A stretch of DNA of 39,635 nucleotides from a virus, in the IMG/VR virus record IMGVR_UViG_3300010885_041816, positions 1 through 39,635 of that record, one strand, 5' to 3'. The notes under the pieces were generated by a model. It did not search any database and was not told where the DNA came from. It saw only the letters and a program-made list of their open reading frames with translations. Positions 1-39,635 of the stretch are shown here, one piece after another; position 1 is the first letter of the stretch, and each line of letters opens with the position of its first letter. The position numbers were made by a program, and so were the translations under genes.

Positions 1-116
1 ACCCTTCAATCAAAACAACCGTATTCCATTCGATCATTGCCGCACTAGGCGAAAGTGCTTGGTTGCATAAAAAAAAGCATAACGCCGCACGATTTGACAA
101 AAGCGACAAAGGCGAC
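1..116. repeat. Direct terminal repeat, left copy
   Basis: These 116 bases are repeated without mismatch at 39520-39635. The repeat is non-coding. It lies just after the stop of the last lysis gene and, on a circular map, between that gene and the integrase. It holds an A8 tract between two direct GCATAA copies (65-70, 77-82) and two near-identical 9-mers (AAAAGCGAC, AAAGGCGAC) at its inner end. It may be an assembly overlap of a circular molecule or a genuine short terminal repeat; sequence alone cannot decide. Confidence 0.95.
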
Positions 117-118
117 AA

Positions 119-532
119 TCACGCCCACTCCCACGACGCTGGCACAAGGAACGGAGCTCGTAGCCCAAACGCAGCTTGTGCGCCGGGGGCGAGGTCGATA
201 ACCGCGCCCGTGTGGATGTCTTGTTTGTGCGGCATGGTGTCGCCAAGGCGGCAGATGACCGTCTTGCCGCCGATGGTGACGGCGACTTTGGCGTTGTGCG
301 CTTTGGCTTTGGTGCCGTATTTGGCCTGCCAGTCCTCATAGGGAAGGGCAACCCAGGGCGTTGAGTTCGACAGGTCGTTATCGCACCAACCAACGCCCGG
401 GTCGCCCACCTTTCGGGCTTTGGCTTCGGCCTGCGCCTGGTTGTACCCAGCGCGGAGGAATGACACGAGGGCGCGGCGGTAGGCGGCCACGTCGGCGAGA
501 TCGGCGAATGAAGATGCTTTGCCTGTGATCAT
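119..532 (-). CDS. Double-psi beta-barrel (RlpA/expansin-like) protein, candidate lysin
   Basis: This is a 137-residue protein. Its C-terminal half (about residues 75-137) has the layout of a double-psi beta-barrel. A GGKTVICRLGDTMP stretch is followed by GAVIDLAPGAQAAFG, which resembles the RlpA pattern in which a nucleotide-like VxxRxxD turn is followed by IDLSPAAAxALG. RlpA, MltA and related barrels cut or bind peptidoglycan as lytic transglycosylases. The N-terminal 70 residues are helical and not recognised. The ATG at 532 overlaps the stop of the 32-residue membrane peptide gene (ATGA), and a longer in-frame extension to 643 would run through that gene. It is the last gene of the lysis-type cassette and no classical endolysin is visible elsewhere, so a peptidoglycan-degrading role is inferred. 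The fold call is by motif only. Confidence 0.6.
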   Translation of the reverse strand: MITGKASSFADLADVAAYRRALVSFLRAGYNQAQAEAKARKVGDPGVGWCDNDLSNSTPWVALPYEDWQAKYGTKAKAHNAKVAVTIGGKTVICRLGDTMPHKQDIHTGAVIDLAPGAQAAFGLRAPFLVPASWEWA

Positions 533-627
533 TGAATTACCCAAGGAACAGATTGAAACAGCGCTACGAGCCCCATGCCGACGAGCAGGAGTAGAAACCC
601 GACAGTGCCGATGAATGCGGCGTTCAT
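529..627 (-). CDS. 32-residue single-pass membrane peptide
   Basis: The ATG at 627 overlaps the stop of the preceding gene (ATGA), and its own TGA overlaps the ATG of the barrel protein gene (ATGA). It encodes a very short peptide with one hydrophobic segment at about residues 4-24 (FIGTVGFLLLLVGMGLVALF) and almost no charge. The double overlap and the membrane segment are the evidence that it is a gene. Directly upstream of a candidate lysin, it could be a pinholin-like or regulatory membrane peptide. No family was recognised. Confidence 0.6.
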   Translation of the reverse strand: MNAAFIGTVGFLLLLVGMGLVALFQSVPWVIQ

Positions 628-965
628 TTGACCGCAGCCGCAACGGCTTGCTCTAGGGCGATGATCGTGTGAACCGTGCCAATGATTCCCCCGATGCTGC
701 CCTTCGTTGATTCGGGCAATGCCAAGTCTCCAGCAAGAGTTCCAAGCGCGTCCGCAACATGGCCAGCCTTCACAAAGCCATTCACGGATTTGCCGAATGC
801 AGCTTCAACGGCAAGCACTTCCTTTGCCACCTGCGCCACATGTTCGGGAGTGAGCCCAAACGAAACGAGGTAGTCATGAGCGGCCTTGAGAATGTCCGCC
901 TTGTGATCGACAATCTGATGATACCAACCGGAGATAGTAGAAGTGATGGAGTCGAGTAGTTTCAT
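624..965 (-). CDS. Hypothetical protein in lysis cassette
   Basis: This 113-residue, probably soluble, helical protein has no signal peptide and no strong membrane segment. It has an Ala/Gly-rich C-terminal third with repeated GG/GT pairs (about residues 75-113). Its ATG at 965 overlaps the stop of the upstream lipoprotein gene, and its stop overlaps the ATG of the 32-residue membrane peptide, so it is translated as part of the same coupled chain. I do not recognise the family. Its C-terminal hydrophobic, glycine-containing helix could associate with membrane, but that is speculative. Confidence 0.7.
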   Translation of the reverse strand: MKLLDSITSTISGWYHQIVDHKADILKAAHDYLVSFGLTPEHVAQVAKEVLAVEAAFGKSVNGFVKAGHVADALGTLAGDLALPESTKGSIGGIIGTVHTIIALEQAVAAAVK

Positions 966-1147
966 TTTGGGTGAGTCAGGATTTTGATTGCGTTGTCTTC
1001 ATCTGCCGCCGCCCTTTCGAGCGGCGACAGAAGGGGAATGAATGGAGCAAGCGGAGGGAGCGCCGGATAGGTCAGCACGCGGTAAGCGTTGCGTGTGTCG
1101 TGACTACAAGCCGTTGACAGAATCAGCGACAAGCACAACGCGCCCAT
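962..1147 (-). CDS. Short lipoprotein, o-spanin (Rz1)-like
   Basis: This is a 61-residue protein. It starts with a short hydrophobic signal (MGALCLSLILSTAC) whose LSTAC ends in a lipobox cysteine at about residue 14. The mature part contains a proline-rich stretch (YPALPPLAPFIPLLSP) and a charged tail. Small size, lipobox and proline richness fit outer-membrane spanins such as Rz1. The ATG at 1147 lies 44 bases inside the end of the holin-like gene in another frame, as Rz1 often overlaps its neighbour, and the stop overlaps the next ATG (ATGA). The in-frame reading is open to 1327, but that part would lack a signal, so 1147 is preferred. Confidence 0.6.
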   Translation of the reverse strand: MGALCLSLILSTACSHDTRNAYRVLTYPALPPLAPFIPLLSPLERAAADEDNAIKILTHPK

Positions 1148-1337
1148 GCGTGATCCGGCGCAAGAGTAGCTGCACCGCCGCCAAACCCAAGAGCACAAGC
1201 TGTGCATGAGCAGATACCCAAGCGGAACCATCAGGCCAAACACCCAGCATGGCGACAAGGTAGGAGCAGGCAGCCGTCTTTGTGGCAAAGATGGAGCGGA
1301 CAGGAACGGGGGCGGGAACGTTTTCATTGTGATTCAT
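1104..1337 (-). CDS. Holin-like small membrane protein
   Basis: This 77-residue protein has two hydrophobic stretches, about residues 20-36 (KTAACSYLVAMLGVWP) and 44-61 (HAQLVLLGLAAVQLLLRRI), followed by a basic turn and a short polar tail. The arrangement, with the second helix ending in RRITHG, resembles many small phage membrane proteins that are called holins by position. The start ATG at 1337 overlaps the stop of the upstream lipoprotein (ATGA), and its last 44 bases overlap the start of a second lipoprotein gene. A role in membrane permeabilisation at lysis is inferred from topology and neighbours. Confidence 0.6.
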   Translation of the reverse strand: MNHNENVPAPVPVRSIFATKTAACSYLVAMLGVWPDGSAWVSAHAQLVLLGLAAVQLLLRRITHGRVVLVADSVNGL

Positions 1338-1504
1338 GGCAGGATGGGGGATAGCATGGGCAGGGTTGCTTTGAGCGCCGCCATGACTTGAGCGGCGGGA
1401 GATTGAGGGGCCGCCTTGATGACGACAAGGATCGTTTGGTCGTAATGCGGCTCAGGAGTAGCGGCACACGACGAAAGGATGATGGTGGTTAGAAGGGCTC
1501 TCAT
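1334..1504 (-). CDS. Second short lipoprotein, spanin-like
   Basis: This is a 56-residue protein. It begins MRALLTTIILSSC, a very short lipoprotein signal with a LSSC lipobox at residue 13. The mature part is about 43 residues with several prolines and an amphipathic C-terminal helix. Both ends are coupled: its ATG overlaps the TGA of the upstream membrane protein, and its TGA overlaps the ATG of the holin-like gene. It follows directly after a protein with an N-terminal anchor and coiled-coil-like tail, as expected for an i-spanin/o-spanin pair. It is the better placed of the two o-spanin candidates, but the short n-region makes the call moderate. Confidence 0.6.
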   Translation of the reverse strand: MRALLTTIILSSCAATPEPHYDQTILVVIKAAPQSPAAQVMAALKATLPMLSPILP

Positions 1505-1734
1505 GGGCGTCGGGCCAGGGTTACATCTATATCGTGAAGCCGGGTGTCGTGAACGCGAATAACAGTCTCATGCTCGCCAAGGCGCTCTATTGCCCGTGTG
1601 CCCTGCCACTCAAGGCGAGCACCCCACAGGACGCCGGTGGCCACCAGCACCACCATAGCTACGACCCATTTGGCCATGCGCTCCAGCAGGGCGGTAGTGG
1701 CTTCAAACCGTTCAATGATTTCTTCGCTGCTCAT
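1501..1734 (-). CDS. Membrane-anchored helical protein, i-spanin-like
   Basis: This 77-residue protein has an acidic N-terminal helix (about 1-20), one transmembrane segment (about 22-41, KWVVAMVVLVATGVLWGARL), and a charged helical tail that could form a short coiled coil (RAIERLGEHETVIRVHDTRL). This N-in, single-pass plan with a periplasmic helix is that of inner-membrane spanins, but the tail is shorter than in Rz. It is also compatible with a haemolysin XhlA-like lysis accessory protein. It heads the seven-gene overlapping cassette, with its stop overlapping the ATG of a lipoprotein gene. No Shine-Dalgarno site precedes the ATG. Confidence 0.65.
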   Translation of the reverse strand: MSSEEIIERFEATTALLERMAKWVVAMVVLVATGVLWGARLEWQGTRAIERLGEHETVIRVHDTRLHDIDVTLARRP

Positions 1735-1781
1735 AGGAGGGTGTGAGTAAGGCAGTATGTGGGTGATGTGTTCATGGCTGG

Positions 1782-2633
1782 TTATCCGTTTGGGGTCCCA
1801 TTAACTGGGGCAGACGGGGCAGACTCAAGCGTCGTGTACTTGTATGCTATGAGCCGGTACTCATAGGTTGTCCCGTTGTCCAGTCCCTCGTCAGAGGACG
1901 AGTTCACGCCAGACATGCCCATGCCCATGTCCACAAGCGGTGAACCGTCCCGTGTGATTTTATAGCCATTCGCTGGTACTGCGGTAAAGAACACTTCGCA
2001 CGCGCCGTCAGAGTTGACAACAGCGTCGATTGACGGTGTTGCAGGCGCTGCTTTGGCGACTGCCGATCCCACGTCAGACATGGCAGACCAACTTGAACCA
2101 GCGTCCGCAGTCTTGCGAGCAGTGAACGAGTATTCAACACCATCATTCAATCCTGTTGCTTCGTATGGCGAAGTTGTTGCAAGAGGTGTGCCGTTGCCCA
2201 CCATGAACAGTTGAGATGCATCAGCGGACCAGAATGTTACACTTAATACGCCGCTTTCGAGAGGGTTCTTGTCGTTCGCTACGGGAGCCGCTGGAGGCGC
2301 TGAAATGATGGTATTACTTCCCACAAGGAATTGCTCAGTTTCACCAGATCCATTAACACGACAGGCTGATACTTTGTAGTACCGCGTTTGACCCGCTGCG
2401 AAATCACCAGAGGTGAACGTCTTTGGCAAAATCGGCGATGACGTAACCTTCGTGTAAGACAAATCATCGCTGGACTCGTACACGTGAAAGTATGGTCCAC
2501 ATTCCGCTGGCCCGCTCCACGTCATGTAAAAGCTCAGACCCCTTGCCTGCACGCTGCCGCCGTTTGGAGCGACAGGATTAGCACTCCCTGCAATCCGCTT
2601 TTTTCCCAAAACTGAAAGGCCCAGGCCGTTCAC
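1782..2633 (-). CDS. Fibronectin type III-repeat appendage protein
   Basis: This 283-residue protein is built almost entirely from beta-sandwich repeats of the fibronectin type III kind. Three units can be traced, at about residues 20-110, 112-195 and 196-283, each ending near a Thr-Tyr-Glu/Arg-Tyr-x-x-x-A strand (for example GTTYEYRLIAYK, GQTRYYKVSACR, GVEYSFTARK) and joined by proline-rich linkers (SAPPAAPVA, KAAPATP). Such repeats occur in phage tail fibres and other surface appendages that bind carbohydrate. It starts at GTG 2633, three bases after the stop of the 89-residue gene upstream. With that gene it sits between the internal virion proteins and lysis genes, where podoviruses often keep receptor-binding proteins. 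Confidence 0.75.
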   Translation of the reverse strand: MNGLGLSVLGKKRIAGSANPVAPNGGSVQARGLSFYMTWSGPAECGPYFHVYESSDDLSYTKVTSSPILPKTFTSGDFAAGQTRYYKVSACRVNGSGETEQFLVGSNTIISAPPAAPVANDKNPLESGVLSVTFWSADASQLFMVGNGTPLATTSPYEATGLNDGVEYSFTARKTADAGSSWSAMSDVGSAVAKAAPATPSIDAVVNSDGACEVFFTAVPANGYKITRDGSPLVDMGMGMSGVNSSSDEGLDNGTTYEYRLIAYKYTTLESAPSAPVNGTPNG

Positions 2634-2636
2634 AGC

Positions 2637-2906
2637 TTAGATGTCCCTCCAGCCGATGAGCTTGCCGCTCGCCAAGGTCAAGCCAACGGAGGGAATCGGG
2701 TAGAAGACTCCGTTCAGCAGGGTTTCGCCAACGATTGTGGAATCGCCACGGTAGGCTTGGCCGCCGCGCTGTGAGGGGAATGTGATCGCGGCTAGCACAG
2801 CATCGCCACCGCTTGGTGTGAAACCGTAAACAGGGTCGTTCGTCAAGTCGATAGCGCCCGTGCCCGTGAGCATCTTGAAGCCTGCATTCGCGAAAGGATC
2901 GTTCAT
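2637..2906 (-). CDS. Small putative tail/appendage protein
   Basis: This 89-residue beta-rich protein (MNDPFANAGFKMLTGTG at the start, GKLIGWRDI at the end) has no signal or membrane segment. The ATG at 2906 is chosen; a TTG three codons earlier is possible and neither has a clear ribosome site. It lies in front of the fibronectin-repeat gene with three bases between them. It probably forms part of the same structure, but no family was recognised. Confidence 0.65.
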   Translation of the reverse strand: MNDPFANAGFKMLTGTGAIDLTNDPVYGFTPSGGDAVLAAITFPSQRGGQAYRGDSTIVGETLLNGVFYPIPSVGLTLASGKLIGWRDI

Positions 2907-2972
2907 GCCTAACAACGCTGATCGAATGCAGCGAAGTCAACAGGAAATGAAACGGTCAAAACATTGGACATT

Positions 2973-3323
2973 TCAGGCAGCACAAAGCCGCTTTGTGGTC
3001 CGTCGATTTCGCTCGCGAAGCTTTGCCGCAAGGCGCTTAGCGCGTGACTTGACCTTTCCGCCTATTTGCCCGCCACGCCTGCCCAACTCTCGGAAGAATT
3101 CGGACGGATTGAAGGCCTGAACTGGCGCTTCTGCCTCAAGTTTTGCCACCGCGCCCTTGCACCTGCAGCACTGTTTCGAGGCGTCCATTTCGTCAGCCTC
3201 AAGCAATAGCCAGGACTGCCAGCGACCTTTCACAACGGTCTTGCAAAGCGCCTGCCCGTCAACAACGGCGTGATGGGAATCATGGGAGGAGGTCTTGCAC
3301 CAAACGGGAGATTTTGCGGCCAT
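2973..3323 (-). CDS. Basic, cysteine-containing hypothetical protein
   Basis: This 116-residue protein has a central CCRCK cluster (about residues 52-56), two further cysteines near the N-terminus (9 and 27), and a very basic C-terminal 45 residues. That tail contains GRRGGQIGGKVKSRAKRLA, which resembles the glycine/lysine KGG repeats of stress-type proteins. The ATG at 3323 is 53 bases after the giant virion protein gene. Codon use resembles the neighbouring genes, which supports a real gene. It could bind nucleic acid or a metal. No function can be assigned. Confidence 0.6.
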   Translation of the reverse strand: MAAKSPVWCKTSSHDSHHAVVDGQALCKTVVKGRWQSWLLLEADEMDASKQCCRCKGAVAKLEAEAPVQAFNPSEFFRELGRRGGQIGGKVKSRAKRLAAKLRERNRRTTKRLCAA

Positions 3324-3376
3324 GCATCAAAATATCACCATGCGTTGATGCGTTCAATATTGAACTTGAACCTGCG

Positions 3377-6300
3377 TTATTTCTTCGGCCCCGTCGCGCC
3401 CTCCACTTGCTTTGTCAGCCGTTCGACTACCTTCAGCGCTTCGCCGGGAATCTCCGTGAACCCACCAAGGAGCAGTCCAGCTGCCGCCGCGAACTTCTGC
3501 CATGTCTTGGCGTGGATCATATCTTCCGCCAGGGTGGCGATGGGGTTGCCGTTCATTGATCCCATGACGCCCGTAAAGTGGTGGACAACAGGTTCGAGGA
3601 TTTGACCGAGGCCGTAGATTCCCGACAGTGGCCCCATTACCATCGCCGTTGCGTACTTCTTCGCAGACCATGCTTTATCGGCATCGTCACTCGTGAACAT
3701 GTAGCGATAGAGGCCAACCATGGTTTGCATCATGACGGGCACCACGACATGAGACAGGAAGACGACTTGCGCAGCTTTAGCCTTTGACCCTTTGCCGTTG
3801 ATCGCATCGGCAATTGCCGAATACTCCATGCCCCACTGGGCACGCTCTGGACCGTGGAACATGAGCAGCAGCTTTGCCGCACCCATCCGTTCAAGCTCAG
3901 CGAGTGAGCGCCGGTCGAGCGATTCAGGGGCAGACGTGCGGGCCACGGTCAGCGCCGTTTCGTGATCGGCGTAACGCATGGCCTGTTCATGGCTCATCTC
4001 GCCCTTGGCTTGATTGTAATGGTAGTCGTGAGCGACAGCCGCGCTAAACGTGGTGAACATGCCCGCAACGTGGGAGATGCGAGAAACGCCGTAATCAAGG
4101 AAGTTGCCAAGGTGTCTGTTCCATTGCGTCGCCGTAGCCTTCCAGCCATCGCGGGCCGTTTGCCCTTCTAGAATCTGGCGAAGCTCTGGAGTGTAGGAGC
4201 CAAGAAGGCGATCACGAATAACCGGAGAGCGCCAGATGTTGGCCAGCGATTCGGCACCCTGGCCACTCATCACGCGCCCCAAGGACTTGGACCACTCAAA
4301 GAGCGGTACGTCACCCATAGACATCACCGCGTTTGGAAGGTGCTTCATCCATGTTCCAATATTGAATGAGAGCGCCGAGCGCGTGAGAGCCTGCCCGAAA
4401 CGACGCACCCAAGAGTTGCTCTGTGCGTCCTTCACCCCGTTCTGCTCAATGACATTGAGCCAGCGCATGACAGACCTGTGGGCCGCCGTGCTCTCGTTGC
4501 CTTCTACCGCGTGCCTCACCTCCAAGGATCCGAGCACGGCCCGCATCTCCTGGACTTCTGGCGCGAAATGTACCCAGTGCGTGACCATCATCTGATGCTG
4601 CCAGAAGGCTTGAAGAGCGTCGATCATCACGGGTTCAGCGCTGTGATTCTTGCGACGTTTGAGGAATCCGGCGGCGAGGCCGGCGGATTCGATGCCGCTT
4701 GCAAATGGGTCAAGATCGCGCACTTCCCCAGCCCGCTCGAAATAACCAGGGGCGTAATCCTTCACGCGCGGAAGGTCGATTCCGAACATGGCTTGATGCA
4801 CCTTGTTCAATTCATCATAGCCACGGTTATATTCACCGTGTAGCCATGAACGGATTTGCTTTGCCTCTGGCGATAGCATGGCCTCCATTTCTGCAAGGCT
4901 TTGTTCATCCCATCCGTGAAAGTCCATCGCGTTCCTGTAGCTTTCTTGCTTTGCCAGCATGGTAAGGTGCATTGCCTCATTCTGCGACATGGGCACCTCG
5001 CTCCTTTCACCAACGGCTCGCGTGATTTCGAGCTTGATAGACTGGGCGCGATCCACGCTTGATTTGTCGGCGCTGTCAGTCAGCGCCCACACGTCCATTG
5101 CCCGCTGTACATCATCCAAGTGGCCAGAGTGGAGCCCGAGGGTTTCGGGTTTGATTTTTCCGTCCAGCAAATCCTGTGCCTTGTCCACGGGCAGCGTAAT
5201 GGTTTCGCTTTTGCGCCCCTCGATCTTCGTGATGCCTGACTTGTCGCGCATCAGCTGCAACTCGTACAGTTTGTCGCTCGCCGACATCCACGATTTCACG
5301 CCAAACACTTTCAGAAGCTGATCGCGGAAAGCTAGGCGCTTTTCAATCATGGCCCTGTTCTTCGCATGATAGGCATCATGCACGGCCCTTTCGTAGCGTT
5401 CTGCCGTCTTTGACCCACCGCCAAAAATGGAGGCAAGACGAGAGCCGAAAGATTGATGATCCGGCCCGCTGAACTTGGATAGCATGGAGATTTGTTGATC
5501 CTCCGCAACCTCGCCCTTTCGTGCCTTCCTACGTTCCGTCGTCGTCTTTGCGCCGCCCACATCTTCCACACCTTGCGCAACGAATTGCTTTCGATCTTCG
5601 CGTCGTGCTTCCACTTGGATCTTCCAAGAGTCCCGGCCCGATTCATAGATTTTCTTCGCCGAGGCAAGGGCCGTGTCCATCTCTGCCGCTGATCGGTTTT
5701 TGAAGTCGCCGTAAGTGTTGAGAATACCCCACTGATCAATGAGCGCGTCCCGCTCTTCTGGCGTGGTCTTGTCGTCAGTCAGGCGCGATTCAATGACGGC
5801 TTGTTGGTCAGACACTTGACGCTCGTTGAGCCCATGAACTTCGCGCACCTGGTCGAACCATCGATGGCCTTCGACTCCGATCTTTCCCTTGCTCGCTTCG
5901 CCCGGCTTACCCTTCGCAGGGTTCGCTTTGTCGAGCAGCTTGACGAACTGCTCGTGAAGATCATCGCGCATCCAGGTTTCAACAACTCTGTCAATCTTCC
6001 CGGCCAGTCGCCCGATTTCAGCGAGCCGCGCCTCGTCGGTGCCGAGGCTCGCAAGCTTTGCCTCGCCGCCGATCTTGCCGCGCAACTCCGCAGGGAGCGC
6101 CCGCTTGATTGCATCCAGGGTGCGGATAGCGCCCGCGATCTTCTCGCGCTCCATCGCCACCTTGCCTGACTTCGTGAGGGCGTTGTCATACCATGCGCCA
6201 GCTTCTGCTTTTGCTTCTTGGCGTGCCTTCTTTTGGCCTTCCGACATCTTGGCTTCTGCCGCCCTGAATTCTGCGTTTGCCTTTGTGCCTGTAGCAATCT

Positions 6301-9300
6301 CCGATTTGATCGCCGCCCAAAAATCAGAGATGGAATCAAAGCCGAGATTGCCCGTCATCACATCCGGCCCGATACCATCAGCCGCCAGCCATTGCGGAGG
6401 CAACCAAGGAGCGTCGTCATACTCACCGCTGAACAACTTTCCACGCTGATCAGCCCCGGCTCGTGACAGGATTTTCCCGTGATCGTTGAGCATTCGCTCA
6501 ATCAACGGTTGGGAATCGAGACGCTCAAAGCCACGGCTCAGCGCTGCATGTTCCGCAGGTGAAAGCGAATCTTCCACCGCCTTCATTTTGGAATCGTACG
6601 CCGCCGCTTCCCTAACATCGCGCTCACTCTTGAGGCTCGCCGCTGATCGCGTCGCGTTGCTCGCCTCTATCCAAGGCTCAGCCGCTTTTTTGGCTCGCCT
6701 CTGCATTTCCTTTCCAAGTTCCTTTCGGGCCTCTGGCGTGCGCAGAAAGGGGGAAAACATCTCCGTAATCTTGGCGTTTACCATGCCGCGAGCGAGAGAG
6801 AACGAATCTGGAGCAGTCAAGTGCTCATTGACTTTCATCGCTTCGGTGAGAGTTTTTAAACGCGCCCGCTGAAGAACGTCTTGTTGCCGAGTCTCGCTTT
6901 GCGATTCCGGCCAGGAGCTGCCCTTGGGGACATCATCAGCGGGCGCATCTACATCTAGCAAATGTCCATCGTAGACCCATCGACCATTAGCGTCCTCGCG
7001 CACTGAAACGCGAACCATGGATTCCTGACCGTCAAAGCGCACTGGTAGCGCTAACTTGTGGAAGGCTTTAACTTGAGCGTCGACCTTGCGAGCATCAGGT
7101 TTTTCTGAACGGATGTAGATCGCATCAGTGAGTAACTCGCGCAGATGCCCCAAGAGTGAAGCTTTCCGAGGATCGGTAGCGAAGCGAGCCCAATGCTCAA
7201 GGCCTGCCCTGCTCACGTCGATAACCTTGCCGCGATCAGCATTGACGATAGGCGGCCCGCTTCTGAGTTCACGCGCCTCTTGTGCCGCCCTGTCGCCACG
7301 CTCTTTGGCTGTGATGCCCTCCCATGGTTTTACCGACACTTCAAGGGCGGGAGCGCTCGCAGCCTTTGAGATACGGGACATTGAGAAAGGTTCATCAGTG
7401 CTTGGTGTGTACTTCTCTGAACCATCGCCGCCCATGCCATCGCGCATCTCTGCCGCCGTCTTCAACACGGCGCTTTCGTGTTGTGACGCCTCCGAAAGTC
7501 CAAGGTGCTTGGCGAGCGTGGTTTCCAAGTCCTTATCAAGCTTGCCTTCACGCTTGAGCTTGCCGAGTTGGGCGGCACGCAGCGCGGCCGCGCCGAACAG
7601 TTCAGAGTAGGCGTTGATTTCCGGCCCGACCGGAGAGCGCAGTACTTCGCGGAAAGCTTGCCGAAATCCCTTTGCTTTCCAGTTCTCAACAAGCCCAGGA
7701 CGACGGGCAGACTCGCGCACAAGGTAGCCTTGAGCGATGGAGGCCCAGGCTTCTTGAATATCGGAGTCTTGAACCTTGGCGTCATCATGATCGAGCAGCA
7801 CACGCTCGCCGCTTGCCGCTTCGTAGCCGCGCAGCTTGTCGATTGCCCACTGTCGCCCGCTTGGTGTCGCGATCATGTGGGCCACGTCGCCGTGTACCTT
7901 TTCTTCGACCAAGGTCAAGGGCGTTGCACCTTGAAAAAGCTTCATCGTGGTGACGAGCACGCCGTCTTGAAACTCAGTCTTCGAACTGCCAAGAATGCGC
8001 TGTTTTGCAAGCGTATCTTCAGGTGTGGTTGCCGCCGCATCACTCACCGCCGTTGCCTTGTCGAATGCTTCCGCTTCCGATTGCCCGCCGTCCAAGAGTT
8101 GCGACTGATCTACACGCCGCAAGAGGTCAGCTTCCGGCGTGCCGTCACTAGCCATATCGCGGGCCGTTGGCGCTTCCGGCGAGAATTCCACACCGTGACC
8201 CCGGCCAACGTCCAAGCGCTGTGACATGTGGTCTAGAATGGCCCGCGTGGTATCATCCACCGACATCCGGTTATCCTCCACATGCTGCCACCGCGCCGCG
8301 TTGGCGCTTTCCCAGTCGGGGAAGTGAGCCGCGCCGCCGTCCTTCGTTGTGATCGTCCACTTGTCCGCTTCCGTGCGAGCTATGACAGGCAGGACGCCGC
8401 GTTCCTCCAAGGTCTTCACCGCGACTTGACCGGCCTTGACCTGCTCAGCGTAAGCCTTGGCTCCCTCCATCATTGACGGCGCATCATTGGGCCGGTTTGG
8501 GTACTCACTGCGCAGGGCCTCGATTTGATCGGGAGCGGCCCGAATCTTGGCAACTTGCGCGGAGTTGAAGCCCAGAGCCTTGAGTGCATCAGGGTTAGCA
8601 ACGAAGTCTTTGGCAACGGCGTAATCTCGCGCCGTTGCCACATGGGCCCCAATGATGGAGAGCACCAAAATAGGCGCGATGGATTCAGGGAATGCTTCGA
8701 ACATCTTCGCCCGCTCGTCTCCCCAGTTCACGCCGGGAACCGTGCTATTGACGGTGGAGACGAGCTGTTGAGCAAGCGGCGTTGCCATGGGCAGGCCAGC
8801 GCCGAACACAAGACCTTGGCTTGCAACCTGCCCAATAGCATGGGCGGCGTAGCGTGTGCCCGCGCTCATGCTTGGCGCCGTGTACTTGACGAGCAGTTGC
8901 GACACTCCAGGGGCCGACTCTGTGAGCCACTCGCCCATTTTGCCAAGCAGGAAGGTTTGAGCCGTGCCTGAGATAATGCCGATGGAGTCCGCGGCCCCTT
9001 GGCTCATTTCAGGATTTGCATATTTGACCTGATTCGTGACATCGTTGGAGATACCGCCAAGCATGGCCACGGTGCCGAAAGCGCCGAGCCCACCAGAGGT
9101 GACAAACGGCACCAGACCACCAAGAGAATTTGTTGCAGTAGATGCCCAGCCCTTGGCTTTGATCGGGTCAATTTGACCATTCGCCAATTGGGTAAGCTCA
9201 CCAAAAACAAGCTGCTTGTCATTGATCTTTTTGGCCGCAGCTTCCAATCCCGAATCATTGGCCATGCTCAGCATGGCAGCGCCAGCACGGCCCGCGAGCT

Positions 9301-10096
9301 GCATGGTGCCATTCGCCAGCGTATCGAATCCGCGCATGGCTGAATCAATGGCGCGGAAGGCGCTTTTCGGGTCGAGCCCTTGAGCCTGCGCTTTCCGAGC
9401 TACGATGTCGTATACCTCACGGCGCTTCTCTGGTGAGTAGTTCGCCAAGTCATCAGCCAAGCGCTCACGGTCCATCGTGCCCATGTCTTGAGCTACGACC
9501 TTCCCGCCTTTCGTCATGACTTGAGCGCCTTCGATGAAGCTCAGGGCCCTGTCTGCGATCTTGCCAACGTCGCCATAGTTGCCGCGCTGCAATGAGTCCT
9601 CGTACTGCGCTCGCCCCGCCTTGGCGTAAGCGTCAGTCTTGGCCATGTCGTAGCCTTGTTGCCCGATAGCCTCGCTCTGCCAATCCGCAAAGGCCTGCGT
9701 GTAGTCCTTGCCGTCAATCCCGGCCATGTGGGCGCGTTCAAAGAGCGACCCAGGGCCGTCTTGCAGCAAATCGCTTTCAGCTTTCTTCGTTTTGAACCCA
9801 CCCTGAAGAGCTTGGAAAAACTCGCCGTCATCTTTGGGTGCCGTATCCATCGCAAGACCACCGGGGGCCATGGCGAACTGTGGACGATAAACAGTGTCCC
9901 AATGGTTCGCGACATCGTGCGGATTGATCCCTGTCACGTTGGCGACGTGGCCAATGGAGAGAACGCGGTTGATAGCGCCCGCCTGATCGGGTTCGCCCTG
10001 TATCGTGTCGTCAAGTTGCTGGCGACGCTCAGCAGACAGCGACAGCCGCCACTTCTGAGGGTCAAGAATGGCGGTCTGGAAATCTTCGGGCGTCAT
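3377..10096 (-). CDS. Giant polyvalent internal virion protein (gp16 position, LPD38-type C-terminus)
   Basis: This is a 2239-residue protein. Its position after gp14- and gp15-like genes corresponds to T7 gp16, an ejected internal core protein. Near residue 730 a VEEKVH helix starts a module also seen in large phage polyvalent proteins, a metallopeptidase-like region that continues to a YSELFGAAALRAAQLG helix near 830. The middle is charged and helical. The last 350 residues (from about 1890, ALSFNIGTWMKHLPNA) match my memory of the large polyvalent protein-associated domain 38, with hydrophobic segments near 2110. Another hydrophobic Gly-rich stretch lies near 325-350. The ATG at 10096 is one base after the stop of the upstream gene; an in-frame extension to 10180 would run through that gene and is rejected. 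Likely role: ejection into the host with the DNA. The domain calls are by eye. Confidence 0.75.
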   Translation of the reverse strand: MTPEDFQTAILDPQKWRLSLSAERRQQLDDTIQGEPDQAGAINRVLSIGHVANVTGINPHDVANHWDTVYRPQFAMAPGGLAMDTAPKDDGEFFQALQGGFKTKKAESDLLQDGPGSLFERAHMAGIDGKDYTQAFADWQSEAIGQQGYDMAKTDAYAKAGRAQYEDSLQRGNYGDVGKIADRALSFIEGAQVMTKGGKVVAQDMGTMDRERLADDLANYSPEKRREVYDIVARKAQAQGLDPKSAFRAIDSAMRGFDTLANGTMQLAGRAGAAMLSMANDSGLEAAAKKINDKQLVFGELTQLANGQIDPIKAKGWASTATNSLGGLVPFVTSGGLGAFGTVAMLGGISNDVTNQVKYANPEMSQGAADSIGIISGTAQTFLLGKMGEWLTESAPGVSQLLVKYTAPSMSAGTRYAAHAIGQVASQGLVFGAGLPMATPLAQQLVSTVNSTVPGVNWGDERAKMFEAFPESIAPILVLSIIGAHVATARDYAVAKDFVANPDALKALGFNSAQVAKIRAAPDQIEALRSEYPNRPNDAPSMMEGAKAYAEQVKAGQVAVKTLEERGVLPVIARTEADKWTITTKDGGAAHFPDWESANAARWQHVEDNRMSVDDTTRAILDHMSQRLDVGRGHGVEFSPEAPTARDMASDGTPEADLLRRVDQSQLLDGGQSEAEAFDKATAVSDAAATTPEDTLAKQRILGSSKTEFQDGVLVTTMKLFQGATPLTLVEEKVHGDVAHMIATPSGRQWAIDKLRGYEAASGERVLLDHDDAKVQDSDIQEAWASIAQGYLVRESARRPGLVENWKAKGFRQAFREVLRSPVGPEINAYSELFGAAALRAAQLGKLKREGKLDKDLETTLAKHLGLSEASQHESAVLKTAAEMRDGMGGDGSEKYTPSTDEPFSMSRISKAASAPALEVSVKPWEGITAKERGDRAAQEARELRSGPPIVNADRGKVIDVSRAGLEHWARFATDPRKASLLGHLRELLTDAIYIRSEKPDARKVDAQVKAFHKLALPVRFDGQESMVRVSVREDANGRWVYDGHLLDVDAPADDVPKGSSWPESQSETRQQDVLQRARLKTLTEAMKVNEHLTAPDSFSLARGMVNAKITEMFSPFLRTPEARKELGKEMQRRAKKAAEPWIEASNATRSAASLKSERDVREAAAYDSKMKAVEDSLSPAEHAALSRGFERLDSQPLIERMLNDHGKILSRAGADQRGKLFSGEYDDAPWLPPQWLAADGIGPDVMTGNLGFDSISDFWAAIKSEIATGTKANAEFRAAEAKMSEGQKKARQEAKAEAGAWYDNALTKSGKVAMEREKIAGAIRTLDAIKRALPAELRGKIGGEAKLASLGTDEARLAEIGRLAGKIDRVVETWMRDDLHEQFVKLLDKANPAKGKPGEASKGKIGVEGHRWFDQVREVHGLNERQVSDQQAVIESRLTDDKTTPEERDALIDQWGILNTYGDFKNRSAAEMDTALASAKKIYESGRDSWKIQVEARREDRKQFVAQGVEDVGGAKTTTERRKARKGEVAEDQQISMLSKFSGPDHQSFGSRLASIFGGGSKTAERYERAVHDAYHAKNRAMIEKRLAFRDQLLKVFGVKSWMSASDKLYELQLMRDKSGITKIEGRKSETITLPVDKAQDLLDGKIKPETLGLHSGHLDDVQRAMDVWALTDSADKSSVDRAQSIKLEITRAVGERSEVPMSQNEAMHLTMLAKQESYRNAMDFHGWDEQSLAEMEAMLSPEAKQIRSWLHGEYNRGYDELNKVHQAMFGIDLPRVKDYAPGYFERAGEVRDLDPFASGIESAGLAAGFLKRRKNHSAEPVMIDALQAFWQHQMMVTHWVHFAPEVQEMRAVLGSLEVRHAVEGNESTAAHRSVMRWLNVIEQNGVKDAQSNSWVRRFGQALTRSALSFNIGTWMKHLPNAVMSMGDVPLFEWSKSLGRVMSGQGAESLANIWRSPVIRDRLLGSYTPELRQILEGQTARDGWKATATQWNRHLGNFLDYGVSRISHVAGMFTTFSAAVAHDYHYNQAKGEMSHEQAMRYADHETALTVARTSAPESLDRRSLAELERMGAAKLLLMFHGPERAQWGMEYSAIADAINGKGSKAKAAQVVFLSHVVVPVMMQTMVGLYRYMFTSDDADKAWSAKKYATAMVMGPLSGIYGLGQILEPVVHHFTGVMGSMNGNPIATLAEDMIHAKTWQKFAAAAGLLLGGFTEIPGEALKVVERLTKQVEGATGPKK

Positions 10097-10097
10097 G

Positions 10098-12284
10098 TTA
10101 TTTGAGGTTCTTGAACTTGAGCTTTTGATAAAAGTGAGAGACGCCGCGCGGCCAGTCTCCATTTTGTCCATTGGGATCATTTGAAGCGCCTACAGGAGCG
10201 TAGATTTTGCTCAGATCTCCAATGGTGTCGGCTCCTTTGTAGATAGGTCCTGCGAGGGTTTTTGCCTGCCGCTCAATCGACTCAGGAACGCTTGCAAACG
10301 TTAGCGGCCCGCTGTCGTTACTGCTCCCCATGGCGTTGTTCTTTTTCGTGAAAGCGCTGCTTGTGCCGTGGTCCGTTTCGTGGATGGAGATAGCCGCGAG
10401 CGCATACGGGTCGAGATCATTCTTTTTCGCCGCCGCGATGAAGTCAGCAGCGTACGGCTTGAGGTTTGCCGGGAGCTTATCAGCCAAGTCTGGCGCATCT
10501 TGGAAGCCACGGATGGAAACGTCTCCAGGCGATGTCGGAGCAGCAGTCGCTGGCTTTGGTTGCGACTCCCAGAAGTTACCTACTTTGAAGCCTTTGGTTT
10601 TGTCCATCAACCACCCTCGCGCCTCTTCTTCCGATGGAGTGCGCTTATGATCCTTAGCAAACTGCTCCCACCAGCCGTTGGCCTGATCTTTCAACGCGCT
10701 GGCGCTGAACTTCGCAGAGCTGATAGCGTCAACATCAGGCGTCTTCGTGACCAGCTTTCCCGCGACAGCATCAGCAAAGAGTTGCTTCTGCTCATCGGTC
10801 AAGAACTTGTAATGCGCAGGGTCTACAGTGCTCGTTGTTTTGCCGTCCTTATCCGTCTTCACGATGCCCTTCGCAGCGTCGCGGAAGAACTCGATAGCGG
10901 CAGGGCCTTCTAAGCCTCCCGCCGCTGATAGCTTTTGCCGCGTGGTCTTGTCCGTGATTCCAAAGTTATAGAGCGAGTTCTCATCCTTCAACAGGGCCAG
11001 AAACTCCGCCGTCCTGTCGTTGGTCTTTTCCGGCAACCGGGTGGCGAGTTCGTCAATAGCTCCGTGCATCCCGACTTTCACCCCTGATTGAGCGCGGCCA
11101 AGAGCGTTGCCATTGACCTTATTGGCCATCTCAAAAACGTTCTGATACTGCCCCATCTGCGCTTGGTTTAGACCGAGCAAAGCGGCTTGCGTGTCCAGAT
11201 CTTTTTTCCCAGCAAACAGCTTTTGCGCGTCGGCCTCTGGATCGTAGGCCATGACCTTGGTTAGAAACGGCTGAAAAGCTTTGTCATCAGCGCCGACTTG
11301 GCGCTTGTTTGCCTCCAGTAGTTGCGCACCTGTGCCAGCGTCGATTTGCTTCGCCTCAATCGCCTTCTGAATGTACTCAGGCGAGAAGGTGCCACCCATG
11401 GAACGAGCAAGCGCGAAGTTGCCAACGAAAGCCGATTCGCTTTTGTTTTGCTGCGCTTGAATGGTGTTCTGAATTCCATGCTCGCCCATCGTGCGCTTGA
11501 GCTGCTGCTCTTCTGGAGTCCATTTCGCAGCTTCTGCACCATGGGTGATAGCCGCCTCCATCGCCACCTTATCGCCATCCATGACTGCTTTTTGCCAGAC
11601 TTCCGTCGCGGCCTTATCCGCTGCCGCCTTCTGGTGAGCGTGCAGTTCTGTCATCCCGCCAATATGGCCAGCTTCACCAATAACACCGCGCTCCTTGGCG
11701 GAGTCCAAGAAGCTCGCCGCGCCCGCGTAGTCCTGACGCTGGAGAGCGTCGCGGAAATTAGCGTTGTAGGTCTGCGCGAGCTGATCCTTTGCGACCGCTG
11801 CCGAGTGAACATTGATCCCGCCCACGGTCTGCGCTTGCCACACTCCGAAGCGCCCTTCCACATGATCGCGCACCACGGGCGACATGTTCGGCGTGATGAT
11901 TTGTTTACGCGCCTGCTCTGTGTATTGCTGTGCCAGGGCGGGCCACTTGTCAGGATCGTTTGGAGCTTCTGCCGCAACCCTACGGCCAATATCTGCCGCC
12001 GCCGTCGTCATGCTGGCCTCTGCCTCCAAAGCATGGCGCTGGTTGATGGCGTTGCTTCTGATCGTGTTAATATGGTCGAGAGCAGTTCCAACGCTTTGGA
12101 TTCCATCGCCAATGGCACCGCGAGAGGCTTCCCCGACAACCATCGAGCGAATGTCTAACGTTGGCGCTGCGGAGGCACTGGCGTGTGCTGCGTCATCATT
12201 GACGACAAAGCCGCGTATGGAGTTGTGACCAACGGAAACCGTAGGACCAAGGGAAGGGCCGCTGTCGGCAGTGGGTAATTGCAT
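10098..12284 (-). CDS. Internal virion protein with C-terminal glucosaminidase-like domain
   Basis: This is a 728-residue protein. The first 600 residues are almost all helical and rich in Ala, Gln and Lys, as in T7 gp15-type internal core proteins. The last 110 residues look like a glucosaminidase/lysozyme fold: ALAAISIHETDHGTSS with the probable catalytic Glu at 636, then KKNNAMGSS, and later a region ending GVSHFYQKL. Such domains locally open peptidoglycan during DNA ejection. In T7 the muralytic domain sits in gp16, whereas here it is at the end of the middle core protein. The gene lies between the cupin/gp14-like gene (17 bases upstream) and the giant core protein (1 base downstream). 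No Shine-Dalgarno site precedes the ATG. Confidence 0.8.
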   Translation of the reverse strand: MQLPTADSGPSLGPTVSVGHNSIRGFVVNDDAAHASASAAPTLDIRSMVVGEASRGAIGDGIQSVGTALDHINTIRSNAINQRHALEAEASMTTAAADIGRRVAAEAPNDPDKWPALAQQYTEQARKQIITPNMSPVVRDHVEGRFGVWQAQTVGGINVHSAAVAKDQLAQTYNANFRDALQRQDYAGAASFLDSAKERGVIGEAGHIGGMTELHAHQKAAADKAATEVWQKAVMDGDKVAMEAAITHGAEAAKWTPEEQQLKRTMGEHGIQNTIQAQQNKSESAFVGNFALARSMGGTFSPEYIQKAIEAKQIDAGTGAQLLEANKRQVGADDKAFQPFLTKVMAYDPEADAQKLFAGKKDLDTQAALLGLNQAQMGQYQNVFEMANKVNGNALGRAQSGVKVGMHGAIDELATRLPEKTNDRTAEFLALLKDENSLYNFGITDKTTRQKLSAAGGLEGPAAIEFFRDAAKGIVKTDKDGKTTSTVDPAHYKFLTDEQKQLFADAVAGKLVTKTPDVDAISSAKFSASALKDQANGWWEQFAKDHKRTPSEEEARGWLMDKTKGFKVGNFWESQPKPATAAPTSPGDVSIRGFQDAPDLADKLPANLKPYAADFIAAAKKNDLDPYALAAISIHETDHGTSSAFTKKNNAMGSSNDSGPLTFASVPESIERQAKTLAGPIYKGADTIGDLSKIYAPVGASNDPNGQNGDWPRGVSHFYQKLKFKNLK

Positions 12285-12301
12285 GGGTGCGAAGTATTTG
12301 G

Positions 12302-13660
12302 TTAGCCGTCAGTGGTCCAGCCGCCACCGCCAGAAGGTGCCGAAGCGGTTGAGGGCACCCCACCGCGCGGCGTGCTACGAAACGAGCTATAGTCCTGGCC
12401 TAACAGCGTCCCGGCTTGAGACATCAGCCTGCCGCTAGCTTGGTTGCGGATAGCATCAGCCTGCGCTCGTTGCCCCCACATGTTGAGCCTAGACTGTGAG
12501 ATTGCCGCATACGATGCGCCCAGCGCCCCGGCCCCGCGTGCCTGTTGTGAGAGCCCGCTGATTTCGGCCATGATGCCCTGATTCGTAGCGTCTGCACTGG
12601 CGGCGAGTGTTTCCCGGCGCTGTACCTCTGCCGTGTAGGACTGCTTATCAATGGCCTTCTGTTCTTGATCGGCTTGACCGACGAGCAAATCATAGACGCT
12701 GCCCGAGGTATCCAGGACGCCGCTTTGCGCTGCTTTAACCCGCGTTGCAGCAGCCAAGCGCCGGAAGTCTTCACGGGTCTTTGCCATGCCCTGTTGAGCC
12801 AGGGTGGAGTTGATATCGGCCTCTTTGGCCAGCGCCGCCGCGTTCTCGTCAGCAGACTTCTTGTCATTGACCGCTAGCTGCTCATTGATAGCCGCCTGCG
12901 CCTGCCCGAGTTGCCCCGCCTGTTGTGCTGCTTGGGTTTCAGCCTGGGCGTTCAGCAGGGCCATTTGGCCTTGAGTCTTTGCCGCATCGTTCGCGGCGTT
13001 GTTCGACATCACGGAACCCGCAATGCCAGCGACGACAGAAGTAGCAGAGATGACGACTGCCCAAGTTGCCGCCGTCCAACCGAAAGTGTTTTGTGGATCG
13101 CAACCAACTGGAGCGAGAGCTCGATGTTCCGAGACGATGCCTTGAGCTTGCCTAAGGCACTCCGCAAACATCGGGTCTTGCAACAGTTCCGGCGATTGCA
13201 GCAACGGGTTTACATGAGGCTCAATGATCCGCGCCGTGATCCTCTCGATAATGATTCGCTCAATATCCGTCGCTTCATCGGTTTCGATTGACTCGAAATC
13301 GCTTTCCAGCATGACATGAGTCGTGCTCCAAACGCAAGGCACTTCGGAGACTACGCGCAAGGCCCGCTGTGTTCCCGGCTTGGTTACACCCATGTAAGGC
13401 GCTGTCAAAGTCTCTGCGTAAACGAGCTGACCGTTGATGCATTCGTAAACTTCCACGGCACCCTGAGAGATGATAAACGGATGCTCTGTCTTGTGAATCT
13501 TGGACAAGATAGCGATCCCAGGGCGCATGAAGATCGTTCGAGTGTAGAGACCCGGCGTGAACACATGCTTCAATGGCTCGTTGCAATCCTCACCGCCTGC
13601 CGCTCGAAAGCGCTGGTCAAGCACATCGAACACAGTCGGTAGAGTGATTTCATCAGCCAT
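12302..13660 (-). CDS. Cupin-like domain fused to gp14-type internal virion protein
   Basis: This is a 452-residue protein. Residues about 30-115 form a compact beta-rich region (HVFTPGLYTRTIFMRPGIA, then ISQGAVEVYE, then APYMGVTKPGTQRAL) with the layout of a single cupin or cyclic-nucleotide-binding-like barrel. Residues about 195-217 are a hydrophobic segment (AATWAVVISATSVVAGIAGSVM). The rest is a Gln/Ala-rich helical region typical of T7 gp14 internal virion protein B, followed by a Gly/Ser/Pro tail. Gene order (after gp12-like, before gp15-like) agrees with gp14, which in T7 spans the outer membrane after ejection. The start overlaps the end of the upstream tail gene by eight bases. The cupin part is unusual and may be a virion-attached binding domain. 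Confidence 0.75.
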   Translation of the reverse strand: MADEITLPTVFDVLDQRFRAAGGEDCNEPLKHVFTPGLYTRTIFMRPGIAILSKIHKTEHPFIISQGAVEVYECINGQLVYAETLTAPYMGVTKPGTQRALRVVSEVPCVWSTTHVMLESDFESIETDEATDIERIIIERITARIIEPHVNPLLQSPELLQDPMFAECLRQAQGIVSEHRALAPVGCDPQNTFGWTAATWAVVISATSVVAGIAGSVMSNNAANDAAKTQGQMALLNAQAETQAAQQAGQLGQAQAAINEQLAVNDKKSADENAAALAKEADINSTLAQQGMAKTREDFRRLAAATRVKAAQSGVLDTSGSVYDLLVGQADQEQKAIDKQSYTAEVQRRETLAASADATNQGIMAEISGLSQQARGAGALGASYAAISQSRLNMWGQRAQADAIRNQASGRLMSQAGTLLGQDYSSFRSTPRGGVPSTASAPSGGGGWTTDG

Positions 13661-16373
13661 AGATGACGACGTTGGGAACCACCGCCAGGATATTCAAGGG
13701 CAAAGGTGACGAGGTGCCGAGCGTCATTTGATACACATCGCGGATCGAAGCGAGGTTGCCAGCCTGCATGACTCCAGTGAAGTCAGTAGAGGGAAGCTTG
13801 AGCGGGAAGACTTGCCCCGTCGGCGAATCTGCATACCCCCCGGCCCGCGTGCGATGGAGGCGCAGGGCAAAAGTCGGCGTGGTCACTTGCCGCCCGTTGA
13901 GGGTGCCGTCTTGCAGGGGCACATCGAAGGGCATGGATTGAAGCAGTGAAGCAAATGAGAGCCCCACAAGGGCCGACGTTGTGCCCGCCGGCACCGCTAC
14001 TGCACCGCTTGCGACTACTGCGGGAGTTTGAACCACATCGTTTGCGATGATTTGAACTGTCAGTCCTTCAAGATGCCCCAGGCCAGTCACAGAGGTAAAG
14101 GCCGCGCCGGTCTTTTTAACTGCGCCGTCCAGGTGATAGAAGTTTGTCCCGTCGTAAAGGCTTGCCCACATGGCCGAATCTAGTTTCTCAATTCGCCGCC
14201 TGCCGTTTCGCTGCACGATGAACCAAACGTCATCAGCTTGAGCCGATGAGCCAGGAACGACGGAGACGCTTTCAAACAATCCGCCCGATGTCGGGTGCCG
14301 AGCCCAACCCACAACCCTTTGCTTTTTGTTGTACGTACATGTGAGCAGGCTGCCGTTTTTCAGCACAACCCAAAGCATGGGCTCAGGACTCTGTGAATAG
14401 GCAAAGGCTCGAAGCCCCGAGCCTGTCAGGTGGCGAACTAAGTCCGTCAAATCTGGAGAGTCGAACGCCTGCGAAGCCCAATCGTATTGGTAATCTCGCA
14501 AAGCGAGGGCGGAGCGCTGCACGAAGATCAAAGAGCCAGCGCAGGGCAAGGCCTGAATCGGGGCGCTGCCATAGCGGCTCTGACGCCTGGCATTAATGTT
14601 CGTCGGGGTGACTCCCGTATCCGCCCCGTCAATCAGCCACTCATCACCAGCCGTCATGAGTACCACGCCACGGGAAGCTGAAACCATGGACTGAATCGGG
14701 TTGCCCTCGTTCGCAGCGAGTTGGAACATGAACCCGCCATCATCGAATCCAGTACGCCGAAAGTTGAACAGGTCGTTTACTCCGCTCGCCCAAATGGTCG
14801 TTGGCCGTTTGGCCGTGCCGCCAAGGTAAACACGCTCGTCATGGATACACACCGCCGACGGGTAGCCCTGATTGACCGAGAAGGCACCACGGGAAACGAG
14901 CGTAGTTGCATAGCTCAACTGTTGGAGGTCTTGCCCATTCATCCCCTGCCAGCGCATTTGACTTGTCGTGTTCGCCGGATTGTCATCGACTCGCCCCCAT
15001 TGGTACAAAATGCCGTCCGTTGCCTTGAGGCTGAATCGTGGGTAAACGCTTGTCCCGCTTGCAGCCGCCGCGCTGGTGATTTCCGCGCGCAAACGCAGCA
15101 ACCGCCCTGGCACCTCTGTGCCCGAGGCGCTGAAGTTGTAATCTTTATTGCCGCTCCATGTGCGTATCACGTCCCAACGGCCCGTGGAGTCTTTCGCTTC
15201 CAGGAAAATGGCACCGTTCCAGATCCCTGTTGAATACGCTTCCCATGCTCCAAAGATGAACAGGCCCGTTGAAGTTACTGATACAGCCGTGGTTGCGGAA
15301 AGTATAAAGTCAACAAGGTTATCCCGGCGCAGGTGCCCGATTTGGAGAGCCTCGCCACGGCTGTAATCAGCGAAAGCTGGAGGTGAGGAATAGATGTCTT
15401 TGAACGTACCGCTTGACCGTGCAGCAATCCAGAACGTGGGGGCCGCTGTGCTGCCGAGGTGGCGAAGCTCTACAACCGCCGTGCCCGCTGATCGGGTCAC
15501 ATTCACCTTCAAGTAGTAGTATTTGTGAAACCACTCGTACGCCATTGTGATAGCCTGCGTTACCGTCGTGTAGGTCTTGGTTGCCCCAGGGATGTCAACA
15601 AAGGTCCCATTCGAAGTATCACAGCCTTGAATCTTGATCGTTCCTGAGAAGCCTGTCAGGGTTGTGTAAAGCCGCCACGTCGCAGGGCAAGGGCCGTGTT
15701 GCGTAGGAGGCGAAGCCATGGCGGAATAGAAACCGCCGATAATGTCAGTGGCGCGGGTGGCGCTAAATGATGCCAACGAAACAACGAACCCTTCAACGGC
15801 ATCAGAAGCCGCTTCCGATGTCGCTTGCTCATCCAGAAAGGGCGGCCAAAACGTGGTGTAATCATCAGTCGTTGAAGTCTGGAGTGAACCAACGCTCCAA
15901 TCTGTATCCGTCACACGGGTGATAATCAGGGGAGGGAATGCAGAATGCGCCAGAATCAGCACGTTGTTGACCTGTAAATAGCTGATAGCGTCAATGTCGA
16001 AATCACCCAAGGTAGGCCATAGTCCTGCTAGACTGTCGGGGAGAATGTCGCCAGAAAATGCCAAAGACCCATCTTTGCGCCAAACCTTGAACCACGACTG
16101 AGACAGTTGGATTTGATACAGCGTGTCCACGTTATAGGTGAACGGAATCAACCGACTGTGGACGCTTGGATCGCCACCTGCAGGAGGCTCAGCGGCGAGA
16201 GTGTCAGACGTTGCCACTTGCAGTAGTGAAGGCCGTCGAACAACTCCGCCCGTGGACATGGGCAAAAAGTTGTCCATCGTAACCGCCGCAGTCTTGAGGC
16301 TCTCAAGGTCCGTACGACCGACGAGAAGCGGCGATACTGCCCCGCCGGTAAAGCTGTTGATTGGAATCCTCAT
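13653..16373 (-). CDS. Tail tubular protein B (T7 gp12-like nozzle)
   Basis: This is a 906-residue beta-rich protein. The N-terminus (MRIPINSFTGGAVSPLLVGR, then DNFLPMSTGGVVRRPS near residues 35-50) is the typical opening of gp12-like phage nozzle proteins. Further landmarks are GEALQIGHLRR and SPEPMLWVVLKNGSLLTCTY near residue 660, also standard in this family. The nozzle closes the short podovirus tail and helps channel DNA. The ATG at 16373 overlaps the stop of the gp11-like gene (ATGA); an upstream in-frame ATG at 16403 lies within that gene and is less likely. Confidence 0.9.
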   Translation of the reverse strand: MRIPINSFTGGAVSPLLVGRTDLESLKTAAVTMDNFLPMSTGGVVRRPSLLQVATSDTLAAEPPAGGDPSVHSRLIPFTYNVDTLYQIQLSQSWFKVWRKDGSLAFSGDILPDSLAGLWPTLGDFDIDAISYLQVNNVLILAHSAFPPLIITRVTDTDWSVGSLQTSTTDDYTTFWPPFLDEQATSEAASDAVEGFVVSLASFSATRATDIIGGFYSAMASPPTQHGPCPATWRLYTTLTGFSGTIKIQGCDTSNGTFVDIPGATKTYTTVTQAITMAYEWFHKYYYLKVNVTRSAGTAVVELRHLGSTAAPTFWIAARSSGTFKDIYSSPPAFADYSRGEALQIGHLRRDNLVDFILSATTAVSVTSTGLFIFGAWEAYSTGIWNGAIFLEAKDSTGRWDVIRTWSGNKDYNFSASGTEVPGRLLRLRAEITSAAAASGTSVYPRFSLKATDGILYQWGRVDDNPANTTSQMRWQGMNGQDLQQLSYATTLVSRGAFSVNQGYPSAVCIHDERVYLGGTAKRPTTIWASGVNDLFNFRRTGFDDGGFMFQLAANEGNPIQSMVSASRGVVLMTAGDEWLIDGADTGVTPTNINARRQSRYGSAPIQALPCAGSLIFVQRSALALRDYQYDWASQAFDSPDLTDLVRHLTGSGLRAFAYSQSPEPMLWVVLKNGSLLTCTYNKKQRVVGWARHPTSGGLFESVSVVPGSSAQADDVWFIVQRNGRRRIEKLDSAMWASLYDGTNFYHLDGAVKKTGAAFTSVTGLGHLEGLTVQIIANDVVQTPAVVASGAVAVPAGTTSALVGLSFASLLQSMPFDVPLQDGTLNGRQVTTPTFALRLHRTRAGGYADSPTGQVFPLKLPSTDFTGVMQAGNLASIRDVYQMTLGTSSPLPLNILAVVPNVVIYG

Positions 16374-17182
16374 GAGCAGAGCCCCCGTCGAGCGTTCATC
16401 CATCCGCTATCTTCCATTGCCATGATTGCGCGTGGTCGAGTCTCTTGATTATTTGGGCCAAACGCCAGCTTCAGGTAATCTTCCGCCCGCTGGTCGAGTG
16501 TTCCAGCAAGTGCCGTGGTTGAAGTGATGCCGCTGGCAATGCGTGCAGCGAGCTTGAGTGTGAACGCATCCACAAAAGACGAATCCCACAAAGCTGGGTC
16601 CGTGTGCTGATAAACATAGCGAAGCTGTGCCCGCGTTGGATCATCGCAGAGCAGCAAGTCACCCTCGATTTCGTGCGAGCTTTGACCCGTGCCCGCTGGC
16701 TTGCCGTTGAACTCCAGGGCAAGGATGTAATCGGATGGCAAAGCATAGCCATAGTGCCAACCGAACGCAGGCGCAATGGAAGCAGAGAGAGCCTGCGCTG
16801 TGGCCGTGGCCGTAGCTGGCGCAGAGAGGACAAAATGCGTTGAGTCTGTCACGCTGGCAACCGTAGCCAGCATAGGAACACCGGAGCCGGTCACATTGAG
16901 CCCGACTGATAGGCCAGATGTGGACGCACAGAGAACCGTTGTCGAGCCCGAAGTAGTCGCGCAACCCGTCAGGCTCACCAGCCCATTGAATGCGAGCGAT
17001 GCGCGTTTGATTGCGAAGTTCCAAGCCCTGCGACGTAGCAGGCCATCCCGAGCGGCGTCCCACTGGCGACGAACCTGGATACCTTCCGGCGATACCTCGT
17101 TGTAATCAGCCATTGACACCGTTCCCAGGTGCCCGAGAGCGATGTTTGCGAGGACGATCTTGTGAGTTTCTTCTGTGGTCAT
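16370..17182 (-). CDS. Tail tubular protein A (T7 gp11-like gatekeeper)
   Basis: This is a 270-residue protein. It begins with the gp11-type pattern IVLANIALGHLGTVSMADYN, followed by RRQWDAARDGLLRRRAWNFA (about 38-57), which is diagnostic for the short adaptor under the connector. After FAIKRASLAFNG an extra beta-rich, Ser/Thr/Val-rich stretch of about 65 residues (about 67-132) interrupts the helical core before GWHYGYALPSDYI resumes. The insert is an embellishment not found in T7. The stop overlaps the start of the nozzle gene. A terminator-like hairpin lies immediately upstream of its ATG. Confidence 0.88.
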   Translation of the reverse strand: MTTEETHKIVLANIALGHLGTVSMADYNEVSPEGIQVRRQWDAARDGLLRRRAWNFAIKRASLAFNGLVSLTGCATTSGSTTVLCASTSGLSVGLNVTGSGVPMLATVASVTDSTHFVLSAPATATATAQALSASIAPAFGWHYGYALPSDYILALEFNGKPAGTGQSSHEIEGDLLLCDDPTRAQLRYVYQHTDPALWDSSFVDAFTLKLAARIASGITSTTALAGTLDQRAEDYLKLAFGPNNQETRPRAIMAMEDSGWMNARRGLCS

Positions 17183-17189
17183 AGCCTAA

Positions 17190-17235
17190 AAAGAGGAAAG
17201 GCGGTAGACCTGAGCTTTCACCCTTGCCTACCGCC
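17190..17235 (-). terminator. Hairpin with T-rich tail between head and tail genes
   Basis: On the minus strand an 8-bp perfect stem (17228-17235 paired with 17200-17207, GGCGGTAG/CTACCGCC) with a 20-base loop is followed by a pyrimidine-rich run containing five T (CCTTTCCTCTTTTT). This is terminator-like, though the loop is long. It may partly stop transcription after the capsid genes, which are needed in larger amounts than the tail genes. The ATG of the gp11-like gene follows within a few bases of the tail. Confidence 0.5.
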
Positions 17236-17275
17236 CGATTGCCTGAAAACGCCCAAACAGACAGTGTGATGTGGA

Positions 17276-17755
17276 TTATTCCACGTCGTAAGCAACTTCA
17301 ACGTACACGATGAGTGTGGACGGGATGGTGATCGTGGTCCCGGTGCCGTAGGTAACATACAAGCGGAGCATGTCATCGACAGCCAGCAAAACGGTGTTAC
17401 TGCCATCGGGAGCAGCTAAGGAGATAGCCGCGCTGGTTGCGTTGATTTCGGCGGAAACCGCAGTCAAGGCAACGGCATTTGCACCGGTCACAGCGTCAAC
17501 CTTTTTCAACTGCGCCTTGAAGTCAACGGAGCCAGAACCGCCAAAGCGAAGCTTGCAGGACTCAGGGTGAATGCGAACACCAGCGGTGTTCAACTGCCCC
17601 AAGTCGTAGTAGTCGCCCGTGGCATGAGAGCCGACGATGTTGATCTGAAAGACCGCCGTCCGGCGCTTGCGCGTCAGAGGAGCCTTGGAAGGAGAGAAGG
17701 AAGCGCCAACAGCCGCAAGGATGCCAGCCTGATAAGTCGAGGTCGAGTTAGCCAT
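17276..17755 (-). CDS. Putative head decoration or minor structural protein
   Basis: This is a 159-residue, mostly beta-stranded, Ala/Thr-rich protein (SAEINATSAAISLAAPDG; TTITIPSTLIVYVEVAYDVE at the end). It has no signal, membrane helix or enzyme motif. The segment INIVGSHATGDYYDLGQLN near residue 40 marks the first strands. It sits between the major capsid gene and the gp11-like gene and is bounded by a hairpin terminator on its downstream side. Genes in this slot are often capsid decoration or head-fibre proteins, so the call rests on position. Confidence 0.6.
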   Translation of the reverse strand: MANSTSTYQAGILAAVGASFSPSKAPLTRKRRTAVFQINIVGSHATGDYYDLGQLNTAGVRIHPESCKLRFGGSGSVDFKAQLKKVDAVTGANAVALTAVSAEINATSAAISLAAPDGSNTVLLAVDDMLRLYVTYGTGTTITIPSTLIVYVEVAYDVE

Positions 17756-17823
17756 AAAATTGAAGGGAAGGGAAGTGGATGAACAGGGTTAGAGAAGGGC
17801 GTTTCTCATAGGGTCACGTTAGA

Positions 17824-18771
17824 CTACGGGCTGCGGTCGCAAGGGATGACCTGCACGCGCTCGTCAAAGACGCGGAAGCAACCCCAGTTTGCATAAGCAG
17901 CAACCTGCGTGGCGTGGCGAGATTGCGGCAACACGTCAATCTTCGTTTCAATGTTGCTCGTTGGGCTCGCGCAGAACGCCAGTTTCGAGAAAGCAACACA
18001 GCTGCGGATGTCGGTAGACTGATCGACCTGCAAGCGCTCGCTGTCGATCACAGTGAAGCCGCAAAGCTTGGTTTGCTTGCCATCAAGACGAGCCTCGAAC
18101 CAGTTGAGAACGACCTTTGCCCAGGCTTCATTAGGCGCAGCCTGCGCGGAGAGAAGCATTTGGGTTTCTTCTTCCGAAGACATGGCCAGCATCATCTCTT
18201 CGCGGTCGAAATCCACCTGCGCGGCCTTGAACCGGCGGCGAGCTTCGAGCACTTTCCAAATGTGCATTCCAGAGTTTGGGCCGAGAGGTGATCCGGGCTG
18301 AACGTAGTTCACCGGAATGATGGAACTGGAGGGCAGGTTCTGCGGCGTCACATAAGGCTTAGCTCCACCGAGAGCGGGGGCCGTTGCCTGTGCAACGAAC
18401 AAGTCGTCCTTGAGGCGATTCAGGCCCGCCATCATGTCGGTAATCACGCGGCCCGTAGGCAGAGCGACTTTCGCCAGAAGCTTTTGGTCGCCACGGTCGA
18501 ACTTGACCGGATCGGCTTCGAGGGTGTGCCAGAAGCCAGAGCGGAAGCCTGCGGCGAATTCCTTTGCGTTGGTTTCGCCGAAGCGAGTGTCATTGACGCG
18601 CCAAGTCTGCGTGTCGGCCATGCGCAGAACGTACTGTTGTTCAGTCCATTCAGCGTCAACAGTGGCCGCGCCGTCGAATTTCGATTCAGTCTGTTGAACC
18701 GTGGCGCGGAAGGTGTCTTCAAGTTGTGCCCGAAGCTGGTCGGGAATTGTGTAGGATGTTCCAAAGGACAT
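17824..18771 (-). CDS. Major capsid protein
   Basis: This is a 315-residue protein in the standard slot directly after scaffold and before tail genes. The N-terminal part (DQLRAQLEDTFRATVQQTESKF, then VDAEWTEQQYVLRMADTQTW) and the C-terminal end (ATQVAAYANWGCFRVFDERVQVI) resemble a group of podovirus capsid proteins. The latter is the usual last strand, in which a purified coat gene ends with a Val-rich segment. It is presumed to be HK97-fold. It stands alone transcriptionally: a 187-base gap with a strong hairpin lies upstream and 68 bases lie downstream. No clear Shine-Dalgarno site is seen before its ATG. Confidence 0.85.
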   Translation of the reverse strand: MSFGTSYTIPDQLRAQLEDTFRATVQQTESKFDGAATVDAEWTEQQYVLRMADTQTWRVNDTRFGETNAKEFAAGFRSGFWHTLEADPVKFDRGDQKLLAKVALPTGRVITDMMAGLNRLKDDLFVAQATAPALGGAKPYVTPQNLPSSSIIPVNYVQPGSPLGPNSGMHIWKVLEARRRFKAAQVDFDREEMMLAMSSEEETQMLLSAQAAPNEAWAKVVLNWFEARLDGKQTKLCGFTVIDSERLQVDQSTDIRSCVAFSKLAFCASPTSNIETKIDVLPQSRHATQVAAYANWGCFRVFDERVQVIPCDRSP

Positions 18772-18898
18772 GGGGAAGCGAGGTTGCGCGATTGCGCGGT
18801 GTCGATTCGCTGTGTCATTGGTAAGCCACTACATGCGGGCCAAGACTGAAAGCGGAGCACTCGGAAGGTAAGGGCTTTCGCCGCCTTCACTGGCACAA

Positions 18899-18928
18899 CA
18901 AAGGGGTGAGAACGAGCCCACCCCTTTG
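18899..18928. terminator. Ten-bp hairpin between scaffold and capsid genes
   Basis: There is a perfect 10-bp inverted repeat, CAAAGGGGTG (18899-18908) and CACCCCTTTG (18919-18928), with a ten-base loop. On the minus strand the tail is only TTGT, so termination would be weak; on the plus strand an imperfect T run follows nine bases later. It lies in the 187-base leader of the capsid gene. It could act as a partial terminator or as an mRNA end that protects the capsid message. Nothing else was recognised in that leader. Confidence 0.55.
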
Positions 18929-18958
18929 CAAGAACTTTTTCCGTGAACCGTTCGCAGT

Positions 18959-19843
18959 TTATTTGTACCCCTCTGCCACCTTGGCAACCGCGACCGGATC
19001 GCCCTTATGGAAAGCCTTGTGGAGCGGATTAGCTGGATTGTTCATGATGTCCAACGATTCAGCGCGAGCGCTCGCAGCAGCAGGCATTCCAGCACCTCCC
19101 GCGCCTCGATCTTCGCCCGTAGCCTTTGCCGCCCAGGCGACGAACTCCAAAGCGTCAGCACCCCAGAAGTCAGGATTCTGAGGATCGAACCCGCCGCCCT
19201 TGATGACAGCTTTGATGGACTCAGGAACACCGTTGCGGTTCTCCAAAGACTTTACCGTTTCCAAGGTGCTGGAAATGTTCGGGAATCGCTTGGAGAGCTC
19301 TGCCGTTTCTGCGGCCATCGCTACGGCGTGTTGCTCGCGAGCTGCGGCCACTTGTTTGCCGACGTACTCCACTTGGAAGTCCTGCAAGGCAATCACTTGA
19401 GCCTTTGTGAGCCCGTGCTCTTTGGCAAAGACCGTGAACTCTTTGGCCCGCGCTTCGTCGAAATGTACGCCATCGGGTATCTTCTCAGGTGCCTTGAGTT
19501 CGTAGCCCTCCACATCATCAGGAACGCCAAGAGCCTTGTAGAAGGCTGCGCGTTCTTCCGGCGTTGCGCTTTCGCCGGGGACTTTGATCATGCCTTCCAT
19601 TGGCGCAGCTTTGGCACGCGCGGCGGTCATGTTATCGGTGATGAACTTCACCAATGGGGCCGGGGCCTTGTCCTTCCATGAAGCGAAGTCGGCGAGCGAT
19701 TCGGCACCATCGGAACCTTTCGCAATGACGGATTGATGCCAAGGGACATCGGCAACGCCAGGAGCAGCGCCACCGCCTGTGTTAGGGTCAGTTGCAGCAG
19801 GATCGGCGGCAGGATCGAAAAGAGGAGAGTGATTGTAGAGCAT
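18959..19843 (-). CDS. Head scaffolding protein
   Basis: This is a 294-residue acidic, helical protein. It carries the usual scaffold pattern: a disordered Asp/Pro/Gly/Ala-rich N-terminus (about 8-35), a central ESATPEERAAFYKALGVPDD (about 90-110), then EGYEL and a long helix KEHGLTKAQVIALQDFQVEY. It ends with a short basic C-terminal part (PLHKAFHKGDPVAVAKVAEGYK) expected to contact the capsid protein. It precedes the capsid gene, as in other podoviruses. Upstream of the ATG is an A-rich stretch and no Shine-Dalgarno site. Confidence 0.85.
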   Translation of the reverse strand: MLYNHSPLFDPAADPAATDPNTGGGAAPGVADVPWHQSVIAKGSDGAESLADFASWKDKAPAPLVKFITDNMTAARAKAAPMEGMIKVPGESATPEERAAFYKALGVPDDVEGYELKAPEKIPDGVHFDEARAKEFTVFAKEHGLTKAQVIALQDFQVEYVGKQVAAAREQHAVAMAAETAELSKRFPNISSTLETVKSLENRNGVPESIKAVIKGGGFDPQNPDFWGADALEFVAWAAKATGEDRGAGGAGMPAAASARAESLDIMNNPANPLHKAFHKGDPVAVAKVAEGYK

Positions 19844-19864
19844 AGGAATGGGCGTTTTTGGTGG

Positions 19865-20146
19865 TTAGCTGAGCATGGAGGTAAACGCGCCAACCAAGCG
19901 TGCGCGTTGAGCCTTATTCTTGCCATTGAAGGGACTTCGAGATAGGCCGTTGCGGCAGATTCTCCGTGTTGTGAATGGCAAACGCTCGCGCTTTTTTAGC
20001 GAAAGGTGCCAGTTGTGATTCATGGCCCGCTTGCTGGAATTGACGATGGTGGCCATCCCTGACGTTGAAGATGGCACCGACATTGCTGGCGATGCTGAAA
20101 GAGCGCCGAACATAGCGGCGAGGAGTAGGCTTGAACGTGGTTTCAT
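19865..20146 (-). CDS. Small basic protein with predicted signal peptide
   Basis: This 93-residue protein starts MKPRSSLLLAAMFGALSASPAMS, a good Sec signal with a likely cut near residue 23. The mature part is strongly basic (SLKKRERLPFTTRR) and ends with a short hydrophobic tail. It lies in a 350-base slot between a head-module gene and scaffold, and codon choice resembles that of its neighbours. A secreted protein is odd in a head assembly block; it might act on the envelope late in infection. No family was recognised and the gene call is moderate. Confidence 0.5.
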   Translation of the reverse strand: MKPRSSLLLAAMFGALSASPAMSVPSSTSGMATIVNSSKRAMNHNWHLSLKKRERLPFTTRRICRNGLSRSPFNGKNKAQRARLVGAFTSMLS

Positions 20147-20169
20147 GGTGGCGTTTTTGTGGATTGAAA

Positions 20170-20553
20170 TTACTTCTGGCTAGCCTTCCAGGCGAGCCAC
20201 ACGGGATCTTTGCAGCCCTTCAGCGGGTCTTGCGTTGGCTCGCCAGGGGCCTGGATGGTGACGACAATAGGCGGCTGAACCTGTAACTCTTCAGGAGTCG
20301 GAGGGGCGGTAGGCTGGAGAATTTTCGGCTTTGATTCATGTACCTCTGGCGACAAGTCTTCGGCTTCTGGCTTGCCTTCCAGCGCAAATGAACCGAACAC
20401 GCCGCCCGCCTCCTTGATTGCCTCTTTGATTCGGCCTTTGGTAGCTGGCGCGATGGTCTTTTCATGCGACACAACGCCTTCCGGCGAGACGGTAGCGATG
20501 GGTTCTCCATCCTGGAGAATGAAGCCTTCTTTGAATTCGATCGTGGTAGCCAT
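20170..20553 (-). CDS. Hypothetical head-module protein
   Basis: This is a 127-residue protein. The first 60 residues form beta hairpins and one helix (MATTIEFKEGFILQDGEPIA; KGRIKEAIKEAGGVFGSFAL). The rest is a proline-rich, probably disordered region with PTAPPTPEELQVQPPIV and a short ending DPVWLAWKASQK. The ATG at 20553 lies one base after the stop of the upstream gene (TAATATG), which is why the longer frame to 20613 is not used. It lies between connector and scaffold genes. A minor head role is inferred only from position. Confidence 0.7.
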   Translation of the reverse strand: MATTIEFKEGFILQDGEPIATVSPEGVVSHEKTIAPATKGRIKEAIKEAGGVFGSFALEGKPEAEDLSPEVHESKPKILQPTAPPTPEELQVQPPIVVTIQAPGEPTQDPLKGCKDPVWLAWKASQK

Positions 20554-20554
20554 A

Positions 20555-20824
20555 TTACGGTGTGTTTGGGTTTGGTTCGTGGACGGGAGGCAAAGCGGAT
20601 GTGACGGCCCCAAAGCGCCAAAGGAGCGCTACGACCTCGCGCCGCCCGCGCTCAGTCTGCACGCAATCAAGCGGCATGGGTGAATGGTCGAGAGGATGCG
20701 CAAGAGCGCAGAGAGTGGCCAGCAATCGCTGTCCGGCCTTATCAAAAAAACAGGCCTCACAGTCGGCGGCGAACTCTTCAAGCTTGGCGGGATCGCTCCG
20801 CAGAATGGCTTCTAGTGCTGTCAT
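20555..20824 (-). CDS. Hypothetical 89-residue protein after the connector gene
   Basis: The ATG at 20824 overlaps the stop of the connector gene (ATGA), and the stop is one base from the next ATG. The protein is mostly helical with a cysteine pair (DCEACFFD, about residues 22-29) and a C-terminal PVHEPNPNTP tail. Position and double coupling support a real gene. No motif allows a function to be given. Confidence 0.7.
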   Translation of the reverse strand: MTALEAILRSDPAKLEEFAADCEACFFDKAGQRLLATLCALAHPLDHSPMPLDCVQTERGRREVVALLWRFGAVTSALPPVHEPNPNTP

Positions 20825-22473
20825 GCTGCTTGCGCCCCTTGCTGTTGTTGCGCGGCGCTCATCGCGCCTTCAATGATCTTGGGATTCTTCATGGCCTCGC
20901 GTGCCATTTCCATTTTCTGTTGAGCCTGTTGGGCTTGCTCACGGGCCGCCCGTAGCGCCTTCACAGTATCCTGATCAACGAGGTAATCGGCAGGCACGCC
21001 CTTACCTCTCGCCAGATCGCGGAAAGCCCTGTCAAAGTCCACGTTGTCAAAGACTGGCGACACCTGGGCGACCGGCGAAAACATCTCAAGCATAGATGCG
21101 AACGCCGTCTCCTTGAGCGCCTGCATTGCCAGGGCCATGCGCGAAGTCTGAGCAACTCGCGGATAGGCCAGGGACAAGCGGCCCAATGGATCGCGAAAGA
21201 GCGCTTCTTGGGGAGGCTTTGGGAATTTGCCCGAGCGCCACAAGATCATGAACGTACGCTCCAAAAGTGGATTTATGAATTCCGTGGTGAGCGAGGTATA
21301 CGCCGGGGAGAACCGGCAAAGCTTCTCCGCCTCCAATGCCCGGACGTGCGGGATGTTCAGTTCACCTTGGCGCTGTTGGAACAACTCAAACAAGGAACGG
21401 TTGAACGCTTCGTTGATGGAATGCTCCTTTCGCTCGATCAGCTTGAGCCCGATGTCAAAGCTTCCGCCTGTGGCCCACTCTGTTGGGTACGAGTCGCGAG
21501 ACAGTCCGCCGTAAGTGATACCGCCAGCACGTAGATCAGGCACGCCCTGCAACCCTTGCGGCATTATGATACGCGGATTGACTGTCACCTCTGCCAAGGT
21601 AGACATGAGCATTTCCAAATAGTTCACGCCGCGAATCTCAGCGAGTGCCCGCATTGCTGGTGATGCTCCATAAGGCGAGGACTCGGACCACTTCAAAAAG
21701 CGAATTGCGGTTGATGGGAACTCTTCAAACCCACCATCTGCGACCAGCATCCGGCTTTCCATGTGGATAACCTTGGAACAAAAGGCCATGGAGTTTGGGC
21801 CGCCCGATGTTCGTTGATCGGCTGGCCGTGGGAAGATCGCACGTAGGAAGCGGTGCTTTCGGTTTGGCTCTTTAGCCAGCGTGTTCGTGATCTCAGGAGG
21901 CAGGCGAGCGAACATCTCCGATGCCTGCTTTCCGCTGTACTCGATTTCACGAAACAGCATATCAACCGTTCCCTCTGCATTCTCAGCGATGCAGAATGAT
22001 CCGCTGTCCCATGTGCGGAAGGCCAACGGTTGCGACTGCCCTTGCTCTTGCCAAAGGTTCGCCGTTCCGACTACACACCAGCGCTGCAAGGCAAGATGAG
22101 CATTCGTGTAAAAGTTTGAACTCGACAAAGCTTCGAGCGCAATGGTCGTGCAGCTTTGGAGCCAGTCTTCAAGTGCATCGTTCCCGGCCTGTTGAGGTGC
22201 AGGCTTCCAGCAAAACCAAGGTGTTTCGGCAGGCAGAATCCAGGACATACAACCAGCCGCCAAGACTTGGGAAGCCTCAACGGCTACTGAGTTAAGGAGC
22301 CGTGTTTCCGTTGTGATTTGCTCGGTTGAAGCCGTCGTGCTTTGCGATCCTGTCAAGCCAGTCAGCGACAGGCCACACATGCGCGAGCACTCCCGCCACA
22401 GTCCCAGCATGGGTGACATGTCCGAGCGATAGCGCGTATTGAGATCGATCAGGGCCTGTGGGGTTGTATCCAT
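20821..22473 (-). CDS. Head-to-tail connector / portal (T7 gp8-like)
   Basis: This is a 550-residue protein with the features of podovirus connectors. It begins with a helical N-terminus (LIDLNTRYRSDMSPMLGLWR), followed by a clip/stem region (ETRLLNSVAVEASQVLAAG, about 55-75; WCVVGTANLW near 130), EIRGVNYLEMLMSTLAEVTVNPRI near residue 280, and a Gln/Ala-rich C-terminus (AREQAQQAQQKMEMAREAMK). The dodecameric portal is the site where DNA enters and where the gp11-like adaptor docks. It is followed by two small head genes and the scaffold gene. TerL is upstream, separated by three small genes. Confidence 0.9.
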   Translation of the reverse strand: MDTTPQALIDLNTRYRSDMSPMLGLWRECSRMCGLSLTGLTGSQSTTASTEQITTETRLLNSVAVEASQVLAAGCMSWILPAETPWFCWKPAPQQAGNDALEDWLQSCTTIALEALSSSNFYTNAHLALQRWCVVGTANLWQEQGQSQPLAFRTWDSGSFCIAENAEGTVDMLFREIEYSGKQASEMFARLPPEITNTLAKEPNRKHRFLRAIFPRPADQRTSGGPNSMAFCSKVIHMESRMLVADGGFEEFPSTAIRFLKWSESSPYGASPAMRALAEIRGVNYLEMLMSTLAEVTVNPRIIMPQGLQGVPDLRAGGITYGGLSRDSYPTEWATGGSFDIGLKLIERKEHSINEAFNRSLFELFQQRQGELNIPHVRALEAEKLCRFSPAYTSLTTEFINPLLERTFMILWRSGKFPKPPQEALFRDPLGRLSLAYPRVAQTSRMALAMQALKETAFASMLEMFSPVAQVSPVFDNVDFDRAFRDLARGKGVPADYLVDQDTVKALRAAREQAQQAQQKMEMAREAMKNPKIIEGAMSAAQQQQGAQAA

Positions 22474-22478
22474 TTTGA

Positions 22479-22748
22479 TTACACCGCTGTAACGTTGCCA
22501 CCGCGCCCCACCGCCTGTCGTTGAGCAATGGGAGCCGCTTCAATTCGCTGTTGAGCGCCAGAGGGACCGTTTGAAGTAGTGCCAGAACCGAGCTTCATCG
22601 TGCTGATTTGCTTTAGCATGGCTGAAAGGTCGGAGCTTTGCGGCTCCTGTTGAGTCCCAAAACCAGCGCGGATGAACGGAGCCGACAGCGAGCTGTTGTT
22701 GCTCGCTGCTACGGCGTCTCCGAACTGCTTGAAAGTAGCCTTGCTCAC
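22479..22748 (-). CDS. Hypothetical protein upstream of connector gene
   Basis: This 89-residue, Ser/Gly/Gln-rich, probably disordered protein has one helix (DLSAMLKQISTMKL, about 40-53). The start is a GTG at 22748 that overlaps the stop of the upstream gene (GTGA), and the connector ATG follows five bases after its stop. Small low-complexity proteins in this slot are common in podovirus head modules. No function is assigned. Confidence 0.6.
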   Translation of the reverse strand: MSKATFKQFGDAVAASNNSSLSAPFIRAGFGTQQEPQSSDLSAMLKQISTMKLGSGTTSNGPSGAQQRIEAAPIAQRQAVGRGGNVTAV

Positions 22749-23050
22749 GTAGCTTTAGCCCCTCCGAACGCAGTAGCGCCGCCAAGGGTTTGAGTCCCCG
22801 CCGCTCCCATGGTAGACTGGTAGCTAAATCTTCGGTTTGACTGCCGCGCAACCTCTCGCCGTTGGTCAAGGGTGTTTTGGTCCGTTGTCTGAGGCGCCGC
22901 GGTCGGGTTGATCGTTACAGGCTTCACATTCGCAGCCGCCTGCATTTGCTTCAGTTGCAGAGCCGTAGAGACGGCGAATTGATCGGCGCTTTGTTTCCGT
23001 GCCGCCTTCTGTTCCGCGATTGCCGCGTCATTATTGCCGCCGCCTCCCAT
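22745..23050 (-). CDS. Hypothetical Gly/Gln-rich head-module protein
   Basis: This is a 101-residue protein from the ATG at 23050, beginning MGGGGNNDAA, a common start of small phage head-module proteins. A helical Gln/Lys-rich middle (AAIAEQKAARKQSADQFAV) is followed by a flexible Thr/Pro/Gly tail. A TTG at 23125, overlapping the stop of the previous gene (TTGA), would add 25 residues and cannot be excluded. GGAGG lies 12 bases before the chosen ATG. The function is unknown. Confidence 0.6.
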   Translation of the reverse strand: MGGGGNNDAAIAEQKAARKQSADQFAVSTALQLKQMQAAANVKPVTINPTAAPQTTDQNTLDQRREVARQSNRRFSYQSTMGAAGTQTLGGATAFGGAKAT

Positions 23051-23121
23051 GGTTAGACGAGCCCTCCGTTGATCGTGCTGGAAATCTTCATTCCCAACAA
23101 CGCGGACCACTTCCAGCACTG

Positions 23122-23433
23122 TCAAACGTCTTTTAGACGTGGTACGATGTCAGCGAAAGCGTAAGCCCTCACCTTGCCGCGACGGGCAAAAGCGAGGAAT
23201 GCGAGCGGATGCGGGCAAAGAGCGGCGATTTCCGAAGCCGTGCCCTCTGCGTACCATGCAAACCATGTGTCAATGGCTGGGTCAGTCGAATCAAAGGCCA
23301 ACGGCACCACAGGAGGTCGCAGAGCATAGGCCAAAGGGCAGGCAAAGCCCCAAAGCTTGGCCGTGGGCGTCTCGATGACATAGCCTCTCCGCTCGATCAG
23401 GTCCCGCTCTTCCGGCGTTGGCGTGTAGCTCAT
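23122..23433 (-). CDS. Hypothetical protein coupled to TerL
   Basis: This is a 103-residue protein. The ATG at 23433 overlaps the TGA of the terminase gene (ATGA). It has the layout of small phage proteins that follow terminase: LIERRGYVIETPTAKLWGF, then PAIDTWFAWYAEGTASEIAAL, then ARRGKVRAYAF. The mixed alpha/beta composition with several Trp suggests a folded domain. No catalytic motif is visible, and the role is unknown. Confidence 0.7.
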   Translation of the reverse strand: MSYTPTPEERDLIERRGYVIETPTAKLWGFACPLAYALRPPVVPLAFDSTDPAIDTWFAWYAEGTASEIAALCPHPLAFLAFARRGKVRAYAFADIVPRLKDV

Positions 23434-25049
23434 CCCCTCATCCCCATGATTGCCCGCGCTTGCTGCACCTGCCCACCATGGCGCGAGTGTTTGCTTGCGG
23501 GTTGGTTGTACGGCACCACGATGGATCCTGCTCCGCACACTGCCTCGATCATGCCCAGGGCGTCAGCTTCCCCGAACGTGCGCAGGGCATCGGCAGTGTG
23601 GCCGCAAAGGTCTTTATGAATCAAGCCACGGTCATTCTTTCGGTAGCCCTCCAAGCGCCCAAGGCCGGATGGCTGTTCAACGGCTCCGACTTGCTTGGTT
23701 ACGTCCGTTCGTTTGGCAAACCACATCCGGTTTAGCCGCTTGCGTACCTCGTTGACTCCTACCCACACGTCCGGCGTTCTCGGCACCACATGGACCATGG
23801 ATGAAGGCAGCATTCCAGGCTCGATCATCTGCGTTCGGAAGCTCTTCGCGCTCCCCTTGTCGCGTATGTCGGCATCGTGCGGGATGAATACGGCAGTGAT
23901 TGGTCCAAGCTCCCGGCCCCACTGTCGCACGATTTCCACCGCCCCGACAGCGCCCAAGCCCTCGCCTGAAGACCAGCCATGAACGAGAATATCCATGGGC
24001 ATTTTTTGCACAGCCCAGGCTGCAAGCCCATCTTCCGTGCCAAGGTCGAAGTAGACGCAAAGCGGGTAAGCCGGTTCAACCTCGAAGTCCCGCACGCGGC
24101 CCGCCATCCGAAGGCGTGCAAGCTCTGGATAGATCGCACCGCGCACCATGGCCTTGTCGCATTCGTCAATGAGCGACGGGAACTCTTGAAACATCTTGTC
24201 GCCCTGCTCTCGCTTCTTCACTTCGTACCATGCTTGCTGCTCTGGCGTTGCGTGAATTCCTTGTGCGGCAAGGTCGGCAAAGTACTTTATTACATCGCCG
24301 TCCATCGGCTTCTTGCCGGGGAGCGAGTAATCAGGGTGTCCAAGCCACGGATAAAAATGGAGCCTCCAATCTGCCGCCGTCTCTGGTGTGCTGCCCGACT
24401 TCTTGGCCAGAGTGAACAGCCGAGCACAGGCACCTGTTGCACCAGCTCGCATCGTGGTTTCCACGTCGATGATGTCGTTTGGCAAGACCGAGTTCATGGA
24501 ACCCTGCATGATGGAGTCACCCTTCATCTCGGACTCGTCGCAGATCGGGCCAAACTCCGAAATATGGAGCCGTTCAGGTGTGCGACCAGTGAACGAAGCG
24601 CCAGCCTGAAACGTGCTGCCGTTGCTCCACTCCATCTCCCCGGCGTTGTCTTTGGTGAGTGGGTTTGCTTCGTGGATCAGCACCCACAGCGCAGCAATCA
24701 CAGGGTCGGGGTGCTTTGGCCCATTGTCCCAAGCAAAGCGGAAGATTCCAAGCTTTTCAAAAGCGTCTGGCGCTGATCGGTCGATGATTGCCGCCTTGAA
24801 GTTAGGAGTGAAAGCGCACTCGTCGCCGTTCTCTATGACGATTTCCGTCGAGATACCAAGCTTTCGAGCTTTGGGAACGAAGTTCCGCTTGTGGCGATTC
24901 CTCCGAAAGGCCAACTGCTCAGGCCGTGCCACCAAGGGCACCGCGCAGCCTCCGACAAGGATCAGATACAAGTGGTCGAGACGCCAAGCTCGATCATGTA
25001 ACCTGGACAGCGCCGCCGTCACCTCAGCATCAAGGCTTGCGGCTTCCAT
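23430..25049 (-). CDS. Terminase large subunit
   Basis: This 539-residue packaging motor subunit with ATPase and nuclease domains has a Walker A-type KARKLGIST at about residues 57-67, as in many TerL proteins lacking the classical GxGKT. A Walker B-like HISEFG follows at about 159-165. The C-terminal nuclease domain starts near the acidic motif VYFDLGTEDG at about 330, with HTADALRTFGEA near 490 as the last acidic motif region. The ATG at 25049 is supported by GGGAGG six bases upstream and lies 20 bases inside the TerS gene. Upstream in-frame codons to 25124 overlap TerS further and lack a ribosome site. Confidence 0.92.
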   Translation of the reverse strand: MEAASLDAEVTAALSRLHDRAWRLDHLYLILVGGCAVPLVARPEQLAFRRNRHKRNFVPKARKLGISTEIVIENGDECAFTPNFKAAIIDRSAPDAFEKLGIFRFAWDNGPKHPDPVIAALWVLIHEANPLTKDNAGEMEWSNGSTFQAGASFTGRTPERLHISEFGPICDESEMKGDSIMQGSMNSVLPNDIIDVETTMRAGATGACARLFTLAKKSGSTPETAADWRLHFYPWLGHPDYSLPGKKPMDGDVIKYFADLAAQGIHATPEQQAWYEVKKREQGDKMFQEFPSLIDECDKAMVRGAIYPELARLRMAGRVRDFEVEPAYPLCVYFDLGTEDGLAAWAVQKMPMDILVHGWSSGEGLGAVGAVEIVRQWGRELGPITAVFIPHDADIRDKGSAKSFRTQMIEPGMLPSSMVHVVPRTPDVWVGVNEVRKRLNRMWFAKRTDVTKQVGAVEQPSGLGRLEGYRKNDRGLIHKDLCGHTADALRTFGEADALGMIEAVCGAGSIVVPYNQPASKHSRHGGQVQQARAIMGMRG

Positions 25050-25539
25050 GGGTGGCCTCCCGAATGATCGCCAAGGCATCAGCCAGGGCATCAGCTCCCT
25101 TTTTGCCATTCTCGTCTGCGGCATTCCATCCGCACATGATAGCTATCTGCTTCGCAGATTCCATCTTGGGAACCATCTTGACCTTAATGCGGGTCACGGG
25201 CGGCTTTCCATCCCCACTCTGGATTTCGTCCCGCGTCCACTCTTGGCAGAGCGGGTGGTTCTGGTCGATCTTGCCGACAGGTTTACGTAGGACTTTCAAA
25301 TGCCACCGGAGCAGGTCGGCCTTGGTGAAGTTGAACTCCTTCTTTGCAATCTTGGCTACTGCGCTTCTCAATTCTGCGATCCTTGCGGAAACCTTGGGAA
25401 AGTTTGCGATGCGTGACGCCTCCTCATGAGATGTCTTGGCGCTTCCCTTATCGGAGATATGCGCCCGATAGGCTTCGGCGGCGGAATGTCCGCCTGCTAT
25501 CGCTTGGGCGAATGCTTCGTGTTTGGGGTTGGTGAGCAC
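25030..25539 (-). CDS. Terminase small subunit
   Basis: This is a 169-residue protein with an N-terminal DNA-binding region of the phage small-terminase type (LTNPKHEAFAQAIAGGHSAA, then AYRAHISDKGSAKTSHEEAS, then FPKVSARIAELRSAVAK). A helical and basic C-terminal part follows. It should recognise the packaging site and load TerL, whose gene overlaps its last 20 bases. A GTG at 25539 is taken as the start; TTG codons at 25548 and 25545 are alternatives. It is the first gene after the putative late promoter at 25602-25631. Confidence 0.85.
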   Translation of the reverse strand: MLTNPKHEAFAQAIAGGHSAAEAYRAHISDKGSAKTSHEEASRIANFPKVSARIAELRSAVAKIAKKEFNFTKADLLRWHLKVLRKPVGKIDQNHPLCQEWTRDEIQSGDGKPPVTRIKVKMVPKMESAKQIAIMCGWNAADENGKKGADALADALAIIREATHGSRKP

Positions 25540-25580
25540 TCCCAACAACGCAGACCAGAGCGCCGAAAGTCAACATGGAG

Positions 25581-25623
25581 AATCAAGCTATCGAGCTTTG
25601 TAAAATACAACAACAGCTTGATT
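25581..25623. promoter_or_regulatory. Nested inverted repeats over the late promoter
   Basis: AATCAAGCT (25581-25589) and AGCTTGATT (25615-25623) form a perfect 9-bp inverted repeat 25 bases apart. A second inner pair, AAGCT (25585-25589) and AGCTT (25594-25598), shares the left arm. The outer pair flanks the -10 hexamer and reaches into the promoter spacer. It could be an operator, with two half-sites bound by a looped or dimeric regulator, or two competing hairpins in the 5' leader. No regulator can be assigned. Confidence 0.5.
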
Positions 25624-25631
25624 ATTGTCAA
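25602..25631 (-). promoter_or_regulatory. Putative late promoter for terminase and structural genes
   Basis: On the minus strand TTGACA (25631-25626) is followed after 18 bases by TATTTT (25607-25602). The -35 hexamer matches the sigma70 consensus exactly and the -10 four of six. Transcription would begin about 50 bases upstream of TerS. A short CCCC/GGGG stem followed by a T6 run lies just upstream (about 25631-25667, minus strand) and may stop early transcripts from the gene before. The dividing line between early and late genes falls here. Confidence 0.5.
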
Positions 25632-25667
25632 AAAACCCCTTGTGATCCCCCTTCTCAGCACGGGGAT

Positions 25668-26078
25668 TTATAGCCTTCTCATCGCATCTGACGCTCTTTG
25701 CCAGATCGGCCCGTATTCGACCATGCGGCAAATATCAGAAAGCCCTGCCATTTTTCGAGCTACCTCGATTTTCAGCGCCTCGTTTTCCGCCCGATGGTTC
25801 GCCGCTTCGGCTTTCAGCGCCTCGATTTCGCCCATTTTATCAACTCCCTCGTCAATGATTACGTCGCGCTGAAATTTGGCGGACACTGCCGCACCCTTCC
25901 ACCGCCTCACCTCTTCCGAGGTGATAGCAGCCCGCAACGTTTCAAGCGCCAGCCTTGCCCGCTCCTTGCCTTGCGTCGTGACGCTCCCCCAGGCCGGAGC
26001 CGTTAGGGTTGCCTCACGCATCAGTTGCCAAAGAGTTTCGGGAGTCATTTCGGGAGAAGCTGCAGTTTCGTTTTTCAT
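25668..26078 (-). CDS. Hypothetical coiled-coil protein
   Basis: This is a 136-residue protein. A helical N-terminal part (EMTPETLWQLMREATLTA) is followed by KERARLALETLRAAITSEEV, and then a coiled-coil region at about 82-110 with heptad-like KMGEIEALKAEAANHRAENE. It ends in a short globular tail. The ATG at 26078 overlaps the stop of the small relic gene upstream (ATGA). It is the last gene before the late promoter. I do not recognise its function. Confidence 0.7.
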   Translation of the reverse strand: MKNETAASPEMTPETLWQLMREATLTAPAWGSVTTQGKERARLALETLRAAITSEEVRRWKGAAVSAKFQRDVIIDEGVDKMGEIEALKAEAANHRAENEALKIEVARKMAGLSDICRMVEYGPIWQRASDAMRRL

Positions 26079-26245
26079 CGTTTTTTCAGTGTTTTTTCAG
26101 TGTTTTTGGTGTGTTGAGGATGGCACACCGACGCGTAAGGCCCGCGATACAAGCGAGCGTCCCTCTCCATGTCGTTGACATCGCAGCCCGCTAACGTCTT
26201 GTAAACGCTATCAGAACGGGCGAAAAGAACAGCGACCGGTGTCAT
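26075..26245 (-). CDS. Truncated relic of a common phage protein, 56 residues
   Basis: The ATG at 26245 overlaps the stop of the DnaC-like gene, and its TGA overlaps the ATG of the coiled-coil gene (ATGA at both ends). Residues 4-31 (VAVLFARSDSVYKTLAGCDV, then NDMERDA) match the opening of a phage protein family that I remember as longer, roughly 150 residues or more, and as continuing with a VVAHPPCRAWG motif. Here the sequence changes at that point to VCHPQHTKNTEKTLKKR and stops. The conserved core is missing, so the protein is probably inactive, yet the frame has stayed open and coupled. Family resemblance is from memory. Confidence 0.55.
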   Translation of the reverse strand: MTPVAVLFARSDSVYKTLAGCDVNDMERDARLYRGPYASVCHPQHTKNTEKTLKKR

Positions 26246-26949
26246 ACGGTGAACACCTCCGCAGAGCGCCTAAGCCGGTTAATGATCGGGTCCGCCCTGT
26301 CTTCTGTCATGTTCTGCCGCAGGTCGGAGCCTTTGCTATTCGCCGTCCAGAGAATCGGGCGCTCGTATCGCTCGCGAATCTCAAGGACGTGATAGAGATC
26401 GGTTTCCACGCGCTCTGTCAGCTTGGCTTTGCCTACGTCGTCCATCAGCAAGATTGCCGCATTCTCGCAACGCTCGCGGTAGGCTTTCCGCCGGTCCAAA
26501 TCGGCGCAGCAGTCGGCGAACTCAGTCGAAAGGGTGCAGAACACATCCCAGCCGGAAACGAACGCCCGCCGCGCTACTTCGTGAATCAGCATTGACTTGC
26601 CGCCATCAGAAGGCCCAACGAGGGCAATTCCAGCCCCGCTGGTAGCTTCCGGCGACCATGCCAATACGGAGACAGCGCAAGCCTTGCCGCGAGGCGGTAG
26701 GCGCTCGAAATCGAAACGGGCATAATTCGGGGGGCAAATCGACAACCAAGGATCGGTTGCCGCTTTCGGCTTGATCGGGTTGCCAACGCTATCCAGTCCG
26801 AGCTTTGCTTTCATCGCTGCCGTGCATTCGTCGGAGCAGCACTTCTGCACCAGTCGCCCGAACAGCGTCAGGCCATCGAAACCCTTGCCGCAATGGTGGC
26901 AAGTAGCCGGTTTGGTGGGGATCGTAGCGATGTCAGAAAGCGCGGTCAT
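26242..26949 (-). CDS. DnaC-like helicase loader (AAA+ ATPase)
   Basis: This is a 235-residue protein. The first 45 residues carry a four-cysteine zinc-binding pattern (CHHCGK ... CCSDEC). A Walker A motif, GPSDGGKS, lies at about residue 112 and Walker B ILLMDDVG at about 165-172, followed by a sensor region (ILWTANSKG) and an arginine near NRLRRSAEV at the end. This is the layout of DnaC/IstB-type loaders, which place the host replicative helicase on a melted origin. It overlaps the end of the DUF1376/O-like gene by 17 bases, a usual initiator-loader pair. Confidence 0.88.
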   Translation of the reverse strand: MTALSDIATIPTKPATCHHCGKGFDGLTLFGRLVQKCCSDECTAAMKAKLGLDSVGNPIKPKAATDPWLSICPPNYARFDFERLPPRGKACAVSVLAWSPEATSGAGIALVGPSDGGKSMLIHEVARRAFVSGWDVFCTLSTEFADCCADLDRRKAYRERCENAAILLMDDVGKAKLTERVETDLYHVLEIRERYERPILWTANSKGSDLRQNMTEDRADPIINRLRRSAEVFTV

Positions 26950-27721
26950 CGGTGGGCAATGGGTTGAATTTGCGAGCGCGGTCTAGTTCGCCTGTCCAGT
27001 TGTTCAGTAGGGTGAGCAGATCGCGCCGCCGGTAGTCTTGGGCCTTGGGAAGGGTGGCGTTGTAGTACCTGCCAAGCGTTGCCACATCGTCTGCCAGCAG
27101 ATCGCCGAGAGCCTTCCAGGAAGCTTGCTCTTTGGCGCTCCACGGCGTTGTGTCGCGGCGATTGAACCACGATCCAACAGCGGCTTGGAACTGCGTTGGC
27201 GTCCAGGTTTTCGGCTTCACAGCCTCGACAACCTCAAGTTTCAAAACCTCCCCATTCCCCTGGGGGTTAGGGGGTATATCTCCGTTAGGAGATATGGGTG
27301 AGTGGTGAGTGGTGAGTGGTGAGGAAGCCGTTAAGATGTCCGTCAAGATAGGTGTTGTAGAGTCTCTTGTAGAGTCTCTTGTAGAAGCTCTTGTAGAAGC
27401 TCTTGCGGCGTTCATTTTGGCTATCTTGTCGCGGCTCTTAGCGATCCTCTCGCGCTGCTCTTGTCGAACAACTTCAAGGCGTTTGTTGCGGCGCTGGCCA
27501 TCTTCGCAGACTCCGAACTTCTCCAAGAGAGCAGGCGTTACGCCCTTGCCGCCAAGGCGCTTGAGTGCTGCAACATCATCCGGCAACCCGTCATTCAGCC
27601 ACTGGTGGCACAGGAGCCGCAGAAAGGCTAGTTGCTCAGCGTCTGAAAGGATTGCCACGCCAGATAGCCACCGCTCAGGGTAGAAATCAAATGCAGGCGC
27701 GTCTTTTGTTGTGGTGCTCAT
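26933..27721 (-). CDS. Replication initiator, DUF1376/O-like
   Basis: This is a 262-residue protein. Residues about 10-55 (FDFYPERWLSGVAILSDAEQ, then LLCHQWLNDGLPDD) are the DUF1376 signature found at the N-terminus of many phage replication proteins and likely form a winged helix. Residues about 95-170 are a low-complexity linker with four ASTR/DSTR units and a Pro/Asn-rich part. The C-terminal region (TWTPTQFQAAVGSWFNRRDT, then LLTLLNNWTGELDRAR) resembles the helicase- or loader-contacting parts of O-like proteins. The gene is directly upstream of the loader. The DNA under the linker has repeats resembling an origin (see the separate entry). Confidence 0.8.
   Translation of the reverse strand: MSTTTKDAPAFDFYPERWLSGVAILSDAEQLAFLRLLCHQWLNDGLPDDVAALKRLGGKGVTPALLEKFGVCEDGQRRNKRLEVVRQEQRERIAKSRDKIAKMNAARASTRASTRDSTRDSTTPILTDILTASSPLTTHHSPISPNGDIPPNPQGNGEVLKLEVVEAVKPKTWTPTQFQAAVGSWFNRRDTTPWSAKEQASWKALGDLLADDVATLGRYYNATLPKAQDYRRRDLLTLLNNWTGELDRARKFNPLPTDDRAF
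27270..27408. repeat. Repeat cluster inside initiator gene, putative replication origin
   Basis: Three kinds of repeat lie together. Four 12-bp units occur at 27361-27408 (AGTCTCTTGTAG twice, AAGCTCTTGTAG, AAGCTCTTGCGG). Three 7-bp units (GTGAGTG) run from 27298 to 27318 with a partial fourth. An 8-bp perfect hairpin, ATATCTCC-GTTA-GGAGATAT, lies at 27276-27295. In lambda-type phages the origin is formed by iterons within the linker-coding part of the O gene. Position, number and neighbour genes match this, so an origin is inferred. Confidence 0.5.
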
Positions 27722-27722
27722 A

Positions 27723-27956
27723 TCAAATCAATCCCCTCTCTCTTGCCCATTCTGCCATAGCTGGCATTACCTCATCCGGTTGGCGCTTTGATATGTGCTC
27801 ATCAGCGCAAGGCGGGCACCATGCCTGACGGTCGCTGTCAACGGTAATGCAGCGGATGAATTGCGGGTGCATCGGGCGTCCGCACTTCGCGCATCTGCAA
27901 GACCCTGGCGGGTGTGCAACAAGGCAAGCTGGGCAGGTTTCTGTCTCTGCGCTCAC
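27723..27956 (-). CDS. Small zinc-ribbon protein
   Basis: This is a 77-residue protein that starts at GTG 27956, whose GTGA overlaps the stop of the methyltransferase gene. It has a treble of cysteine pairs: CPAC (about 8-11), CRCAKCG (about 20-26) and CPPC (about 47-50) followed by ADEH. This suggests two zinc sites of the ribbon type. The C-terminal 25 residues are helical. It may bind DNA or a protein partner in the replication block. A longer frame to 28031 would lie inside the methyltransferase gene and is rejected. Confidence 0.65.
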   Translation of the reverse strand: MSAETETCPACLVAHPPGSCRCAKCGRPMHPQFIRCITVDSDRQAWCPPCADEHISKRQPDEVMPAMAEWARERGLI

Positions 27957-29110
27957 GCCGCCTCCTTTCGGCTCAGCGCTGCCATGTCGAACAGCGTAGG
28001 CGCTCCATGCTCCTGCTCCATCTGCTCGCAATATCCGACGGCTGCTTTCCAGTAGTCGTGATTCAACTCGGTCATCAGAGCGTGACGGCCCATCTTGAGC
28101 GCTTGATACGGGACCGAGCCAATGCCGCCGAAGGGATCAAAAACCAGCTCGCCGGGATTCGTGTAGCGGGTGACAAGACGCTTGATGACGTCCAGTTGCA
28201 GCGGGCAAACGTGCATCTCCTCGTTGCGCCGGGACTGGTGAGAATTCAAGGTCACCATGCGGTTGATGTCCGTCCAAATGTCAGCATTGCGGCTCACGGC
28301 CGGAAACAGCATGAAGCTCGACGGAAGCTTGCCCTTGTCTTCCAGAGCCTTCGCAAGCTTCGCGTGTTCTTCGTGCGAATAGCCACCCTTGAGGCTGTAC
28401 GCAATCCACAGGCGCTTGATGTCTTCAAGCGACATGTTTTGCATGATTTCAGGATCCGGCAGACGGTCACCGTTAGAGCGCCACAGGCCAGCCGCATCAA
28501 GCTGCCAATCGGCCCGCGTGTATTCTTCCTTGGATTTCACAACCGGCTTGTCAGCGTAGGCGTTTGTCAGGTCCGTTGGCAGCTTGCGGAAGATGAGCAC
28601 ATACTCAGGCATCCCCGCGCCCATCTTCGTGCCGTCCTTGGCGTTCTCCGACCAGCCCAGGCGGTAAGTCTGGTTGTTCTCCCGCACAACGTCAGTGTCG
28701 ATGGTAATTCGCGCCATAAATACGAAGCCGTTGCGCAGGAAGCATGCTGTCGTCTTGTCGCTGAACGGAGACACCGTAGCGCTTGCGTGGCCAGTGACAT
28801 TGCCGAACAGAATACGATCCTTGACGTGAATGGCAGCAATGCGCCCAGGCCTGAGGATGCGGAGCAGCTGGGGAACAAGGAAATCCATCTGCGCAAAGAA
28901 AGCGTCGTCGTCTTTGTTGTGCCCAAAGTCGTTGATGCTCGGGCTGTACTCGTACTGATTGCCAAACGGAATCGAGGTGCAGATTAGATCGACGCTGTTT
29001 TCTGGCATGATCGAAGTCTCCAGAACGCAGTCGTTGTGAATGCATTCGAATGTCCTGCTCTTGACCGCGCTGCGAGCGGTCCCGTCGTTGAGTGTGCGTG
29101 TGAGTTCCAT
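27953..29110 (-). CDS. Beta-class DNA methyltransferase (N4/N6 amino-methylase)
   Basis: This is a 385-residue protein. The catalytic motif IV lies near the N-terminus (DLICTSIPFGNQYEY, about 40-54) and the AdoMet-binding motif I near the C-terminus (DPFGGIGSVP, about 323-332), the order of beta-class amino-methylases. The usual S/D-P-P-Y is replaced by S-I-P-F; similar proteins with this variant occur in phages to my memory. The middle (MEGAGMPEYVLIFRKL-like segment near 170) would be the target-recognition part. It follows the helicase gene by four bases and has no restriction nuclease partner, so it is likely an orphan that protects or marks phage DNA. Its substrate sequence is unknown. 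Confidence 0.8.
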   Translation of the reverse strand: MELTRTLNDGTARSAVKSRTFECIHNDCVLETSIMPENSVDLICTSIPFGNQYEYSPSINDFGHNKDDDAFFAQMDFLVPQLLRILRPGRIAAIHVKDRILFGNVTGHASATVSPFSDKTTACFLRNGFVFMARITIDTDVVRENNQTYRLGWSENAKDGTKMGAGMPEYVLIFRKLPTDLTNAYADKPVVKSKEEYTRADWQLDAAGLWRSNGDRLPDPEIMQNMSLEDIKRLWIAYSLKGGYSHEEHAKLAKALEDKGKLPSSFMLFPAVSRNADIWTDINRMVTLNSHQSRRNEEMHVCPLQLDVIKRLVTRYTNPGELVFDPFGGIGSVPYQALKMGRHALMTELNHDYWKAAVGYCEQMEQEHGAPTLFDMAALSRKEAA

Positions 29111-29114
29111 GATA

Positions 29115-30485
29115 TTATTTGATGATGAGCTTGTGTTGTTTGAGAAGCGCCCTCATGCGCTCCATCAGTTCCTTGTGGCGCTGCCACTTCGCCTTGAGTT
29201 CTGCCACGATTGAATCTTCGCTATCGAGGTGGACGATATGAATGTGAACCCGCTCCTTTTGTTGGAATCGGTGAATACGGTGAATAGCCTGAATGAAGTC
29301 GTTGAACTTGTAGCCCACGCCCAAAAAGATCGCGTCTGAGCAGTGACGTTGAAAGTTACAGCCGCTCCCGGCGATAATGGGCTTCGTTGCCAAGATGCGA
29401 TATTCACCACGCGAGAAGCCTAGAATGAGATCTTCGCGCACCTCCAAATCTTGCGAGCCATAGACCGTCTTCGCGATGGGAAACACATCTTCGATAGCCT
29501 CGCGCTCGCGCTCCAGATCGTGCCAGATGAGCCAGTGACGGTGCTCGCTGTGGCCGTCGATAATCTCTTGAGCTTTGGCAACTCGCAGCGTGATCGACTC
29601 CCGCTTGATTTCCGCAGACTCACGAAGGCCCTGCGCGTCGTCGCGGAGGAGTTGAGCTTGGCCCCAAGAGTCAGTTTGTGCCCATGCCTTTCGTTGATCG
29701 GTTTCGACACGGTGCCAATGCACCTCCATTTCTGGCAGGTCGTAGCCCTCGTCAGAATAGCCGAGGTCAGATGGCCGTGTGATGAAGCAGGCCCAGGAAT
29801 GCACCCAGTTCCAGAACTGCTCTTCCATGTGTGGATACAACGTCAGGTTGCCAGCCTGCGAGCTGTCGCGTTGAAAGAATCGAGTCAGCGCCTCGCCGCT
29901 GTCCATCACGCCAAGGAATGCGGCGTAGTGAATCAACTCCTTGTACCTGTTAGGCGATGGAGTCGCGGTGAACACGTAGCGGTAAGGCACCGACTTGAAC
30001 AATCCCAGGAACGTCTGATAAGTCTTTGAGCCAAACGAGCGAAGAACAGAAGCCTCATCGAGCCCAGCGCCAGCGAACAACGACAGATCAATCTTGCCAT
30101 CGCGCACGCTCTCATAGTTGGTGCAGAAGATGCGACCGGCGATGTTATTCACCTCTTCCGAGGTGCGGACAAAGTGAACAGGGAAGCCCATCGCAGGCCC
30201 ATCGTTTTGCGTGAACTCTTGCCGTACACCAAGCGGGCACACGATAAGGAACTTGCCGCCCGTCTGAGTCGCGATCCACCATGCAATTTGAAGGTGCATC
30301 CGAGTCTTGCCCAGACCGAACTGAGCGAACACAGCGCGACGACCGCCAAGGCAAGCCCAGCGTGATATGTCGCGTTGATGCGGAAAGAGCGACGGATGAA
30401 AATCAGACGGAGGATCAAAGCCTGCGCGTTCAGCTGTCGGTATCTTTGCGCGGAGTAGCTGGAGATAGTTGTTTTGAATGGTCAT
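29115..30485 (-). CDS. Superfamily 2 helicase
   Basis: This is a 456-residue protein with motif I FGLGKT at about residues 55-61, a DEAS motif II (GLDEAS, about 140-146), motif III TATPSPN at about 172-178 and motif VI-like QAIHRIHRFQQ at about 397-407. This is the two-domain SNF2/SF2 layout. Such helicases are frequent in phage recombination and replication blocks next to a VRR-NUC nuclease, where they are thought to remodel forks or translocate on duplex DNA. The gene sits directly upstream of a methyltransferase with four bases between them. Confidence 0.85.
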   Translation of the reverse strand: MTIQNNYLQLLRAKIPTAERAGFDPPSDFHPSLFPHQRDISRWACLGGRRAVFAQFGLGKTRMHLQIAWWIATQTGGKFLIVCPLGVRQEFTQNDGPAMGFPVHFVRTSEEVNNIAGRIFCTNYESVRDGKIDLSLFAGAGLDEASVLRSFGSKTYQTFLGLFKSVPYRYVFTATPSPNRYKELIHYAAFLGVMDSGEALTRFFQRDSSQAGNLTLYPHMEEQFWNWVHSWACFITRPSDLGYSDEGYDLPEMEVHWHRVETDQRKAWAQTDSWGQAQLLRDDAQGLRESAEIKRESITLRVAKAQEIIDGHSEHRHWLIWHDLEREREAIEDVFPIAKTVYGSQDLEVREDLILGFSRGEYRILATKPIIAGSGCNFQRHCSDAIFLGVGYKFNDFIQAIHRIHRFQQKERVHIHIVHLDSEDSIVAELKAKWQRHKELMERMRALLKQHKLIIK

Positions 30486-30488
30486 AAA

Positions 30489-30791
30489 TCAGATTGCTTG
30501 TCTTTGTTGTGCTTTCTTCCGCTGGTGATGCACGGCCATGCGCGAGACTCTGAGCGCGTCGGCAATAGCTTGATTGCTCAGACTCCAGTCCACCGCCGCC
30601 CACTTCTCAGCGTTCTCTTTCTTGCCCCCCCTGCGATTGGCCTTGCAAATGTGCCTTGCGCGTTCATGTGCCGCGCATTCCTTGCACATCGAGTTGGTCT
30701 CAAGCGGTCGCTTTGGATGCCTGTAGCAATGGCCGGAAGCTATGCGGCGATGATAGCGGGCTATTCGTGATTCTCTTGATTCGATTCCCAT
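30489..30791 (-). CDS. Zinc-finger plus helix-turn-helix protein
   Basis: This is a 100-residue protein. Residues about 21-48 hold CYRHPKR and CKECAAHERARHICKA, a possible Cys/His zinc site. Residues about 69-93 (WSLSNQAIADALRVSRMAV) form a helix-turn-helix of the homeodomain-like or sigma-4-like kind. It is therefore a DNA-binding protein. Its start is three bases after the stop of a small zinc ribbon gene, and its stop is three bases before the helicase ATG. It may act as a regulator of the early block or a replication accessory factor. Confidence 0.65.
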   Translation of the reverse strand: MGIESRESRIARYHRRIASGHCYRHPKRPLETNSMCKECAAHERARHICKANRRGGKKENAEKWAAVDWSLSNQAIADALRVSRMAVHHQRKKAQQRQAI

Positions 30792-30794
30792 GGC

Positions 30795-30941
30795 TCACTG
30801 TGGTTCGTGTTTAGGGTCAATGTCACCTTCACAGCGCAAGCACTGCCAGCGATGCGCAGTCCACGGAATGGAGACTTCCAGCAAATGCCCGCCGCAGTGC
30901 TCGCACGTTGGCGACGGTTCAAATTCAGGCTCTCGCTCCAT
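30795..30941 (-). CDS. 48-residue zinc ribbon protein
   Basis: The start ATG at 30941 overlaps the end of the VRR-NUC gene by 17 bases. The protein contains CEHCGG (about 13-18) and CLRCEG (about 34-39), a compact four-cysteine ribbon separated by a short strand pair. Size and position, between two other nucleic-acid-linked genes, suggest a small accessory factor. A longer frame exists but would extend into the nuclease gene. Confidence 0.6.
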   Translation of the reverse strand: MEREPEFEPSPTCEHCGGHLLEVSIPWTAHRWQCLRCEGDIDPKHEPQ

Positions 30942-31332
30942 AGAATTCTGTGATTGCTTGGATTGATTCGGCCAATGTCCGAGCGATAACCACACGATGG
31001 CCGCAGTGATAAAGATCCTCGTGCAACTCGGCTTGTACCTCGCTCACTTTGCCGCTCGTTCCGTTCTTGAGTTCCAGCCACAGGACAGCGCCGCCAGGGC
31101 CACAGAATACGAGGTCAGGAGCGCCAGGGAGAACACCCTCAGCCTTGAGCCTTGCGCCTTGGATCAAGTCACGCCCGCCGCCGTTAGGGATAGCAAAGAA
31201 CGGGCCTTTGATAACAGCCTTGCCGATGCCTTTGCACCAGTTCACCAAAGCCCGTTGAAGGCAGTGTTCATTCTTCGCAGGTTTCGCCGCATGGCACTTC
31301 TGGAATTGCTTTGCGCTGAATCGTGTTTTCAT
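30925..31332 (-). CDS. VRR-NUC domain nuclease
   Basis: This is a 135-residue protein that is nearly all VRR-NUC domain, a PD-(D/E)XK nuclease type. Landmarks are an N-terminal helix (NEHCLQRALVNWCKG), FFAIPNGGGRDLIQGA (about 46-61), LKAEGVLPGAPDLVF (about 63-77, with the catalytic Asp), and LWLELKNGTSGKVSEVQ (about 85-101, with the E-x-K pair). Free-standing VRR-NUC proteins in phages are proposed to act on branched DNA together with an SF2 helicase, which is encoded nearby. The ATG at 31332 overlaps the upstream stop (ATGA). Confidence 0.88.
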   Translation of the reverse strand: MKTRFSAKQFQKCHAAKPAKNEHCLQRALVNWCKGIGKAVIKGPFFAIPNGGGRDLIQGARLKAEGVLPGAPDLVFCGPGGAVLWLELKNGTSGKVSEVQAELHEDLYHCGHRVVIARTLAESIQAITEFYGARA

Positions 31333-31682
31333 ACGTCATCCATCCATTTCATTGTTTTACCGTCGTTCGACATCGCCCATTTACCCCGAGGCTTCTGTGC
31401 AATGCCGTTCAAAGCTGTTTGCGGATCTTCATTCCATAGCTTCCAATTGCGTTTTAGAGCCAGAGCAAAAATAGCCTCGTCTTCGGTCTCTCCACAGGCG
31501 AAGAAATGCGCGTCAGGCCATTCTAAATGATTGTCCACATACTCTAGCGGATCAATCCCACAATGGGCAAACCATGGGCCATCATCAAGTCCTTGCCTGT
31601 AGCAAGTCCCGACTGAATGAGCTTTAAGCCACGTTAGCTTAGGCGACAGAACTTTGGGAATATCAAACAATAGATCGTTCAT
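31329..31682 (-). CDS. Hypothetical early protein
   Basis: This is a 117-residue protein with Trp-rich segments (LTWLKAHSVGTCYRQGLDDG; DDGPWFAHCGIDPLEYVDNH) and an acidic middle (CGETEDEAIFALALKRN). It has no signal or membrane segment. Its ATG overlaps the stop of the mini-HNH gene and its stop overlaps the VRR-NUC ATG, both ATGA. It looks like a folded accessory protein of the recombination block. I do not recognise the family. Confidence 0.7.
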   Translation of the reverse strand: MNDLLFDIPKVLSPKLTWLKAHSVGTCYRQGLDDGPWFAHCGIDPLEYVDNHLEWPDAHFFACGETEDEAIFALALKRNWKLWNEDPQTALNGIAQKPRGKWAMSNDGKTMKWMDDV

Positions 31683-31855
31683 ACCTTGGCCCTCGCTTTC
31701 CGTTGCATTTTCCGAGCTTGATTTTCCTTGGGACTAACGACCTCGATATGCGCCGGATTCACGCACATGGAGAAGTTGCAGGTGTGATCGCGATGGCACC
31801 CAGGCGGACAGACCTTGCCGCCCAGAGCTTCGGCATCGTGAACGGTGAAGGTCAT
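31679..31855 (-). CDS. Mini HNH-like protein (C-terminal half only)
   Basis: This is a 58-residue protein. Residues about 16-47 (CPPGCHRDHTCNFSMCVNPA, then HIEVVSPKENQ) correspond to the second half of phage HNH homing-type nucleases, in which HxCxNxxCVNPxHLxxxTxxEN forms the beta-beta-alpha metal site. The part normally found before it is absent, and only 15 residues precede the first cysteine. Both ends have ATGA overlaps with neighbours. It could be an inactive relic or a minimal nicking or DNA-binding protein. Confidence 0.6.
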   Translation of the reverse strand: MTFTVHDAEALGGKVCPPGCHRDHTCNFSMCVNPAHIEVVSPKENQARKMQRKARAKV

Positions 31856-32049
31856 TGAGCAACCTCCTCATATTTCTCTTCCCAACCGCACTTGGGGCAA
31901 AAATTACGCAGTGAAGTACATGATGAACATGGTGCAACTAAGTGACAGTGACAATTCTCGGCTGGGTGACTATCAATGATGCCATCGCATCCTTCTCGGT
32001 TGCAAATATCCCCCTCAAAATATCCAGAAATAACAACTATTGAAATCAT
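31852..32049 (-). CDS. Cysteine/histidine-rich miniprotein
   Basis: This is a 65-residue protein with nine cysteines and four histidine-like ligands: CNREGCDG, then HPAENCHCHL, then CSSCTSLRNFCPKCG. This suggests at least two zinc sites, the last being a ribbon. The N-terminal part (ISIVVISGYFEGDIC) is beta-stranded. ATGA overlaps join it to the nuclease gene upstream and the mini-HNH gene downstream. It may be a metal-binding adaptor. No named family was recognised. Confidence 0.6.
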   Translation of the reverse strand: MISIVVISGYFEGDICNREGCDGIIDSHPAENCHCHLVAPCSSCTSLRNFCPKCGWEEKYEEVAQ

Positions 32050-33275
32050 ACTACAGCCTCCAGTTGTGGGGCGGACTGCTTGCGCGTCATGCCTCCAGTT
32101 TGTTCGAGGGTATCAATCAGCTTGCTTGCCGCATCAGCGGATAGGGAGAACTGCGTCTTGTGAGGCTTACCGTCCTTCGTCATCTTCGGCCCGCTCGCCT
32201 TGCGGATAGCGTTTTCGAGATTGCCAATGGTGACTTTCACGGAAGCCAGGAATTCAGGGTAACTGACACCGTTAGCCTCTGCCAGCGCCCACGCTGCTTG
32301 CGCGTCGGTAATCTCGCGCACGCTGCTACCATCTTTGAGCCTGTAGAACTGTTGGAACTCAATGTCATCAGCGGCCCGCAACTTGGCAGCGCCTTCGATT
32401 GCGGTAGCATACCAGCCAACCAACTTGAGGCCGCGCACACGGCCCGCCAAAGCTTCGGCAGGTAACTCCATGGCCCGAGCGAACAAAGCGGCTCGTGCTG
32501 TCTCAGGATCGGCTGGAAGGGTCATAGCCGTTTCCTCAATTGGGGCTAGCGCCTTATCGTGGAACGTCTCGCAGTTGGCATTAGCGGGGCACCAGTGGCA
32601 CCACTCGCCCGCCCGCCGATCATCGGGCGTTGAAGCGCGTTCTTTTGCTAGCCTGTCATCCAGCCACTTCGCAGACCTATACACAGTGCCAGCGTCAAAG
32701 TCTGCTACAGTCGGACGGCCCGCCCACGGTTGCACGATGGCAACACGGCCATTCTCGCAACGGAAGCGTTTCGCAACCAGAACAGCAAGCGCCCGCAGCT
32801 GCGGATTGTCTGCCGCTTCTGGCACATCGCCGCGTAGGGTCTTATAGTCGATGATCAGGAAGGCGTTGAAACCTTTGGAATCACGTTTGATTGCGATGAA
32901 ATCCGCAAGGCCGGTGAACACAGGCTGAACGGTAACGCCCTCCTTCATTTCAATCACGCCGCCGACTGTTGTTAGGCCAAGGCGCATGGAGTCGCGGTAG
33001 ATGGAATGCGTTCCGTCCGTGCCCTCCGCCAGCCAATCAGCCAGCACCCATTCAGCTTGCTGTTGACACATATCGAAAGTCTCAAGCTGTGATGGATCAA
33101 GTTTACTTGCATCACCCGTGGCCAAGGCTTCGTGGATCTCATCACCGAACTTTGACCACTTGCCGGAATTGTCCCCGGCAAGTAGCGCCATTTGATGAGA
33201 TGCGGGGCACTGCTCTATGCGAGCGATTGCAGATGCGGAGGGCACGCCGCGCCGTGGGTCTATGGAATCATTCAT
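32046..33275 (-). CDS. PD-(D/E)XK nuclease with Fe-S cluster (DUF2800/Cas4-like)
   Basis: This is a 409-residue protein. It starts with SASAIARIEQCPASHQ, which provides the first cluster cysteine (about residue 23). The nuclease core lies at about 121-165, with GLADFIAI (acidic residue) and IIDYKT (the D-x-K pair), followed by a conserved Gln in NPQLRALAVL. Three cysteines, CHWCPANANC (about 225-234), complete the probable 4Fe-4S site. DUF2800-type proteins act as exonucleases partnered with a RecT-type annealing protein, which is encoded two genes upstream. The C-terminal half is helical and may bind DNA. Confidence 0.85.
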   Translation of the reverse strand: MNDSIDPRRGVPSASAIARIEQCPASHQMALLAGDNSGKWSKFGDEIHEALATGDASKLDPSQLETFDMCQQQAEWVLADWLAEGTDGTHSIYRDSMRLGLTTVGGVIEMKEGVTVQPVFTGLADFIAIKRDSKGFNAFLIIDYKTLRGDVPEAADNPQLRALAVLVAKRFRCENGRVAIVQPWAGRPTVADFDAGTVYRSAKWLDDRLAKERASTPDDRRAGEWCHWCPANANCETFHDKALAPIEETAMTLPADPETARAALFARAMELPAEALAGRVRGLKLVGWYATAIEGAAKLRAADDIEFQQFYRLKDGSSVREITDAQAAWALAEANGVSYPEFLASVKVTIGNLENAIRKASGPKMTKDGKPHKTQFSLSADAASKLIDTLEQTGGMTRKQSAPQLEAVV

Positions 33276-33293
33276 GGTTTTTGAATCGGCTGT

Positions 33294-33872
33294 TTAAATC
33301 AATGTAACGGCAGGCCTTTCATTGAGAACCTTGCTTTCCATCGCCATGATTCGGCCTTCGCAATCCTCATTCCTGAAAGCCATCATACCTTTCTCGCCAA
33401 GGCTCCATTCCATCTCGCCAAGACGTTGAATCTTCTGGATGAACCTAAGATTGAACACTGTCCCTTTAATGATGCCTATAGGGTAAGGCGGCGGTTTTGG
33501 TCCGAGGTCGGTTATCTCTCCCTCGCCTCCGCATTCTTCGCACTCGCCATCGCATTTCGGACAATAGCAATCACAGTCACCTGTACCATCACATTCATTG
33601 CATATGGTCCGCTTCGGCTCAGGAGGAACAGGCTCGGGCTCAACTTCAAAAGCGGGAAGTTTGAACCAGTCCGTAAAGACACCATTATAAGCTGATAGTG
33701 GATTTATGTTCGCTTCCTTCGCTGTTTGAAGAGTTTCAAGCCCACGCTTGATACGAACTATAATGCGACCGTCTGTAGCATAAGTCCATTCTTCCAGGTT
33801 AAACGGTTCTGCTAGCTTGAATCTGATCGGATCGGTTGAACAGAACGATTTAATTTGATCGAGTGTAATCAC
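33294..33872 (-). CDS. Clamp-like domain protein with DnaJ-type zinc insertion
   Basis: This is a 192-residue protein. The N-terminal part has EEWTYATDGRIIVRI and the C-terminal part TVFNLRFIQKIQRLGEMEWS with a GRIMAM ending. These are reminiscent of the ATDG and final image-like strands of sliding-clamp domains. Between them is a Pro-rich linker and a zinc finger like that of DnaJ (CNECDG ... CYCPKCDGECEECGG, about 93-118). It starts at GTG 33872, with GGAGG about seven bases upstream, and overlaps the RecT stop (GTGA). It lies in the recombination block; the clamp resemblance is by eye and not certain. Confidence 0.6.
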   Translation of the reverse strand: MITLDQIKSFCSTDPIRFKLAEPFNLEEWTYATDGRIIVRIKRGLETLQTAKEANINPLSAYNGVFTDWFKLPAFEVEPEPVPPEPKRTICNECDGTGDCDCYCPKCDGECEECGGEGEITDLGPKPPPYPIGIIKGTVFNLRFIQKIQRLGEMEWSLGEKGMMAFRNEDCEGRIMAMESKVLNERPAVTLI

Positions 33873-34855
33873 TTTGACCCTCCTTTCGTGATCGCGGCAA
33901 TGATAGCAGGCAGTGCGGCCAGGACATCCTGCAACCCGTCCGTCGTCTGCTCTTCAATCGGCGCAGTAGCGTCGATGAAAAGCCCGCCAGTCTCTGCTTC
34001 GGTTGCCACGGTCTGCCAGTCCAGGCCCGCGCCGCCAAGCTCTTGCGTCAGGCGCTGAATCAATGCGCCTCGCTCAGCATTCGGTGGAGATTCACCGCCT
34101 TCAATTCGTGCGTTTGGCACGCTCTCAGGATCGTTTGGGACATCTACGATAATACCTTCTTCAACCTTCACTTGCCGCCCTTCTTCATTAGCGTTGGCGA
34201 CAGTCAGAGCATCTTGCAGCTCAATGGAGCGAGGCATGTACTTGAGCACCTGGAGCAACAATACCTTGCGGGCGTACATCTCAGGATGATCGAACGAGTA
34301 ATGCATTCGCCCGACCTTGTTGAAGCGGTCACGATGCTTCCATACTCTCGCCATGGGCCATGCTTCCATGACAACCTGCTCAGATCCGTTGACCTTGCCG
34401 CAAGCGTAAACCCACGTCATCTTGGGCGGATCGCCATAGTTCACGCCAGGGCGATGAATCAGATGAGGATTTGAACCGAGGGCAAAATCAAACTCATCGC
34501 CATCAAAAACAGCACCCGTCCACGCTGTAGCGCGGCCCGTATTGTTAAGCAGTCCGACGAGTCCTTGCCAGCCAGGCACAAAGGTGCAAGTCTTCTTATA
34601 TGGGATCAAGTAACCTTGACCAGCAACCCCAGGTTCAAGGCCTAGTTGCGAGGCAATAATGATGCTTGCAAGTATCGACTGCGGATCGCACTCGCGAAGC
34701 TTCGGTGTTGTTGAAAAGCACGTAACCGCGAGTCGGCACATGCGATCAGGATTCAGATGCTTAGGCAGCGCTAGGGCGATGGTGGACTTCGCCTTTTCCA
34801 AGTAGTCAGATAAACCCTTGGCCGTTGGTTTGAATAGTTGCGTTTGTTGCGACAT
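33869..34855 (-). CDS. RecT-family single-strand annealing protein
   Basis: This is a 328-residue protein with the conserved RecT core. Helices around LRECDPQSILASIIIASQLG (about 55-75) are followed by GQGYLIPYKKTCTFVPGWQGL (about 85-105), MTWVYACGKVNG and HYSFDHPEMYARKVLLLQVL near 210-230. RecT proteins coat single strands and pair them with complementary DNA. The C-terminal 80 residues are acidic and less conserved. The ATG at 34855 is preferred over an in-frame ATG at 34948 that lies inside the upstream gene. Partner nuclease: the Fe-S PD-(D/E)XK protein two genes downstream. Confidence 0.9.
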   Translation of the reverse strand: MSQQTQLFKPTAKGLSDYLEKAKSTIALALPKHLNPDRMCRLAVTCFSTTPKLRECDPQSILASIIIASQLGLEPGVAGQGYLIPYKKTCTFVPGWQGLVGLLNNTGRATAWTGAVFDGDEFDFALGSNPHLIHRPGVNYGDPPKMTWVYACGKVNGSEQVVMEAWPMARVWKHRDRFNKVGRMHYSFDHPEMYARKVLLLQVLKYMPRSIELQDALTVANANEEGRQVKVEEGIIVDVPNDPESVPNARIEGGESPPNAERGALIQRLTQELGGAGLDWQTVATEAETGGLFIDATAPIEEQTTDGLQDVLAALPAIIAAITKGGSK

Positions 34856-34883
34856 AATATGAGGTGCTTGATTGTGATGTAAA

Positions 34884-35474
34884 TTAGCTCTTGGATTTTT
34901 TGCCTTTCTTGAGCGCCGGGGCCGTGAAGGTCGCGTTCGCTTGCACATACACGGAGCCGGTCACCTCAGTGAGCGCCGGGGCCGTGATTTGATACCCTTC
35001 AGCAACTGAGAAATTACCGGCAATAATTGCGACCAACGGGTGCAACGACTTGATAACCTCGCCCTGGGCATGGAGGGTCATGACTGCCAGTCTTGCCTGA
35101 ATGCGCGTGTCACCTATACCATTAGCCAAAGCGCGGAACCGCAAGTCGGCGTACTCTTCACCAGCAAACGGACCATCATCGAGAAGTCCCCAGCCTGGTT
35201 CTTCCAGGCAGCGCTTGAGATTCTTGGCGAGCACGGTTGCCGCTTCAATGACCTTCTCTGGAGGATTCGCGCCACGCAGAATACTGGCGATGTTCTTTGG
35301 CACATTGCCCTCGCTGCTCCATTCAAATTCATAAAAACGAGGTTGGCCGCGCATATCGGCCATTTGGTCATTTTCTACCCAGCCCGCCGCTTTGACCGCG
35401 CCAGAGTGGGAGTTTTTGTGAACGTGGGCAATCGCGCCGTCACGCCTGATAACTGCTGAGAAGAAGTCGCACAT
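34884..35474 (-). CDS. Hypothetical phage protein with C-terminal TAPAL repeats
   Basis: This is a 196-residue protein. It starts MCDFFSAVIRRDGAIAHVHK followed by NSHSGAVKAAGW, as seen at the start of a group of early phage proteins I recall without known function. The last 40 residues carry two TAPAL-type beta repeats (ITAPALTEVTGSVYV and TFTAPALKK) in a 20-residue period, encoded by exact 18-bp direct repeats at 34910-34927 and 34970-34987. The C-terminus is lysine-rich. It lies upstream of RecT with 28 bases between them. Confidence 0.65.
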   Translation of the reverse strand: MCDFFSAVIRRDGAIAHVHKNSHSGAVKAAGWVENDQMADMRGQPRFYEFEWSSEGNVPKNIASILRGANPPEKVIEAATVLAKNLKRCLEEPGWGLLDDGPFAGEEYADLRFRALANGIGDTRIQARLAVMTLHAQGEVIKSLHPLVAIIAGNFSVAEGYQITAPALTEVTGSVYVQANATFTAPALKKGKKSKS

Positions 35475-35528
35475 ATTAGGTATTGTTAGGATGTTCGGGG
35501 ACGTTGGGAAATAGTGTAGCCTGCGCGG

Positions 35529-35672
35529 CTAAAATGGATAAAGGGCGAGTTGATAGAAGAACCAAGCGACTCCAGCGATAAAGGCTAGTTGTTGGATGAT
35601 TGCCGTCAGACCAAGGCGCGTTGCCTTGTCTTCTGGCAGCGAGAAGCGGGGAGGTTCGTCAGGAAGGAACAT
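35529..35672 (-). CDS. 47-residue membrane protein
   Basis: The ATG at 35672 has AGGAGGG upstream at a workable distance and overlaps the preceding gene by 14 bases. The N-terminal 20 residues are polar and proline-containing (PDEPPRFSLPEDKATR). The C-terminal part is one hydrophobic helix (IIQQLAFIAGVAWFFYQLAL). It is a small inner-membrane protein in the early block. It may be a superinfection-exclusion or host-interaction factor. No family was recognised. Confidence 0.6.
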   Translation of the reverse strand: MFLPDEPPRFSLPEDKATRLGLTAIIQQLAFIAGVAWFFYQLALYPF

Positions 35673-35928
35673 TTGATTTGGCCCTCCTGCGGTAGATTGC
35701 GCAGATAGCATCATAGGCATTGATGCGGTCATCTCTCTGGAGACCACCTTGAGCAATCATCCAGTCGATCTTTTGAATGATGGTGAGCCCTGGTCGGATA
35801 GCGTCCAGAGTCTCGCAGACCGGGAACAGGTGCCTCCACTTGGATCGGCTCCCTGTTGGCTTGTGAATATCGAGCGGAGAGGTCTTGGCGCGGATGATCA
35901 TTTCCGCTACTGAGGTGAGATTACTCAT
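35659..35928 (-). CDS. Hypothetical early protein
   Basis: This is an 89-residue basic, helical protein (AEMIIRAKTSPLDIH at the start; DRINAYDAICAIYRRRAK at the end) with one cysteine pair far apart. The ATG at 35928 overlaps the stop of the upstream membrane protein gene by eight bases. No motif was recognised. It is probably a small folded protein of the accessory early block. Confidence 0.6.
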   Translation of the reverse strand: MSNLTSVAEMIIRAKTSPLDIHKPTGSRSKWRHLFPVCETLDAIRPGLTIIQKIDWMIAQGGLQRDDRINAYDAICAIYRRRAKSNVPS

Positions 35929-36127
35929 AGTCCTTCTGGAGTTGGGCTAAGGTTCTTTGGCCGCGCACGTAAGCTACCAGCTCGCGAGCGTCGTGCTGCT
36001 CTTGCGCTATTGGCTTTGGGCGGCGCAGAGCGTAGATAATCACGCCCAGGCAAAAGCCGCCGAGCGATACCCACAGCGCGAGCAATCCAATTTGCTGGCC
36101 GGTTAGGTGGTTCAAGACTTCGCTCAT
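35921..36127 (-). CDS. 68-residue single-pass membrane protein
   Basis: The ATG at 36127 is chosen because AGGAGG lies seven bases upstream; it shares one base with the stop of the previous gene (TGATG). After a short polar start there is one transmembrane helix (about 12-34, IGLLALWVSLGGFCLGVIIYAL), followed by a basic stop-transfer RRPKP and a helical tail. It is part of a run of small early genes with unknown roles. Confidence 0.65.
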   Translation of the reverse strand: MSEVLNHLTGQQIGLLALWVSLGGFCLGVIIYALRRPKPIAQEQHDARELVAYVRGQRTLAQLQKDYE

Positions 36128-36318
36128 CACTTGCCCTCCTTTTGCCCAGCGAGCGCGAGACGGGTAAAGCTGCGAGCGTTCAACATGTGGTCAAAGACTC
36201 GCTTGGTTTCTTTGTCCATCGTGTTGCACTCAGGGAGCGCGTCAATGATTGCGCTCAGCGTCGTCTCAATCACCTTGAGCGCGTATAGGTTATGTTTGCT
36301 GAGGACTCCGTTTTTCAC
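36127..36318 (-). CDS. Small helical early protein
   Basis: This is a 63-residue protein from GTG 36318, which overlaps the stop of the upstream gene (GTGA). It is mainly helical (HNLYALKVIETTLSAIIDAL) with a KETKRVFDHMLNARSF helix at the C-terminus. A longer in-frame reading to 36387 would lie inside the upstream gene. No function is assigned. Confidence 0.55.
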   Translation of the reverse strand: MKNGVLSKHNLYALKVIETTLSAIIDALPECNTMDKETKRVFDHMLNARSFTRLALAGQKEGK

Positions 36319-36515
36319 TTCGCGCCCCCTTTCCGCTTCGGCTTGGCGGTGGCGAACTGCTTCAAGACCAGTGTGACGGCCTTGCAAGCTAGATCGTGAA
36401 GAAGCTCATCGGGATTCACGCCGAGGCCATTTGCCTTGGCAACGAAACGAGCGACCTCGTCCTCGTTAAGTTCAGTGAGAAGTGCGCGTTGCGCAGTTGT
36501 AAGCTTGTGACTCAT
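36315..36515 (-). CDS. Small helical protein with basic tail
   Basis: This is a 66-residue, highly helical protein (LTTAQRALLTELNEDEVARF). It ends with a lysine/arginine-rich tail (ATAKPKRKGGAK), a possible nucleic acid contact. The coding DNA for ATAKP shares an exact 16-bp sequence (36340-36355) with the tail of the RHH gene at 37260 (37291-37306). It lies between the antirepressor gene and small early genes. Confidence 0.6.
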   Translation of the reverse strand: MSHKLTTAQRALLTELNEDEVARFVAKANGLGVNPDELLHDLACKAVTLVLKQFATAKPKRKGGAK

Positions 36516-36519
36516 CGGT

Positions 36520-37263
36520 TTATTGGGCTGGGGTTAGGGTGAGTGCGTTAGAAGTCCCCAAAAGCTGGTCAATGGCAAGATAGCGGCGGACCCATTCGAG
36601 GCCCTTGGAAGTAAAGCGCGTTTGCTTGAAAGCGTGTTCGTTTGCCTCGCCTGTCTTAACTTCAAAGTAACCAGCGTCGAGCCACTTGGCGTAAGGTTGC
36701 AAGCTGCCGTTCTCGCGGAACAGGACACGGCCACTTTGGCAAAGATCAACGAAGGCGTTTTGCTTCACTCCGAGAATCTTCGCTGTCTCGCGGATACCGA
36801 ACAGGCCGTCAGCTTTGACAAACCGTTCAACGTATTCCACGGCGGGGCGTTGCGCCTCAACAGTAAGCTTGAGCTTTTCCGTTTCCTCGTACTTGTCGGC
36901 GAGTTGGCGGAGAGCGGTGGCGTAGTCTTGAGGTAGGATCGCAACCGACGCTACCTGATAGCCTCCCGTTTTGCGGATCGCTGGCAGGACTTCGGAAGTG
37001 ACCCACTTCTTGAACGCTTTAGCTTGTGGCTTGCGAGAGCGTAGAACGAGGGAGTACAGGCCGGACTCGTTGACAATATTCACTTCACCCTGGGGGCCTA
37101 TGTTTAACATAGACCGCTCATCAGCGTCTAGTGCGCTATTGGCCTGCGTCACATTCTTGATTCCGAGGAGTGCGCAAACATCGGTAGCGACGAACCATGG
37201 CGAATCATCGCGGGTAATGGCGCGGAGTTCAGCGCCGTTGAAGTTGAAAGGAGTAATAGTCAT
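36520..37263 (-). CDS. BRO-N / KilAC antirepressor-like protein
   Basis: This is a 247-residue protein. The N-terminal 100 residues are a BRO/Bro-N domain (FNFNGAELRAITRDDSPWFV, then DVCALLGIKNVTQA, then VNESGLYSLVLRSRKPQAKA). The C-terminal part (about 150-247) is KilAC-like, with GIRETAKILGVKQNAFVDLC as a winged-helix-type motif and RFTSKGLEWVRRYLA near the end. Phage antirepressors of this type relieve lysogenic repression or tune early genes. The ATG at 37263 overlaps the stop of the RHH gene, so both are translated together from the leftward early promoter. Confidence 0.85.
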   Translation of the reverse strand: MTITPFNFNGAELRAITRDDSPWFVATDVCALLGIKNVTQANSALDADERSMLNIGPQGEVNIVNESGLYSLVLRSRKPQAKAFKKWVTSEVLPAIRKTGGYQVASVAILPQDYATALRQLADKYEETEKLKLTVEAQRPAVEYVERFVKADGLFGIRETAKILGVKQNAFVDLCQSGRVLFRENGSLQPYAKWLDAGYFEVKTGEANEHAFKQTRFTSKGLEWVRRYLAIDQLLGTSNALTLTPAQ

Positions 37264-37427
37264 GGCTTGACGGCTCCTTTCTTCTTGGATGGCTTGGCGG
37301 TGGCGATGTCTTCACGAATGAGCTTGCGAACGTACTCAGAGCGAGTCATGCCAAGAACTGAAATGCGACGAACAACCTTGGCTGTTGTTTGGTCGTCCAT
37401 GCTGATGCTTGTCGATTTGTATTTCAT
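37260..37427 (-). CDS. Ribbon-helix-helix regulator (leftward)
   Basis: This is a 55-residue protein. YKSTSISMDDQTTAKVVRRI gives the ribbon strand and first helix, followed by SVLGMTRSEYVRKLIREDI, the typical second helix of Arc/CopG-type regulators. The tail is lysine-rich. The ATG at 37427 is used; a frame open to 37496 would include the control region. It is the first gene of the leftward operon, and its own promoter carries an operator-like repeat, so autoregulation is likely. Confidence 0.8.
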   Translation of the reverse strand: MKYKSTSISMDDQTTAKVVRRISVLGMTRSEYVRKLIREDIATAKPSKKKGAVKP

Positions 37428-37430
37428 CTG

Positions 37431-37507
37431 GTTGATAACGGTTATTAACGGTGAGGAACGGGGCGTGTCAAAATATTTGTTGATTATTTTCAACAACGGT
37501 TGTTAAC
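37431..37507. promoter_or_regulatory. Divergent control region with two operator-like copies
   Basis: ATAACGGTTATTAAC (37435-37449) and ACAACGGTTGTTAAC (37493-37507) agree in 13 of 15 bases and each is nearly palindromic around a central G. A leftward promoter is suggested by TTGACA (37471-37466, minus strand) with a weak -10 near 37449-37443, over the first copy. A weaker rightward promoter (TTGTTG 37477-37482, TTGTTA 37500-37505) would overlap the second. RHH proteins are encoded on both sides and are the likely ligands. Confidence 0.6.
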
Positions 37508-37514
37508 TGCCGAA

Positions 37515-37700
37515 ATGAGAACGCACAAACCCGTATCCATCAGCCTACCTCCAGACCTCTTTGAGGCCGCAGAGAACCGAGCCGCAGACCTTGGTTTTAA
37601 GCGTGCTACGTATATTCAGCAGTTGATTCTAGCCGACCTCAGAAAGGCCGAGCAAGAGCAGGCGCTTACGCCGAAGAAGCCCGCCAAAAAGAAGCCTTAA
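37515..37700 (+). CDS. Ribbon-helix-helix regulator (rightward)
   Basis: This is a 61-residue protein. HKPVSISLPPDLFEAAENRA followed by ADLGFKRATYIQQLILADL has the ribbon strand and two helices of the CopG/Arc type, and the tail is lysine-rich (TPKKPAKKKP). It is read opposite to its paralogue-like neighbour at 37260 from the shared control region. The ATG lies only a few bases after the suggested promoter, so its mRNA could be almost leaderless. With the leftward RHH protein it may set the lysis-lysogeny choice. Confidence 0.78.
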   Translation: MRTHKPVSISLPPDLFEAAENRAADLGFKRATYIQQLILADLRKAEQEQALTPKKPAKKKP

Positions 37701-37701
37701 A

Positions 37702-37854
37702 ATGCACTCCCGCGCTCAGTTCTACCTTGTGGCTGGCGCTGTGATCCTTCTGGTGACGTGGCTTCTCAATGTAGCTAGGTGTGTTCATAGTGACGAGTGG
37801 TTGACGAGAGAATACTACCCAGCCCACCGCCCCAAATCAAACCCCCGCCGGTAG
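37702..37854 (+). CDS. 50-residue membrane protein
   Basis: The ATG at 37702 is one base after the stop of the RHH gene. The product has one hydrophobic segment (about 7-25, FYLVAGAVILLVTWLLNVA) followed by a polar tail with an acidic and a basic part (SDEWLTREYYPAHRP, then PRR). Its stop codon lies inside an 18-bp palindrome. It is transcribed with the RHH gene, the class expressed from a prophage, so a superinfection-related role is possible but not shown. Confidence 0.55.
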   Translation: MHSRAQFYLVAGAVILLVTWLLNVARCVHSDEWLTREYYPAHRPKSNPRR

Positions 37855-37871
37855 TACCGGTACTACCTTTT
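37850..37871. terminator. Eighteen-bp perfect palindrome with T run
   Basis: GGTAGTACC-GGTACTACC (37850-37867) is fully symmetric, and TTTT follows at 37868-37871. As RNA it gives a 7-bp stem with a CCGG loop and a short T run, a compact terminator. As DNA it would equally suit a symmetric regulator site in front of the next gene. It overlaps the stop codon of the membrane peptide gene. Which role applies is unclear. Confidence 0.5.
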
Positions 37872-37889
37872 CACCCTTGACTTTTTCCC

Positions 37890-38168
37890 ATGGCAACATC
37901 TCCACACTCCCTCAAGCTGACTCCCGACCTTGCCGAGATCAGCAAACTACGCGCTCAGCAACTTGGCTATCCATCGTGGGGCGCTTATATCAAGGGCCTC
38001 ATACGGTATGATGCGATGGTCCAAGGTGAGCACGCTATCACGCAGCCGTTCGCAACCATCCCAGCCGCAGAGCAAGACCTGATGGATGCGAAGTTACTCG
38101 CCAACACGAAGCGCGGCGTTGGCCAGCGTGGCGAATATTTGAAGCGGTTGCTTGAAGGGGATACTTAA
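37890..38168 (+). CDS. Ribbon-helix-helix-like protein with C-terminal extension
   Basis: This is a 92-residue protein. HSLKLTPDLAEISKLRAQQL followed by GYPSWGAYIKGLIRYDAMV fits an RHH fold, with a strand then two helices. The last 45 residues add a helical extension (EQDLMDAKLLANTKRGVGQR). It is the third RHH-like protein in the region. It is preceded by TTGACT and the palindrome, 22 bases before its ATG. Its stop is 104 bases before the convergent integrase stop; that gap holds no recognised feature. Confidence 0.65.
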   Translation: MATSPHSLKLTPDLAEISKLRAQQLGYPSWGAYIKGLIRYDAMVQGEHAITQPFATIPAAEQDLMDAKLLANTKRGVGQRGEYLKRLLEGDT

Positions 38169-38272
38169 TTAACTACTCAACCAATCTGGAGAGCTATAGT
38201 CTACTGGCCATGTTTCACGCTTGGACATCCGGCCACCCTACCCACGCCGCCCACTTCCCGGCAAGCGCAAAA

Positions 38273-39385
38273 TCACCGCGCCTTCTTGAGCGCCTCGCGC
38301 AACGCCTCCACCTCTGCGTGTTGATACTGCCGATGGACCTTCGTTGAATCGTGGTCTGTGACCATGCGGGCAACGTCGCTCGTCACGCCCGCCGCAGTCA
38401 GCCGGGAAACCATGCTGTGACGGAAGGAATGGAAGCTGATCGTGTGGGTAATGCGGCCCTTGCGCGTGACTGGCACCGGGTCAATTCCAGCAGCCTCAAG
38501 CCAGGCGATGAAGTCAGCCGACACTTTGCCGCCGGAATTACTGCCGCGCCGGATGGTGCTCAGATCGCCGAGGCGCTGCACCAGCTTTGCCAGGAAGCTC
38601 GGAATCGGTAGCACGATCAAACGGCCCTTCCCTTGCTTCTTCTTTGGGTCAATCGTGATCAAGTCGCCCTTGATGGCCGTGGCCGTGGTGGAGAGCAGAT
38701 CCTGGATGCGGTGCCCAGTGTGCCAGCCAAGCAGCGTCAGAGCGCACCAGTCGGACCGCTTCGCCTTTCGCATCGCCCGTAGCAGCTTCCCGCAGTCCTT
38801 GCGGCTGATCGTGCCCTTGTTGAACCTTTCACCGGCCATCTTCTCCACCGCCGCCACAGGATTGTTCGGACGGTGCCCGAGCGCTACGGCCTTGGTGAAG
38901 ATCATGGACACGAAGTTGAGCCGAAAGCGGGCAGTGTTGGCCGATACTGAATCAAGCGACCATCGGTAGTAGCTAGTGCAGTCCGCCGTTGTCCAAGCAT
39001 CGACCGGAGCTTTGCACTTCCAGCTGTCCCATTCCTCCAGAGAAGTCAGAACCGATTCGTAGATCTTGGCAGAACTGGCCGCCAAGGATGCCCGCCCAAT
39101 GAACGCCGTAGCCATCGAGTGGAACGAGGGGACCACTTGCAGCAGATCGACACCAGCGAGCCGCAGAATGTCCGCAACAGCCGACTGCGCCTTCTCCCTC
39201 GTCATGCTCCCGGCCTTGGCCTGCGCTGCCACTCCCTCCAACGTGGCCACGATGCCGAGCGCTTTAGCCTTGTCAGTCTGCCCCGTGGACTGCGGAACGT
39301 GCCGCCACTTGCCCCGGGCTGCATCCCAGGCCCTTACCGAGCCTATCCAAATGTCTGAACCTCTGCGCCGGAATACTGATCCCAT
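38273..39385 (-). CDS. int: Tyrosine integrase
   Basis: This is a 370-residue site-specific recombinase. The N-terminal region (about 1-90) starts with GSVFRRRGSDIWIGSVRAWD, an arm-binding AP2-like region. The core-binding part spans about 95-190. Catalytic residues can be traced: Arg in GWHTGHRIQDLL (about 223), Lys in KKKQGKGR (about 250), His and Arg in SFHSFRHSMVSRL (about 318-324), a later His in DHDSTKVHR, and the nucleophile Tyr in HRQYQHAEVE (about 354). The ATG at 39385 is preferred over a TTG at 39403. It should integrate the phage at a host attB using the neighbouring attP. Confidence 0.92.
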   Translation of the reverse strand: MGSVFRRRGSDIWIGSVRAWDAARGKWRHVPQSTGQTDKAKALGIVATLEGVAAQAKAGSMTREKAQSAVADILRLAGVDLLQVVPSFHSMATAFIGRASLAASSAKIYESVLTSLEEWDSWKCKAPVDAWTTADCTSYYRWSLDSVSANTARFRLNFVSMIFTKAVALGHRPNNPVAAVEKMAGERFNKGTISRKDCGKLLRAMRKAKRSDWCALTLLGWHTGHRIQDLLSTTATAIKGDLITIDPKKKQGKGRLIVLPIPSFLAKLVQRLGDLSTIRRGSNSGGKVSADFIAWLEAAGIDPVPVTRKGRITHTISFHSFRHSMVSRLTAAGVTSDVARMVTDHDSTKVHRQYQHAEVEALREALKKAR

Positions 39386-39402
39386 GCACAAAAAAAGCCA
39401 CA

Positions 39403-39431
39403 AATAAAAGCTTTGTCACCTGAAAGTTCAA
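39403..39431 (-). promoter_or_regulatory. Putative integrase promoter
   Basis: On the minus strand TTGAAC (39431-39426) is followed after 17 bases by TTTATT (39408-39403), each matching four of six consensus positions. The spacer contains one of the two 15-bp direct repeats, so a protein that binds the repeat would compete with polymerase. Transcription would start about ten bases before the integrase ATG. Confidence 0.4.
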
Positions 39432-39519
39432 CTTTGTCACCTGAAACTACAAATCAAAGCCAGATAAGGCGAGGACAGCCATAGAACCGCTGAAAGTTCA
39501 CCCTCGAAAGCGGCGTTTT
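39409..39519. repeat. Probable attP region with arm-site-like repeats
   Basis: CTTTGTCACCTGAAA is repeated exactly at 39411-39425 and 39432-39446 (21-bp step). CTGAAAGTTCA occurs at 39420-39430 and 39490-39500. GCGGCGTT (39510-39517) and AACGCCGC (39600-39607) form an 8-bp inverted repeat across the start of the terminal repeat. Repeats beside int, in the only long non-coding stretch (about 250 bases on the circle), are typical of integrase arm sites. The core crossover site is not identified. Confidence 0.5.
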
Positions 39520-39635
39520 ACCCTTCAATCAAAACAACCGTATTCCATTCGATCATTGCCGCACTAGGCGAAAGTGCTTGGTTGCATAAAAAAAAGCATA
39601 ACGCCGCACGATTTGACAAAAGCGACAAAGGCGAC
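39520..39635. repeat. Direct terminal repeat, right copy
   Basis: This is identical to bases 1-116. Joined through this repeat the map is a circle of 39519 bases, and the last lysis gene is followed by the attP-like region and then the integrase gene. It contains no gene. Confidence 0.95.

Follow-up and report, generated by a model that had tools for sequence, protein, structure and literature searches.

A probable replication origin in the linker-coding part of a phage DUF1376 initiator gene

The window analysed here is the whole of a virus record, 39,635 bases long. With a direct terminal repeat of 116 bp (1-116 and 39520-39635), the record is a complete genome, either circularly assembled or terminally redundant. 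An integrase gene lies at 38273-39403, and scans of the window against Rfam and for tRNAs gave no match. The features discussed below centre on an initiator gene (Table 1). The gene after it matches DnaC-like and IstB-like proteins in both Pfam and PHROG scans, as an earlier note, made from the letters of the window, had supposed in calling it a DnaC-like loader.

The initiator itself is only weakly recognized by existing profiles. Pfam matches it to DUF1376 (PF07120) over nearly the full profile, at 26.2 bits against a curated cut-off of 30.1 (E 1e-5), and PHROG matches it to two 'primosomal protein' families (E 1e-8). Neither scan returned a lambda O family, and Pfam at E 0.001 returned none of the double winged helix families of iteron plasmid Rep proteins (Rep_3, RepA). 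The AF2 model begins with three helices (residues 15-21, 27-43 and 50-57), a pair of short strands and a long helix (80-117), mostly at pLDDT above 90; a disordered linker then leads to a helical domain at the C-terminus. The predicted structure of one relative (L078) has the same plan, with a long helix of 37 residues. Searches of the PDB by fold and by sequence profile gave no significant match; the best fold matches were models of other viral DUF1376 proteins, and models of Lin1244-type proteins matched too. In predicted fold, and in a domain match that falls below the cut-off, the initiator resembles DUF1376 phage proteins and the Lin1244-type replisome organisers.

Table 1. Position of the initiator gene, its neighbour and the repeats within it (window coordinates)
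Feature	Position	Strand	Remarks
Initiator gene, O-like	26933-27721	-	262 aa; DUF1376 N-terminal part, linker and exchangeable C-terminal helical domain
DUF1376 domain, residues 11-83	27473-27691	-	predicted three helices and two-strand wing, in winged-helix-like order
Proposed iteron-recognition segment, residues 95-107 within long helix 80-117	27401-27439	-	co-varies with iterons
Four 12-bp iterons, CAAGAGNNTCTA	27358-27405	-	no mismatch; dyad core AGAG-N-CTCT in two copies
Spacer between iterons and heptamers, 34 bp	27324-27357	-	58% A+T at 27330-27360; ends TTCCT
7-bp array, CACCACT	27297-27323	-	3.9 exact copies; coding strand without G
Perfect 8-bp hairpin, ATATCTCC-TAAC-GGAGATAT	27276-27295	-	loop TAAC
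C-terminal helical domain, residues 162-242	26996-27238	-	common to initiators with other N-termini
DnaC/IstB-like helicase loader gene	26242-26949	-	overlaps end of initiator gene; same neighbour in relatives

All the repeats that the earlier note had described in the linker-coding part are present, two of them with altered limits. The four iterons placed at 27361-27408 fit best in the register 27358-27405, and the three heptamers placed at 27298-27318 belong to the longer array given in Table 1; the hairpin, with its four-base loop, stands as described. Elsewhere in the window the iteron recurs once, with one mismatch. The repeat arrays are not due to chance: TRF scores the two at 54 and 74, and a shuffled window yields 0.05 arrays scoring at least 54. 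When codons were resampled with the protein held fixed, the heptamer array recurred in none of 5000 trials and the 12-mer array in five. The hairpin folds as DNA at -5.7 kcal/mol, which none of 200 shuffles equalled.

Relatives of the initiator were sought by protein similarity and not by repeats. Seventeen with related N-terminal domains were found, ten from viral contigs (L001-L006, L081-L084) and seven from genomes (L073-L078, L080); with the window they make up the 18 genes compared below. Because every match among genomes was to Verrucomicrobia, the host of the phage most likely lies within that group. When the window protein, L003 and L006 were compared by tblastn with a collection of named phages, the one match was weak and fell in a Paracoccus phage. 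Among ten relatives tested, the gene directly after the initiator encodes a DnaC-like loader in nine and DnaB in the tenth (L005). The relatives carry several kinds of C-terminal domain, and the kind found in the window also occurs behind other N-termini.

None of the 17 relatives keeps the gene without the repeats, so the loss in close relatives that the earlier note had named as refuting its origin was not observed. All 18 genes show one succession at the same place: an iteron region with short dyads spaced 11-12 bp apart comes first, CACC-type (CACCACY) heptamers come next, and a third of the genes have a hairpin after these. TRF detects 10-13-bp arrays in 14 of the 18 genes and in 8 of 66 control ORFs from the same loci; for 7-bp arrays the counts are 15 of 18 and 3 of 66, and for both together 12 of 18 and 1 of 66. 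More distant DUF1376 proteins (L085-L088) are without the CACC heptamers. In the initiator gene of L077 a 12-bp iteron (CCAAGCAGTGCT) is repeated in tandem 23 times (2837-3111 of that locus), and the array encodes a long APSS repeat.

Are these arrays features of DNA or of protein? They might be no more than tandem codons for a flexible linker, or products of slippage, with no role as DNA. They do encode a disordered linker (pLDDT about 45-50 at residues 121-160), the 12-mers of the window stay in frame (ASTR/DSTR), and similar heptamers occur in unrelated intergenic places. Periods of 7 and 11 bp, however, break the frame. The same heptamers are read in frame 1 in 13 genes, in frame 0 in L001 and L082, and in frame 2 in L073, L074 and L076. 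Since all three frames are used, it is the DNA and not the protein that is conserved, and a protein linker cannot explain the heptamers. At synonymous sites the heptamers barely vary; the codons of invariant residues in the N-terminal domain do so freely. In almost all genes the array begins at the last half-iteron (TGCC/CACC, TCGC/CACC, TTGC/CACC, the slash marking the junction), and this abutting arrangement is kept among relatives at 30-60% identity. In most relatives the spacer is absent; L073 alone shares the TTCCT/CACC junction of the window. The failure of codon resampling to recreate the heptamers, and the dyad structure of the iterons and their co-variation with the protein (see below), likewise stand against a linker without a role as DNA, which we consider very unlikely. 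The suggestion in the earlier note that the ASTR/DSTR segment may serve as both linker and binding site is not supported by the same comparison: each relative has its own repeat-encoded amino acids, and the heptamers use all three frames.

The heptamer is not in itself specific to origins, as it also lies between genes in unrelated phages. We rejected CACCACY arrays as an origin-specific mark; most matches across the collection fell outside DUF1376 genes, many of them just upstream of start codons. Other phages show a separate repeat phenomenon, in which intergenic CACCACT arrays (L016, L021, L022, L026, L028, L037, L042, L067 and others), often facing GAGTGGTGAGTGG across a short gap, form large inverted repeats before start codons.

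The hairpin is less constant than the two arrays. Six of the 18 genes have a stem of at least 7 bp in the 45 bp that follow the array, against an expectation of 2.9% (p 8e-6). In five of these six the loop is 3-4 bases long and the hairpin starts 0-6 bases past the array; the stem sequences are all unrelated. The five tested by DNA folding fold far better than their shuffles. Because the remaining 12 genes lack one, the hairpin is helpful at most and not essential, and its presence in only a third of the relatives counts against an origin model.

The iterons themselves follow a common design. In the 120 bp before the arrays we counted 52 dyads of the form 4-N-4 (four bases, a free base and the four complementary bases), where 7.4 were expected. 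Adjacent dyads are mostly 11-12 bp apart, or one helical turn. Their sequences fall into classes, among them AGAG-N-CTCT in the window, AGCA-N-TGCT in L002, L004 and L077, CGCA-N-TGCG in L001 and L074-L076, CGCT-N-AGCG with GCGA-N-TCGC in L006, L078 and L081-L084, and GGCA-N-TGCC in L080.

What in the protein follows these classes? The earlier note had proposed comparing the repeats with the winged helix. The iterons do track the protein, but in a segment just after the DUF1376 domain and not in the domain itself. Genes that differ more in residues 95-107 also lie further apart in iteron k-mer distance (r 0.69), and the figure is unchanged once the remainder of the N-terminal domain is controlled for (partial r 0.69; 0 of 5000 permutations); for that remainder itself the value is 0.05 or less. 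Earlier segments show no correlation with the iterons (residues 80-92, 0.05; 67-79, 0.07; 27-43, 0.12; 50-57, 0.10). Because the first iteron encodes the C-terminus of the helix in some genes, and in the window overlaps the last residues of the segment, we also computed the correlation for residues 97-101 alone, which gave 0.66-0.71. Specific pairings can be listed: RRxGAxxTNxxR with CGCT-N-AGCG, SEQRxAAxxxR with CGCA-N-TGCG, EKxxKMxxxR or SKxxKMxxxR with AGCA-N-TGC, and SR(D/E)KIAKMNxAR with the class of the window. L073 and L076 are 94% identical in their DUF1376 domains, yet both their helices and their iterons differ.

As helix and iterons are adjacent in the DNA, part of the correlation could come from linkage. 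We considered whether a linked block had recently been transferred and rejected this as the cause, codon divergence in the helix being as large as elsewhere. In the largest class, codon identity at shared residues is 0.29 in the helix and 0.33 in the domain; as it is no higher in the helix, the link between helix and iterons is old. A later profile search of Verrucomicrobia genomes added three genes (L146, L150, L155), all of which carry the module and the iteron class that their helix predicts. Adding L146 and L150 and dropping near-duplicates gives a partial r of 0.64-0.71 (0 of 10,000 permutations). We propose from these comparisons that residues 95-107, and not the DUF1376 domain, mainly set iteron specificity. 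If the pairing is real, placing the RRxGAxxTN segment of L078 in the window protein would move its binding from AGAGNNTCT to CGCTNAGCG/TCGCTNAGCGA. Helix and iterons would then make up a natural code of protein-DNA recognition, already solved for several pairs, and the initiator genes of uncultured phages would directly reveal their origins.

The anatomy of the module, its conservation as DNA, its fixed order, the neighbouring genes and the co-variation of helix and iterons can all be read from the sequences. They argue that positions 27276-27408 are very probably a theta-type replication origin in the linker-coding part of the phage's own initiator gene. The lambda-style origin of the earlier note is kept in one half: comparison (the module in 17 of 17 relatives, conserved as DNA, with a loader or DnaB neighbour and helix co-variation) strongly supports an origin within the initiator gene, but not the easily melted region that lambda would lead one to expect. 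The heptamers are 59-71% G+C. In the relatives neither the array nor the following 60 bp is AT-rich, and no AT-rich stretch lies consistently beside the module; near the iterons of the window only the spacer is AT-rich, and mildly so. GC skew across the window makes no clear turn at the repeats and is uninformative as an origin marker.

How might such an origin work? We infer that the initiator would bind, dimerise and open the DNA, that a single strand would be used, and that replication would start at this site. Initiator dimers would bind the dyad iterons at sites one helical turn apart, with specificity coming mainly from residues 95-107, and the complex would open the adjoining DNA. The heptamer array may be where the initiator holds the opened single strand, or where the loader delivers DnaB; such a role for the heptamers is a weaker proposal than the origin role, and we advance it with some doubt. 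The hairpin might bound or mark the opened strand. The C-terminal helical domain, proposed as the contact with loader or helicase, may recruit the loader encoded by the next gene.

The iterons could instead form an operator at which the initiator represses or regulates its own operon, with replication starting elsewhere. Plasmid Rep proteins often autoregulate through iteron-like sites, which favours such a reading. The sites, however, lie more than 300 bp inside the gene and not at a promoter, no consensus promoter was found at the repeats, and a short array and a hairpin beside the iterons do not belong to an operator; we consider this reading, too, very unlikely. Equally improbable is an origin just past the loader gene, before the one that follows it (26071-26107), where four helically phased A-tracts 11 bp apart (TTTTTCAGTGT x3.4 on the plus strand, TRF score 60, 70% A+T) make a typical bent, weak stretch; phased tracts were not found at the loci of the relatives, all of which have the module in the initiator gene, and the stretch is directly upstream of the start codon of a minus-strand gene (25668-26078) and may be its leader. 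The A-tracts could still assist replication from an origin in the initiator gene.

In phage lambda the gene for the helicase loader P lies next to O. The origin of lambda, like those of the Stx phages P27 and 933W, lies in the middle of gene O and has inverted-repeat iterons bound by a dimer-forming initiator (PMC7466680). The present locus resembles lambda in a probable mid-gene origin, inverted-repeat iterons and an adjacent loader gene, with binding here predicted. It differs in its 9-bp dyads at 11-12 bp spacing, where lambda iterons are 18 bp, in having GC-rich heptamers in place of an AT-rich region, and in an initiator with no detected sequence kinship to O. In lambda-type phages a variable number of iterons, four or six, lengthens the O protein (PMC7466680), a trait shared with the initiators compared here. 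Plasmid Rep proteins hold a single strand in the repeats of the opening region, and lambda O binds single-stranded DNA of the AT-rich region (PMC10797057, PMC7466680). In SPP1, oriL consists of direct repeats in the initiator gene 38 (gp38), with the loader gp39 encoded alongside and gp40 as helicase (PMC6316719). Repeats inside the initiator gene and a loader encoded with it are common to SPP1 and the window, whereas in SPP1 the DNA unwinding element is AT-rich and oriR serves as a further origin, a pair not identified here. In iteron plasmids (RK2, F, R6K) and in origins with DnaA boxes and DnaA-trios, iterons are followed at a fixed distance by shorter repeats in the opening region (PMC10797057). 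The order of double-strand iterons and a shorter second repeat is the same here, but those second repeats are T- or AT-rich and lie outside the initiator gene, whereas the heptamers are C-rich and lie inside it. Gene-internal origins are already known; the novelty lies in a second tier made of heptamers, in dyad iterons this short and in a cassette of helix and iterons. Among open-licence papers we found none tying DUF1376 to an origin. For this common phage domain without an assigned mechanism, the data suggest a testable one, origin binding, and the residues that may choose the site. How would a duplex be opened without an AT-rich element? GC-rich heptamers beside the iterons raise this question.

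A similar arrangement extends to more distant initiators. We examined 28 non-redundant ones, either other DUF1376 proteins or proteins with other N-termini and related C-terminal domains. Iteron-like arrays of 10-13 bp, or of double units, occur in 21 of the 28 genes and in 7 of 58 control ORFs (p 1e-8). In 12 of the 28, such an array has a 5-8-bp array no more than 45 bp after it, which is so in none of the 58 controls (p 2e-7). The short units vary (TCTGCAG, GAACCAA, AGAGACC, CCAAAG, TCAGTC, ACGGAG and others). The protein could partly account for hexamer arrays, which stay in frame, but not for heptamers. It is close to an even call whether related phage initiator families share a two-tier origin, in which 10-12-bp dyad iterons precede a 5-8-bp array that holds single strands or loads helicase in place of an AT-rich region, together with a specificity cassette of a 13-residue helix and its iterons, which lie next to each other in the gene and are swapped or evolve anew without the DUF1376 and C-terminal loader-binding domains. 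If so, phages could change their replication specificity in one step.

Three further loci deserve mention. An initiator of another family (L048, 4197-5069) has GC-rich repeats, then linker CACCACC heptamers, then AAGATC hexamers. L020 (12679-13512) has CTCA and CACCACT arrays near its 5' end and a C-terminal part resembling a DnaA-type or primosomal segment. In the initiator genes of L135 and L152, whose 11-bp iterons differ and whose linkers are unrelated, the iterons are followed in both by the hexamer TCAGTC, translated as SVSV in one and, in another frame, as SQTQ in the other.
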